Below are positions 1 to 64,000 of a stretch of 64,000 nt of DNA, one piece after another (position 1 is the first letter of the stretch; each line of letters begins with the position of its first letter). The notes below the pieces were generated by a model. The model was given only the letters and a program-made list of their open reading frames with translations. It was not told where the DNA came from and did not search any database. Both the position numbers and the translations under genes were made by a program. This DNA comes from Kazachstania africana CBS 2517 (taxonomy: Eukaryota > Ascomycota > Saccharomycetes > Saccharomycetales > Saccharomycetaceae): contig NC_018944.1 of assembly GCF_000304475.1 (NCBI RefSeq), positions 496,001-560,000 on the forward strand. Reading direction: 5' to 3'.

Positions 1-1515
1 GTCTCTTAATAATTTGATAGATTCAATAGTTTGTTGTTCCAGACCGTGCATAATATCAATAACCAAAATGGCGATGTTACATAGAGAAGAACCCCTTGAA
101 CGTAAATTAGAGAAAGATTCGTGACCTGGGGTATCGATAACCAATAAACCTGGAACGTCTAAAGTTTGTTTTTCGTACTTTGTCATAGTTTCAGTCTTTT
201 GTTTAATAGCATCAATTGGGAAATAAGTGGCACCAATTTGTTGGGTAATACCACCTGCTTCACCACCTTGAACATTGGTTTGTCTGATTTTATCTAATAA
301 TTTAGTTTTACCGGTATCAACATGACCCAAGATACAACAGATTGGAGAACGTAGGTCCTTCTTGTTGGAAACAGCAGGAGATGCTGTTGGAGCTGGTGCA
401 GCTTGTCTAACAATTTCTTCGATTTTGTCTTCTGCTTTTTCAGCTTCAGAAATTTGCACAGGTGTTGGTTCAGTAGAAGTGTTAGTAGTTTCCCCTTCCT
501 CGGCAGTTTCCTCTTGTACTGGGGCAACTTCTGTTTCATCCTCCTCGCCAAGATCTAAGTTTTCCCAGTCATCGATTAATATTTCATCGGCAAGATCATC
601 TGAAATCTTTTCAGTGGTGAAATCTTTCTTAACAGTAGTGGTTTCGGTTTGTGACTTGCCTTGGTCTTGGGTGGTTCTCTTCTTCTTCTTGGAATAAACG
701 ATTTTCTTTGGTTTTTGAACAGCGGCTTCGTCATTATCATTTTCTAACTTAGCTAAACCAGCAACTTTGACGTTACCAGCGGCTAATAATGCAGCACGCC
801 TTCTTTCAAGAAGCTTCTTTTCTTCCTTTTGCTTTTTGGTTAATAATTTACCTTCAGCCTTCAATTTTTCACGTTTAGCCTTTTCCTTTTCTTTCTTTGC
901 TTGCCTGCTTTTCTCTTTTTCTTCTTCTTCCTTAGCTAATCTTTCTTCTTCTTCTTTTTCTAATCTTTCTTCTTCTTCTCTGGCTAATCTTTCTTCCTCT
1001 TCTAATTGTTTCTTCAATTCTAATTGACGTTTCAAAGCGGCTAAACCAGCTGGAATTTTCTTAGCAGGCTTCTTAGTAGAAGTGGTGGTCTTTTTATCAT
1101 CATTCTTTTCTTTCTTTGCCGCAGCAGCAGCTTCAATATTTTGTTTATTCAATTCCTTGTTTTGTTCCTTTTGGGCTTGTTGCTGAGCTCTCTTTCTGGC
1201 AGCTTGTTCTTTCTTCTTTTGCTTTTCCTTTTCCTTCTTCTCTTTTTCCTTTTCCTTCTTAGACTTCAAAATTGATGGTTTAGATTCTTCAGCTTTCTTT
1301 TCTTGCTTCTTTTTAGAACTCTTTAAAGCAGACATGAAATCATCAGCTGCGACGGCATCTTCTTCTTGACCTTCATCTGGTTGTGGAGTATTTTCAGTAG
1401 TGGTTACATCGACTGAAGATTCGGCAGGAGTACCGATTTCTTCAGATTGAGGTAAATCTTCTTCAAAATCTTCGTCCCAGTAGTTTTGCTGGTTCTTCTT
1501 ACTCTTCTTTGCCAT
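1..1515 (-). CDS. FUN12: Translation initiation factor eIF5B, 5' part (truncated by window edge)
   Basis: eIF5B is the GTPase that joins ribosomal subunits at the end of translation initiation in the cytoplasm. The visible 505 codons start [20 protein letters not shown] and continue with a long lysine/glutamate-rich low-complexity N-terminal region, as in yeast Fun12. The GTPase domain begins near residue 397 with G1 motif GHVDTGKT, followed by the switch-1 segment GGITQQIGA and G3 motif DTPGHE. The G4 NKxD motif and the beta-barrel domains lie beyond the left edge. The start codon is the first ATG, directly in front of the conserved MAKKSKK stretch. Identification rests on the G motifs and the eIF5B-specific sequence between them and is secure; only the N-terminal part can be judged. 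Confidence 0.96.
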
Positions 1516-2761
1516 GATTTAATCGAATGATTTTGTTTATGGTCTTTCACTATTTTAATTACTAAAGTTTTACTTTCTTTTCTATAATTTTCACTCACAT
1601 CATCATTGAACTAAAATTCACTAAAAAATTGAAAAATTTTCTGCATACATTTGACAAATGGCCGAAATTTCAAATTTTGGTGCGAAAGCTGAAAAAATTG
1701 ATTTGAAATGATCACGTGGTTTGAGTCAGTTTGGCAATGAAAATTTATCTTTGGAACGCCCTGGCAGTGATTGCTAGACACTGGTTTTGATAGTGATTTA
1801 GAGTGAGCAATTGTGGCATTAGTAGGTCTCTGCTATGTCTTGCTGCGGTAATAAAAACGATCAGAGAGACTAGCCGCGGAGAAGGAATGGAATTTAGCAG
1901 TAAAATGGGGAAAGAAATAGTCAAATTGTAAAGTGGCTCCTCCAGCTTAAATAGACCGCAGAGTGTCGGATTTGGTAGACTAAAAGCACCAATTGCTACG
2001 AGGTGTAACCGCGGTTAATTTCACTTTTAGTGCTTGGAGAGTATCTTTTTCTTGTCACTTTTTGTACAAAAAAGTTAATTTGGAAAAATTATTATAAAAA
2101 CACTCCACTTTCTATGGCTAACCGCCAAGCCACAACAAGATGAAAAGCTAAACTTTGATGTCCACGAGATGTGTGTGTTTGTGCGTTTGTCTGTGTATCA
2201 TGGACATTACAAGTTGCTCTTTACTGGAAGAAACCAAGATTTCTGGTGGGCGGTTAATCACAGTTCGAATATGTTAGCCGCTGGTGGAGGGATGAATAGC
2301 CGTGACCTCACATTGATTATATGAGTATTTGTTATCCCACTGAAGGCCATCCCGGCCACTGAATGCATTACTGCCACGGCAACTCTGTGATGGATGCGTT
2401 CAATTTGGTGTTTGGCGGTTGATTGGCATTGTCACGTGCGACACGATGTCGTGCAATATGACTTTTGCTTTTTTTTTTTCTTTCCATAGTGGTGGCAAAC
2501 GTGAAAATGTGAGAGAACAAGACGAAGACAAAAAAATTATCACATAATACTATTGACTGTATTTTTGGAAGTATTTATACCTATCGTTAGGAGCTACAAG
2601 TGAAGTGGGTTAACTATTTGTGGTATCTGTCAGGTGGTTCTTACTGTTGGTTTCAATATTCTATCTTCATAACTCTGACGTTCTTTTAATTAGTTCGTTT
2701 TCAATCAATTTATCAAAAGGAAAACAAAACACAGAAGAAGTAAGTAATAACTAAAATTATC
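1516..2761. other. Divergent FUN12/RPB2 intergenic region
   Basis: About 1.2 kb between two divergent, highly expressed genes, unusually long for this window. It contains CACGTG boxes near 1711 and 2434 and a T tract near 2469-2482. I see no tRNA, no convincing open frame, and no snoRNA that I can support with box motifs plus structure. The content is best explained as two promoters. Confidence 0.5.
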
Positions 2762-5700
2762 ATGTCAAATGAAGAATATTATGAGGATGATCCATATGGA
2801 TTTGAAGACGAGAGTGCCCCAATTACAGCAGAAGATTCCTGGGCTGTAATCTCTTCCTTTTTCAGGGAAAAAGGTTTAGTATCACAACAATTGGATTCAT
2901 TCAACCAATTCGTTGATTACACTTTACAAGATATCATATCAGAAGATTCAACACTTATATTAGAACAATTAGCACAACATACCACCGAGGCTGATAATAT
3001 CAGTAGAAAATATGAGATTAGTTTTGGTAAAATTTATGTTACTAAACCAATGGTTAATGAATCTGATGGTGTTACTCATGCTTTATATCCACAAGAAGCT
3101 CGTTTACGTAATCTAACGTATTCATCTGGTCTTTTCGTAGATGTAAGGAAGAGAACTTACGAAGCCGTTGACGTTCCTGGTAGAGACTTAAAATATGAAT
3201 TAATTGCTGAAGAATCCGAAGATGATAGTGAAAGTGGTAAAGTCTTTATTGGTCGTTTACCAATCATGTTAAGATCTAAGAATTGTTACTTAAGTGATGC
3301 TACCGAATCTGATTTATACAAATTGAAAGAATGTCCATTTGATATGGGTGGTTATTTCATTATTAATGGTTCTGAAAAAGTTTTAATCGCTCAAGAACGT
3401 TCTGCAGGTAATATTGTCCAAGTTTTCAAGAAAGCTGCACCATCTCCAATATCTCATGTTGCAGAAATTAGATCTGCCCTAGAAAAAGGTTCAAGATTTA
3501 TTAGTACTTTACAAGTTAAATTATATGGTCGTGAAAGTAGTTCATCCCGTACAATTAAGGCGACACTTCCTTATATTAAACAAGATATTCCTATTGTCAT
3601 TATCTTTAGAGCCCTTGGTATTATTCCAGATGGTGAAATCTTAGAACATATTTGTTACGATGTCAATGACTGGCAAATGTTAGAAATGTTAAAACCTTGT
3701 GTTGAAGATGGTTTCGTTATTCAAGATCGTGAAACAGCTTTAGATTTTATTGGTCGTCGTGGTACTGCATTGGGTATTAAAAAGGAAAAAAGAATTCAAT
3801 ATGCTAAAGACATTTTACAAAAAGAATTTTTACCTCATATTACTCAATTAGAAGGTTTTGAAAGTAGAAAAGCTTTCTTCCTTGGTTATATGATTAATAG
3901 ATTATTGCTTTGTGCATTAGATCGTAAAGATCAAGATGATCGTGATCATTTCGGTAAAAAGAGATTAGATCTTGCTGGTCCTCTATTAGGTCAACTTTTC
4001 AAAACTTTATTCAGAAAATTAACAAAAGATATATTCCGTTATATGCAAAGAACAGTGGAAGAAGCCAATGATTTCAATATGAAATTAGCTATCAATGCTA
4101 AAACAATCACTTCTGGTTTGAAGTATGCTCTTGCTACTGGTAATTGGGGTGAACAGAAGAAAGCTATGTCTTCAAGAGCTGGTGTCTCTCAAGTTTTAAA
4201 TCGTTATACTTATTCGTCCACATTATCACATTTAAGAAGAACTAATACTCCTATTGGTCGTGACGGTAAATTGGCTAAACCACGTCAATTACATAATACT
4301 CATTGGGGTTTAGTTTGTCCTGCTGAAACTCCTGAAGGTCAAGCTTGTGGTTTAGTTAAGAACCTTTCCTTAATGTCTTGTATTTCTGTCGGAACAGATC
4401 CAATGCCGATTATTACCTTCTTAAGTGAATGGGGTATGGAACCTCTGGAAGATTATATCCCACATCAATCTCCTGATGCTACAAGAGTTTTCGTTAATGG
4501 TGTCTGGCATGGTGTTCACAGAAATCCTGCTAGATTGATGGAAACTTTAAGAACTTTAAGAAGAAAAGGTGATATTAACCCTGAAGTTTCTATGATTAGA
4601 GATATTCGTGAAAAGGAATTGAAGATTTTCACTGATGCTGGTAGAGTTTACAGACCATTATTTATTGTTGAAGATGATGAAGCTCTTGGACATAAAGAAT
4701 TGAAGGTTAGAAAAGGTCACATCAATAAATTAATGGCAACTGAATATCAAGATATTGAAGGTGGTTTTGAAGATTCAGAAGAATATACTTGGACTTCTTT
4801 GTTAAATGAAGGTTTAGTTGAGTATATTGATGCTGAAGAAGAAGAAACTATATTAATTGCTATGCAACCTGAAGATCTTGAACCAATGGGAGAGGAAGAA
4901 GAAACTCAAAACGATACTGCAATGGACCCAGCTAAACGTATTAAGGCTACTCAAAATGCAACAACTTTCACACATTGTGAAATTCACCCATCAATGATTC
5001 TTGGTGTTGCTGCATCTATTATTCCATTCCCAGATCACAACCAATCTCCACGTAATACTTATCAATCCGCTATGGGTAAACAAGCAATGGGTGTGTTCTT
5101 AACAAACTTCAACGTTCGTATGGATACAATGGCAAATATTCTGTACTATCCTCAAAAACCATTAGGCACCACCCGTGCTATGGAATACCTAAAATTCAGA
5201 GAATTACCTGCTGGTCAAAATGCTATCGTAGCAATTGCATGTTATTCTGGTTATAACCAAGAAGATTCTATGATTATGAATCAATCTTCAATTGATAGAG
5301 GTTTATTCAGATCTTTATTCTTTAGATCATATATGGATCAAGAAAAGAAATATGGTATGTCGATCACAGAAACCTTTGAAAAACCACATCGTACAAATAC
5401 ATTAAGAATGAAACATGGAACTTACGATAAATTAGATGATGATGGTCTAATCGCACCTGGTGTAAGAGTATCTGGTGAAGATATCATTATAGGTAAAACC
5501 ACTCCAATTTCACCAGATGAAGAAGAATTAGGTCAAAGAACAGCATACCATTCTAAACGTGATGCTTCTACTCCATTGAGAAGTACTGAAAATGGTATAG
5601 TTGATCAAGTCTTAATTACAACAAATCAAGATGGTCTAAAATTTGTTAAAGTTCGTGTCAGAACGACAAAGGTTCCTCAAATTGGTGACAAGTTTGCTTC

Positions 5701-6430
5701 GCGTCACGGTCAAAAAGGTACTATTGGTATTACTTACCGTAGAGAAGATATGCCATTTACAGCGGATGGTATTGTACCAGATTTAATTATAAACCCTCAT
5801 GCTATCCCATCACGTATGACAGTGGCACATTTAATTGAATGCTTATTGAGTAAAGTGGCTGCCCTTTCTGGTAATGAAGGTGATGCTTCTCCATTTACTG
5901 ATATTACTGTTGAAGGTATATCGAAATTATTACGTGAACATGGTTATCACTCTCGTGGTTTTGAAGTCATGTACAATGGACATACGGGTAAAAAATTAAT
6001 GGCACAAATATTTTTTGGTCCTACCTATTACCAACGTTTGAGACATATGGTAGATGATAAGATCCATGCAAGGGCTCGTGGTCCAATGCAAGTCTTAACT
6101 AGACAACCTGTTGAGGGTAGATCAAGAGATGGTGGTTTAAGATTTGGTGAAATGGAACGTGATTGTATGATTGCACATGGTGCTGCAGCTTTCTTAAAGG
6201 AAAGATTAATGGAAGCTTCAGATGCCTTTAGAGTTCATATTTGTGGTAATTGTGGTTTAATGTCAGTTATTGCTAAATTAAGTCATAACCAATTTGAATG
6301 TAAAGGTTGTAACAACAAGATCGACATTTATCAAATTCATATTCCATACGCTGCCAAATTGCTATTCCAAGAACTGATGGCAATGAACATTACCCCACGT
6401 CTATTTACTGATCGTTCTAGAGATTTTTAG
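2762..6430 (+). CDS. RPB2: RNA polymerase II second-largest subunit Rpb2
   Basis: Rpb2 forms one half of the Pol II active-centre cleft in the nucleus. The protein has 1222 residues, against 1224 in S. cerevisiae, and begins with the acidic [17 protein letters not shown] segment. Diagnostic motifs are present: [13 protein letters not shown] in the hybrid-binding region, [15 protein letters not shown], and [12 protein letters not shown] near the clamp. The C-terminal zinc-binding site has cysteines at about residues 1161, 1164, 1180 and 1183. Codon use is strongly biased to preferred yeast codons, as expected for an abundant protein. RPB2 next to MRPL23 matches S. cerevisiae YOR151C-YOR150W. 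Confidence 0.99.
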
Positions 6431-6724
6431 ATGACGACATACATATATAAATCATGAAACAAAAATAACTATAATAAAAAAAATAAAAATAATAAAAGAA
6501 AACATATAAATAAGGTTCAAAAATGAAAAATGAATACGACATAGATTAACAAATGAACTTTGAACTCTCACTGTTGTATATAATCACGTAGGTGTATAAT
6601 TCTATAAAGATGTAATATAGTTCTAAAAGAAAGTAAATGCTAACCCGATTGTTGATTTTATATACAGCTTGGAAGGGAAAGTTATTATATCGTACAGAAT
6701 ATATATACAGACTAGCTCAGTTCA

Positions 6725-7213
6725 TCAAATGAAGCCTTTGTCTCCAATATCCTCCTTTTTTTTAATTGAAGGCTGTTGATATGCATAAGCCGTAATATTA
6801 TGCTTATAAGGATGTTCGCTACCGTCAAACACCTTGAGCCTTGCTAATCGAGTTTTTCTAAGCCTGTTCTTGGGTAACATACCACTCACTGCTCTTTTCA
6901 ATATTTCCCCATAACCTTGATCACTAATGATCCGGTTCACACTCTTTAATTTCAGACTACCAGGCCTTCCAGTGTGTGACCAATACATCTTTTCTTCAAA
7001 TTTGTCGCCTGTAAGTCTCAATTTCTGACAATTAGTCACTACTACGTAATCACCCATATCTTGGGATGGATGATAGACTGGTTTATGCTTCCCCATTAGT
7101 GTAATAGCAATAGATGAAGCTAATCGACCTACGGTTCTGGTATCCCTCGCTAAGTCAACATGGTGCCACAGCCTTGCAAAAGCCAGACCTGTATGACCAA
7201 TCTTTTGAGACAT
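6725..7213 (-). CDS. MRPL23: Mitochondrial large-subunit ribosomal protein uL13m
   Basis: A component of the mitochondrial 54S ribosomal subunit. The 162-residue protein has the uL13 core: [21 protein letters not shown] at the N-terminus, GDYVVVTNC, the HTGRPGSLK loop and the GMLPKNRLR motif. The C-terminal extension ending [10 protein letters not shown] is typical of the yeast mitochondrial form. It is convergent with RPB2, as in S. cerevisiae (YOR150W). The short N-terminus before the fold means that any import signal is small. The start is the ATG immediately before [15 protein letters not shown]. Confidence 0.96.
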
Positions 7214-7461
7214 TGCAATTTTAGTGGACTAGTATAGATTTGAAAACCAGGGCCTGCACCGCAATCACTACCGCCTTTTTCTTTCTCGAAGACCTGCCTT
7301 TGAATGGACTTTACCATTTCGAGATTTCGAACTATTTCATTTTTTTCCATACGCGGAATATCATTATATCGAAGAAAAGTAGACACTATAAATACAAATG
7401 TGTTGTTATGTATAAGATGATTCTATAAGCTGCCATCGAAAGATTATTTACAATTAAGATA

Positions 7462-9351
7462 TTATGCATTCATTTCAACATCACTATATCCTTCATCATC
7501 ATCACTTCCTTCTTGGACATCGCCATTTTCTACTTCTTGTGCGATTTCCTGCGTTTCACTTTCGTCAACGTCACTGTCTTCGTAGTAACTTTCACCTGAA
7601 TCTTCTTCACCATCCTCTATCAACCCAGCATCGTCTAATTCTTCGTTGTACTCGACGTCATCTTCTTCGGTTTGATCTATTTCATTTGGATTATGCATTT
7701 CTTCTTTGGTTCCGTAAGTGTAATCCATCTCTAATCTATCCCATGTATATTCCAATCTTATCTTAAGAGCTGTCAGCCTGTCCAATAAAGCTGCACGACT
7801 TTTCACAGTAGCATGCAAGGATGACAAGGTTTTCGTTAAATTCGGGACGGAGACCAGATAGCCACCATGTATAATAAGACACCATTTCACCCAGATATTA
7901 AGAGAACGTTGACGGTTAGATTGTCTCGCTATTCTTTCAGCCAATCTCTCTAATAAAATAACGGATAAAGTTGGCTTTATTCTCATTATCGTGTCTCTAA
8001 TCATCTTATCGTCGCGGTTATTCAACACTGTTTCAAGTAAAGAATGATCATTGGATTGTAATGCTTGCGTTAGGACCACTGCAAATGTTCCTGTTACAGG
8101 ATTCTTTTTTTTCTTTTTTGGTACATTAGACAATGCTAGCGGTATTTTATCAGCAAGAGATTCGAATTCACTTGGCTCACTTTCTCTATCGTCTTCTGCG
8201 TGGTTGCTGGTTTCGATCTCTAATTGTTTTATAACGTCTTCGACATGCTTGAAATTATCACCTGATGTAACTCTTGCGTTACCTTCTTGGTAAGTCTTTG
8301 TTGCTGCCACATCTTGGCCATAAAGAGAACGATCTGTCGAACGATTATTCTTTCTATGTGCGATATCTAATTCAATAGTATAATCATCTGATACTTCCTT
8401 CCATTGAATTTGCTTGAAAAATGGCACAGTTGCATTTTGTAGATAAGAAACCGTGAGGATATCTTTATTGATGAATGCATTGAAAAGTGGAATTTTATTA
8501 GAATTATTTGGATCGATTGCACTGATTTTTTTGCTATGTTGTTTTGATTTTTGAGCTCTTCTCTTATTAGTATTTGTAATTAACGGATCGACGAAGATTT
8601 CCACTGAGCCATCTTCTGTTGTTGTAACAATGACGTTGTCGTCAGAATGAGACATAGATGTAACATTTGCTTGAGATACCAAGACGCTCTTAGTCAACCC
8701 AGATGCGATATCATAGACATTTAAGAATCTATCATTTTCTGCTCCAGATATAAAGTACTCTTTACTTAGTGGCTCTAGAATAGTAACTGGTGAAACATGG
8801 CCTGGAAATGTCATAGTAACAGATTTTTGAGCTACATCAACTAAAAAGATTTGATGAGATGCAAGTAATAATGTATTTTCGCTGACAAAGCCAATTCTGT
8901 TCAAGCCAGTACATGATTCAACTTTAAAATGCCTTTGTAATTTCAACTCAACTAGATCAAATTCATAGATAATATCATCTGAATCAATACAGTAGAGCTT
9001 CTTGGCACTATCGACAACGACAATATCCTTGATTTCATAGGAATTGTCTGTTGACAATTTGAATAATATTTCATGAGATAGAGGAGAATATAACCAAATT
9101 TCACCGTTGCTTAGACCAATTAAGACACATAAAGTTTCGGTAGAAGAAACCAGTGTCCATTTTAAAGAGGTTACTCTTGATTTAGAATCATCTAAATAGA
9201 GAAAATTCTCATTTAATAGGCCATAATTATCTGATTTTTGAGTGGGTTCGACTGATATACGCTGTTTATCTAATGCAATAGAGACGTAACATAGATAGCG
9301 ACCGGTCGGATCGTAACTAGATAAAACCACTGGAGACTGTGTCGCAGACAT
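7462..9351 (-). CDS. UTP5: t-UTP/UtpA subunit of the small-subunit processome, Utp5
   Basis: Utp5 is a nucleolar WD-repeat protein of the UtpA (t-UTP) complex, needed for Pol I transcription and early 18S rRNA processing. The 629-residue protein shows the N-terminal beta-propeller region, with the conserved PGHVSPVTILEPL and FISGAENDRFLNVYDI segments. The family hallmark GNARVTSGDNFKHV follows, then the helical Utp12-type domain with QALQSNDHSLLETVLNNRD and ERLAERIARQSNRQ, and a very acidic C-terminal tail. Length is close to yeast Utp5 (643). In S. cerevisiae UTP5 is on chromosome IV, so its place between MRPL23 and SPP2 (where SMP3 lies in S. cerevisiae) is a rearrangement. Its promoter has a PAC/RRPE pair. 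Confidence 0.97.
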   Translation of the reverse strand: MSATQSPVVLSSYDPTGRYLCYVSIALDKQRISVEPTQKSDNYGLLNENFLYLDDSKSRVTSLKWTLVSSTETLCVLIGLSNGEIWLYSPLSHEILFKLSTDNSYEIKDIVVVDSAKKLYCIDSDDIIYEFDLVELKLQRHFKVESCTGLNRIGFVSENTLLLASHQIFLVDVAQKSVTMTFPGHVSPVTILEPLSKEYFISGAENDRFLNVYDIASGLTKSVLVSQANVTSMSHSDDNVIVTTTEDGSVEIFVDPLITNTNKRRAQKSKQHSKKISAIDPNNSNKIPLFNAFINKDILTVSYLQNATVPFFKQIQWKEVSDDYTIELDIAHRKNNRSTDRSLYGQDVAATKTYQEGNARVTSGDNFKHVEDVIKQLEIETSNHAEDDRESEPSEFESLADKIPLALSNVPKKKKKNPVTGTFAVVLTQALQSNDHSLLETVLNNRDDKMIRDTIMRIKPTLSVILLERLAERIARQSNRQRSLNIWVKWCLIIHGGYLVSVPNLTKTLSSLHATVKSRAALLDRLTALKIRLEYTWDRLEMDYTYGTKEEMHNPNEIDQTEEDDVEYNEELDDAGLIEDGEEDSGESYYEDSDVDESETQEIAQEVENGDVQEGSDDDEGYSDVEMNA

Positions 9352-9459
9352 GCTGTCGTATACTTGAGAGTGCCTGTGGAAATATTGATGCTGTTAGTGC
9401 GACGTACTATTCATCATCTATACTACTGAAGCTCATCAAATAATTTTTCAAGAACTGAG

Positions 9460-9494
9460 CTCATCGCAAGAAGGACAGAATCTGAAAAATTTTC
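9460..9494. promoter_or_regulatory. PAC and RRPE ribosome-biogenesis promoter motifs
   Basis: CTCATCG (reverse complement of the PAC core CGATGAG) lies at 9460-9466 and an RRPE-like TGAAAAATTTTC at 9483-9494. This pair, 110-140 bp upstream of the UTP5 start, is the signature of the yeast ribosome-biogenesis regulon (Dot6/Tod6 and Stb3 sites), which fits UTP5. The divergent neighbour SPP2 shares the interval. Confidence 0.7.
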
Positions 9495-9653
9495 CAATGC
9501 TCGTTCTTCGTGATTTGTATGTTGAGAGCAAAATATTATTAAATAAGCCAAAGAAGGTCATCAATCCTTGGAAGTCAGTTAGCTTGGACGGTGGACTCTG
9601 GCTAGTTGTGTCGTGGTTGAGTGACAGATACGTTGGAGTCACGGAGGTGAAAG

Positions 9654-10148
9654 ATGTCGTTTTCGCTGAATATAAAGAGCAAAGGCAAAAACAAGAAGAA
9701 GAGATCGAAACCAGCTGGAAGTACTGTGGATATATTTAACGAAGGTGTTGATGGGTTACAAGATGAGGAACTAGCTTCTAGCAAGAAACGAAAGATACGA
9801 ATTACGGAAATCTCAAAGTTTACAGAAGAAAATGAAAATGCAAAGAAAGATGCAGAATTAGTGATATCGATGGATAATACTGACGAGCCTACGAAGATGG
9901 TGACATCTGTGGAAGAGTACGAGACCGTGCCCGTGGAGTTGTTTGGCGAAGCAATGCTTCGAGGCATGGGCTGGGATGGCAAGTATGAAAAAGAGGAAGA
10001 AAAAGCTAAATCAATAAATGAAAAGAAACAGATTCATCCGGAGGGATTAGGTATAGGTGCTAAAGGTTCTAATGCTAGTCTGGCAGCTGATATTGAATCT
10101 TTCATGCCCGTTGTCAAAGTAAAGAAGCAAAACTCAGATGATAAATAA
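9654..10148 (+). CDS. SPP2: Spliceosome activation factor Spp2 (G-patch partner of Prp2)
   Basis: Spp2 binds and stimulates the DEAH ATPase Prp2 before the first step of splicing. The 164-residue protein has a basic, lysine-rich N-terminus. The G-patch-like core VPVELFGEAMLRGMGWDGKY lies near residues 93-112, followed by HPEGLGIGAKG and the C-terminal SFMPVVKVKK motif, all matching yeast Spp2 (185 residues). It lies next to MDM32 in convergent orientation, as in S. cerevisiae YOR148C-YOR147W. The ATG before SFSLNIKSKGKNKKK is the natural start. Confidence 0.95.
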   Translation: MSFSLNIKSKGKNKKKRSKPAGSTVDIFNEGVDGLQDEELASSKKRKIRITEISKFTEENENAKKDAELVISMDNTDEPTKMVTSVEEYETVPVELFGEAMLRGMGWDGKYEKEEEKAKSINEKKQIHPEGLGIGAKGSNASLAADIESFMPVVKVKKQNSDDK

Positions 10149-10284
10149 AAAAAATGGTTTCCTTTTAAGAATGTAAACTAATATATTGATATTATTCTTT
10201 CTATATACATGAGGTCGCTAATTTTGGGTATCTATATAAGCAACACGATCTCATGTAAAATGACATACGTTAAAAAATTTGTTT

Positions 10285-12120
10285 CTAAATTAAAGCGTTA
10301 TTGGTAAAACCAAATAATAATAATTGGGAAGCAAATGAACTTCCCCAATGTCGCATCCATTGATCTTTGTTTTTAAACTCCCATTCTTCTACCATTTTTA
10401 GTAAATCAACGTAAAGTTCCATACTCAATTGATCATAGATGCCAGTTTCTTGGAATAGTACTGTATTTTCCAAACTCTTAATGTTTTTGACAATCCGACA
10501 ATTTAAAATAATTTCATTATCAACTGGATTATAACCATTACCTGCAACTATCTTAGAGTCATTACCATTCGATATTGTTTCCCTTGAATCATGAAACTTG
10601 ATAATTGTTTTCTTATCGTCCTCTTTCGATCTCAATATTGTGACATTTGGATATGATCTTTTTCTTCTAATTGAGACGTTTGGCATTGGATGACCTATCT
10701 GTGGCTCACTATTATCATAAGTAGACTCGTGAGACAATATTCTTTGTAAATTAACAAATGAAACAATTGGTTTCAATTCATCTAATGACATAATTTTTTC
10801 ACCAGTGGATAAAGTTGGTGGTTTTGCAGGCAATGAAGCTTTTAAATCTTTAAACTTGAATTTCAAGTCAATAACGAGATATTTATCTGATAAATCTTCA
10901 TCGTTATGAGGTAACATAATATCTGCTATAATATCGACATTACCATCTTGAATCCAGTTAAAAGTGTCTGTATCAGCTAAACCAATCTTGGAAACATTGA
11001 TTGAATTCAATCTAAGTCTTGTAATTCTCTTCCAAGATGAAGATAAATCATTTTTCAAATCATTCAAATATGATAATTTATGCTGCCTCTTATGAAAACT
11101 GAACATTGAATTATTGATTGAGCCTGTTATCACATTTGCATTCAGAAAATCTACAACCATTTGATTGAATCTCAGTTTAGGAATATCGAGGTTGAAAATA
11201 GATATGTTGTAAAAAGTGGTTCCTCTATTTCTAGCAGCATGATTTTCAATTAGTTGGAAAGAAGAATCACTTACGGTGATATTGTTTAGTTGATAATTAT
11301 GGTTCATGAACCAATTTATAAGTAATGCATTTTTGTCCTCGCTATCACTGTTATGATTAATCACTGTGTCACCTCTCATTCCTAATATTTTCAGATCATT
11401 GATTAGACCATGTCCTTGAATCCATTTTTTCAAAGATAGATTTATTTCAATCTGATGAAAGTTTAAATCAAATTCCAAAAAATTATTTTTTTGATTCTCA
11501 TTAGTTTTCAATTCAACGTTGTGAAACTTGATAAAACCCTTTTTCCATTCAGGAACAAGGGCATCTTGAAATTTGATGTTAATATCATCATTGAAAAGAT
11601 TCAATAAATCCCCAATAGTCTGACCAACTAATTCCTTAGCGAAGACAGTATTGAAGAAAAGTAATAGTAACGACACAGCTGTTGTGGTCTTTAATATCAG
11701 CCACACGACTTGAGATAGTATAATCCACGGAAACAACGTACCTAGTTCATTTTTGGAAAAGGGCCTTTCTTTATCTCGTATTAGCAACCATTTTAGGCCT
11801 GATTTCATTTTCTGGTACTGGGTGTTCAGAGGAGTAGTGTGATTAATGGATGAGCCATGGAATGTTCGTCGAAGCATCAGAGAATTACTATTGATATTCC
11901 TTAAAGGTGATAGAGCCAAACTAGTACTTCTGGACTCTGTTCTTGGGATATGAGATTTGAAAGGGGTATAATTCAACTTTGTAGCAGGTCTATGTCCCAC
12001 AGAAGATGAAAATAATCTATATATCGATTTAGGATGTACTTTGCAATTCAAAATAATCATCTTTTTAAAGTAGCCAGAATGAGTGCTTCGCACAACATTC
12101 AATAGGCTGTTACTTTGCAT
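10285..12120 (-). CDS. MDM32: Mitochondrial inner-membrane protein Mdm32
   Basis: Mdm32 is an inner-membrane protein, paralogous to Mdm31, that maintains mitochondrial shape and inheritance and affects phospholipid metabolism. The 611-residue protein (622 in S. cerevisiae) has a basic, serine-rich presequence without acidic residues in the first 50 positions. A strongly hydrophobic segment spans about residues 129-161, and a second short hydrophobic stretch lies at the C-terminus. The region after the first membrane segment (KELVGQTIGDLLNLFNDDI) is family-specific. Position beside SPP2 favours MDM32 over MDM31. Confidence 0.93.
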   Translation of the reverse strand: MQSNSLLNVVRSTHSGYFKKMIILNCKVHPKSIYRLFSSSVGHRPATKLNYTPFKSHIPRTESRSTSLALSPLRNINSNSLMLRRTFHGSSINHTTPLNTQYQKMKSGLKWLLIRDKERPFSKNELGTLFPWIILSQVVWLILKTTTAVSLLLLFFNTVFAKELVGQTIGDLLNLFNDDINIKFQDALVPEWKKGFIKFHNVELKTNENQKNNFLEFDLNFHQIEINLSLKKWIQGHGLINDLKILGMRGDTVINHNSDSEDKNALLINWFMNHNYQLNNITVSDSSFQLIENHAARNRGTTFYNISIFNLDIPKLRFNQMVVDFLNANVITGSINNSMFSFHKRQHKLSYLNDLKNDLSSSWKRITRLRLNSINVSKIGLADTDTFNWIQDGNVDIIADIMLPHNDEDLSDKYLVIDLKFKFKDLKASLPAKPPTLSTGEKIMSLDELKPIVSFVNLQRILSHESTYDNSEPQIGHPMPNVSIRRKRSYPNVTILRSKEDDKKTIIKFHDSRETISNGNDSKIVAGNGYNPVDNEIILNCRIVKNIKSLENTVLFQETGIYDQLSMELYVDLLKMVEEWEFKNKDQWMRHWGSSFASQLLLFGFTNNALI

Positions 12121-12531
12121 ACCAAAAAGAAAACACCTGCAATAATATATATATATGTGTATAACTCTTCTAACTATTCAAACTTGTGACTAATCTCATT
12201 GCGATATATGACTTACAAATATTTATTTGCTACTTCTTAATATAAAGAAACGCGCGCCGGTGAGTGGATAACAGGTTACCCGCACTCACATGCTCTAATA
12301 GATGTCGATTATTGGCCGATGGTAAATTCTTCCAAAAGCAGGGTAGATACCATCCAGAGATATATATACAGATGGACATCTGTATAGAATTGTAGTTTGT
12401 ATTCTCTTCAGAGTGGATTAAGTATTAAAAATAATTACATGTCGATAGATGTGGCCTTTAAAAAAATACACACTACTTTCATAGTGGCACTATTTTATCA
12501 GGCATAGAGACACGTATAAAAAAATTAAGTT
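12121..12531. other. MDM32 upstream region with Reb1 site
   Basis: This stretch holds the MDM32 promoter and the 3' flank of the tRNA gene. A Reb1-type TTACCCG is at 12276-12282. A near-perfect palindrome with two 10-base arms and a 2-base centre spans 12365-12386. No open frame is supported. Confidence 0.5.
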
Positions 12532-12641
12532 GGGGCGAGCTGGGAATTGAACCCAGGGCCTCTCGCATGTTTGTGATTTATTTCCTAAGTTTATCTTAAG
12601 AATCGCCCAAAGCGAGAATCATACCACTAGACCACACGCCC
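12532..12641 (-). tRNA. tRNA-Pro(UGG) with intron
   Basis: On the minus strand the gene starts GGGCGTGTGGTCTAGTGG (acceptor, D arm and A box), has the anticodon loop CTTTGGG with anticodon TGG, and ends with T arm GGGTTCAATTCCC and acceptor strand CTCGCCCC. The acceptor arms pair over seven positions (GGGCGTG with CTCGCCC, including one G-U pair). Exon 1 is 12606-12641 (36 nt), the intron is 12568-12605 (38 nt) after the base 3' of the anticodon, and exon 2 is 12532-12567 (36 nt). The exons match the S. cerevisiae intron-containing tRNA-Pro(UGG) family. Seventeen bases separate its 5' end from the left arm of the inverted-repeat cassette. Confidence 0.97.
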
Positions 12642-12658
12642 TATTAATTTACAATATA

Positions 12659-12898
12659 TGTAATATAAACTGGTGAACTACAACATTAAGCTCAAAGTTC
12701 GTGTTGACTGCTTTTCCAGAATCAAAACCTAGACACCCGCCGTCCAATTTATTAAACTAAATATTTCACATTATTGAATTTGGTTGAATATTAGTGAAAA
12801 CTTTTCATAGACGCGACTTTTGTCAGCTTGAAGAATTCCACACTATAAAAAGGAATTCTTCGTCATATTTGTTCTTAATCTTTTATTTTAAATTTATA
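12659..12898 (+). repeat. Left arm of an exact 240-bp inverted repeat
   Basis: Read against the reverse complement of 14052-14291, every base I compared is identical over 240 bp, and identity stops abruptly at both ends. The arm begins TGTAATATAAAC and ends in AAATTTATA. Sequence identity this high between non-coding arms implies recent origin or ongoing gene conversion. The inner end runs into an AT-rich microsatellite, and the outer end is 17 bp from the tRNA-Pro gene. Confidence 0.97.
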
Positions 12899-12960
12899 TT
12901 ATATTATATTATATTATTATATTATATTATTATATTATTTTATTATATTTATATTTTTTT
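12899..12960 (+). repeat. AT-rich (TATTA/TATAT) microsatellite with an ARS-consensus match
   Basis: An almost pure A/T stretch of irregular TATTA-type units lies immediately inside the left repeat arm and is not present inside the right arm. It contains ATTTATATTTT at 12947-12957, an exact match to the S. cerevisiae ARS consensus WTTTAYRTTTW. That match is expected by chance in such sequence, so an origin is only a possibility. Confidence 0.6.
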
Positions 12961-13131
12961 TGTTTTAACACTCTAATTGCCTGTTCATTCTACTAATAAC
13001 GCCCTGCTGAGTAAACCTCACTGCGTGCGAGGGATCCACTTCCTTGGCACAACGCTGACCTTGACTCAGCTACTCATGACGTGTCAGGGTTTAGACGGGG
13101 CCTTATTCTTTCCTGACCCCGGCCTCTGAAG

Positions 13132-13985
13132 TCAGCTCAGGTTGGAGCCCCAGTATGTCCAGTGCTTGCCCACGTACGCAGCATTTGTCATCTGCTGTCC
13201 AGTCCAAGCGTCTAAGTAGGCCTCTAAGCATGATTCCGGGGTGTCGTACGCGTAGCATTCATCTCCACTGATCACACCAAACCAAGAGTAAGTGTTCCTC
13301 ACTGCGCATGCTATGTTGCCCCCCGGCGCTAAAAAGTGCTTGGCCTCATCTCCCTGTTGACACTGGTGGTGTGGCCAGACTTGGAGATACAGCGTCTTGC
13401 CGTTAGGGTTACGTGCCCGGTACGCCAAGAACTTGCTATTTACCGTCTCACAAACATCTGTATATGTCGACACCATGTCGAGATTTACACAGTCCTTGTA
13501 GTCCGACGGGAAGAATTCGTAATAAGCTCCGACATGGTCTCTAGCTGCTAAGCTGGTGTTGTTGTTGACACCTCCCCTTAGGGCCCATTGTCCACCTCGT
13601 TATTAACAAGACGTGGTAATTGGTCTTCTCCCGATAGTATTCTGCCGATAGTCGACCAGAAGGAATAGTATGGCCCAGGCTCGGTTCCAAAGTATACCTC
13701 ATTTCTGAGGTTGGCAATATACCTAGAGGCACAGAAGTTGCTGACTGCATCTGCTGTTGTCTTATTCGTTGTGGTCGTATTGAAGTAGACAATTAACATT
13801 CCACTCCCGTCGTCCAGGATGTCTGTTGAATTGGGCGCTCCGTTCACCTGCAGACATTTGAGAAAGTTCAGCGCCGCGACCTCCGGCATTGTATCGTTAG
13901 TGATTGGCCCCTCGTTTACCTGATCTACCAAGCTGGTAGCCACTAGACGAGCCAAGATGATTGAGAGAATACAGTGAAGACGCAT
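13132..13985 (-). pseudogene. Secreted cysteine-containing protein, killer-toxin-like, broken by a frameshift
   Basis: Two overlapping frames look like one gene. The upstream frame (13985 down to a TAA at 13578-13580, 135 residues) starts with a plausible signal peptide, a hydrophobic stretch over the first 20 residues, and has several N-x-S/T glycosylation sequons. The downstream frame is open from 13599 to a TGA at 13132-13134; it is rich in aromatic residues, has six cysteines, and its own first ATG (13476) would lack a signal peptide. A single -1 shift within 13578-13599 would connect them. I see no KR or RR Kex2 sites and no strong membrane segment. The gene is clearly more GC-rich than its neighbours and uses codons such as GCC, CCC and CGG that are rare around it, which suggests transfer. 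A small secreted glycoprotein in a repeat-bounded cassette suggests the killer-preprotoxin type, but I recognise no specific family, so function is unproven. Confidence 0.5.
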
Positions 13986-14051
13986 GGTTTCTCCTTAGTT
14001 TTTTTGTTTTCTAAAAGATTATCAAAAGCTTGTCTTTTTAATATATAAAAT

Positions 14052-14291
14052 TATAAATTTAAAATAAAAGATTAAGAACAAATATGACGAAGAATTCCTT
14101 TTTATAGTGTGGAATTCTTCAAGCTGACAAAAGTCGCGTCTATGAAAAGTTTTCACTAATATTCAACCAAATTCAATAATGTGAAATATTTAGTTTAATA
14201 AATTGGACGGCGGGTGTCTAGGTTTTGATTCTGGAAAAGCAGTCAACACGAACTTTGAGCTTAATGTTGTAGTTCACCAGTTTATATTACA
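14052..14291 (-). repeat. Right arm of the exact 240-bp inverted repeat, with promoter sequence
   Basis: This is the partner of 12659-12898 in opposite orientation. On the minus strand it ends about 70 bp before the ATG of the broken secreted-protein gene and contains CACTATAAAAAGG near 14100-14112, a good TATA box, so this arm probably supplied that gene's promoter. The immediate outer flanks of the two arms show no 5-bp target-site duplication. Confidence 0.95.
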
Positions 14292-15385
14292 ACATGATAT
14301 TTTATTATGAAACTTAGGAAGGATTGTCCACAGAGAAGGTTATTCAGGACACCTCGCTGTAACTGTCAAATTCTCAATACTATCGCTAAATAAGATATCT
14401 CTTTAATGCACAGTTGGAATGTTGAAACGGAGCCAGCGCAATTACATAATGCTTGGAAATTTCAGTCATGGTGAACTGTGAATTGTCGACCCCAACTCAG
14501 ATCCGCACAATGATGAATCGGTTAAAAGTGAATTTTCTTTACTACAACTCATATTTGTGCTGGAAATATCAGTATAATGCCGTGTCTAGCAAATCTCTAC
14601 CACTAATCGGTATCTAACGTACGTCGTCCATGCGTCAGAGCCAACAGTGGCAACAACCGGCTAAGAGCTTGAAGGAGCAAAAAAATATGTATAAGGAATA
14701 AATTTTACGCAAGTGTGCATACTAATAATGTCTTTTGATTTGTTACAACAATAACGTCCAGCGTACAGGATTTACTTGATGGACGGCCCGGAAGTAAGAT
14801 GTCAATTGACGCCCATAATCGTTCCAGCTACAATAGGTAACATCAAGATATAGCTCCAAAGTATATGTATAACTAACTATTTAACGGTTCCTTCATATCA
14901 CCAGTATATACCTAGAAAAAGGGTCCAACAATATGCAAATTAATATGTGGCCCACACATTGGAATAACTGGACGCAATAACTGACTCAATCACGAAAACT
15001 ATGAGACTTCTCTGCACCTACTAGGACAGACGTACCGCAAATAAGCCAATGCCATAAAATACAATAGCCCCATTGCGATAGTAAGACTAACAGAGCAACT
15101 CTTCACACGACTTGCTTTGATTTAATTATTGACATACGCGTTATTTTTCTTTAATATTGAAACGCGTTTTATTTAACAGCTGAACAAGAGAGCGATAGAT
15201 AACTACAGTTGAGAGGTTACAGGCAAAATCCTGATCAGTTTATCGTCAACTCTTGCATCAAGTACAGCAAGAATTTCTCATTGTTCAATTGGTACAGTGC
15301 TCACCTGGCTTCCGTGCCTCCGTTACACTATTCCTCCGCCTGTACATATTCATTTCAGTTACAACTATCTACTAAGGAGCTTCAG
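14292..15385. other. Intergenic region between cassette and ELG1
   Basis: About 1.1 kb without a supportable gene. In S. cerevisiae PNO1 and YOR146W lie in this interval; neither is visible here. A Gcn4-type TGACTCA is at 14982-14988, and the ELG1-proximal end has two MluI boxes. An in-frame ATG at 15209 would add 59 residues to ELG1, but they show no family features. Confidence 0.5.
15136..15167. promoter_or_regulatory. Two MluI cell-cycle boxes upstream of ELG1
   Basis: ACGCGT occurs at 15136-15141 and 15162-15167, about 220-250 bp before the ELG1 start. MBF (Mbp1/Swi6) binds this hexamer and drives G1/S expression of replication genes, which suits a PCNA-unloader subunit. Confidence 0.75.
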
Positions 15386-17398
15386 ATGTCTCAAAACAAG
15401 AGACAACTGACCGTGTCTGATATTTTATTTGGAGCCTTAAAAAAGAGGCCCAGGCAGGATGGTACACCTATCGAACAAGAAATCATTTCGGAAGATAATA
15501 CAATTACGTCAGCAGATGAGATTTACGACCTTTCTTCATCTCCATTGAAAATGGAACCAGTGAAACATATAATACCTGTAACAAAAAATAAGAATAATCA
15601 ATCTGTAACTAGTTTTCTGATGCAAAAGAAAACTATAAATCCGGAGCCTGTAATTATATCACAAGATGATGAAGAACTTCATGATCCATTGCATACTCTG
15701 AGGAACCCTAAGAAATTAGAAGATCCTCCAAATTTCAAAAAAACTAAGCTTAAAGATCTTTTCAATAACTTTAAAAAAGATGACCATGCCCCTTCAAATA
15801 CTGAAAGAGATGGAACCTATAATGTAAATGGCCCGTTTACTAGGTTCCATGAAATATCAAAGGCAACACAAGTTGAAACACCGTTACCATTACTTCAGCT
15901 GATTGAGCCGGATGAAGCTGCGGAGTTGCAGTCGAAACCAGATATTTCGCTACCTAGAAGAATTCAGTGTAACAGTTATGACCAGAGCGTCAGTCCAGAG
16001 GACTTTAAATCGTTAAACAATTACGTCAGAACATCTAAATTAAGGACAATCAAATATATCACGAAAAAGAATAAGCATACATCATTATGGACAGAATTAT
16101 TCAAGCCTAAGCGATTGAATGATGTGATGTTGGAGACAGATTTAAAAACATCTATAAAAGATTGGTTAGTACATGCTTTTGACAAACTTAAGAAAACTAC
16201 CACTAGAAATCAACTACTTAAATCATATAAATCTACCGAAATGGTTGATTTCATAATAGATGATGAGGCAAATGAATATGAAGCTGTAGAGGAGTTCGTG
16301 CCTATTTTAATCTTGCATGGCGAAGGAATTGGTAAAGAAACTTTATTTGAGACTATACTCAATTCAATTGATGGCCAAATTTTTGAGATCAGTGCCTCTG
16401 AAAATAGAAGTAAAAAGGATATTATGGATAAACTAGCAGAATACTCAACAAGCCATTACGTGAAGGACCATTTTTCGAATGGAATTATATTAATGAGTCA
16501 TGTTGACGTGATATTCAAAGAGCATGACAAATTTTTTTGGCAGACAGTTGAGAGAACTTTACTGAAATCAAGAAGACCCATCGTTCTGACTTGTAGAGAT
16601 ATTAATTACATTCCTTCCAATTTAATTGAGATTTGTCAGAATCAGGCTAGTTTATTTACAGCCAAAAAGGTGACTGTGAAAACGGTGGTTAATTTTCTAA
16701 GGCGATATTGTACATCCCTTGGATTAGAGTTAGAGGATGATATTTTAGAAGAAATAGTAAGAGATAGTGATAGGGATATTAGAAAGTGCTTGATGCATTT
16801 GCAATTTTGGTTTTCTTCACAAGATCACCTTGTTCTTAGGGAGCCAATTTATGAGAATAATGAAGTTACAAGTTTACGAGAATACTCCCACCTAGTTGAC
16901 ATTATGTCTTATTCTGATATAATAAATGAAACTTCATCAAGGAATTCTTTGGTGAAGCAAGAAATCGATACAACCTTGATGACGAGTGAATCAATCGAAG
17001 TTCTCAAACAAACCACTGACGACCAATTGAGATTGAAAAAAGATTACATGATAGATTATCAATATTATCTAGTTGACGATGTTCAAAGACCTATATTGCC
17101 ATTTGAAATCAATATTGGTGAATACCTGCAGGAGACACTTTCACATGGCTTTAGATATTTTCAAAACTTACCACCGAATGAATCCATGCAAAAGTATAAA
17201 AAAATGACTTCTTCAGCCGTGCTGTACTTGATGTCAAGATTGAAAGTGAACAGTTACGACAATAGTCAACCAAGAAGAATAACTAGAAATTCAAGAATGC
17301 TGAGAGAAATATTGGATAGATTTGGGACTAGAAAGCGAAACGAGGATATCGAAGACGATATCGAAGACGATATGGATGTTGAATTTGATTTGCGATGA
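15386..17398 (+). CDS. ELG1: Alternative clamp loader large subunit Elg1 (main part)
   Basis: Elg1 forms an RFC-like complex with Rfc2-5 that unloads PCNA from DNA and protects genome stability. This frame gives 670 residues from the ATG before SQNKRQLTVSDILFG; an upstream in-frame ATG at 15209 is less likely because its extension is unlike the family. Features are an N-terminal disordered region, the AAA+ entry motif SLWTELFKPKRLNDVML, a degenerate Walker A LHGEGIGKETL (K-E instead of K-S/T), and a helical lid with RDIRKCLMHLQFW. The frame stops after an acidic run with a 12-bp tandem repeat (GATATCGAAGAC), short of the 791 residues in S. cerevisiae. What looks like the missing C-terminus continues in the -1 frame. 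The order ELG1-THI80-LSC1-ARP8 matches S. cerevisiae YOR144C-YOR141C. Confidence 0.9.
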   Translation: MSQNKRQLTVSDILFGALKKRPRQDGTPIEQEIISEDNTITSADEIYDLSSSPLKMEPVKHIIPVTKNKNNQSVTSFLMQKKTINPEPVIISQDDEELHDPLHTLRNPKKLEDPPNFKKTKLKDLFNNFKKDDHAPSNTERDGTYNVNGPFTRFHEISKATQVETPLPLLQLIEPDEAAELQSKPDISLPRRIQCNSYDQSVSPEDFKSLNNYVRTSKLRTIKYITKKNKHTSLWTELFKPKRLNDVMLETDLKTSIKDWLVHAFDKLKKTTTRNQLLKSYKSTEMVDFIIDDEANEYEAVEEFVPILILHGEGIGKETLFETILNSIDGQIFEISASENRSKKDIMDKLAEYSTSHYVKDHFSNGIILMSHVDVIFKEHDKFFWQTVERTLLKSRRPIVLTCRDINYIPSNLIEICQNQASLFTAKKVTVKTVVNFLRRYCTSLGLELEDDILEEIVRDSDRDIRKCLMHLQFWFSSQDHLVLREPIYENNEVTSLREYSHLVDIMSYSDIINETSSRNSLVKQEIDTTLMTSESIEVLKQTTDDQLRLKKDYMIDYQYYLVDDVQRPILPFEINIGEYLQETLSHGFRYFQNLPPNESMQKYKKMTSSAVLYLMSRLKVNSYDNSQPRRITRNSRMLREILDRFGTRKRNEDIEDDIEDDMDVEFDLR

Positions 17399-17637
17399 CT
17401 AAGTCAACTGTGATTAAAGAGGAGCTGAACCCTTTCATTTATGAACTGGCAAAACTAGAGTTCAAAATTAGGAAGCAAAATGAACAGACTGTCTACGAGC
17501 ATACCAAGGATGCAGACGAAAATCAATATTTGGATATTATTCGACAATTATCACAAGAAGGACTGTTAAAACAAGTATGGTTCAAGAGAGATCCCAGCTT
17601 GGTGAGGGACAATTGGCATTATAGATCTATTTAGTTT
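17395..17637 (+). CDS. Small overlapping frame, probable displaced C-terminus of Elg1
   Basis: An 80-codon frame (79 residues plus stop) whose ATG overlaps the ELG1 stop as ATGA. Its start region KEELNPFIYELAKLEFKI fits the pattern of a clamp-loader C-terminal collar segment (hydrophobic, proline, then an acid-terminated helix). Joined to ELG1, the total length of about 750 would be close to the S. cerevisiae protein. The -1 frame is closed by a TGA at 17386-17388, so any shift must occur in the nine bases up to the ELG1 stop. Alternatives are a separate microprotein made by termination-reinitiation or a single-base assembly error. I recognise no other family. Confidence 0.5.
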
Positions 17638-17753
17638 TCATACATTACGCATAATTTTTTTTAATATATGAAAGAAAATTTAAGTGCTGAAAAAACTAAG
17701 TAATAGCGAAAAAGTTTGGATATAATATGTATGAGTAAACTAACACAACTGTA

Positions 17754-18698
17754 ATGTCGGAAGAATGCATTGAAAACGCAGAAAGAATAACAGTTGAAAC
17801 TGATTTGATTGCTGGTAATTTGAATAAGGTCAATTTGTTAAATGATATTTTAAAGCCAAGAAAAGAACAAAATTCTGTATTCTTGATATTGAATCAAAAA
17901 ATTAAATTATCCAAAAGACTTTTCGAACTCATATGGGACAGATTCCAAATCAAAATCTGTGCAGATGCTGGTGCCAATAGACTATATCATTACTTGAAAA
18001 GTGAAGATGATAGGGCGAGATACGTACCGAATTATATAATTGGTGACTTCGACTCGATAGATGAAGCGGTGAAGGATTTTTATCTCAAGCATGGTTGTGT
18101 AGCCATTAAACAGACGACACAATACTCAACAGACTTTAGCAAATCTATAAACTTGATGTCATTGCATTTCAATTCTCGAAAATTCCATGCAATGCTAAAT
18201 AAAAAATTAGAGAATTTTGGTATTCCTTTAGAATCAGGTATTCATGAATTATATGATGCTATACCCGTAGAAGAGAAGTCATCTATAAATGTGCTGGCAA
18301 TAGGAGCAATTGGCGGCCGTTTTGACCAAACAATTCACTCCATATCACAATTGTACACGCTAAAACATTCTGATCCATATTTCAATTTATACTATCTGAC
18401 GGAAAACGATATAATAGTGCTTTTGCTCGGTGGAGCCAATGTTATTGAATATGATATGGGCTTTAGGAATGAATGCGTCGGAAACTGTGGTATTTTACCC
18501 ATTGGCGAGCCCACAACTATCATCGAAAGCCATGGATTGAAATGGGATGTGAAAAATTGGGATACTAGTATATCAACAGGAAAAGTCAGCAGTAGTAACA
18601 GATTTGTTGGGATTGATAGATGTTATGTGAATGTGAAAGATGATATGATCATGAATATCGAAGTAGATTTGATTAAGCTCCAAAAGTACATTGAATGA
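17754..18698 (+). CDS. THI80: Thiamine pyrophosphokinase
   Basis: This enzyme transfers pyrophosphate from ATP to thiamine to make thiamine diphosphate in the cytosol. The 314-residue protein (319 in S. cerevisiae) has the catalytic-domain motifs CADAGANRLYHY and IIGDFDSID (acidic residues for magnesium), the QYSTDFSKS segment and GAIGGRFDQTIHS. The C-terminal beta-sandwich thiamine-binding domain contains GNCGILPIGEP and GLKWDV. It follows ELG1 in tandem, as in S. cerevisiae YOR143C. Confidence 0.97.
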   Translation: MSEECIENAERITVETDLIAGNLNKVNLLNDILKPRKEQNSVFLILNQKIKLSKRLFELIWDRFQIKICADAGANRLYHYLKSEDDRARYVPNYIIGDFDSIDEAVKDFYLKHGCVAIKQTTQYSTDFSKSINLMSLHFNSRKFHAMLNKKLENFGIPLESGIHELYDAIPVEEKSSINVLAIGAIGGRFDQTIHSISQLYTLKHSDPYFNLYYLTENDIIVLLLGGANVIEYDMGFRNECVGNCGILPIGEPTTIIESHGLKWDVKNWDTSISTGKVSSSNRFVGIDRCYVNVKDDMIMNIEVDLIKLQKYIE

Positions 18699-18783
18699 AG
18701 AGTTTCACAGATTATTTTTGATAAGAATAATATATATATAAATATTTAGAATAATTGATATAGACAAGAATAATAATATATGA

Positions 18784-19779
18784 TTATTTTAATTTTTGGA
18801 ATTCGTCGAGTAAAGCTTGACCCAAATAACCAGGGGACTCAACGACAGCGACACCCACGTCTCTTAATGCTTTCTTCTTTGATTCGGCATCTGTACCAGA
18901 ACCTTCTACGATAGCGCCAGAATGACCCATTCTTACACCTTTCATTTGTCCTGCCACAGTACCAGCGATAAATGAGGCCACTGGTAAGGGTTTTGATCTA
19001 CTATAGTTATATTCTTTGAGGAATTGAGCGGCTTCGATTTCACCCTTACCACCGATTTCACCCAATAAAATAATACCCTCAGTACCACTTGAAATATCAC
19101 TATTCAAGAAGAATCTCAAGCAATCGATGAAATCTGTCCCGGGGAAGGCGTCACCACCCATACCAATGACGATACTTTGACCAAGATCCGTGTTGGTAGT
19201 TTGTTGAACTGCCTCGTAAGTCAAGGTGCCTGATCTAGAAACAATACCAATCTTACCTGGCTTGAAAATCTTTGGAGGTTGAATCCCAATTCTGACATTT
19301 GTTGCGGGGTTAATAATACCGGGACAATTGGGCCCCACTAATCTAGTTTTAGTTTGTGATTTCAACATTTGATAGATATACAACATATCATGTTGTGGTA
19401 TACCTTCTGTGATACACACCGCTAATGGAATTTCACTTTCAATTGCTTCTTTAATAGCTGAGGCGGCGATTGGTGGAGGAACAAAGATCCCAGAAGCAGT
19501 AGCACCCGTCTCTTTCATAGCTTCTTTTACACTGCCAAAAACTGGTTTGCCCATGTGAGTTTGACCTGCCTTCTTTGGATTAGTGCCACCCACGACGTTC
19601 GTACCATAATCCATTGATATCTGAGCATGGAAACTTGCCTGTTTACCTGTGAATCCCTGGAATATCACTTTAGTGTCCTTTGGTAATGATAGATTCTTTA
19701 TAGTGCTATCATAAGGGAGTTCCTGAGAGTGTAATAAACGACGCAATGCAGTAGATTTAGTAAATGACCTTCTCAACAT
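18784..19779 (-). CDS. LSC1: Succinyl-CoA ligase alpha subunit, mitochondrial
   Basis: Alpha subunit of the TCA-cycle enzyme converting succinyl-CoA to succinate with nucleotide triphosphate formation in the matrix. The 331-residue protein starts with an arginine-rich presequence ([19 protein letters not shown]). It has the CoA-binding Rossmann motif [13 protein letters not shown], then [17 protein letters not shown] and [12 protein letters not shown]. The phosphorylated histidine is about residue 286 in [10 protein letters not shown]. Length matches S. cerevisiae (329), and the divergent arrangement with ARP8 is conserved. Confidence 0.98.
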
Positions 19780-20622
19780 GATGTCGAAAACAAATGGAAA
19801 AGAATTAATCTACGTGAATATATATATATATATATATGCCTCGAAAAATGAACACAAGATCTCGAACGTTTTGTTTTTATACCGTTTCTTATAGCTTCAA
19901 GTTCCCCTTAAGAATTTCCAATCACATTTGATAATTTCAATTTTTGAGAGAAACGGCGGGGTTATATAAGGCTGGATGGCTTTTTAAGAAAAGATTTTGA
20001 TCAAAAGAGAAGAAGTTTGCAGTTCACAGGGGTACGATGCTGAGGATGATGGGATAAGAGGTTGTGTTGGCGGACGATTGCAAGATGATCGAAGGTTGAC
20101 GTTGCATGATTGTGGTGGTGCTACTACGGGCAAGCAAGCGTTGTTTAGAGGTCGGCGGCTAGAGCGAAACAAGAACTTAGAGGCTGTTGTATTCATGGTG
20201 CCAGTATACGGCTGGCCAGGCGTCATTTACGGTCTTATTCAGTACGATGCGTGGTTTCAGGTGCCGTTCATTTTGGGTGGATACGAAAATACTGTTTTTG
20301 AATAGTTGCACTCTACACAGACAATATTTCGAGCACAGGTACAGGAATGATTGCACTAGCATCATCCAAATACCGCTAAATGTACTGGAGGAGCGGCGTA
20401 GAGTGTTTGCATCTCGCTAGATATGGTTTACTGAGGGTTGTTAGCTGGTCACGTGACCCTTCTCGCTAAGCACGAAATTCTGTTCTTTCTAGTTTTTTCC
20501 GCAAGGTTTTTTGGCATTTTTAAAGCTCTTTCCTGGAGGTACATTTTGCATTTACTATTAGTCGGTCATTACAATTTTGACTAACGTACACTACAAGCCA
20601 ATTGGAGATATAGTAAACTACA
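19780..20622. other. Divergent LSC1/ARP8 intergenic region
   Basis: About 840 bp. An alternating TA tract lies near 19819-19837. The middle (about 19990-20310) is more GC-rich than other spacers and is open on both strands (a plus frame 19997-20305 and a minus frame 19984-20226), but neither product resembles a known protein. A perfect 12-bp palindrome GGTCACGTGACC at 20447-20458, about 165 bp before ARP8, is a strong Cbf1-type site. Confidence 0.5.
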
Positions 20623-23151
20623 ATGACCGGCGAGACTCCTGAATCTAGTATAGTGTACGAGGATCCCATTGAAATTCCTTTAGATGATGATTCCGATGAT
20701 GAACAACCATCACAACAAGATCACAATGATTTAAGAAGTAGCACTAACACTCCATTAGCAGAAAGGGCAGCTACTATCGACGGTGAAGAAGATGTGGACG
20801 GGGATGATGACATTGAATCGAATAATAGCGTAAAGACTGTGAAGATTGATGGCAAAGATGTACAATTAAGTTACGGAAAGACAATGGCTGGAACAAAGGT
20901 TCCAAAACATCTCTTAGAAAGGAGAAGGATTGGACGTATCAAAGCCGCTGAAGCTTTTGCTAAGAAATTAAAGAAAATTGGTATTGAAAAAATTGAAAAT
21001 ATAACACTACCACAAACCGGTTTATTTCAACCTTTAAATTTAATCAATCAGAAAAATTATTCATCTGATTATATAAGGAAAGATGATCAAATTTTTGCCC
21101 TCAGAGAAAGAAAGACTTTAAGAAGTAGTACTAATGCGAACAATAATAATACAAGCACTCCAAAAGCAGTTGTCGATTTAAAGACCGGTGTGATGGATGA
21201 CGAAATCGATTTAAATGACCCAAATTCAACTATCATTATACAACCTGGTTCCGAGACTATGAAAATTGGATTTGCATTGGATGAAACTCCACTTTTAATA
21301 CCGAACTTGGTTGCAATTCCAAAGAAAGATGATAGTAAAGGTCCAAGTACTGAAAGTAAATTAAATACAGAACAATCGGAAGAATTCGAAGATTTGAAAA
21401 ATGAACTTCATTCAACATTTAAAGAAAGAATGCGTTATTATAAACGTAGGATTCAACCAAATAGTCACGAACAAGTAAAATCGTTCAATAGAAATGCACA
21501 GCCTGAAACTATACTTGACAATAATGATCCAGCACGTATAAGATGGATTACCCAGAATGACAAGGTTTACTATGGAAATGACGCACTTTTATGTCCTGAA
21601 TCATTTTTTTCACACAGGAAACCCTTCGGTACTTGTCGTAATGGAGCATTATTCAATTTAATGGGCTCTTCGTATAGTTCTGTTCAGGAATTACTGGGAG
21701 ATGTCATAAAACTGATAGAATTTGGATTAAATAAATTGCTAGAAGCTAAAAATAAGGATAAATATAAGGCAATACTTGTCATACCTGATCTTTTTGAAAA
21801 AAGCCATGTGGAAGAAATGATAAGGCTACTATTAACAGAGTTACCTTTTAATGCAGTTGCCATTATTCAAGAATCTTTGGCCACGTGTTACGGGGCAGGC
21901 ATTAGTACATCTACCTGTGTTGTCAACGTCGGCGCATCAGAAACTTCGGTTTCATGTATTGATGAGGGTGTTGTTCTTGAAAATAGTTTAATTAATTTGA
22001 ATTATGGTGGAGACGATATCACTAGACTATTTTCAGTACTATTAAAAATGAACAACTTCCCATACCAAGACTGGAACGTAGAATCTATTGCAGGATGGAA
22101 CATCGCTGAAACTTTGAAGAAGCAGATTGTCACTCTTCAGGATGCTGACGTCACCGTTCAACTATCTAACTTCATGAAGAGGGTTTTCAATGAACCTACG
22201 GAGAAATATGAATTCAAAACATTCGATGAAGTTATGTTAGCACCCCTAGCTCTATTTGCTCCTAGAATTTTTAGCTATTTAAGAAATGAAGAATCTAAAA
22301 ATTCAACATTACAATATCAGCTACCTGAATCCAAAGACTTGTTTACACATGAACTAAATGATTGGAGATCGATGACACAAGAAGCATGCAAAAATAATGG
22401 ATCATACTGTGATATAAGTGACGAACTTCAGCTTCTCACAGCTTTATTAGAAGTTGATTCAAAATTAGAGGCATTCCAATCCGAAGCCACCACCACTTTA
22501 GACAATAAGAGGAATATGCTTCCATTAGATAAAGCGATAATACAAAGTATTACTGATGCATGCCTATCTTTAGATCCTAGCAAGATGGACTCATTTTATT
22601 CGAATATATTAGTCGTGGGAGGAAGTTCCAATATTCCTGCATTTGATTTTATGCTCACAGATAGAATAAACATTTGGAGACCAAGACTCCTGAGCTTAAG
22701 TTCATTTCCCCAATTTTATAAGAACCTATCCAAGGAAATCAAAGACCTTGAAATGGAAAGTCAATCAACCGCAAAACTTCAGGCACAAACGGGAAGTGTT
22801 GTTCCGACGACTGGTTCAAGTACTCCATTAGCCACAAATGCTGGTAATGATGGCGAGACAATGGCAGATTTGAATGAAGTATCTAAGAAGCTGAGTTCCA
22901 ATATAAACGACTTAATAAAAACAAAACTACAAGACTATATTTCCAATGTTGAATCTCAAAACAGTAATGAACATTATTTCCCGGTGGGTGTAGTTCCACC
23001 TCCTCGTGATATGAGTGCAGCGATATTGTCCTGGAAGGGTGCAAGTGTCTTGGCACAAATCAAGCTAGTGGAAGAATTGTTCATAACCAATTTGGATTGG
23101 GATATGCACGGAAGTAGAATATTACAACATAAGTGTATCTTTACGTACTAA
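20623..23151 (+). CDS. ARP8: Actin-related protein Arp8, INO80 chromatin remodeller subunit
   Basis: Arp8 is a nuclear actin-related protein that, with Arp4 and actin, forms the nucleosome- and linker-DNA-contacting module of INO80. The 842-residue protein (881 in S. cerevisiae) has an acidic N-terminal extension. The actin fold opens near STIIIQPGSETMKIGFALDE and contains large family-specific insertions. The later ATPase-fold segment includes VVNVGASETSVSCIDEG, and SNILVVGGSSNIPAFDF marks the second half. Position next to LSC1 agrees with S. cerevisiae YOR141C. Confidence 0.96.
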   Translation: MTGETPESSIVYEDPIEIPLDDDSDDEQPSQQDHNDLRSSTNTPLAERAATIDGEEDVDGDDDIESNNSVKTVKIDGKDVQLSYGKTMAGTKVPKHLLERRRIGRIKAAEAFAKKLKKIGIEKIENITLPQTGLFQPLNLINQKNYSSDYIRKDDQIFALRERKTLRSSTNANNNNTSTPKAVVDLKTGVMDDEIDLNDPNSTIIIQPGSETMKIGFALDETPLLIPNLVAIPKKDDSKGPSTESKLNTEQSEEFEDLKNELHSTFKERMRYYKRRIQPNSHEQVKSFNRNAQPETILDNNDPARIRWITQNDKVYYGNDALLCPESFFSHRKPFGTCRNGALFNLMGSSYSSVQELLGDVIKLIEFGLNKLLEAKNKDKYKAILVIPDLFEKSHVEEMIRLLLTELPFNAVAIIQESLATCYGAGISTSTCVVNVGASETSVSCIDEGVVLENSLINLNYGGDDITRLFSVLLKMNNFPYQDWNVESIAGWNIAETLKKQIVTLQDADVTVQLSNFMKRVFNEPTEKYEFKTFDEVMLAPLALFAPRIFSYLRNEESKNSTLQYQLPESKDLFTHELNDWRSMTQEACKNNGSYCDISDELQLLTALLEVDSKLEAFQSEATTTLDNKRNMLPLDKAIIQSITDACLSLDPSKMDSFYSNILVVGGSSNIPAFDFMLTDRINIWRPRLLSLSSFPQFYKNLSKEIKDLEMESQSTAKLQAQTGSVVPTTGSSTPLATNAGNDGETMADLNEVSKKLSSNINDLIKTKLQDYISNVESQNSNEHYFPVGVVPPPRDMSAAILSWKGASVLAQIKLVEELFITNLDWDMHGSRILQHKCIFTY

Positions 23152-23566
23152 ATAGATAACCACGTCTCTGTAACAAGTTATTTAATAATGATAATTGCAT
23201 TTTTCAGCACTGTAGGTCATGCAGAACAGACCATACATTCAGGCTTTTACCTTCCCTATGATCATGCTACCACAAGTAAAATACATAAGAGCAAGAAAGA
23301 CATTTTGCTTATCTGAATAGTGCTTAATAGAATGTTGTATTCTGCGTATTAGTGGTCATTTATTAGTTTAAAATTTAAGAAGTCGGGTAAGCCGCTTTGG
23401 ATATTATCAAGTTCCGCTAGTATCAAGAACAATTACATTATCAAAAATAGAATCATATGGAGACGTTCGTGTTAGAGAATCAATCGTATGATATAAAACT
23501 AAACTCACTTTACCTCCATTGAGCGAATTTTACCTTTCTTTCTACATTTATAAACTGTTAGGAAAC
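23152..23566. other. ARP8-RUP1 intergenic region
   Basis: About 415 bp containing the RUP1 promoter. A Reb1-type CGGGTAA is at 23384-23390. SFL1 and YOR139, present between these genes in S. cerevisiae, are absent. Nothing else is recognisable. Confidence 0.5.
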
Positions 23567-25546
23567 ATGAACGGAGAAGAATCATCCTTGAATTCTTTAT
23601 TAGAGATGGGAATATCAAAGAACGTTGCCATCGATGCTCTCCAGAAGTTTGATGGTAATCTAGAAGCAGCCATAAACTACATATTTTCCAATGATATGTC
23701 CATGGAATCTATTCAAACTCATCCACAGCCCAACAACAACCCATTTCTTGAGGAACACACAGTAGAATTAAGTGATTCTAAATTCAAACCAGGTGATCTG
23801 GACACTGTCATTACACCTCGTGCGGGAGGTGATGAGAAAGATCTGATTCAATTGAGTTCCTCTGATGAAGAAGAGGGCTCTCTTCAGAACCCTGATCAAA
23901 CTGTGGCAGGAGAAACAGAGAAGGTTAATATACCAATCGACTCGCAGTCATCATCATATTCATCCTTTAGCACTTCTTTATCCAATGAAAATGAGCTGAG
24001 GATGTCTGAAAATACCTATAATAACCCACCGGAATATAGCACAGTACAACATTCTGAACGAAAAAGTGACATTGCTGACCCCACCATAGTATTGCCATTG
24101 CCACCCAATTCATTGATCGAGAACTATCTCGCCCTTTATGCCCTATCTATTGCCAACTTTTTTGCAATTGACTTTTTGAAACCAGACTTTAAGGATCTCA
24201 ATTATAGAAAGGAGTGGTATAGGAGTTCAAGTATTGATGAGCCATTTTATAGGGTTAAGTTTAATAAGGCAGATGAAACAGAGAATGAAATCGTACCAGC
24301 AGCAGAACTTACGGAAACTGACCATCCACAACCAAAGTTGCTTTGGCAATTGCAGAAATTAATCGCAGTTGTCAATTCAGACTTATCTGAAAGAGCCTAC
24401 GTTTCGGCAAAGATTTTCAATTCGTCATCAAATCAACAACTCCAAAGTAAATTGGGCGATGCCGAGCACCTTAATGAAGTGTTGCCATATTTCATAAAAG
24501 CGTTGGCTGTAGATTTGGAGTCATGTTATGGCGATAAATCTAGCGATATTAAGAAGCTTTTCATTTCAAGTGCATTTTACAAACCCTCACAGAATGAACC
24601 ACTTCAAGAAACCTACTTATCATTTTTTCACTTTTTACCTGAAGAATATGATACCAATTTGTATAAAATGTTTAACGTCTTACTAATCCCAGATGAAGAT
24701 GATGAAGAAAGTGGTGAAAGTGATGAGGATCAGCCAGATAATTCTCTGAATATCATTTCACCATTTTTGACTATTGTGTTCAATGAAATGGATGAATCTA
24801 CTGATGATAATATGACAACGTCTGCATCTTTTCAAGGCGTGGATATTCCATTTGAATTTTATCCTCAACTATACACTAAAAAGTGCAAGGACGAGTTAAT
24901 CAAGCATATTCTTTCTAAACGGAAAGAGTCAAAATCGAAACTCAAGGTCATTTTACAGGAAATAAATGCCCTAAAGAGTTATCATGGCAAAGATATACTG
25001 ATGTTTTTGAATAGTACTATTGACTTTTTGCAGAAAGATTCTAATGCAGAAAGTACCGATCATTTAGAAGTCGCTCAAGAATTAAATGATTTACGTGCAC
25101 AAATCAATGGAAGAAAAGCTGGATTAAAGGACGAATATAAGGAACTTTCACAAAAATTGCACAATGAATGGAATTTGTCATACCCAGATTTACACATTAT
25201 TCAAACTGCTAAAACGTTAGGATTAATTGACACCCCCTACTTATTAACAACGGTAGTAATATCACCATATTTTTACTTCATGAGAGACAGAAAAAAAGTG
25301 GATCAGTGGTGTTTGGTTCAATCTAATGGACTAGGCACAGATTTTCACATAACTAACTTTTTAGATAAAGAAAACGTAAGTACTACCATTAAACAATACA
25401 CAAAGGTACCAAATGAATCTCCTTTAATGTTTATTTATTGCAAAGAGAATTATATTGCCAGCCAGGATGATATATGGAAACTAATCGAGGAGAACGAGGG
25501 TTGTAGTAGTTTTATTAAGGCGGATCAGCTACATCTCACTTCTTAA
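23567..25546 (+). CDS. RUP1: UBA-domain regulator of Rsp5, Rup1
   Basis: Rup1 bridges the ubiquitin ligase Rsp5 and the deubiquitinase Ubp2. The chosen ATG gives 659 residues (671 in S. cerevisiae) and places a UBA domain at once at the N-terminus (LNSLLEMGISKNVAIDALQK ... NYIFSND), as in the yeast protein; an in-frame ATG 48 bp upstream would add residues before it. A PPEYS sequence (a PPxY motif for Rsp5 WW domains) lies near residue 150. The C-terminal half is conserved and helical with few known motifs. The order after ARP8 matches S. cerevisiae YOR138C. Confidence 0.93.
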   Translation: MNGEESSLNSLLEMGISKNVAIDALQKFDGNLEAAINYIFSNDMSMESIQTHPQPNNNPFLEEHTVELSDSKFKPGDLDTVITPRAGGDEKDLIQLSSSDEEEGSLQNPDQTVAGETEKVNIPIDSQSSSYSSFSTSLSNENELRMSENTYNNPPEYSTVQHSERKSDIADPTIVLPLPPNSLIENYLALYALSIANFFAIDFLKPDFKDLNYRKEWYRSSSIDEPFYRVKFNKADETENEIVPAAELTETDHPQPKLLWQLQKLIAVVNSDLSERAYVSAKIFNSSSNQQLQSKLGDAEHLNEVLPYFIKALAVDLESCYGDKSSDIKKLFISSAFYKPSQNEPLQETYLSFFHFLPEEYDTNLYKMFNVLLIPDEDDEESGESDEDQPDNSLNIISPFLTIVFNEMDESTDDNMTTSASFQGVDIPFEFYPQLYTKKCKDELIKHILSKRKESKSKLKVILQEINALKSYHGKDILMFLNSTIDFLQKDSNAESTDHLEVAQELNDLRAQINGRKAGLKDEYKELSQKLHNEWNLSYPDLHIIQTAKTLGLIDTPYLLTTVVISPYFYFMRDRKKVDQWCLVQSNGLGTDFHITNFLDKENVSTTIKQYTKVPNESPLMFIYCKENYIASQDDIWKLIEENEGCSSFIKADQLHLTS

Positions 25547-26126
25547 CAAGTTGACTAATTTGTTTTTTCTATACAGCGTAATATCAATTGAGAAATGTTC
25601 ACAGTTATATTAGTCACAATCTAATTGTTGGCACCCTTTCCATTTCTCTAGATCGACTAAAATATATTGGATGATTGGAGGACAGCGGAATATTTTTTAT
25701 TCTTTTGCAATGGCTGAGTTACGCGACAGTTGTTTCGAATTCTGGAAGCTGTTGATACACGAAACAAAGCGCCCCGTAAATAGAGTGTCATCCCCAATCT
25801 CTACAAGTTTATCAACCTGAGAAACTATGTGAAATTTCCTAGTTTTGGTATTAAGTGTGGTCTATTTTCCATTAAGTAGAATCTTACACAAGGCAGATAC
25901 AATATTGTGCCGGGATCTCCCGAATAGAATACACCAATCAACCTTTTGTTTCAATGTATTGATGTCACACATAATATTGAGAGTTATCAATCGGTTGAAA
26001 AAGTTAAATTTAGTGGATATTAAATAATATGATATATAATACATGCTTCGATATATGCAATAGAATGTTTAGTGGACATATGTCCTTGTAGATGGAATTC
26101 TTCATTTGAGTTTTGTGTTAGATGGT
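25547..26126. other. RUP1/RAD9 convergent spacer and ancestral block junction
   Basis: About 580 bp between convergent genes. To the left the order follows S. cerevisiae chromosome XV, to the right chromosome IV. No tRNA, LTR or open frame that I can support marks the junction. Confidence 0.5.
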
Positions 26127-29100
26127 CTAGTCAAAACCAGAAGACTCACTGATGATGGATTGTATTAACCATTCTTTCGATTCAACTTCGAAAGAAACTC
26201 TAGTTGGTGGAAATGATGATAATAATTCCTCCTTTACTTCCCTGCAGCGTCTAAGATTATTTGACTCCTCATAATTTAAATAGATTAATAGCTTATTCTG
26301 AGTCTGTTCACAAAGTCTGAGTAGTTTTTCTATAACATTTGAGTCTTTTATAAGCTCGTCTAAGTTCGATATTTGACAAATCTTTCCCACTCCTAAAGAT
26401 GCGAAACAAAACTTCAAAAAATTATCTAAAGATGACGAACCACACAAAACAACAAAATACCCAACTAGAGATGTTGTTACACAATTCAACTGTGAGCTCA
26501 ACTTGTACCCATTTAATAAGTTTCTATAAAAGTTGAAGATATTATTTGACTTTAGTACCGCAGTTTTCTTTTTTCCATCCGAACCAAGTCTAATGCTTTC
26601 ACCTGAAGGTAAAAGATACTGGTAAATTGAATCAGAAAGAAATTTATTTTTAGTGTAGCAATCCTCGATGAATTTCCAATGTAATGTTGGCCAACCCAAG
26701 GCTAATGCCTCTATATACTTAACGCTCCTAGAGTACTTTTTGCTGATGACGCAGGCAAAGTTATAAGTTGAATAGTCTTTATCACCCATGAAGGCCAATT
26801 TCAGTGAGTAGATATTCAACTTCTGAAAATGATGTATAAGCTCGCAGTTTGTCTCAAAAAGACTACTCAGGTCTTCCTCTATCACATCGCCACCAAGAGA
26901 TTTTATCATCTCACTTAATTTATTTTTATTTTCTGACACAGTAGTTAAAACAAACAGGCATTTAGCAAAGACTTCACGTTTCTCGGTAGTAGGGATAATG
27001 GGTTTGGGAGAACTACTGTTTTTCAGCGTTATAGAGCCAGAAGGTTCTGCCAATAATTTTGAAGGCGTTTTTGTTCTTTCTTGCATATGTGACAAAGCAA
27101 GATCTGCAGCTTCGTCCTCCCCCTCCTTCTTAAGCGCTTGGTCATCTATGGTATTCCTAGCGTAGTGCGTGTTGGTCAAACCATTTTCATTCTCTTCATA
27201 AAGCTTCTTTTGTGGAGATTGATAAGTGGTTTTTCTTCCTCTAATTGGTTGTCTCAAGTATTCGTTTGCTCTTTTCTTATTGAATTGATTCTCTTCATCT
27301 AAAATAATGTGAGAACGTTTTATCCATTCTGATGGTTCCAAACAAATACTAGATAATGGTTTTATGAAAACTTTCTTTTGCAATGTACCATTGGCATTTT
27401 TCTTTCTTAAATGCACTGTATCATATCCTCTTATACACCTTATAATGAAAGGTTCGTGCGTTTGACATTCAAGTGCAATAACTTCATAATCGTATCCACT
27501 GAGGCTAACAACATCGCCGACTTTAATATCCAAATTGTATATATCATCGACTTTTGAATTTGACTCGCCTGTTTCAAATAAGACACGGCACGTACTTCGA
27601 TCTTTTTCTAAAATAGATAATAGTAATGCAGGATAGTACTTTAAATCCAGATTGTATTGACACCATATCGCGTCTTCAAAAATAATTTCATTTTTGGAGA
27701 TGTAATCTTCATCTGTATATCTTATTTCATTGGGAAACTTTGGCTGGTCTGCACCATTTTCTGGCTCCTTTTTTACAATATTGTTTGTTCCCTCTTCTTC
27801 GTTATCACTAAGTTGAAGAGTACCAAAAGTTCTTTTCGTGAGCCGTTTATTAATTACAATCTTTTGTGAGTCGTCGGCCTCCATATCTACATCTGGCAGC
27901 TCCTGTGTTGCATCAATGTCGCTCGCTATTGCTGAATCATTTTCATCGGTCATTTCGTTGGAAGAATCACTTATCGGATGCAATTTAGGTTTACCAGAAA
28001 CTTGCAGATAAACACGATTGCCAGAATCATAGGTTCGACCTGCAGGGGTTGGAGAAGATGTGTCCTTATTGAATAAGATGTCAGGCAGAGTTTGTGAAGC
28101 CGGGGAGGTTTCTTTTTCATCTACAATTGCGGTACTATTTAAAGGCTTTTCAGTTAAGAACAACTTCGGATCGTTTTTGACTTGTCGATATTCAGGAGAC
28201 GTTATTATTTGAGAGTTCAAAATTTCCTTATTCATACTTTGATTCAAAAGTGGTTGTGTGTTCATTAAATTGACAGATTGAGTAACTTGTTCAGTTTTTA
28301 CTCTCTCTTCTAAAGATTCATGTGCGGGTATGCTAAGAATTGGTTGGGTTGAGTCCATGTCGTTTGAAGAATGTTGTATTTCTTGTGTCTTGGACGAATT
28401 TATTACCTGGGTAGATTTATTACTTCCTATTCCTGTCAAATCATCTTCAGGCCGAAAAATCCACTTGGTAGTTATACTTCCATCCGTAGTATTATTGACA
28501 AATGAGTAATCAAAAGGTGTCTCATTGCTTCCATGAGATAAATCCCCTTCATAATCTCTTGCACCTAAAAAGTTTGGTGGGTCGTTAATAGATCTATGAA
28601 CACTGACCTTTCGGAAATTTGTTTCTTTGTTCATCTCGGTACTAAGCTCCTTATTTTCTTCGAAACTACTATCAATATCCTCCTTCTTAGATTCCCCGCC
28701 TGGAACGTCCCTATAATTACCTAGATTTTTAGCATCTAGGTTACCTGTTCTCACTACTGATGTAGTTGATAGCAAGACCTCGGGGCTCTCTTGAAATAAG
28801 CCATTGCTATGACCTTTATATGAATATTCTGAAGCTTTTTGACCGATTTTCTCTGAAGATGACGCATTCGACCGCATGATATCCGCCCTGGCAGAAGCAT
28901 TCAATTCTCTCGATACAAACGTTTCGTCAATGTTGTTATTATCCAAAATTGTATCATATTGGAAAGATGTGTTACTTGCATTGTCCTCCATTGCAGGCTC
29001 ATCCTCCTGAGAATGGCGAGAGTTATCAGGTTCATTTTCTGACTCTGCCAGCTTATGAGGCAATCCCTGTATTCTTTCATTTGGAGGTGTATCTTCAATA

Positions 29101-29453
29101 TCAGCATTTTGGAATTTAGTCATCAAATTTTGTTTACCTGGAGATTTATTATTTTTAAAGAAATTGGCTATCTTATTTAAATCTGGGGTCCTCCTATTGT
29201 ACATTTCTTGAATATTATCGCTTATGGCCGAATCAGATTGTATATCAACAGCATGATCCTTTAAGCTCTGTTGAAAAATATCTTCTGTACTCATAAACTT
29301 AACTGGATTAGTCTTCTTGCTGTTTCCCTGTAGTCCACCACCCTTAATAGAATTGTGTACAGCATTCCGTCTTGTTACTTGCTCAGCCTTTGGAGTCTGC
29401 TGAATGACCAAATCCGTCGCCTCTCCTGGCGACTGATCTAAAGCATCAGGCAT
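26127..29453 (-). CDS. RAD9: DNA damage checkpoint adaptor Rad9
   Basis: Rad9 (the 53BP1/Crb2 relative) is phosphorylated by Mec1/Tel1 and recruits and activates Rad53. The ATG before PDALDQSPGEATDL gives 1108 residues, shorter than the 1309 of S. cerevisiae. The N-terminal half is disordered, with many SQ/TQ sites (TQPIL, TQPLL, TQVIN, TQEI), the Mec1/Tel1 cluster expected for this protein. A tandem Tudor region follows (about residues 620-760, with IWCQYNLDLKYYPALLL and VGDVVSLSGYDYEV). A C-terminal BRCT pair starts near KCLFVLTTVSENKNKLSEM and includes ALGWPTLHWKFIEDCY. SPR28 and MFB1 follow as in S. cerevisiae YDR217C-YDR219C. Confidence 0.96.
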   Translation of the reverse strand: MPDALDQSPGEATDLVIQQTPKAEQVTRRNAVHNSIKGGGLQGNSKKTNPVKFMSTEDIFQQSLKDHAVDIQSDSAISDNIQEMYNRRTPDLNKIANFFKNNKSPGKQNLMTKFQNADIEDTPPNERIQGLPHKLAESENEPDNSRHSQEDEPAMEDNASNTSFQYDTILDNNNIDETFVSRELNASARADIMRSNASSSEKIGQKASEYSYKGHSNGLFQESPEVLLSTTSVVRTGNLDAKNLGNYRDVPGGESKKEDIDSSFEENKELSTEMNKETNFRKVSVHRSINDPPNFLGARDYEGDLSHGSNETPFDYSFVNNTTDGSITTKWIFRPEDDLTGIGSNKSTQVINSSKTQEIQHSSNDMDSTQPILSIPAHESLEERVKTEQVTQSVNLMNTQPLLNQSMNKEILNSQIITSPEYRQVKNDPKLFLTEKPLNSTAIVDEKETSPASQTLPDILFNKDTSSPTPAGRTYDSGNRVYLQVSGKPKLHPISDSSNEMTDENDSAIASDIDATQELPDVDMEADDSQKIVINKRLTKRTFGTLQLSDNEEEGTNNIVKKEPENGADQPKFPNEIRYTDEDYISKNEIIFEDAIWCQYNLDLKYYPALLLSILEKDRSTCRVLFETGESNSKVDDIYNLDIKVGDVVSLSGYDYEVIALECQTHEPFIIRCIRGYDTVHLRKKNANGTLQKKVFIKPLSSICLEPSEWIKRSHIILDEENQFNKKRANEYLRQPIRGRKTTYQSPQKKLYEENENGLTNTHYARNTIDDQALKKEGEDEAADLALSHMQERTKTPSKLLAEPSGSITLKNSSSPKPIIPTTEKREVFAKCLFVLTTVSENKNKLSEMIKSLGGDVIEEDLSSLFETNCELIHHFQKLNIYSLKLAFMGDKDYSTYNFACVISKKYSRSVKYIEALALGWPTLHWKFIEDCYTKNKFLSDSIYQYLLPSGESIRLGSDGKKKTAVLKSNNIFNFYRNLLNGYKLSSQLNCVTTSLVGYFVVLCGSSSLDNFLKFCFASLGVGKICQISNLDELIKDSNVIEKLLRLCEQTQNKLLIYLNYEESNNLRRCREVKEELLSSFPPTRVSFEVESKEWLIQSIISESSGFD

Positions 29454-29793
29454 ACGTAGACTTAATATCTGAGAGAACTCTTGTCCCTTTACACGTTTGT
29501 TAACGATAAGCAAGCTTAAACTGTATCAATCATATCTGATATTATTATATATGGAATTTTTCAGTTTTTGACATCAAATGAATCCGCTCGCATTGAAAGT
29601 GTAGTAGCCGGACCTCACTAACTTCGATGGCATGAAACATAACACATTTGCCATTTAGATCCCATTCACTATGGCTAGAGGATAGGTGAGGTTGAATTAC
29701 TTGGGAGGAATGGCGCTGAAGTGGAAATACAGAATCTAAAAGATTGAAAGATTCGATCATAGCTATATCATTTATTACATAAAATATTATAAA
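29454..29793. other. RAD9 promoter / SPR28 3' region
   Basis: About 340 bp between tandem minus-strand genes. A 71-codon minus-strand frame here has no recognisable features. No RNA gene is evident. Confidence 0.4.
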
Positions 29794-31047
29794 CTATTGT
29801 AATATACTGACTTTTGTCGTTGGAGAAGAGTCCTGTGAAGTGTTTTGTATCATTTTTTCTAAATCACCTATCTTCTTCTGATATGCTTCAATTATTTTGT
29901 TCTTTTCCTTCAATTCTCTATAAAAAACTTCATCGTCAGTGACTTCATTACAATTGTTCGTTTCATTTAAGTGATGTTTTGGTTTATTTTCTTTAAATGT
30001 ATCCAGAACATCAGAAATTGCAGCTTGTTCAGAAATGGGGAGTTTCTTAGCAGGGTTTGGCGTGTTTTCAGATTGTTTTTTCAGTAATTTTCTTGTACGA
30101 TACTCCTCATATAGTACTTCATTCGTAATATCTTTCAAGTCTTGTAAATGACTCTCTAATAAGATAGTCTTCAAAATAATAAAATCAGAATATCGATAGT
30201 CCTCAATATCAACTGCTCCCCAACCATAATTTCGGACAAGTTTGTTAGATTTTTCATCACAGTTATCACCACATATAATAGAAAATGGCAAAAGGTCTTC
30301 AATAGGGGGGTTCTCGGCGGACTTATCATTACCTGGATTGATTAAATCATTTGAATACTCATCTTCGTTGAATTTAAACATATTGATGTTGTGTTTTTCC
30401 AAATCTTGTTTGATCTTCGATTTTAAATATTTTAATTCTGAATCATTGAATCTGTCAGCTTTATTGATTACGACAAACAAATTGACCAGATGGTGAATTT
30501 CTTTGAGGATATCGATATCCAGTTCACCAAGTTCCTTGTCGACAAAATATAAACATACGTGAATTCTGGAGTCGTTCAACCCAAATTTGAAACTTTCATT
30601 TCTTTGAATTTTGATTTCATTTTCTAGATATAAATCGAATTTCTCTTGAATGAAAACTTTAATTCTCTTAGGAGTATTGCTATTATTCAATTGATTCATT
30701 ATATCAGTTTTGGTAATATTCAACGAAATGGGTGAAACATCGGGAGAAGTACTTAAATATATGGATTCCATTTGAAAATTTAGTGGTTGTTCCAAATGAG
30801 TATATGAAGGGTCAATTTCGTTCTTTTCATTTGTCGAAAACTCATTGTCGACAGGAGTATTGATATTATTTGAAGTCGTGCTGTTATTAATGTTATTACT
30901 ATTACTTACTAAATTACGTAAAAAAGTTGTCTTTCCTGCGCCTGAACGACCTAATAAGAATAGATTCAATTGAGTTGTCTTTTTAGCCACTTTTCGGCGC
31001 CTGATTTCTTCACTGTTTAGCATTCTTCCTCCTAAGATATTGTCCAT
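29794..31047 (-). CDS. SPR28: Sporulation septin Spr28
   Basis: Spr28 is a septin expressed in meiosis and found at the prospore membrane. The 417-residue protein (423 in S. cerevisiae) has the P-loop GRSGAGKTT at residues 33-41, a divergent G domain with long asparagine-rich insertions, and a G4-type NKAD within VVINKADRFND. A C-terminal coiled coil covers roughly 365-403 (ELKEKNKIIEAYQKKIGDLE). The divergence from mitotic septins and the position between RAD9 and MFB1 identify SPR28. Confidence 0.93.
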   Translation of the reverse strand: MDNILGGRMLNSEEIRRRKVAKKTTQLNLFLLGRSGAGKTTFLRNLVSNSNNINNSTTSNNINTPVDNEFSTNEKNEIDPSYTHLEQPLNFQMESIYLSTSPDVSPISLNITKTDIMNQLNNSNTPKRIKVFIQEKFDLYLENEIKIQRNESFKFGLNDSRIHVCLYFVDKELGELDIDILKEIHHLVNLFVVINKADRFNDSELKYLKSKIKQDLEKHNINMFKFNEDEYSNDLINPGNDKSAENPPIEDLLPFSIICGDNCDEKSNKLVRNYGWGAVDIEDYRYSDFIILKTILLESHLQDLKDITNEVLYEEYRTRKLLKKQSENTPNPAKKLPISEQAAISDVLDTFKENKPKHHLNETNNCNEVTDDEVFYRELKEKNKIIEAYQKKIGDLEKMIQNTSQDSSPTTKVSILQ

Positions 31048-31136
31048 CAGTTATAAAAGGCTGGTCAGGCGTTGTTGCCAATGACTCTCTATTTTTATAG
31101 ACAATTACTTGACTGACTTGGGGACTCATCGATTAT

Positions 31137-31147
31137 GACACACAAAA
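31137..31147. promoter_or_regulatory. Possible middle sporulation element upstream of SPR28
   Basis: GACACACAAAA fits the Ndt80 consensus core CRCAAAW, about 95 bp before SPR28, which is a middle-sporulation gene in S. cerevisiae. It runs into a poly-A tract, so a chance match is possible. Confidence 0.4.
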
Positions 31148-31198
31148 AAAAAAAATTCACATACACATACGTTGACGGTACTAATAATTAACAGTCTA

Positions 31199-32155
31199 TT
31201 ACAATTTTTTGTACGAGATCTTATTATCTGGTGTCACTATAACCTGCAATCTACCTCTACCATGATTCAAAGTTCCAGAGTTCACACTGACACCTTTAGA
31301 GGCATTAATTTGCATGATGTTCTTTTCATACATTTTCACTTTATTTTTCAATCTTTGGTTTTCACTATTCTTGCCTAGATTCTCAGTTGAATCATTTGAA
31401 TTTATTCTTTGGACTTCTTTCAAATATTTTTGCGATATATCTCTAGGATTACTTGATTTTGGTAAAATATTTTCATCAAGTAGGACAAGATCGTTAGAAC
31501 TTACTCTTCTTTTCAATTTCTCTGATGTCAAGACTTCGTTATCCTTGAGTATTAGTTTTTCAAAAAATTTCTTCTTATCTTTAACCTTTTTTGAATCTCT
31601 AAGTTTTAATATAGAATCTGTGCTTGATTCCCTGTCTTTATGTTCTTCCGATGCAATTATACTATTGAACGTGTCGTCATTTGAAAGATCCCATTCATTA
31701 TCAGAAAATATTGAATTTGGAGAAGATCTAGAGGCATTCGAAAGAGTTGGCGACACTGGATGAAGTTCATTTTTATGTAATAGATGTTTATTCTTTACAG
31801 GCGTCGAAAGTGACTCACTAATCAATGTAATATTATCATATTCTTCGTCATCCTCTTTCGAACTGTGTTTAATATTTTTGATGTTATTTAAATAGCTTAT
31901 CACCGACTTTGATATCGTACCATCCTGCTCAGTACTCATCCAAAGAAGCTTATTTTTATTCAATAAACTAGCACTATGATTGAACAGCATACTAGATATG
32001 GACGATGCATTAGTACCTTTGTATTGACTTAACAATAACTTGAAGTATATGCATGATTGACTTAAGCTGTAGAGATCTTCGGCATTTGAATATAGGAATA
32101 TTCTTTGTAAAACAGTAATAGGCAGCTCCGTTAGGTTTTTGGCTATAAGTGCCAT
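31199..32155 (-). CDS. MFB1: Mitochondria-associated F-box protein Mfb1-like
   Basis: Mfb1 is an F-box protein on the mitochondrial surface that anchors mitochondria in the mother cell. The protein begins with an F-box (LTELPITVLQRIFLYSNAED, residues 8-27, continuing to about 50), then a serine-rich disordered region and a conserved C-terminal patch. At 318 residues it is shorter than S. cerevisiae Mfb1 (465), so much of the middle is missing. The assignment rests on the F-box and on position next to SPR28 (YDR218C-YDR219C). Confidence 0.85.
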   Translation of the reverse strand: MALIAKNLTELPITVLQRIFLYSNAEDLYSLSQSCIYFKLLLSQYKGTNASSISSMLFNHSASLLNKNKLLWMSTEQDGTISKSVISYLNNIKNIKHSSKEDDEEYDNITLISESLSTPVKNKHLLHKNELHPVSPTLSNASRSSPNSIFSDNEWDLSNDDTFNSIIASEEHKDRESSTDSILKLRDSKKVKDKKKFFEKLILKDNEVLTSEKLKRRVSSNDLVLLDENILPKSSNPRDISQKYLKEVQRINSNDSTENLGKNSENQRLKNKVKMYEKNIMQINASKGVSVNSGTLNHGRGRLQVIVTPDNKISYKKL

Positions 32156-32870
32156 GATTTATACTCTTCGGTTAAATTAAGACTGGTGTTAATGAAGGGG
32201 ACTGATGGTATGAAGTCTGAAGTAAGCACAATATAGAATTGTTTTTATTCAAGATTTACAAGATTTGATTGTCAAAATATCCCAAGTTCTGCCCTTTCAA
32301 GTTCTACCCTCGGCTTCCTTCTTTGTTATGTTTAGAAATCTTATGTGTACGATTTTCCCTTTTAGAGCAAAAATGATAACAAAAAAAATATAGCTAATGG
32401 TCACGTGCTTGAGTGATACCATTGCGACGGAAGATGGACTGGCGATGAGCAACACCCTGGGGTTCATGTTAGTTGGCCGTAACTGGATGCTGCATACCAA
32501 GGATTACTTTATATGGTGGGCCTTTGTTTGTGGGTGGTTATTTTCAAGTGGAAGGGTCTGAGGTTTTATTGCTGACTCCGAGGTGACGACAGTTTGCAAT
32601 TTTGCTGACAGGTTCTCTCTGTTTCTAAATACAAAACAGGCCCTCAAGCCTGTCTGTATACTTGGCTTCTGAGGCGGAATTGCTGTTAGTAGGGTAAATA
32701 CTGCCTTCTAAAGAGATTTTTTTACTGACTTTACGACCAAGAATCTGAGAAGTTACTGCTGGAATGGCCTGGTTCCATGAAACATATATAAACAATCAAA
32801 TATTCATGCTTGATAGTGTATAATTCTTGTTCTCTCATAAGACCACAAAAACAAACTACTATCCATAAAT
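32156..32870. other. MFB1 / metallothionein-like gene divergent promoter region
   Basis: About 715 bp between divergent genes. It holds a CACGTG near 32403, three Ace1-type copper motifs and a TATA box (listed separately). In S. cerevisiae only the dubious YDR220C lies in this interval. Confidence 0.6.
32566..32792 (+). promoter_or_regulatory. Three Ace1/Cup2-type metal-response motifs and TATA box
   Basis: Three sites on the coding strand match the copper-fist consensus HTHNNGCTGD: TTATTGCTGA (32566-32575), ATTTTGCTGA (32599-32608) and TTACTGCTGG (32753-32762). A TATATAAA box follows at 32785-32792, 79 bp before the ATG. A fourth GCTG (32692-32695) fails the consensus. The layout resembles copper-induced CUP1 promoters. 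Confidence 0.65.
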
Positions 32871-33788
32871 ATGTCAACCTGCAAGAATTCTCAAACAAAA
32901 AATGAAGCATGCAATTGTATCCAATGCACATGTAACTATCTCGCTGAAGAACTTACCAAGCTACTAATTCAAGGTTGTGCTTGTAATTGTGGTTCTTTTG
33001 AAGGACTTGCATCGGAAGAAGGATGTTGTTCGCATTCAAGATACAATCAATCCTCTGAAAAGGTTCTGAACTTGAAACACTCTGAAGACTGCAAGTGTCA
33101 AGAGACAGGGCGTACATGCACTAAATGTCATTGCCCTGACAGTAGATTCAAGGATGGTAACACTGAAAGTTGTAAGATACCCGTTACTGAAATTAAAAAA
33201 GGTGGATGCTCAAATTGTGATTGTTCTCAAATTAATATCAATAACAACTACCATTCAAATTATGACAATAGAAATGGCAAACACGTGGACTGTAACGGTT
33301 CACAATGTGAATGTGACACTAGGACCACTTCCAGATGTATTTGTTGCAGTAACCCCAAAACGAAAAAGTGCGGATGCACCGGCTGTAAGTGCTTCGATTG
33401 CAGATGTGTTCACTGTTTCAAGGGCCAATGTCACTGTTTTGATTGTAAGTGCTCCGACTGCAAATGCTCCGATTGTAAGTGCTCCGACTGCGGATGTGTT
33501 CACTGTTTCAACAGCCAATCTCGCTGTTCTGACTGCAAATGCTCCCACTGCAAGTGCTCCGATTGTAAGTGTTCCGACTGCAAATCTAGCCACTGCTCTA
33601 ATAACCAATGTCACTGTCCTGACTGCAAGTATACCCATCACTATAATACTCATTGCCGGTGTGTTGTTTGCAGATGCAGTCATTGCGAATGTTCCAGTTG
33701 CATTTGTAACGAAGAAAAACGTCCTATTCCAAGATTTAGACCTACTAACTGCAGATGTTCAAACTTTAGTTGTACAAACTATGAATGA
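32871..33788 (+). CDS. Giant metallothionein-like cysteine-rich repeat protein
   Basis: The 305-residue protein has 66 cysteines (about 22 percent), nearly all in C-x-C and C-x2-C patterns and adjoining C-C pairs, and almost no long hydrophobic segment or signal peptide. Such spacing is typical of metallothioneins, which bind Cu(I) or Zn(II)/Cd(II) in thiolate clusters in the cytosol. The N-terminal 155 residues carry spaced clusters separated by polar linkers. Residues 156-279 are a dense array with 41 cysteines, including three tandem 30-residue blocks (176-205, 206-235, 236-265) made of nested C-S-D-C-K units. Yeast Cup1 and Crs5 are only about 60-70 residues, so this is not a simple orthologue. 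The two other long frames over this region are composition shadows. The copper-motif promoter supports a metal role; the metal bound is unknown. Confidence 0.85.
   Translation: MSTCKNSQTKNEACNCIQCTCNYLAEELTKLLIQGCACNCGSFEGLASEEGCCSHSRYNQSSEKVLNLKHSEDCKCQETGRTCTKCHCPDSRFKDGNTESCKIPVTEIKKGGCSNCDCSQININNNYHSNYDNRNGKHVDCNGSQCECDTRTTSRCICCSNPKTKKCGCTGCKCFDCRCVHCFKGQCHCFDCKCSDCKCSDCKCSDCGCVHCFNSQSRCSDCKCSHCKCSDCKCSDCKSSHCSNNQCHCPDCKYTHHYNTHCRCVVCRCSHCECSSCICNEEKRPIPRFRPTNCRCSNFSCTNYE
33396..33665 (+). repeat. Three tandem 90-bp coding repeats with nested 15-bp units
   Basis: Each 90-bp block encodes a D-C-x-C-V/S-H-C opening, a short polar loop with Q-x-C and then several C-S-D-C-K units. Blocks align at exact 30-residue spacing (for example His-Cys at residues 181-182, 211-212 and 241-242). 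Within blocks the 15-bp unit (variants of TGCTCCGACTGCAAA) recurs almost identically at the DNA level, so expansion is recent or maintained by conversion. Confidence 0.85.
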
Positions 33789-34389
33789 TCTCCACGCGTT
33801 TGCAACAACTGTCATAAATACGGGAGTCCTTGTTTCGAAGTCCCAAATTGAATCTGTTCTCAATTACATTGTTTCAACCAACATTTTCACAGCAAACGAT
33901 ATTTTTCCTATGCTTTTCATTTTTTAAGTTCGTTTCAATATAAATATATACATGTGTTTCGTTTCTCATAATACAACTTTTAGTTCTTCCATAGACTCAT
34001 TGCACAGTTTTGCTGAAAGTTATTGTACTGTAGAGGTATTCTATAAGTAGCAGCTCTATTCGACAACTCCTTGGCGAGGTTTCATATAATGCAACTCGAT
34101 GAAATATTTTTTAAACCTAATATCTTATCCTCTGAGGTTTCTCATGTTTCGTTCATACAGAAATATAACGAATCTAAATATTACCAATTAACATACACCA
34201 GAGATTATAAACTCCTTAAATACAATCATAAGTGTAGTATAATTCAGCGCATCTCTTATAATTCACTATACATTATCATTCCGTAACTCTCTTTTTCTAA
34301 CATCGTTGAAATAAGTATCTCAATTTTTCAATAGTCGATTGACGTATGGAAAATGGACAACAAAGGAGAATAGCATCACACTGGTGAAG
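33789..34389. other. Spacer before GTB1
   Basis: About 600 bp holding the 3' end of the metallothionein-like gene and the GTB1 promoter. A 71-codon plus frame at 34071 has no supporting features. I see no RNA gene. Confidence 0.4.
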
Positions 34390-36414
34390 ATGAAGGCTAT
34401 CACATTGCTGCTTACTGCATCCTCGGTGTCTACTTTAGGGCTTGTGGAAGCTACCTTACCAAAAGTAAGAGGCGTCCCACCAAGTAAGCAACATTTGTAT
34501 GAGCCAAGCTCCAATGGAACGTGGAAATGCTTGAATAGTCAAGATATAGTTCTCAATTATAGTCAGATCAATGATGGCATATGTGACTGTCCTGATGGTT
34601 CAGATGAACCAGGTACTGCCGCATGTGTAGATACCTTAGAGTCACAATTATTTTACTGTGAAAATGAAGGTTTCATTCCTCGATTTATTCGAGGTACATT
34701 TGTAGATGATGGAATATGTGACTGTTGCGATTGCTCTGATGAAAGTAATTTACATGGTAATACCTGTGGAACCCTTCGTGAGGTCTTTGAAGACATCGTA
34801 CAAACAGAATTAAAGAAATTTGAAGAAGGAAAAGTAGAATTAATTCAATTAATGAAAACCTATGGTATTGACATTTCTGATAAAGAAAATGATGAATTGG
34901 TAAGCAAAAGAAACCGTGATGTTGAAATGGCAGTCTTGAAAGATGATATTGACCATTTAAAACGTGAACAACTCAGAAATGAGATGATTTTAGATCAAGA
35001 AAGGGAAAATCTTCTAAATAGGTTGCAAATGGAAAATCCAATACTTTATCAATTTGAAAATATTGATATGACATTAATTTTAAATACGTTGAAAGAATAC
35101 TACCACAAAATTGCGAAAATCAGTGATGCGTACACTGATTTGACAGAAGTATTAATTGCGTTATCTAAAACTTATACTAGAAGTCTAAATGATAAAGTTG
35201 TGAATGAGAACGTCAAAATTTTTGAACAAAAATTCTATTCTCGTGAATTAGAAAAGATTGCAGCAAATGGTAAAGTTGATCTGGAGCAATTAGATCAATT
35301 GATAGTTTATTTTACTGATGAGTTACCTAATATATTTTGGGAGCGTAAATTTGACAAGCCAGCTGAATATGTCCAAAATAAGGTAAAATTTGTTTACGCA
35401 TTAATTGATGGTAAAGTAGTTTATACGGAGACTCTGAAGAATCTGATTAATATATTTTCCAAGAATATGGAAGATATCAGTGAAAATTATAATGTGAATT
35501 TCCAAGACAGTGGTGTTATTTCCGCCGTCAATGCTTACAGAGAATATTCATCAAAATATGACGCCACATTGAAAAGGGCAGCACTAGAGTTACCATCCAA
35601 TTTCGTACAAGAGATGGAGAAATTGGTGAATTTGGTTGAGTCTCATGCGGAAACCTTAATCCCTGAAAAGACAGAAGAGGAAGTAGGTCAATTCAATAAG
35701 ATTCTTGGTTACGTCAATAAATTTGGATCAACAAAGTTAGAATCATTGAGGGAACAGACCAACGCTCACAGGATGGAGGTAGAAAACTTACAAAAGCAGA
35801 TTGATTCAAAAATGAATAAATATGATCAATTATTGAATGCTTCAAAAGAGGAAAACATCGGTGGAACTTCACAAGAGGATATGATTCCCTTAGAACAAAT
35901 TAATGAATTATTGGAAAAGATGGGTGATTCATTCAAAATTGGACAATTATTGGATAATTACAGATATGAAATTTCATTGAATACCCAAGACAATAATGGT
36001 GACATATATCAGAGAGAAGATAGGACGAATGGAAACAGTGTCAAGATTGGTCATTTGAAAAGTGTATCGTTTGACAAAAGATACAATCTGCATAAATTTA
36101 TAGACGACGTAAGGTTAAAATATTCTGGAGACAACATTATTCAGCATTTAACCAGTGATGAAGCCACACTTGGTGACCACAGTTACTTATTTGGTAACTT
36201 ACAAGATATCAATAATGGCCTTGTTTTCGAATATGTTAATGGAGATAAATGCTGGAATGGACCATACAGAAGTGCAAAAGTGTCTATTAAATGTGCAAAA
36301 GATTTTGAAATTTTTAACGTGCATGAAATTACAAAATGCAACTATTTAATCGATGCCGCTGGTCCTATCGGCTGTAATGTCAATTTCAAATACATGCCTC
36401 ATGAAACACGTTAA
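34390..36414 (+). CDS. GTB1: Glucosidase II beta subunit
   Basis: Gtb1 is the non-catalytic ER subunit of glucosidase II, which trims glucose from N-glycans and helps glycoprotein quality control. The start chosen is the ATG before KAITLLLTASSVST, which begins a signal peptide (674-residue precursor; S. cerevisiae 702); an in-frame upstream ATG would bury the signal. Two cysteine-rich GII-beta repeats contain CDCPDGSDEP and CDCCDCSDES. A long coiled-coil middle follows, and a C-terminal MRH-type domain contains YVNGDKCWNGPYRSAKV and conserved cysteines. No HDEL-type signal is visible at the C-terminus. It corresponds to S. cerevisiae YDR221W. Confidence 0.96.
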   Translation: MKAITLLLTASSVSTLGLVEATLPKVRGVPPSKQHLYEPSSNGTWKCLNSQDIVLNYSQINDGICDCPDGSDEPGTAACVDTLESQLFYCENEGFIPRFIRGTFVDDGICDCCDCSDESNLHGNTCGTLREVFEDIVQTELKKFEEGKVELIQLMKTYGIDISDKENDELVSKRNRDVEMAVLKDDIDHLKREQLRNEMILDQERENLLNRLQMENPILYQFENIDMTLILNTLKEYYHKIAKISDAYTDLTEVLIALSKTYTRSLNDKVVNENVKIFEQKFYSRELEKIAANGKVDLEQLDQLIVYFTDELPNIFWERKFDKPAEYVQNKVKFVYALIDGKVVYTETLKNLINIFSKNMEDISENYNVNFQDSGVISAVNAYREYSSKYDATLKRAALELPSNFVQEMEKLVNLVESHAETLIPEKTEEEVGQFNKILGYVNKFGSTKLESLREQTNAHRMEVENLQKQIDSKMNKYDQLLNASKEENIGGTSQEDMIPLEQINELLEKMGDSFKIGQLLDNYRYEISLNTQDNNGDIYQREDRTNGNSVKIGHLKSVSFDKRYNLHKFIDDVRLKYSGDNIIQHLTSDEATLGDHSYLFGNLQDINNGLVFEYVNGDKCWNGPYRSAKVSIKCAKDFEIFNVHEITKCNYLIDAAGPIGCNVNFKYMPHETR

Positions 36415-36757
36415 GGTCATAAATGCAGGACATCAGGTGGTATAAGAGCAAATTAATACGTTCCAAACTGAACTATATGAGACGTTAGATCTGCATTATT
36501 TCGGAACATTTCAATCGGAAAAACGAACTATCAAGGCAGTCCGCGCATAATAGAAAAATCGAGAAATAAACGGAAAATTGTGCATTGAAGCGATGGATGA
36601 TCCGTTTAAACAATGGTATGGGGATTTTTATTGCTTGAATTGATTATATAATTGCATTTTATTTTTTATATAAAAAAATGTGCATTTCCAATCTTGTTTG
36701 TGAGACAGACGTATTAGATTGTTAATTGAATATTAAAGGAGAATAGGTCAAATTGCA
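36415..36757. other. GTB1 to YDR222W-like spacer
   Basis: About 340 bp. It includes the self-complementary T6-ATAT-A6 sequence near 36665-36680, probably the TATA region of the downstream gene. No gene seen. Confidence 0.4.
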
Positions 36758-37987
36758 ATGTCAGGTAAAACAGGGGATAAAGTGAGTTTTATTCCTGTGG
36801 AGGTAGTTGATCCTAAAGAATTTAAAGATTCAAATAGTTATAAGATAATTGATAATATCAAAGAGTTGTCCTGGAATTTACCACTGCATCTTTCGAAGAC
36901 GAATAAGAAGCATAGGCTTTTATCCGGGATTAAATCAATGAACTCCAAGCTTGAGACACAAACTGTATATTTCATTGATCTAAATTCAAAGATATCTGGT
37001 TTTATTCAGATACTATATTCTAATGTAATGAATGGCTTCTATAAAGGATTCCAACTGAATTTCAAGTTTTTCAGTTGTGATAAAGATGTTAATCAAGAGT
37101 TTGAAATTTGGGAAAGTTTCAAGATAGACAATGTAGAATTCATAAAGAAACATGATGATCTTTACATGGGCGCCGTCGGCAACGGGATATCTTTCAAATT
37201 TCATCATGGTAACGACGATCATTATATGGGTACATTGCGTATCAAAACAAATTTACGAGATAGGAACATCCGTTTTGATTTACATGTAGATTTGGGTGAC
37301 GGATTTATAATAAATCCCAATGGAAGTAGCATATATTTGACTAAACCAGTTTCCATTGATAATATTGATACGATAGACAAATCCGTGGTAAAAGGATACA
37401 TGAGGCACTTATTTGTGCCGAAAGGTAAGATAAATGGTACCATAGAGTACGAGAAGGATAAGATTAAAAAAACGATTGAATTGAATGAAATTCCAATTGC
37501 ATATCTGGACGCAGTGCAAGGATTACTTCCAAGTAAAGCCGCCAAGAGATGGAATTTTATGTTTTTCAAGAGTGCGAATTATACAATATTGGTGATTGAA
37601 TATCAGACTACACCGGAATATGATAATCAAAAGATCACAATGTGGTCTATTTTACATAAGGATGAGATTATATCCATCGGATCTCAAGTTGATAATGATG
37701 AAGTAGTGAAATTCAAACAGACACAGCTTGACAGCACGAACGGATGGCGTTATCCAACAGCCATGTCATTCAATTTCCGCAAGAGTGACACAGAAACATA
37801 CAAATTGAAGCTTAGCAAGATGAATCTGGTTAACAGATACGACATTTTAGGAGAATTGCCCTCGATCATCAGAAAGCTAGCATCGGGCATAGCCAATATC
37901 AAGCCATTCCTTTACCAATACTGCCAAGCTGCACGATTCATGGAAGAAGATGGCATCTGCATTGCAGAATCCACTTTTATTAGTTGA
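36758..37987 (+). CDS. SVF1-like protein (YDR222W/YLR225C family)
   Basis: A 409-residue soluble protein in the position of S. cerevisiae YDR222W (415 residues), an SVF1-like protein of unknown function with the ohnologue YLR225C. Svf1 relatives adopt a double lipocalin-like fold. Visible features are predicted beta-rich segments (YKGFQLNFKFFSCD, GDGFIINPNGSSIYLTKPV, AKRWNFMFFKSANYTILVIE) and no signal peptide or membrane helix. Assignment is from length, neighbours and general resemblance; the molecular role is unknown. Confidence 0.8.
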   Translation: MSGKTGDKVSFIPVEVVDPKEFKDSNSYKIIDNIKELSWNLPLHLSKTNKKHRLLSGIKSMNSKLETQTVYFIDLNSKISGFIQILYSNVMNGFYKGFQLNFKFFSCDKDVNQEFEIWESFKIDNVEFIKKHDDLYMGAVGNGISFKFHHGNDDHYMGTLRIKTNLRDRNIRFDLHVDLGDGFIINPNGSSIYLTKPVSIDNIDTIDKSVVKGYMRHLFVPKGKINGTIEYEKDKIKKTIELNEIPIAYLDAVQGLLPSKAAKRWNFMFFKSANYTILVIEYQTTPEYDNQKITMWSILHKDEIISIGSQVDNDEVVKFKQTQLDSTNGWRYPTAMSFNFRKSDTETYKLKLSKMNLVNRYDILGELPSIIRKLASGIANIKPFLYQYCQAARFMEEDGICIAESTFIS

Positions 37988-38160
37988 AGCGTTAATTCCA
38001 TTAGAAGGGTGAAAGTCCGACGGGATATTCTTCTTTCTTTTCGATGTGAAAAATCAAAAAAAAAAAACAAAAATTTTTCACTTTGTTTAATGAAATCAAT
38101 ATATATCTGACAAGTAATACATAATATAACATAAGAGTAATTTGCTATTAACAAGTCGAG

Positions 38161-38961
38161 ATGAGTATGCTAGTGGAAAGTGCGGTCGACACGTTGCCGG
38201 AGAGAAGTGATTCTGAGGAAACGGAGGACGAACTTATCAATAGGACTGTGAAGAAACCAAGGAGGAAGTACAATCGGAAAAGAGCCAAAAATGGGGTCAA
38301 CAGTTTTAATTTACATTTTGCACATAATGGGAGTGGAAATTATAGTTGTCCGAAGTTGATGGAATGGCAGATAATCAAGAGTAAACCTTACCATATAATT
38401 AATGGGATCACTACGAATTCGATTAATGAGGAGCCCGTTAGTTATGGTAAGGAATTTATGGAACCCAACAATGTTGATAGTTTTAGAAGCAATAGTATAG
38501 AGTCTGATACGTTGTTTAGGGAGTTTGTGAATTTTGAAGATGGTGGTTTGAAGACAGAGAAAAGACAATCATTTTTAAAGAAAGAGAAGATACGGTCCAG
38601 ACAAAGAAGTAAAGAGAGATTAACGAAAAAAGCTTATTATAGTGGATATTACTACGATGGAGAAGAAGATGATGAGGATCCCAATCAAATTATTACTTTT
38701 AGTAGGCGAGATAATGATGTTTTCCAAAATTTTCATGCCGATGAATCGGAAGAATTACCTGATCAACTAACGATTATTAATAGTGGTAATAATGATGATT
38801 GTTTAGTGAGTAATGATGCATTGAGTGATGAGTATGAGGTGACTACAGAAATTCACATGAATCTTGAAGAGTATAGAATGAATTGGGGAGATATTGAAGT
38901 GGAAGATTATGATGAAATTAATCATGGGAATTTTGCCAGTATTGGTATATCGTGGGTATGA
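38161..38961 (+). CDS. CRF1: CRF1/IFH1-like corepressor, short form
   Basis: A 266-residue acidic protein with a basic patch (KKPRRKYNRKRAK, about residues 31-43). A tyrosine-rich and acidic segment (KAYYSGYYYDGEEDDEDPN, about 156-174) resembles the region of Ifh1/Crf1 that contacts the forkhead factor Fhl1 at ribosomal-protein promoters. It sits directly after the YDR222W-like gene, exactly as CRF1 (YDR223W) does in S. cerevisiae, but is much shorter than Crf1 (467) or Ifh1 (1085). I infer CRF1 mainly from synteny; whether it can still bind Fhl1 is unknown. Confidence 0.65.
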   Translation: MSMLVESAVDTLPERSDSEETEDELINRTVKKPRRKYNRKRAKNGVNSFNLHFAHNGSGNYSCPKLMEWQIIKSKPYHIINGITTNSINEEPVSYGKEFMEPNNVDSFRSNSIESDTLFREFVNFEDGGLKTEKRQSFLKKEKIRSRQRSKERLTKKAYYSGYYYDGEEDDEDPNQIITFSRRDNDVFQNFHADESEELPDQLTIINSGNNDDCLVSNDALSDEYEVTTEIHMNLEEYRMNWGDIEVEDYDEINHGNFASIGISWV

Positions 38962-39167
38962 TAATTGGGGGAGATTAATATAGAATATATTCTTATTTTT
39001 AAATAACAATAAATAATGAAATTACGGAATAAATAAATAGTTCATAATAATAAAAGGAAGAAGGTAAAATATAGAAAAAATATAATTTTGTTGTATACTT
39101 ATGCGGATATGATGCTATGCTTTGTGACTGGACTTTAAATTTTATCACGGAAAGGAGGAAAAGTGGT

Positions 39168-40091
39168 TCAACCTAGTAATTTTACGAAAAACCATGCTGC
39201 TCCTGCAGCTACACCACCTACAGCTACCATTTGGAAACCTTCTAAAATCTTTTGATGAGTATTAACGCTATCACCCATTGATATTTGGGCTTTAAAATAA
39301 CCGAAGAGGAATAAAGTTATTGCCATTACGATGATTGAGAAAATGAGACCCGTTCCTACTTCATCTACGAAGAAGTAAGGTATTAATGGAACAAATCCAC
39401 CCATGAGATAACCACCACCAATTGTTATGGCACTTGTCAACTGCCTATTTTCAGCAGGTTCATCAAGTTGTCTGCCGTATCTAATAATGAAATCTAGCAT
39501 AACATCTGGATAATTTTGTAAATCTCTGATGAATGATACTATGGTAGCATCACTAAAATTTGGATTAATATCTAATAAAATATCTTCAACTTCATGATTC
39601 ACAAGGGTTGAATCCTCATAAAACTTTTTCTTTTCAGTTTTCACTTCAGCTTTATAATAATCTAATTCAGATTTGGCCCCTAGATAACCACCCAATCCCA
39701 TCGATATGGCACCTGATATCAATTCAGCGAAGCCACCAGTGATGACCAATTTAGAATCACCTAGAGACGATAGACCAGCAGTCAATGCGAATGGAACAGT
39801 TAAGCCGTCACTGAGACCTATGATCAAATCACTGAGAACACGAGGGTCGACGTTTCCAAAGAAGCTTTCATTTTCATTATGATTATGATTATGATAATTT
39901 GATGCAGATTCCACGTCATTATTCGTACCAGAACCGTAATCTGTTGTGTTTGTATTGTTGTCGTTCGTAGCACGTAGCAGAGGTGAAGAAGAGTTGTTTC
40001 TTTTATTTGAGCGTGTACTTATATCAGAGTTACTACCATTTCTGCCTCCTAGCAATGAGGAAACGACGTTCTTTATCGCTACGACTGACAT
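39168..40091 (-). CDS. CCC1: Vacuolar iron/manganese transporter Ccc1
   Basis: Ccc1 moves Fe2+ and Mn2+ into the vacuole. The 307-residue protein (322 in S. cerevisiae) has a polar, asparagine-rich N-terminus. Five membrane segments lie at about 86-110, 117-138, 220-241, 247-268 and 286-306, with the VIT family signatures LIIGLSDGLTVPFALTAGLSS and GAISMGLGGYLGAKSE. An acidic cytosolic metal-binding helical region separates the second and third segments. In S. cerevisiae CCC1 (YLR220W) lies near IFH1 on the sister chromosome, so its place beside CRF1 here reflects post-duplication sorting. Confidence 0.96.
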   Translation of the reverse strand: MSVVAIKNVVSSLLGGRNGSNSDISTRSNKRNNSSSPLLRATNDNNTNTTDYGSGTNNDVESASNYHNHNHNENESFFGNVDPRVLSDLIIGLSDGLTVPFALTAGLSSLGDSKLVITGGFAELISGAISMGLGGYLGAKSELDYYKAEVKTEKKKFYEDSTLVNHEVEDILLDINPNFSDATIVSFIRDLQNYPDVMLDFIIRYGRQLDEPAENRQLTSAITIGGGYLMGGFVPLIPYFFVDEVGTGLIFSIIVMAITLFLFGYFKAQISMGDSVNTHQKILEGFQMVAVGGVAAGAAWFFVKLLG

Positions 40092-41663
<1,572 letters not shown>

Positions 41664-42041
41664 GCAAATGGCCCCAGTAACGACAAAAAAATAAATAATT
41701 ATTCTACGCATCTCTCCCAAACTTTATATACGATCTTAAATATGATATACAGACAACTTAATCAAAGCGTTGCTCACTTTATAGTAATGGCAGCCTTTCA
41801 CTCTTTATGATCAACACTACGCTAAAAATTTTCTAAGGAACCCTAAGTTAGGGTTCCGCAGACATTACAATTTCAATAAAGTATCCCGTAATAAACAGGA
41901 AAAAAAGCCTACAATAAATATCCACTTGCATTTGATCCAGATATACACAGCCCAGTCTTCACTCGTAGCATAAACATTTCAAATCGTACTCCACCCTTCC
42001 GTGTCGCATCGTCTTCATTGTCTCATATATGATTGCTACCA
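41664..42041. other. ADK1-SIR4 spacer
   Basis: About 380 bp with the SIR4 promoter. A short palindromic AACCCTAAGTTAGGGTT lies near 41850-41866. No gene seen. Confidence 0.4.
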
Positions 42042-45000
42042 ATGTCTGAGAGTAGTACCAATATCAATAACAGATCAATGTCTTCAGACACTCGTGATAT
42101 CAATTCATCCCATACAAAGACTAAAAGCTCACCAACAGTGCCGATAATGAATTTTACACATTCAAGAAGATCAAATACAGATAATTCTTTCTCAAGAAAT
42201 AATAATATCCCAATAATATCAAACAAATCACAGGTAATGAAAAGATCATCTATTTTGATGGAAACTACCATCAATGATGGATCCTTCCACAGACCAATCG
42301 CAAAGAATGATGTTTTATTCAATATGCTCTCAATGAGAACTTCTAAAAGACCAGAACTTTCCAGACCAAAACGACCTTTGTCTTCAAATGAAAATATCAA
42401 ATCAAAACCTTTAATATTGCAGCCAACTAAAAAACCAAAACTGTCTTCGCCAAAAACTACAAGGAGGAGTTCTGACTTATCAAGCACTGAATCACGACCC
42501 ATTACAGGAAAAGGTACATTTCAAAATCTTTCTCACACATCAACACCCTCAAAAATATCTTCTGCAAAACACCATTCCAAAGCTAATACAAACTCCCCAT
42601 CACAAATCAACAGTGTAACCAATCAACCTATTGGAAAAGAATCGCTTTCTGTATCTAAGATAGCAAAGGAAAAAACAACACCAAGTAAATTGCCAATTCC
42701 TATCACCACGTCAAGAAATACAACCCCAAATAAAATAAGGCAAGACACTTCCATAAGTAGCACGAGCATACCATTGCTAAATACTGATAAAAAAGAAATA
42801 CAGAATAATCGTATACCAATTGTCAATTCTGGCATTGAAACACCTTTTAAAGAAAATAAAATTAATGTGTCTATACCGTTAATGTCATCTGAACAAAAAA
42901 TAAGTAAAAAACCGAATGATCTCTATAGCGCTTTCATACATAATATAAACACTCCAATATCGACTTCCAACACAATATCATCAAAACCAATAACAAACGA
43001 AAATGGCTCAGAAGATCCACTACAACAAAATGCATATACTATGAAAAGAGGTGAAGAGCATATACGGGCTACAGCAAAAGCATCTCCAAATATCAAAATA
43101 TCAGAAACTATGGAATTGGCTCAAAACGGTATTGCTGTAAAAACTAATGACAATCTTCCCAAAGCCGTTAAAGAAACTTCAGGTGCGGCAATTTCACCTG
43201 TCCATCCTACATATTCTGAAAATCATAATTTGTCACAACTAAATAACGAAAACATCGTTGTTAGTCAAGAGGAAAAAACAAATTCTTTTCTATCTCAATC
43301 CACAGGTAAACAAATAAATAGCCTTACATCAGCCACAGTTACAAAGGACGTCGGAAAAGATAAGGATGCATTATCGGAGGTGTCCTCCAAATCTTCCTCC
43401 TTATATCATACCTCTATGAAAGACTCTGTGGTTGAGACAGCTAATCAATATAACAAATTAACAAATAATAACTCTTCTAAACCTTCCCCAGGTGAACAAA
43501 TGACATCTAATAAGACTTCTATTTTGTCATCCTTTGACGAAAATGTTGGGAAACATGCTAGTAAAAATGAAACTCAATTTAAGTTTGACATACAGAAAAT
43601 AGAAGATACAAAACAAGCAATAGATAAGTGGACTAATATTTTAAAGAAAGATAAATCTAACATATCGAAGAACAATGAAACAAACCTGTTGGGTATTATT
43701 GGAAAGGGACCAATGCCTCCTTTGGACATATCAACTAATGAAAGAACTACCGAGCAGGTAGCTTTAGACTTCTCATCTCAAATGCCAAGAGACACCCATA
43801 GTCAGGAAAAACCAATTCAGACAGAGGACATGATCAAAAAAATAGGTGGATTTAGGACCGTAAATGGGAATCAAGCAAAAGTGAATGAAATTTTACTGAA
43901 AAAGTCCCAAGAATCTTCTCAGCTTGATAGCAATAAGCAAAATACTTCACCTAGTAACGTTATACACAACTTTAATGCAGCTATTGAAAATCGAAACGTT
44001 GCTACTATATCTCCTAAGGAACCTTTGAAAAGTATTACTAATGCTGGCTCACCGAAAGGCACTCCCACAATTCAGACAAATATCTCGAGCACTGTAAATG
44101 CGTCGAGTGTTCCCGAAGAAGCTCTAGAAGAGAGCCAACGGACAACCCTTTCAAGGTCACAGATAATTATCCCACCAACTGAAAAGCCATCAACGACGAA
44201 ATTAATAGATGTTGTTCATAAATCACCTATAGTGACCCCGAAACAACCCAGTACCGTCGATGCTGTCCTCAAGGATTTGAATTCTAGGCCTGCAGATGGA
44301 GATTATTCCATGTCAGCTTCGTATACTAAGAGTGGTGGTCTGAAGAGTTCGCCAGCTTCTCGTAATAAGGTCAAGGCCTCAGTCCTTGAATATAAGCCTA
44401 AGGAAAGTCGATTTGAAAAAAGTAAACAAAAACATGGAATTGATGATAGTTTAGCAGATTTTGTAGCTAAGAATGCGGCCAAAATGGAGATTATTAGCGT
44501 TTCCGATTTCGATGTAGAGACTTCTGACGAGGATTCTCTCGCTTTACCTAAGAAAGACGAGAAGAAATTGGGTGAAGATGATGTTGAGATAACTAACTAT
44601 CGAACTGTTGCGAATTCTAAGTCGGCATTTTCTTTTGATTTTCCAGAAGATAAGGATATTTCTTTTGAAAGGAAGAAGTATGATCAATCCTTAACGTATG
44701 AGGCTGTTAACAGATTAGCAAATCAAAAAATATACCAATTTTCTACTATTGCTGATCTTATTGAAAGTGGGATTGTTGAGCATGATCCATTGTGTTCTGA
44801 TCCATATGGCAGTGGTACAAATAACATCTGTTCTCCCTACAACTATGAGTATTCTCATATTTACCACTACCAACAAATGCATAAAAATGATCGTTTGATA
44901 TATGTCCCTGTGATATCTGCTCTTTCTGATGATTTCAAATCGCACGGAAGCGAATTAGTGCCGAAGGGTTATCGTAGAAGTGATTTTCTTGATGATTCTG

Positions 45001-46328
45001 TCAAAGTCGGGCGAAGCAGTAGAGTTAGCCAACACGGTAAACTGAAGTCTATTAATCTACCGACTCATTTTGATTCTTCCAATACAAAAAATTCTATAGG
45101 TAACTCCATATCATCTTTCGAAACTGATAACAGTACTATTGCATCAAGAATTGATAAATTAAGACAAAATAAGGTGTCAAGTGATGCAAAATCTCAATGG
45201 ATACATGATTGGTCCGAGGCACTCAAAACCTACAATGTCCTGATAAGTGACTTAGTTCCTAGTGGTATTTCCAAGGAAGAGGCAAAAAAGATCGATCGAA
45301 CTATAAAGCAGATAAAGAAGATTTTTCATGATAAGCTCTCCACCAAGCTAGAGACAGAGTTTAGTGCTGATATAGATATTATTATTATGCGAGGCGAATT
45401 GCATCAATTCAAGGATATGTTAGAATATAGAAAGTACGAGACGATATCTAGAAATCTTCCACTTGATAAGAAAATGAGGATTTGGTCACTGAGTAAAACC
45501 TTCAAGTTTATTAGCGATTTAGGTGTCAATATTGAGAAAATCAATCCACCTAAACAAGTTGCAATAGATTCTCCAGTAAACATTGAAAAAAAGAATGAGA
45601 AACAGAAAGGCAAAGAAAAGGTGGTGGATGAAGAGTCAGAACTTGGTAGCGACAAATATAAGGATTTTACTGAGCCTAGTTTCACCACTATCCTAACACC
45701 TGCTATATTGAAAGAAGAATTATATAATGGTATTCCAGAAAATTTGCTAAGTCATGCAGTTGAAACTACAAATGAAGGTTCGAATCTGAGCAAAAAGAGT
45801 CAAAATGATATTGCGCCTACGAAACCTAGTAGTGCAGAGGGTATTTTTTCAAAGCAAAAAGAAATTGGGCAAAAATTCTTCGAGAATAATTCAACTGATG
45901 TTTCTGAAGTGGCGAAGGCATTATCTTTTCTTGAAACTACTATGACAAGTGCTACGAATATCGTTGATACAAAAACAAAGGAGTTACAAGGTTTAATTGC
46001 TGCAAATGAAGAAAATTCCAGGATAATCGAATCGCTAATTGATAAAATCTATAAGGATGAGATTAGAATATCATCCCTCGAAGTTAAGTTAAAAATAAAG
46101 GATAATGAAACGAAGTTTTTGAATGCTAGTCTCGAGCAATATAAAAACGTTGTACTTGAGAGGGATTCAAAAATTAAGCTATTAAATTCGCAGTTAGCAT
46201 TGAAAGTTGATAGCACACGACAAGGACAATCCAGGGAAGACTCTCGCCATCTCACCAATAAACGTGCATACACGATACACAATGGCCTTAATCTTTTAGA
46301 TCCTGACACAGGAACAGGAAATCAGTGA
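42042..46328 (+). CDS. SIR4: Silent information regulator Sir4
   Basis: Sir4 is the scaffold of the Sir2/3/4 heterochromatin complex at silent mating loci and telomeres. The ATG before SESSTNINNRSMS gives 1428 residues (1358 in S. cerevisiae). The N-terminal 850 residues are disordered, serine/asparagine/lysine-rich and fast evolving. A better conserved part follows around SLADFVAKNAAKMEI and the folded region with KIYQFSTIADLIESGIVEHD. A C-terminal coiled coil occupies roughly residues 1290-1395 (for example RISSLEVKLKIKDNETKFL), the part that dimerises and binds Sir3 and yKu70 in S. cerevisiae. Synteny with ADK1 and PCF11 is decisive given weak sequence conservation. Confidence 0.93.
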   Translation: MSESSTNINNRSMSSDTRDINSSHTKTKSSPTVPIMNFTHSRRSNTDNSFSRNNNIPIISNKSQVMKRSSILMETTINDGSFHRPIAKNDVLFNMLSMRTSKRPELSRPKRPLSSNENIKSKPLILQPTKKPKLSSPKTTRRSSDLSSTESRPITGKGTFQNLSHTSTPSKISSAKHHSKANTNSPSQINSVTNQPIGKESLSVSKIAKEKTTPSKLPIPITTSRNTTPNKIRQDTSISSTSIPLLNTDKKEIQNNRIPIVNSGIETPFKENKINVSIPLMSSEQKISKKPNDLYSAFIHNINTPISTSNTISSKPITNENGSEDPLQQNAYTMKRGEEHIRATAKASPNIKISETMELAQNGIAVKTNDNLPKAVKETSGAAISPVHPTYSENHNLSQLNNENIVVSQEEKTNSFLSQSTGKQINSLTSATVTKDVGKDKDALSEVSSKSSSLYHTSMKDSVVETANQYNKLTNNNSSKPSPGEQMTSNKTSILSSFDENVGKHASKNETQFKFDIQKIEDTKQAIDKWTNILKKDKSNISKNNETNLLGIIGKGPMPPLDISTNERTTEQVALDFSSQMPRDTHSQEKPIQTEDMIKKIGGFRTVNGNQAKVNEILLKKSQESSQLDSNKQNTSPSNVIHNFNAAIENRNVATISPKEPLKSITNAGSPKGTPTIQTNISSTVNASSVPEEALEESQRTTLSRSQIIIPPTEKPSTTKLIDVVHKSPIVTPKQPSTVDAVLKDLNSRPADGDYSMSASYTKSGGLKSSPASRNKVKASVLEYKPKESRFEKSKQKHGIDDSLADFVAKNAAKMEIISVSDFDVETSDEDSLALPKKDEKKLGEDDVEITNYRTVANSKSAFSFDFPEDKDISFERKKYDQSLTYEAVNRLANQKIYQFSTIADLIESGIVEHDPLCSDPYGSGTNNICSPYNYEYSHIYHYQQMHKNDRLIYVPVISALSDDFKSHGSELVPKGYRRSDFLDDSVKVGRSSRVSQHGKLKSINLPTHFDSSNTKNSIGNSISSFETDNSTIASRIDKLRQNKVSSDAKSQWIHDWSEALKTYNVLISDLVPSGISKEEAKKIDRTIKQIKKIFHDKLSTKLETEFSADIDIIIMRGELHQFKDMLEYRKYETISRNLPLDKKMRIWSLSKTFKFISDLGVNIEKINPPKQVAIDSPVNIEKKNEKQKGKEKVVDEESELGSDKYKDFTEPSFTTILTPAILKEELYNGIPENLLSHAVETTNEGSNLSKKSQNDIAPTKPSSAEGIFSKQKEIGQKFFENNSTDVSEVAKALSFLETTMTSATNIVDTKTKELQGLIAANEENSRIIESLIDKIYKDEIRISSLEVKLKIKDNETKFLNASLEQYKNVVLERDSKIKLLNSQLALKVDSTRQGQSREDSRHLTNKRAYTIHNGLNLLDPDTGTGNQ

Positions 46329-47536
46329 GCAAAAAGAAATAAACGATAATTTGGAAATTAGTTTGGAGAAATATAAGGCTTTTTTGGTAGAAAAAAGGAC
46401 TTTTTCGCCAGGTGTAACCATAGTGTTTAAATAAAATGGCATATATATAACTAAAAAAATCTTTCCTCTATATTCGAGAGTGAAAGATATAGGTTTGTAA
46501 TATTATTAAATCAACGTAAATTTTAAATAATATAGAGATATGTAGCACCTTGAATATAGACCCTGATACCTTGAAAGGGCATGCTTTATAAATATGAAAA
46601 ATTCTTAACTTACTGGAGGTATCCATAGTATGTATGACGAGAATCAAAAGTAATTTGAAGAGAGATCGATATTTTGCTAAAATTTTTAGATGAAGAAGTA
46701 TTTTACGCCCAAATATGGCTCGCAGCGGTAGTTTTAAAGCAAATTATTACTGTTCCCATAAAAAGAAGGAAAAATAGGCTCGGGATATAAATAGTGATAA
46801 AACTACTGTACATTATACTCTTGTCATGTTTGTATTAGAAAATTAACGGCCCTGCACAAATAATTATTTCAAGGCCTTTGCTATTTTATAAATACAAGGA
46901 AGATTTTGGAAAACTTATTATATATTTTGTTTCGACTAAATAACTTTTGAACTACCTTAAGAAATTAAGCTGCAAAAGAAGAATCAAGAAATTTGCTTAA
47001 GAGATATCGACTTCTTATGGAAAAGGAAGTCGATATACTTAAACATTGTTCCTTTTGACCTTCATCTAATTTTACTAATTGTGTAATTGGCTATACATCA
47101 AAAAGTCAGCAAATTTGAATATTTGATAGTGCGGCATGCCAGCTAACCAATGGCTAAAAAAGGTACTAATATATAACTATCCTTCTAAGGGGGCCAGTGC
47201 TAAAATAATAATACTTCTGCGATGACTGTTCAACTTACTATGACTGTTTAATAGTCTAAGCAATATTATGTAAATTTATATATTAAACTATGGGCTAAAC
47301 GTGTCACTTGTTAACCTATATAATAATATAGGAAACTCTTCCAATTATATAAGAGATAGTATTTTGCAAGGATCTACGTAAGCGAATGTAAGATCCATCC
47401 ATAATGAAGGGCATTTGACACTATCCGAAGTAGTAAGTCGGAAAGAAATAAACATCCTTCAAATTGTCCATTGTAACATCAATTCATTATGCATTTAACT
47501 ATTTATACGATGAATTGAAATCATAAAATGTATTTA
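46329..47536. other. SIR4/PCF11 convergent spacer
   Basis: About 1.2 kb, the longest convergent spacer here and very AT-rich. It holds a perfect hairpin with 11-bp arms (47004-47014 and 47026-47036, loop 11 nt) and nothing else I can support. Short frames lack features, and no tRNA is present. Confidence 0.45.
47004..47036. repeat. Perfect 11-bp-arm hairpin in the SIR4/PCF11 spacer
   Basis: ATATCGACTTC is followed 11 bases later by its exact reverse complement GAAGTCGATAT. It could be part of a structured transcript or a chance palindrome in AT-rich DNA. It is not near either gene end. Confidence 0.6.
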
Positions 47537-49327
47537 TTACCTACTATTTTTAGATGTTTCATGATAACATGTAGCATGAAAATATTTCCCATCTATCGAT
47601 ACTGTATTTTTCCAAATCCACTCTCCAGATTCTTCATCATAAACGCTGCTGACCACATCTTTACATATTGGACATTTAAATGTCATATCGACACTTGATT
47701 CAGGAACCGCGACGAATTTGTTATATAAGGATTCTTCACTGACGTTAGATCCTGTTGCAGAGGAAATTTTACCTCCTGATGGCAATGTAACTATGCCAGC
47801 TCTATTATTTTGACTGTTAGTTTGTCTGTCCTCGTCAACAACCTCTTTGGTAGACACTATAAAATCATCTTTGAAATTAATCCACTCTAAAGCACTTAGG
47901 TACCAATTTCTTGATTGAATATTTTTATTGGCTGCTGCCGCTAAACTTGCTGAGGTGGAAGAGACGGAGGATCCTTTTATTCTATTATTGATTCTGAAAT
48001 GCCAGTCTAAATGTTCATTGTATAGTTTTTTCTCTTCTGGAGCATTACCAAATCTCTTTCCACAGGTGCTACACTTATTTGATTTGACCCTATACAGTAG
48101 GTTAATCAAACTATTAGTGACCAAGGGATTCTTATTAGCAATATTCTGCTGATTAAATTGTAATGACGGAATATTTGAAACGTTAATATTTACTGTGGAG
48201 AAATATGCTTTACAATCGAACAAAATATTTTGTAACGTTGAAATTGGAGGTAAATTCTTAACAGTATCGTTGATACTCGACAACTCAGAATCTTTGTTTA
48301 ATTTGTTATAGAGTGTGACTACGGATTCCTTTGGTGGCTCATAAAGAAGTCCTTCTTCATTCAATGATTCATAAAGTTTATTCAAACTTGATATTTTATT
48401 CGATCTTTCAATTTCAGCAAAATTTTGTGCAGGTAAAAAGCTTGATATATTACCAAAAAGTGTAGATGACACAGGCGGAGTACTACCAGAAGAACTACTA
48501 AAAAGAGGACTAAAAGGTGTGGAACTTTCCGAATGTACATTATTATTGTAGCTTCCTGTTTCCTTACTGCCATTTTCCATAGTATGATCTTTACTAGATT
48601 GCTTTGATTCACCTTGTTCATTCTGTTGCTGCTGTCTTCTGACAGAATCCTGTATAACTTTCTGATCTTGAGCAAAAATTTGTTTCAATTGTAATTGTAC
48701 CTGCCTTAAAGCATCCTGTGAAAGTTTTTCTCTCTGTAAACTTTGTTTTAATTGTGATAACACATTCAATTTCATAAGTAACTTCTCATCATTTGGTAGA
48801 TTTCTTAGTCTTTCATTGGTAAGGACAGTTAACTTATCAATATCTCTCAATAATAATGGAACCGTTGGAGTTGGTAATTTTAATTGAAAATTCTTTTGAT
48901 GTAATGCACTTGCCTTTATTAAAAACTTTTCTATTCTTTCTAGTGCAGCTCCTTCAAATAAGGGACCACCTGTAGCTTCATTAGGAGTCATCCAAGTCTT
49001 GAACATATTAATCAGTTTACTTCTTGTATTGTTGTCCACTAGCAAATAAGTCTTTTTATATAAACTAAACAAATTTCTACTAAAATAGATTGTATATGGA
49101 GAACCAGCATTTTTACAAATGGAATCCACTGCGTAAAATGCGTATAATTTCTGACCAGGGACACATTTATCGATTCTATTTTCCAGAGCATCAACGAAAT
49201 ACTGTGAATACGATATATTTTCTTCAGCAATCTTTGTTATAGTGGTGATGATTGGTCTTGAATTGAATGTCAATTCTTCAAGAATACTGGTAAAATCTTT
49301 CACTATACGCTCTGCTTCTGGGTCCAT
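47537..49327 (-). CDS. PCF11: Cleavage factor IA subunit Pcf11
   Basis: Pcf11 couples mRNA 3'-end cleavage and Pol II termination. From the ATG before DPEAERIVKDF the protein has 596 residues (626 in S. cerevisiae). The CID domain that binds the Ser2-phosphorylated CTD covers about residues 1-140 (RPIITTITKIAEENI, AFYAVDSICKNAGSPY). A glutamine-containing linker follows, then the first zinc finger (CSTCGKRF ... NEHLDWHFR). A Clp1-binding region (QSRNWYLSALEWINF) precedes the second zinc finger (CPICKDVVSSVYDEESGEWI ... HATCYHE). The three residues before the chosen ATG depend on a further upstream ATG and are unlikely. Matches S. cerevisiae YDR228C. Confidence 0.97.
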   Translation of the reverse strand: MDPEAERIVKDFTSILEELTFNSRPIITTITKIAEENISYSQYFVDALENRIDKCVPGQKLYAFYAVDSICKNAGSPYTIYFSRNLFSLYKKTYLLVDNNTRSKLINMFKTWMTPNEATGGPLFEGAALERIEKFLIKASALHQKNFQLKLPTPTVPLLLRDIDKLTVLTNERLRNLPNDEKLLMKLNVLSQLKQSLQREKLSQDALRQVQLQLKQIFAQDQKVIQDSVRRQQQQNEQGESKQSSKDHTMENGSKETGSYNNNVHSESSTPFSPLFSSSSGSTPPVSSTLFGNISSFLPAQNFAEIERSNKISSLNKLYESLNEEGLLYEPPKESVVTLYNKLNKDSELSSINDTVKNLPPISTLQNILFDCKAYFSTVNINVSNIPSLQFNQQNIANKNPLVTNSLINLLYRVKSNKCSTCGKRFGNAPEEKKLYNEHLDWHFRINNRIKGSSVSSTSASLAAAANKNIQSRNWYLSALEWINFKDDFIVSTKEVVDEDRQTNSQNNRAGIVTLPSGGKISSATGSNVSEESLYNKFVAVPESSVDMTFKCPICKDVVSSVYDEESGEWIWKNTVSIDGKYFHATCYHETSKNSR

Positions 49328-49502
49328 TACAATCAATACTAGTCAGACGAAACCAAAGGGAGGGATAGTAACTTGGAAGGCACTTAAACAGGGTCTTAAA
49401 ACGATAGAACCAATAATTTTAATGAGAGTGTAAAATAGCTGTTCTCTCTATACATCTCAATATTGAATTTAAAAAAAAATCAACTGCAAGCGAAGATGAA
49501 GC

Positions 49503-49534
49503 TTACCCGACTGGTTACATATAATAGTCACGTG
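49503..49534. promoter_or_regulatory. Reb1 and Cbf1-type sites upstream of PCF11
   Basis: TTACCCG (49503-49509) and CACGTG (49529-49534) are 20 bp apart, about 180-200 bp before the PCF11 start and close to the 3' end of TRM8. This is a typical nucleosome-free-region arrangement, and Reb1 could also act as a roadblock terminator for Pol II. Confidence 0.5.
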
Positions 49535-49572
49535 AATAAGTTTACATACTAAGATAGCTCGAGGTTACATAC

Positions 49573-50901
<1,329 letters not shown>

Positions 50902-52080
50902 ATGTCTAGTAATCTACCAACACCTGAACGGTTGCCACCTCACCTCTCTGAATTTTCGTCCATAGTAAACAATACACAGCTGGAGATCTCGACTAACGGC
51001 ACCCCCAAGACTGTCAGCAATGTCGACGTGACAACTCCCTTCCAGAGATTGAGTGTATCGCAGAACAGTCGTCGTCCCTCAAGTATTAACTCTGTGGGAT
51101 CATCTATTGCGGATTTAGAGACCCTGATAACGCAGAAGGACGTGAAGAGTACTAAGGAAACCCTTAAGAATTTAGCTCAGGCAAGTGCCAGGTATCACAA
51201 GTCTCTTACGGAAAATTCACAAGATTCTGGCGATATTGCCCATTTACTAGAGAAATTGGCTAAATTGAAAGGTTGTAATGATGATACTTCTATGAAATTA
51301 TTGAGTTCTAGTGGGTTATTCCATTTAATTTCGAATCATCAATTGATACTTGCAAAAATTATAAAGGACACTTTAGTGAATAATAACATATTGAGTGAAT
51401 TTGATGAAGACTCTAAAAAATTGTATTCTGAATTTAAATTGAAGAACAAGCAGGAGAATGCTAATTTGAAAAGAAGGGAACGTGTTAATTCCAAGTTACT
51501 TAAGAAACATGATAAAAATTTGGTTTCCTACAGAGATAGTTTAAATTCTTTACAGGATCAATTGAATGTAATTGAAACGTTAAGGTTCAATTTTTTCAAG
51601 GATTCCTATGATTTAGTCGATAGGACGAGCGCCCACGTATTAAAGAATTTTGCAGATGTCTCAATGGCACAGATTGAACTGTTTGAAAATATAGCTCGTA
51701 AAGGCTGGTCCGGTGGTGGATTAGACGATTTATTGATCGGTGCTGACGATATGTTTAGCAAATCTGCTGTAGGTGAAGATGAACAAGGAGATGAAAGAAA
51801 TGAAGATGAAGCTGAATGTAGTACTAATATCACGACAGGAAGTGTGCCGACTATGAAAAGTAATGTTTCAAACTTTAGAAAGGATTCTGTTCCAACGAGT
51901 ACTTCAAGCAATGATAACGACAATACCAATGAAGAACAAGAAGAAGAGGAGGGGGAAAATGAGGAAGATGACATTTACAATAATTCGTTTTCTTTACCGT
52001 TGACGCATGGTGATGAACCATATAACGAAAATACCAATCCAGATGAACTTGATTCCATAGATAAATCATCAAATTTGTAA
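50902..52080 (+). CDS. IVY1: Vacuolar phospholipid-binding protein Ivy1
   Basis: Ivy1 binds phospholipids, Ypt7 and Vps33, has an inverse BAR-type fold, and acts on vacuolar membrane microdomains and TORC1/PIKfyve regulation. From the ATG before SSNLPTPERLPPHL the protein has 392 residues (453 in S. cerevisiae). The central helical region (about 80-270) includes KSTKETLKNLAQASARYHKS and a lysine-rich helix NLKRRERVNSKLLKKHDKNL. The C-terminal third is acidic and disordered. The order PCF11-IVY1-COX20-HEM1 is that of S. cerevisiae (apart from TRM8). Confidence 0.92.
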   Translation: MSSNLPTPERLPPHLSEFSSIVNNTQLEISTNGTPKTVSNVDVTTPFQRLSVSQNSRRPSSINSVGSSIADLETLITQKDVKSTKETLKNLAQASARYHKSLTENSQDSGDIAHLLEKLAKLKGCNDDTSMKLLSSSGLFHLISNHQLILAKIIKDTLVNNNILSEFDEDSKKLYSEFKLKNKQENANLKRRERVNSKLLKKHDKNLVSYRDSLNSLQDQLNVIETLRFNFFKDSYDLVDRTSAHVLKNFADVSMAQIELFENIARKGWSGGGLDDLLIGADDMFSKSAVGEDEQGDERNEDEAECSTNITTGSVPTMKSNVSNFRKDSVPTSTSSNDNDNTNEEQEEEEGENEEDDIYNNSFSLPLTHGDEPYNENTNPDELDSIDKSSNL

Positions 52081-52111
52081 ACATAAATAGACACTATATA
52101 AATATTTTCAA

Positions 52112-52645
52112 TCACCAGACTTTATACCAAGGCTTAGTATCATTGGAAATATCGTTGGGATGTTTATCCCAATCTTTCTTCAGTGCTTCAATTCTCCTTA
52201 AATTTTCAATGCTCTTTTCGTCTTTATGTAACATGGGTTTTGGTTTTTTAGCTACTGTCTGTATAGCCAATTGCGTGAATTCCTTATCATTCTGACGTTT
52301 CAACCTACATTGTTCCCAACCTACGATTGACCCCAATATTAGTCCCATGGCACTCCAATTTGTTGCCTTTGTTATATTTCTATTGTACAAGAAGGTGATC
52401 GAACCAAAGATAAGCATTGAGGAGAAACCAATCATCCCAGCATTTCTGAAGCAGGGGATAGTAGCCAAATTTACCAATTTAAAATCGGCTAGACTGATTG
52501 AATTCACGGCTTGTTTCAATTCTGCCTTCGCATCATTTGTTCCTGTTGTTGTAGTATCTTCAAATCTGGGACTTGTATCTCTCAATAGTATTTTCTGGCC
52601 TTGTGAGTAATTCACTGCCGAGTCACTACTACCAGTATCCTGCAT
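52112..52645 (-). CDS. COX20: Cytochrome oxidase assembly factor Cox20
   Basis: Cox20 is an inner-membrane chaperone for Cox2 precursor processing. The 177-residue protein (205 in S. cerevisiae) has two membrane segments, about residues 58-83 (IPCFRNAGMIGFSSMLIFG) and 91-109 (ATNWSAMGLILGSIVGWEQC). A polar C-terminus ends PWYKVW. Position between IVY1 and HEM1 matches YDR231C. Confidence 0.93.
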   Translation of the reverse strand: MQDTGSSDSAVNYSQGQKILLRDTSPRFEDTTTTGTNDAKAELKQAVNSISLADFKLVNLATIPCFRNAGMIGFSSMLIFGSITFLYNRNITKATNWSAMGLILGSIVGWEQCRLKRQNDKEFTQLAIQTVAKKPKPMLHKDEKSIENLRRIEALKKDWDKHPNDISNDTKPWYKVW

Positions 52646-53245
52646 ATGGGCCCTCGTCGTATGCTGTTGTTGTCATTACACGGAATCTTTACTAAACATC
52701 CCTTTGAATTGTTCAAGCCCGAATACTATTGGAAAGCGATGGCTGGATATTACCTCTTGCTAAGACATTCAAGATCATTATTAAGACAAATGCACACGGC
52801 GAATAGAACGCTAAATAGAATACTGAACACTGTGACAGACACTGTTACAAGTGCTACTACTGTACTACTTCTTACACAGATGCCGGGTGAATCACACAGC
52901 AGCAGCAGCACGAAGACTACGCAAGAAACAACGGACTGGAAGACCGACTCTCTTATGCAGCAAATCTTGCTCAGTGCTCCATCCTGCACGACAGTAATCT
53001 TATTGCCACCACCACCACCACCACAGTTAAAGCAGCAAACTGCATTAACTTGCTCTTCCTCATCGATTTTGAGAAAAATCAACGGAACTTTTCAAAATTT
53101 GACTAAGAAAATGCTATTGGCCCGATGTCTTGAAAATCATAAAATGAGCAATTATACGACGAAGACTATATAAAGAAGAAGAAGAAAAATAGTGGAACGT
53201 ACATATTAGAAAAAGTAATCTTCACACTGTGCATAACGCTGGACC
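52646..53245. other. Divergent COX20/HEM1 promoter region
   Basis: About 600 bp of divergent promoter for two respiratory-chain-related genes. A plus frame of 175 codons begins one base after the COX20 start, but it is full of low-complexity runs (CAG near 52900, CCA near 53006-53020) and resembles nothing; I treat it as chance. Confidence 0.5.
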
Positions 53246-54799
53246 ATGTTATCAGGAAACTTAGCTATCAAGACGTTTAGACACTCGTATGTCACCAGAA
53301 CGTCGACGAAGTTCGCTTCTGCAGCTGTTTCGAGAAATACTCAACCTATTATGGATCATCAAACTCAGGATTCCAAATTTCAGTACGATGAATTGTTTGA
53401 AAACGAAATCATGAAGAAGAGAAAGGATAAATCGTATAGATTTTTCAATAATATCAACAGATTGGCTCATGAATATCCTTTGGCTCATCGTGCCAAGGAA
53501 TCCGATAAAGTTACAGTATGGTGCTCGAATGATTATCTTGCTCTCTCCAAAAATGAAGAGGTTTGTAATGCTATGATCAAATCTATTGAGAAATATGGTG
53601 CAGGTGCAGGTGGTACAAGAAATATTGCTGGTCACAACAAACTAACAATTAATTTAGAAAGTGAATTGGCTACTTTGCATAAGAAAGACGCTGCTTTAGT
53701 GTTCTCCTCCTGTTTTGTAGCAAATGATGCTGTCTTATCCTTACTGGGCCAAAAAATGCCGGATTTAGTCATTTTTTCTGATGAACTAAATCATGCATCA
53801 ATGATTATTGGTATTAAACATGCAAACGTCACAAAACATATCTTTAAACATAATGATTTAAATGAATTGGAAGAAATGTTGAAAATGTACCCGCGTTCAA
53901 GACCTAAATTGATCGCATTTGAAAGTGTCTATTCTATGGCAGGTTCTGTCGCAGACATTTCCAAGATTTGTGATCTTGCTGAAAAATACGGTGCTTTAAC
54001 TTTCTTGGATGAAGTTCATGCTGTGGGTCTTTATGGACCACATGGTGCTGGTGTTGCAGAACATTGTGATTTCGAACAACATCGTGTCAATGGTATCAAT
54101 AAATTGAAAACTGTTAACGTCATGGATCGTGTTGACATGATCACAGGTACACTTGGTAAATCATTTGGTACTGTTGGTGGTTACGTTGCCGCATCTCAAA
54201 GATTGATTGATTGGGTTAGATCGTATGCACCAAATTTCATCTTCACAACAACATTACCTCCTTCCGTTATGGCGGGTGCGGCCACTGCCATCAGATATCA
54301 GAGATCAAATATTGATTTAAGAATTCAACAACAGAAACATACCAAATATTTGAAGGATGGTTTACGTAGATTAGATATTCCAGTGATTCCAAATCCATCA
54401 CATATTGTACCGATTTTGATTGGTAATCCTGATTTAGCCAAGCAAGCTTCTGATATTTTAATGAATAAACATAAGATTTACGTACAAGCCATTAATTTCC
54501 CCACTGTCGCTAGAGGTACAGAGAGATTAAGAATCACGCCAACACCAGGTCATACTGATGATCTTTCTGATATTTTATTGGAAGCCATTGATGATATTTT
54601 CAATGAATTACAATTGCCAAGAATTAAAGATTGGGAAAGACAGGGTGGTATATTAGGTATTGGAGATTCAAATTTTGTTGCAGAACCTAATTTATGGACA
54701 GAGAGTCAATTGGAATTGACAAATGATGATCTCAATCCCAATGTTAAGGATCCAGTGATTAATGAAGTCGCTGTTTCCAGCGGTATAGAAATAGAGTGA
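53246..54799 (+). CDS. HEM1: 5-Aminolevulinate synthase, mitochondrial
   Basis: Hem1 condenses glycine and succinyl-CoA to 5-aminolevulinate, the first step of haem synthesis in the matrix. The 517-residue protein (548 in S. cerevisiae) starts with a basic presequence. Conserved PLP-enzyme motifs are [46 protein letters not shown] (Asp about 255) and [16 protein letters not shown], with the Schiff-base lysine at about 305. It uses succinyl-CoA, the same metabolite as LSC1. Matches YDR232W. Confidence 0.98.
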
Positions 54800-55007
54800 T
54801 TTGTAAATATATATTTATTATTTATCTTTTTTTGAAGCCTCTTATATTTTAGTCGATACATATAAAAATATCTATGACATCAAATTTGCAATATTGTAAT
54901 ATAAAAAGAGTTTATATGTATATAAAGAAAATAAGAAAAGTAAAATAATGTTATGATAGAAAATAAAGGGGGGGTGTAGTGACAAAATTTTGAGTTTAGA
55001 ACCTCAA

Positions 55008-55835
55008 TTAGAAGTTATTCTTTTCTAATTGTTCTTTTAAAGAGTTTGTACTTTGTTGTAGGTCACTAGTTAATTGATCGACGTCAAATTCTTTAGTTTC
55101 GTTATTGATTGGTTCATTAGTTGGTGCGGTTGGTAAAGCTGAAGAAGTTGCGCTTGATGTTTCTTTAACTGGGACAGCACCTGCCATTTGAGCGGTAGTT
55201 TCGCTACTTTCTCTTGTCTTTAAAATCTTGTTTAATGGGGCAATTTTTTCAACGTATGGCTTAATCTTTTCACAGGCTAATTTTGAGCATTCGTTAGATT
55301 TAGCCTTTGCAACTTTACAAGAATGAGCAACACATGCATCAATTTCAGTTTGGTAAGTCTTGTAAACAATTGGGGCGGTGAAAATGACTAGATCGGCCAT
55401 GAAAAATAGACACCATATGGAGAACCATGAGAATAATTTGTGTAGACAGTATAGAGCCAAAGCGGCTTTGAAAGTATTCTTTGGAACGTAAGCAAAGACT
55501 AACATTCTCATCTTAGCTTGGTAGACTGGTAAATATTTTAAGAATTGATCTAAGTGTGGCTTAATGAATGCAACTGTGTTTGGACATTCCTTGATACCGT
55601 ACTTGGTGACCAACCCTTGACCTAAGAAAATTTTAGTGACAAATTCAATTGATCCGGTTGTCAATAGTATAGTATAACCACATCTTAAGAAGAAAGTGAT
55701 TAAGTTAACTTTCTTCAAAATTAATAGTACAATTAACGAACCGAAAAAGTATTTACCAGTTTCAATTGGATTTTTCCATAATAAAAGATCGCAACCGCAG
55801 TTGCTATTTTTCTTTGTGGTAGTTTGTGTAGACAT
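55008..55835 (-). CDS. RTN1: Reticulon Rtn1
   Basis: Rtn1 shapes tubular ER and nuclear pore-proximal membranes by inserting two hydrophobic hairpins. The 275-residue protein (295 in S. cerevisiae) has the reticulon domain with LLLWKNPIETGKYFFGSLIV at its start. The hairpins lie at about 26-58 and 124-158, separated by a polar loop. A hydrophilic C-terminus with a coiled coil ends LKEQLEKNNF. Codon bias is strong. The ATG before STQTTTKKNS is used. Confidence 0.97.
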   Translation of the reverse strand: MSTQTTTKKNSNCGCDLLLWKNPIETGKYFFGSLIVLLILKKVNLITFFLRCGYTILLTTGSIEFVTKIFLGQGLVTKYGIKECPNTVAFIKPHLDQFLKYLPVYQAKMRMLVFAYVPKNTFKAALALYCLHKLFSWFSIWCLFFMADLVIFTAPIVYKTYQTEIDACVAHSCKVAKAKSNECSKLACEKIKPYVEKIAPLNKILKTRESSETTAQMAGAVPVKETSSATSSALPTAPTNEPINNETKEFDVDQLTSDLQQSTNSLKEQLEKNNF

Positions 55836-56070
55836 CACTGTTAATATATATATATATCTATTGATTGAAGATTAAAAATAACTTTTCTCAACAAAGAAGA
55901 TCAAATCAACAATTGTGAAAAAAATTTCTGTCAAGTGAACCTTATATATCACACAGAAAAATTTTGCCACCTTTAAAAATTGAAGATTAGCTGATCAGAG
56001 AGAAGAAAAAAAAAAAAAAAAAATTTAATCCGACGGAAGTGAGCGGGGTAAGTTAGCAGTCTGAAATAGT

Positions 56071-56129
56071 CACGTGGACAGAGCTGTCACGTGGCTAATT
56101 CAATCACGTGACACTTTTGTAGTCACGTG
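56071..56129. promoter_or_regulatory. Array of four regularly spaced CACGTG boxes
   Basis: CACGTG occurs at 56071-56076, 56088-56093, 56105-56110 and 56124-56129; centre spacings are 17, 17 and 19 bp. All four have TCACGTG on the plus strand, and the third is also ATCACGTGA. These are Cbf1-type (also Pho4, Ino2/4) sites, about 235 bp before RTN1 and 450 bp before LYS4. Confidence 0.8.
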
Positions 56130-56411
56130 AGTGGAAAAATTAGACCAGCTCGACAGGGACGAAGAAGTTAAGCTGGCCGTGATTGCAACTATCACTGTTA
56201 CAAATGGTCCCTCAGCTACGCTTGTACCACCTAGGTAAACTACTCTGTCCCCAGGGACACTCTCTTTGCAGTGTCATTCCAACTGCAGCGCCTACTAGGA
56301 CTGATGCCATCTCTCACACATATCCACGTAACTTTTGCTGCTCGAGCATTTGTCATCATTAACACTTGCTAAAACTCATTCTACAAGATCATTACAACTG
56401 TATTTCAATAT

Positions 56412-56420
56412 CCCGACGGA
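56412..56420. promoter_or_regulatory. Lys14-like site upstream of LYS4
   Basis: CCCGACGGA differs only at the first base from the Lys14 consensus TCCRNYGGA that controls lysine-biosynthesis genes, and lies about 160 bp before LYS4. A single near-match; moderate support. Confidence 0.4.
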
Positions 56421-56578
56421 ATTTTTCCGAGCAAAAACTTCTTACGATGATTCACTTACTATTTTACAGTCATCGCTAATCCATGTAATACAGCACTCTA
56501 TATATATATGTATATATAAAGTATGTATTTATCAATGACCTGATCCATTACCAATGATTTCCACGTCAACATTCAAAC

Positions 56579-58642
56579 ATGTATCGTGTTCAGGTGAGAA
56601 AGTTCCATTGTAACGCAATTAGAAGAAGAGGTCAAAATCTGACTGAAAAAATTATTCAAAATTATTCAAATTCTACAAAGAAAGTATATTCTGGTGACTT
56701 CGTCACCATTACTCCAAAATATTGTATGTCTCATGACAATTCATGGCCCATTGCAACCAAATTCTTGAATTTGGGCGCTCAAAAGATTAAAAATAAAGGT
56801 CAAATTATAAATACTTTAGATCATGATATTCAAAATAAAAGCCCCAAGAATCTACAAAAATATGCTAATATTGAAAACTTTGCTAAAAAGTATGGCACAA
56901 CTTTCTACCCTGCTGGTACCGGTATTGGTCATCAAATTATGATCGAACAAGGTTACGCCTTCCCATTAAATCTAACCGTCGCATCAGATTCCCATTCAAA
57001 CACTTACGGCGGTGTAGGCGCACTGGGGACTCCAATCGTTAGAACAGATGGTGCTGCAATCTGGGCCACTGGACAAACGTGGTGGCAGATCCCAAAGGTC
57101 GCTAAAGTGAGATTAATAAATAAATTGCCTACAAATATATCAGGTAAAGATATTATCGTGGCATTATGTGGTATATTCAATAATGACGAAGTATTGAACC
57201 ATGCAATTGAATTTGTAGGTGATGAGGAAACGCTCTCTCATTTGCCGATCGATTATAGATTGACCATCGCAAATATGACCACTGAATGGGGTGCGTTGTC
57301 AGGCCTTTTCCCCATTGACAAAACTTTGATTAATTGGTATAGAAATAGAGCTGAAGTGGTAAATAGAGAAATGCAACATCCAAGAATAAATGACATTACA
57401 ATTTCTAATTTAGAAAAGATGTTTAATTCAGCAGAATCAAAGCCTGATAATGACGCTCATTATGCAAAGACAATAACTGTAGATCTATCCACTTTAACTT
57501 ATTTCGTTTCGGGACCAAATACAGTTAAAGTCTCAAATACTGTAAACAAATTATCTGATGATAACATTAAGATTGATAAGGCATATCTTGTATCATGTAC
57601 TAATTCTCGTTTATCCGATTTAAAGGAAGCTGCACAAGTAATCAAGGCAAATCCAAATGGTGAAATAAACAAATTTGCACCACATGTAGAGTTTTACGTC
57701 GCTGCTGCTTCGAAAGAAATTGAAAATGAAGCACGTAATATTGGTGTCTGGGATACTTTATTACAAGCAGGCGCCATCCCACTACCATCAGGTTGTGGTC
57801 CATGTATCGGTCTTGGTAAAGGTTTACTAGAACCTGGTGAAGTTGGTATTAGTGCCACTAATAGAAACTTCAAGGGAAGAATGGGTTCAAAGGATGCATT
57901 AGCCTACTTAGCATCTCCAAGCGTTGTTACTGCATCTGCCATCATGGGAAAGATTGCATCTCCTGATGAAATTTACAATACTAAATCGACAAATTACGAT
58001 GGTGTAAAGACTACAATTATTGAAAATGAACTTCCTGATGGCCAACAAGCTTCGGATGATTCTCCAGTAGAAATATTGGAAGGTTTCCCAGAGGAAGTTA
58101 CGGGTGAATTGGTTTTCTGTGATGCAGATAATATCAACACAGACGGTATCTATCCAGGTAAATACACTTATCAAGATGATATTACCAAGGATGTTATGGC
58201 AAAAGTATGCATGGAAAATTATGATTCCCAATTTCCTTCTATTGTGAAAAAGGGTGATATACTGATCAGTGGTTACAACTTCGGAACAGGATCCTCTAGA
58301 GAACAAGCAGCTACATCGTTGTTAGCTAAGGGTGTCCCATTGGTGGTTTGTGGCTCTTTCAGTAACACATTCTCAAGAAATGCCATCAATAATGCTCTTT
58401 TAACCTTCGAAGTACCAGAATTGCTCAAGAAATTAAGAGAGACGTATGGCAATGATAAGAAATTGACTAGAAGAACTGGTTGGTTCCTAAAGTGGGACGT
58501 AGCAAACGCCAGAGTTAGCGTCACTGAGGGTTCTCTGGACGGCCCTGTTATCTTTGAACAACAAGTTGGTAAGCTGGGCAAAAACTTGCAAGAAATCATC
58601 GTGAAAGGTGGCCTTGAGAACTGGATTAAAGCCCAATTATAA
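56579..58642 (+). CDS. LYS4: Homoaconitase, mitochondrial (lysine biosynthesis)
   Basis: Lys4 isomerises homocitrate/homoaconitate to homoisocitrate in the fungal alpha-aminoadipate route to lysine. The 687-residue protein (693 in S. cerevisiae) has a short basic mitochondrial presequence. The 4Fe-4S cluster ligands are Cys340 (VSCTNSR), Cys406 and Cys409 (GCGPCIG). Substrate-loop motifs [16 protein letters not shown] and the C-terminal swivel domain [14 protein letters not shown] are intact. Matches YDR234W. Confidence 0.98.
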
Positions 58643-58809
58643 AAAGATGCATCAGTGGTTATATAGCCTTTTATTTATTATACTAAAGAGTATTCATTAT
58701 AACATTTTTCATATTAACATCAATATTTGAAAATCTAATTTTGAAAAATTCAGAATTACCTTCTCGACATCGTCAACAAGAAAAGGAAGATAGCACTTCC
58801 AATACTCAA

Positions 58810-60429
58810 ATGGATAAATATACTGCTCTACTAAGTGATGTTAAGTTCTCTACTTTGACGATAAATGTTAGTAGATTCCCGAAAACTCTTTCTCATTGGG
58901 AATCCTTAATCAATTATTTAATTACAGCAGCATCGCCCATGAACAAAGCCACGGATCCTAGAATTTTGAAACTTATACGTTCTACATATTCCTCCCTGTT
59001 ATTCCACTTCCCATATGCAGAAAATTACCATATTGATTATGCGTTATTAGAATATAAATTGGGTAATATTACTGGATTCCATAAAAGTTTCAAATCTGCA
59101 TTGGCTGTGTTCAACCATAGATCTATTCTGATTTGGATTTCCTACTTGAGAATTTGTAACGAACTTACAAGTGATACGAAGCAGCTATTCAAGAAGTATG
59201 AAGAAGCAGAGTCGAAAATTGGGCTGCATTTCCATTCTGGTGAGTTCTGGGAGATGTATTTAGATCAGTTGTGGGAGAGGTGTCAATCTAAATTGAAATA
59301 TTTCATTATATTGAGGAAAGTTTTAGAAATACCCATGTATTCATTCAGTAAGTTTTTTGCTAGATGGCTACGACATGTTGATGAGACAAAAGATTTGGAT
59401 GCGCTTAAACTATTTGTACCTAAGGATGAGCTATTACGCAAGTTCAAGATTGATATTAATTATAACGGTAGACGTGGTCCTTATTTATTAGAAGCCAAAA
59501 AGATCTTAAAAAAATTCACTAAGGAGACTTACATGGTGGTACAATACCAGGTTATGGAGCTTTATCAGCTATTTGAATCAAAATTACATATTCATTATTA
59601 TTGTTCGAGTGAGACATTATTTTCAAGTCAAGAAATTGAAACTTGGATGAAGTACTTGGATTACACTATAAATTTGGGTGAGGAAAAATTGACACATTTA
59701 AATTTCCAAAGGGCACTTATTCCTTTGGCTCATTACGATTCGATTTGGATAAAATATTCAAGTTGGTTAATCGAGAGAGAAAATGATTTGCTTACTGCTA
59801 AAAACATTTTATTATATTCTTTAACTATAAGCTTGAAAAAGACAAATATTTTGGAATTGTTGTATTCCATCTTAGTTAAGTTGAATGAATTGGACGAGTT
59901 AACAAATATTTTGGATACATTGTCACAATCATTTGATAACAAGATCGAAGAAAATAGTGATTTTGATATATTTTGGGATTTTATACAATTCCAAATATTT
60001 TTGAATAACTCTCAGAGACAAAGTAGGTATTTGACCCAGTCAAAATTTCCTTTACCAGATTCGTTACTAGATAAAGTAAAAAAGTGGTTATCATACTGTG
60101 AGAAGCGAGAAGGTCAAGAAGTTTTACTCAATTATTTAGTGCAGTTACAATCCAAGGAAAATACGGAAGTTATTGAAAAGGAAATCTTCCAATACCTTCT
60201 TGATTCCCGCCTTTCATATTATATCAACAACGGTACGTTCTGGACATTGTATTGTCAATTGATCTACTTAGATTCTTCTAGATCGTATCTTGAAAAGAGA
60301 CGGTACATCATTAGAAACATATTGAGCCAAATTCCAAAGGAAAATAATAAACTGCTTCCACCTTTATTAGAATTCGCACAATCTTACATACCAGAGGATA
60401 TGGACACTTTGCATGAACTGTTTGAATAA
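58810..60429 (+). CDS. PRP42: U1 snRNP component Prp42
   Basis: Prp42 is a HAT-repeat scaffold of the yeast U1 snRNP, pairing with Prp39. From the ATG before DKYTALLSDVKFSTL the protein has 539 residues (544 in S. cerevisiae); the open frame extends upstream only without an ATG. HAT-type helices with aromatic W..Y/F spacing occur throughout (LSHWESLINYL, SILIWISYLRICNE, GEFWEMYLDQLWERC, SIWIKYSSWLIERE). Synteny with LYS4 and FMN1 matches YDR235W. Confidence 0.94.
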   Translation: MDKYTALLSDVKFSTLTINVSRFPKTLSHWESLINYLITAASPMNKATDPRILKLIRSTYSSLLFHFPYAENYHIDYALLEYKLGNITGFHKSFKSALAVFNHRSILIWISYLRICNELTSDTKQLFKKYEEAESKIGLHFHSGEFWEMYLDQLWERCQSKLKYFIILRKVLEIPMYSFSKFFARWLRHVDETKDLDALKLFVPKDELLRKFKIDINYNGRRGPYLLEAKKILKKFTKETYMVVQYQVMELYQLFESKLHIHYYCSSETLFSSQEIETWMKYLDYTINLGEEKLTHLNFQRALIPLAHYDSIWIKYSSWLIERENDLLTAKNILLYSLTISLKKTNILELLYSILVKLNELDELTNILDTLSQSFDNKIEENSDFDIFWDFIQFQIFLNNSQRQSRYLTQSKFPLPDSLLDKVKKWLSYCEKREGQEVLLNYLVQLQSKENTEVIEKEIFQYLLDSRLSYYINNGTFWTLYCQLIYLDSSRSYLEKRRYIIRNILSQIPKENNKLLPPLLEFAQSYIPEDMDTLHELFE

Positions 60430-60506
60430 GGATGGGTTACATTACCAAAAGTCTGTTAGTGGTTTCTATATATGTGTATGATCATTATGTACTACCAGTT
60501 TTATTT

Positions 60507-61115
60507 TCAGGCATTCAAGATATCTTTATATTTAGCATAGCCTTCGTAGCTTAATACTTTCTTTGTGATCTCGATGTCAATATTTATATCATTGATTAAG
60601 GCTTCTTTAGTGGTATAATCCAATTCAGGTCTAATATAGCCAAGAATATTAAACTTAAGTTTTGCACCGTAGAAATCATGTGAGAATTTATGAAGTACGT
60701 GAAGTTCCACTGTCTTGAATTTGTTATCATAAAACGGATTCTTTCCAATTGAAAGTACAACAGGTAAAGTGTCTAAATCGCCATTCTTTGCACTTAGAAA
60801 TTTTCCAAAATTATATTGAACTTGTCTTCCATCGTTCCTGTCGACCATTAGTACAGATTTATCTACTTTATTGATCTTGGCAAACCCAAAATACACACCC
60901 AGATCCAAGTCATTGATTTCAGCTGGTAGCTGCTCGATGGGCACATTTGCAGTTGGAATCCCAAGTTCAGCTGAACCACGACCAAAGCCACATATAATAT
61001 CGCATAATTCTGTAGAGATGGGGTATGGAGGTAATGGGTAGTCGGGAATGGGAAAGTCGAATGGTCGTAGTGCCATATTCTTTATGAGATGTTTGATGGG
61101 CTTACTGAGATTCAT
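60507..61115 (-). CDS. FMN1: Riboflavin kinase Fmn1
   Basis: Fmn1 phosphorylates riboflavin to FMN. The 202-residue protein has the riboflavin-kinase motifs GFGRGSAELGIPTANVP (ATP and Mg binding), LDLGVYFGFAKI and SIGKNPFYDNKFKTVELHVL, and a C-terminal RPELDYTTKEALINDINIDI. S. cerevisiae Fmn1 (218) has a hydrophobic N-terminal segment; here the N-terminus before the fold is short and polar/basic (MNLSKPIKHLIKN), and a second ATG at 61076 would remove it. Matches YDR236C. Confidence 0.96.
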   Translation of the reverse strand: MNLSKPIKHLIKNMALRPFDFPIPDYPLPPYPISTELCDIICGFGRGSAELGIPTANVPIEQLPAEINDLDLGVYFGFAKINKVDKSVLMVDRNDGRQVQYNFGKFLSAKNGDLDTLPVVLSIGKNPFYDNKFKTVELHVLHKFSHDFYGAKLKFNILGYIRPELDYTTKEALINDINIDIEITKKVLSYEGYAKYKDILNA

Positions 61116-61552
61116 TAATCATTATTTTTTTTTCTACATTGAAATGCAAATAATCATATTATGTATGCATCAGTCAAGAAAAATCGATGTAATTTAGTAG
61201 TTGAAACTCCATCATATCCATCACTAGTCTGCTCTTAGAGTGTTTATTGATCATAATGTAACAACGCTGTAGCGTTACAAACTCTCTTGTAAGCGTTCTC
61301 TCATATAACCTCTTTTCAAAAATTCTGAAAGATTTTAAGCAGCAAGGTGACTAACCATAACAATGCTAGCACAGCACTGAATTAAGTAGAGACATCGGTT
61401 ACTCTCCTTTTTTTGCCAATGCTGTCTTTTGACTCAAGCTTTTATAAGTTCGAGCAATTTTCAATAATAAAAAAAGCTTGTTGGTGATTGACCCTATCAG
61501 GAGGATATAAAAGTTCCAGGATACTCGTACGAGGAACAGCAACAGTTAGTGG
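61116..61552. other. Divergent FMN1/MRPL7 spacer
   Basis: About 440 bp. A short perfect palindrome, AACGCT-GT-AGCGTT, lies at 61263-61276, and a TGACTCA near 61432. No gene seen. Confidence 0.4.
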
Positions 61553-62422
61553 ATGCACCAATCTTTCCTTATTCAGTCAATTAGATCATTTTCAAGCTCA
61601 GCAGCTCGAGGGAAAGCTGCTTGTTCGATAGTCAAACCTGTACATCATCTAGTCAAGATCGATAAATCGAGGTTATCACCAAGATTCCCAGAATTGAAGT
61701 ATGACAAGTCAGATATAAGGTCTCCAGGGTTTCGTCCAAGGAATACCCATCAAGATAGGGTCGAAGAGCACTATTTGAATGTGTTACAGCCGGATCTTCT
61801 CTTAATCAATTATCAACATAATGCAACGGTGCAGGAGGGTTTGAAAAGGAGGGCATGGAGTGGTAACTCAACATATCAAATTAATAGACCATTAAAGAAA
61901 CCAAAGGGATCTAGAGCTGAACTTCCAAATATTCATCCAGTTAAATGGAATAACATACCACATATCGAGAAAGTCACCTTAAATTGTTATGTCAGAGAGG
62001 CTAGAGACAATGAAATGTTGACAATTGGTGCAGCATTACAGCTACAACAAATTACTGGTGTAAAGCCAGAAATTATATATTCAAAATCAGATGTCCCATC
62101 CTGGAAACTCAGAAGGAGTCAACAAATGGGCGCTAAAGTTGAGTTAACTGGTTACGAAATGAATCAATTCTTGGTTACATTATCTGAAATTGTTCTTCCA
62201 AGAATAAGAGAGTATAAAGGTATAAATGATACATCTGGCGATGGATTTGGTAATCTTTCCTTTGGTTTATCGGCTTCTGAAATCACCTATTTCCCAGAGA
62301 TTAACGCAAATCAAGATGTATGGCCCAAGACATTTGGCATGCACATAAATATTGTAACATCTGCGGAAACTACAAATCGTGCAAAAACATTAGTAAGTGG
62401 TTATCAGGTTCCTTTTAAATAA
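61553..62422 (+). CDS. MRPL7: Mitochondrial large-subunit ribosomal protein uL5m
   Basis: Component of the mitochondrial 54S subunit that contacts the central protuberance. The 289-residue protein (292 in S. cerevisiae) starts with a serine/arginine-rich presequence. It has the uL5 core: [51 protein letters not shown] and the C-terminal [17 protein letters not shown]. Matches YDR237W. Confidence 0.97.
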
Positions 62423-62590
62423 GTATACACCTTTCTACTTCTGATACACAAATTCCTTCCATCATGTAAATAGATATTCGATCATAATAAATTAAATTGT
62501 TGTTATATGTACAAAAATTTATATAATCTTAATTAATTGTTACTCTAGTTATTTTTTTCTCTTCCCACATGTATATAACAATAAAACTCT

Positions 62591-64000
62591 TCAAACACGT
62601 GTCAAAGTAACTTTATTGGATTCTTTTGCGATCAGAGCAATTCTGTCACCTAAAGATAATGCCAAGCCTTGACCTTTAGAACGGATACGGACATAACCTA
62701 CAACTTGATTAGTGGCAGGATCCTTTTCAATGCATAAGTTTGCTAATGCATCTTCACCAAATGAGGATTTTGCATATAAGTTGCAACTTAAGAATCTACA
62801 ATCTTCTTCTCCTAATGCTTCGCTAGGAGTTAGGATACCCATATTAGTTCCTTTTACAAGTTCTTCCAAATATGCATGTAAAGAAGGTAACTGAGATTTA
62901 ACAGATATCTTATTTTCCCACTCGAATTCATTCCACATCGTGCGGAAACGTTCATCCTCCGTTGTAGCAGGCTTGATATAATCCATAATGTCCACATGAA
63001 CATCATTCAATATAACGTAACGTGCATCTTCACCATGGGCTCCATCATAAATAATATTACCAAATATGACACCAGTATCAGCAGATGAGACCTTTATCGT
63101 AACTGTCAATTTATGGAATCCGTGTGGTACTACATTGCTACTTGGTGGATTATCGATAATTTTTAAATCACCCAAGGTAGCAAACTGGACATGTAGATTT
63201 TTCAAAGTTTCTTTTGTTTGGTTGACAAGTAAAACATCGAGTACAACGTCAAATTGATTATTTGTAATATAAGCTTCAGCATAAACCGCGTCAGAAAACC
63301 CAGTCAATGGGACAATTTTCTTCAATTTTGAAGCAAGAGATGAAGAGCTTGATTTTGCAGCATGTCCCTTCATAGCCAATTCTAAATCTTCTTCGATACT
63401 ATCCTTTTGAACAGCAACAGAGTCGGAACCTGAGAGTAATCTGAACGAAATTGCCTTCTCGATTGGTTCTGCATTCTTGACAATATCTTTAATAGATCTG
63501 TTTTGTAATTTCCGCTTAGATAGCGAAACTTGTGATTTAAATGATGACTTTGTAGCATCCAAAAACGTTAAATCTAGAAGTTCTCTCTCTGCAGACTTTT
63601 CATCAGGATTACTTTCATCCATTAAAATGGCAATTGCAGTTAAGATTCTTTCAGCAGAATCTTCATCAATTTTACGTTCGACGAGATTACTTTGACCAAC
63701 TCTAATAACACTTACTAAAATCAGTAGTCCCTCAGCTTTCAAGGCATTTGTAATGCCTCCATCTTTAGAAACCTTCTCAAATCTGAGAACCAGTTTAATG
63801 ATCACACTAGCTAGAATTGATGCAGTGTAAAAGTCGCTTGTTAGGATAAAACGGCGTAATGGCGGTCTGGAATCGTTGTCTTCCTTGTTGGAAGCATAAT
63901 CTCTGTTACTTCCAAAAGCACTCTCAGTTGCGTATGTACCGTCTGGTAAAATTACTGGACCAGTAGGTTTAGTGGTGTCGAGTTCTTCACCATCCTCTTC
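62591..64000 (-). CDS. SEC26: Coatomer beta subunit (beta-COP), 3' part (truncated by window edge)
   Basis: Beta-COP is a subunit of the COPI coat for Golgi-to-ER and intra-Golgi vesicles. The visible C-terminal 469 residues enter from the right edge with the linker after the helical solenoid. The appendage region includes FSDAVYAEAYITNNQFDVVL and VVPHGFHKLTVTIKVSS, and the conserved end contains FLSCNLYAKSSFGEDALANL and GDRIALIAKESNKVTLTRV. The start lies outside the window. Order after MRPL7 matches YDR238C. Confidence 0.97.
   Translation of the reverse strand, partial: EEDGEELDTTKPTGPVILPDGTYATESAFGSNRDYASNKEDNDSRPPLRRFILTSDFYTASILASVIIKLVLRFEKVSKDGGITNALKAEGLLILVSVIRVGQSNLVERKIDEDSAERILTAIAILMDESNPDEKSAERELLDLTFLDATKSSFKSQVSLSKRKLQNRSIKDIVKNAEPIEKAISFRLLSGSDSVAVQKDSIEEDLELAMKGHAAKSSSSSLASKLKKIVPLTGFSDAVYAEAYITNNQFDVVLDVLLVNQTKETLKNLHVQFATLGDLKIIDNPPSSNVVPHGFHKLTVTIKVSSADTGVIFGNIIYDGAHGEDARYVILNDVHVDIMDYIKPATTEDERFRTMWNEFEWENKISVKSQLPSLHAYLEELVKGTNMGILTPSEALGEEDCRFLSCNLYAKSSFGEDALANLCIEKDPATNQVVGYVRIRSKGQGLALSLGDRIALIAKESNKVTLTRV

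Follow-up and report, generated by a model that had tools for sequence, protein, structure and literature searches.

We focus here on an open frame with 66 cysteine codons in the genome of Kazachstania africana (11,130,140 bases in 12 contigs) and ask whether it is a gene, what kind of protein it would encode and which metal, if any, that protein would hold. The frame lies in a window of 64,000 bases, which is the whole stretch of DNA analysed (bases 496001-560000 of contig 5, itself 925,516 bases long), and occupies part of the 2,234 bases that separate the divergent frames of MFB1 and GTB1 (Table 1). The Pfam matches around it are Rad9, septin, F-box-like (below the cut-off), the glucosidase II beta subunit, which is GTB1, and Svf1-like. 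RAD9-SPR28-MFB1-GTB1 is presumably the gene order of S. cerevisiae, and it is this order that gives the F-box-like gene its name. The placement between MFB1 and GTB1 proposed in the initial annotation is thus borne out by the flanking Pfam matches, in the sense of an F-box gene on one side and GTB1 on the other. Among the best 120 of 351 matches to the window's GTB1, the nearest named ones share 45% identity with it and come from Maudiozyma saulgeensis and M. barnettii; one further sequence among the matches listed scores slightly above them.

Table 1. Features of the cysteine-rich locus, in window positions
Feature	Position	Strand	Remarks
F-box-like protein, MFB1 by gene order	31199..32155	-	divergent neighbour; F-box-like E 5.6e-4, below Pfam's cut-off
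Ace1/Cup2-like site TTATTGCTGA	32566..32575	+	-305 from ATG; HTHNNGCTGD match
Ace1/Cup2-like site ATTTTGCTGA	32599..32608	+	-272; HTHNNGCTGD match
Ace1/Cup2-like site TTACTGCTGG	32753..32762	+	-118; HTHNNGCTGD match
TATA-box-like TATATAAA	32785..32792	+	-86
Metallothionein-like ORF	32871..33788	+	305 codons and stop, 66 Cys; translation of a single open frame
Residues 1-165	32871..33365	+	25 Cys, forming discrete clusters (CxCxxCxC, CxCxC, CICC)
Overlapping open frame, 257 codons	33154..33927	+	next frame; considered the less probable gene of the two
Residues 166-305	33366..33785	+	41 Cys, mostly CxCxx pentapeptides
90-bp tandem repeat	33384..33628	+	2.7 copies, 81% matches; contains 15-bp units encoding CKCSD
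GTB1, glucosidase II beta subunit	34390..36414	+	downstream neighbour; Pfam and protein-database matches

The frame had initially been described as intact, with 305 residues of which about 22% are cysteine, and translation confirms this description, the cysteine share being 21.6%. The spacing of these cysteines departs from what composition would give. CxC occurs 26 times, whereas 5000 shuffles of the protein had a mean of 14.0 and a maximum of 25, and Cx4C occurs 36 times against a shuffle mean of 13.8 and again a maximum of 25; adjacent cysteines occur twice, against a mean of 14.1. CxC and a five-residue cysteine period are thus present beyond composition, while the excess of CxxC is weak, its 20 occurrences lying about two standard deviations above the shuffles (mean 14.0, sd 2.9, maximum 24). 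C-x-C and C-x2-C spacing had been said to run throughout the protein, which is too strong in view of the unequal division of the cysteines between the two parts (Table 1). The C-terminal half is a degenerate CxCxx array inside a 90-bp higher unit, and residues 217 and 239 of the array are serine where the repeat unit has cysteine. A lone match to the zinc-knuckle pattern CX2CX4HX4C, at residue 249, is read as chance in a stretch rich in cysteine and histidine. Metallothioneins as a class have very high cysteine content in CxC and CxxC, few aromatic residues, small size, metal-thiolate binding and induction by metals. The protein shares the cysteine content and spacing (CxxC weakly), and its aromatic residues are few rather than absent, with no Trp, 8 Phe and 7 Tyr among 305. 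It is not small, at 305 residues, and other large proteins have been accepted as metallothioneins.

The promoter, initially called sensible, proved to be so, with the TATA-box-like sequence and an A at -3 of the ATG. Within 305 bp upstream there are three putative sites, all on the strand of the gene, that match HTHNNGCTGD, which we take to be the Ace1/Cup2 site consensus; several such sites would be expected of a member of the Ace1/Cup2 regulon. Of 104 distinct upstream regions of 320 bases, the motif is absent from 83, occurs once in 19 and twice in one, and is found three times in the target alone, one or two sites thus being found in 20 of the 103 others; this rank is not blind, as the sites were spotted by eye before they were counted, and the regions, which precede ORFs of at least 150 codons (not all of them known genes), were drawn from the window and from loci chosen for cysteine patterns or copper proteins, which are not random places. 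At least three sites occurred in 27 of 5000 first-order Markov sequences. With the looser WNNNGCTGD, which was applied to Cuf1 of fission yeast according to the available part of the source (PMC1929147), the target has four sites, and three of the 104 regions have at least four, one of them five. Single Mac1-like, stress-element and Haa1-like matches are also found in the 715 bases upstream of the gene. In S. cerevisiae, as stated in the accessible part of one account, Cup1 and Crs5 are copper-inducible through Ace1/Cup2 sites, CUP1 having three such elements and CRS5 one, and SOD1 is an Ace1 target (PMC13369610). The upstream region of SOD1 in the present genome has one HTHNNGCTGD site, on the opposite strand, as do many regions; since one-site regions are common, SOD1 cannot be used as a positive control.

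The genome encodes three copper-fist proteins, among them a regulator of the Cup2 kind. From their sequences we take them to be Cup2 (L022, 264 residues, compared with the S. cerevisiae sequence), Haa1 (L023) and Mac1 (L024). Haa1 and Cup2 are separate in post-duplication yeasts, according to the part of the source available (PMC5234253). The Cup2-like gene has one HTHNNGCTGD site upstream; this TTATTGCTGA site, the same as the distal site of the cysteine-rich gene, lies 126 bases before the ATG of the Cup2-like gene, and autoregulation of that gene through the site is possible.

Does the protein have relatives? No match was found in Pfam and NCBIfam at E values up to 10, nor to the yeast metallothionein profile PF11403 at the same limit, and the best solved-structure match is weak (E 0.077). 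The protein-database search could find only proteins of about 168-534 residues that share exact five-residue words, relatives shorter than about 168 residues being out of its reach; it returned only the protein itself among 56 candidates for the whole sequence, and itself and one other (P0002) among 129 candidates for the repeat region. P0002, with 360 residues, reads as bacterial and was rejected as a relative, as the match (E 2.4e-3) is short and of low complexity and the likeness is one of CKC(S/T)D repeats. By eye, P0002 has DCKCSDCKCTDCKC behind a signal-peptide-like start; it looks secreted and opens with CKCSDCKCTDCKC repeats, in which the motif has likely arisen independently. The protein database also contains GTB1 from at least six species among the best 120 of 351 matches, namely M. 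saulgeensis, M. barnettii and M. exigua and a further three, listed as Huiozyma naganishii, Monosporozyma unispora and Arxiozyma heterogenica, all of which we take to be former Kazachstania; a long, close orthologue in these related species thus had a chance to appear. The suggestion that the gene is specific to this lineage fits these searches but is unproven, given their size range. PF11403 has no match in the genome and equally none in all 14 control genomes, and genes like CUP1, CRS5 and MT-II gave no genome matches, in sequence searches lacking a positive control. Among the titles listed in the open-licence literature, none is on this gene or on a Kazachstania africana metallothionein.

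Other cysteine-rich frames were sought in the genome by pattern. CxCxxCxC with any spacers has 544 matches compared with 209 in the backwards control (the first 20 were examined), and with spacers free of Gly, Arg, Cys and Trp it has 31 compared with 13, six of them in the cysteine-rich gene itself (30 of the 31 loci were examined); CxCx3CxC has 58 compared with 35 (the first 20 and four further places were examined). The loci examined, which cover part of the genome's cysteine-rich frames, contain eight distinct ORFs of at least 25 codons with at least eight cysteines and at least 10% cysteine. One is the cysteine-rich gene. Another (L004:1351-1557; contig 1, about 194,330-194,536) has 68 residues and nine cysteines and is a CYSTM protein, matching the CYSTM stress-tolerance module PF12734 at E 3.1e-8. 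A third, in L074, is a frame of CQCNSK units with 24 cysteines, which was rejected, as a second frame on that strand reads through it, open for 711 codons, and runs off the locus. An 18-bp tandem repeat there (L074:1366-1776; contig 4, about 538,865-539,275) reads MPMQQQ in the long frame and CQCNSK in the other, and we judge the latter, which mimics a metallothionein, to be an out-of-frame echo. The remaining five (L056, two in L058, L059 and L075) were dropped by eye, L075 alone having been compared with longer frames.

The reading of the locus has to be weighed against the view that the frame is fortuitous or a recent repeat expansion that makes no working protein, or that the overlapping 257-codon frame is the gene; we consider this unlikely, although the codon statistics and the lack of a homologue in the protein searches both lean towards it. 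The codon score of the cysteine frame, -0.125, is lower than that of each of the 29 genes in the window (range 0.104 to 0.315) and also lower than the median of 58 wrong-frame controls (-0.050), whereas the overlapping frame, at 0.069, falls in the gap between the highest of these controls (0.064) and the lowest gene (0.104). On synonymous scores both frames, with -0.028 for the cysteine frame and -0.029 for the overlapping one, come just under the gene range (from -0.021). The extreme composition can explain the low score of the cysteine frame, yet the score gives the frame no support, and the case for it thus rests on its openness, the 15-bp arrays and the promoter. The frame stays open for 306 codons, and its 66 TG_ codons are without exception TGT or TGC, never TGA or TGG. 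In 5000 first-order Markov sequences with the dinucleotide content of the gene, none of the three forward frames was ever open for at least 300 codons (maximum 213), and the most cysteine codons in any frame was 38, compared with 66 in the gene. It also counts against the overlapping frame that its ATG sits 283 bases inside the cysteine frame. The repeats provide third-position evidence that is mixed, the counts with DNA-defined bounds pointing both ways: when neighbouring units are compared in the two 15-bp arrays, as delimited by the repeat finder, third positions account for 12 of 14 differences, but comparison of the complete 90-bp repeat gives 6, 11 and 11 differences at positions 1, 2 and 3, with no third-position bias (11 of 28). 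In six CKCS[DH] units, four of five variable columns are third positions (P 0.017), a result favoured by the choice of the units by protein sequence, and a tally over pairs in the repeats, which overlap and are dependent, puts 465 of 882 differences at third positions. Codon differences at six repeat offsets are synonymous in 46 of 78 cases in the cysteine frame, compared with 7 of 75 in the overlapping frame, the offsets having been selected by cysteine-frame identity and overlap and so leaning towards that frame.

If the cysteine frame is the gene, its product could instead be a metallothionein that mainly holds Zn(II) or Cd(II) and not Cu(I), or a general thiol or redox buffer. Cysteine-rich composition alone cannot tell metals apart, and the 15 histidines and the stretches containing CxxC would suit such a protein; the putative promoter sites, however, are of the copper-regulator type, and Yap1 and heat-shock patterns have no match in the 715 bases upstream, so we regard this as improbable. 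A disulfide-linked structural protein, for instance of the spore wall or of the keratin-associated type, would share the high cysteine content and the repeats. By hydropathy, however, the protein has neither a hydrophobic leader nor a membrane stretch, its highest 19-residue Kyte-Doolittle mean being 0.77, which to this extent upholds the initial claim that it lacks a signal peptide. CxC spacing, moreover, does not favour disulfides, and we thus consider a structural role very unlikely indeed.

In our preferred reading, the gene probably encodes a cytosolic, copper-inducible, high-capacity Cu(I)-thionein with a flexible chain. High-capacity metal buffering, as originally proposed, remains the best reading, with a function inferred from sequence, and the promoter sites add copper as the probable metal. 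We infer that the frame is translated, that copper induces it and that its product binds Cu(I). The regulator of the Cup2/Ace1 type, activated by excess copper, would bind the three GCTG sites and switch the gene on, and Cu(I) would then be enclosed in polynuclear Cu-thiolate clusters by the product's 66 thiols, which in the C-terminal array number about two in every five residues. The chain may have been lengthened by tandem duplication of a 15-bp unit, encoding CxCxx, inside the 90-bp unit, and a single gene may supply the capacity that S. cerevisiae draws from many CUP1 copies. CUP1 is confined to Saccharomyces species in the available part of one report (PMC12767201), and another detoxifier is thus to be expected here. 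It is possible, and we propose it only tentatively, that the gene encodes the lineage's main copper metallothionein under Cup2 control, was born in the MFB1-GTB1 space without descent from Cup1, Crs5 or MT-II, grew by 15-bp CxCxx duplication until its product exceeded all other fungal metallothioneins in length and Cu(I) capacity, and is a one-gene alternative to CUP1 amplification. If confirmed, the Cu(I)-thionein would be a very large one in a yeast family with short metallothioneins, would reveal a second route to high copper capacity, by enlarging the protein and not by adding gene copies, and would be a clear case of a new metal-binding protein arising from short repeats.

The metallothioneins of this yeast family have, to our knowledge, about 50-70 residues. 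The anatomy of the cysteine-rich protein is metallothionein-like, but its alignments with Cup1, Crs5 and MT-II point to no known metallothionein family as its ancestor. S. cerevisiae Cup1 and Crs5 (61 and 69 residues) are cysteine-rich too, yet align with it no better than shuffles do. Nakaseomyces glabratus MT-II, at 52 residues about one-sixth as long, has similar cysteine spacing and an alignment score of 120 that none of 500 full shuffles reached; 130 of 500 shuffles with the cysteines kept did reach it, however, and the likeness is thus limited to the cysteines. In general make-up, Tremella mesenterica TmMT and Cryptococcus CnMT1 and CnMT2 are likewise long, repeat-built and cysteine-rich. 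According to the accessible part of its description, TmMT is found mainly as Cu41-Cu42 species when cultures have low aeration, gives copper tolerance back to yeast that lacks metallothioneins, and has a ten-exon gene and a seven-cysteine box (CXCX3CSCPPGXCXCAXCP), in contrast to the CxCxx pentapeptide and the one open frame here (PMC4755600). Scaling from TmMT, we estimate that the 66 cysteines might hold about 48 Cu(I), or roughly 45-50. Metallothioneins of 319 residues in a snail and 399 in Oikopleura are large through tandem domains, in the portions of the sources available; these are animal proteins, and the likeness noted here is one of size. The initial statement that large fungal metallothioneins have under 200 residues is out of date, TmMT having 257 residues and 57 cysteines (the sum of the stated parts) in the portion of the source available (PMC4755600). 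With 305 residues and 66 cysteines, the candidate metallothionein described here is longer than this, the fungal record that we found in print.
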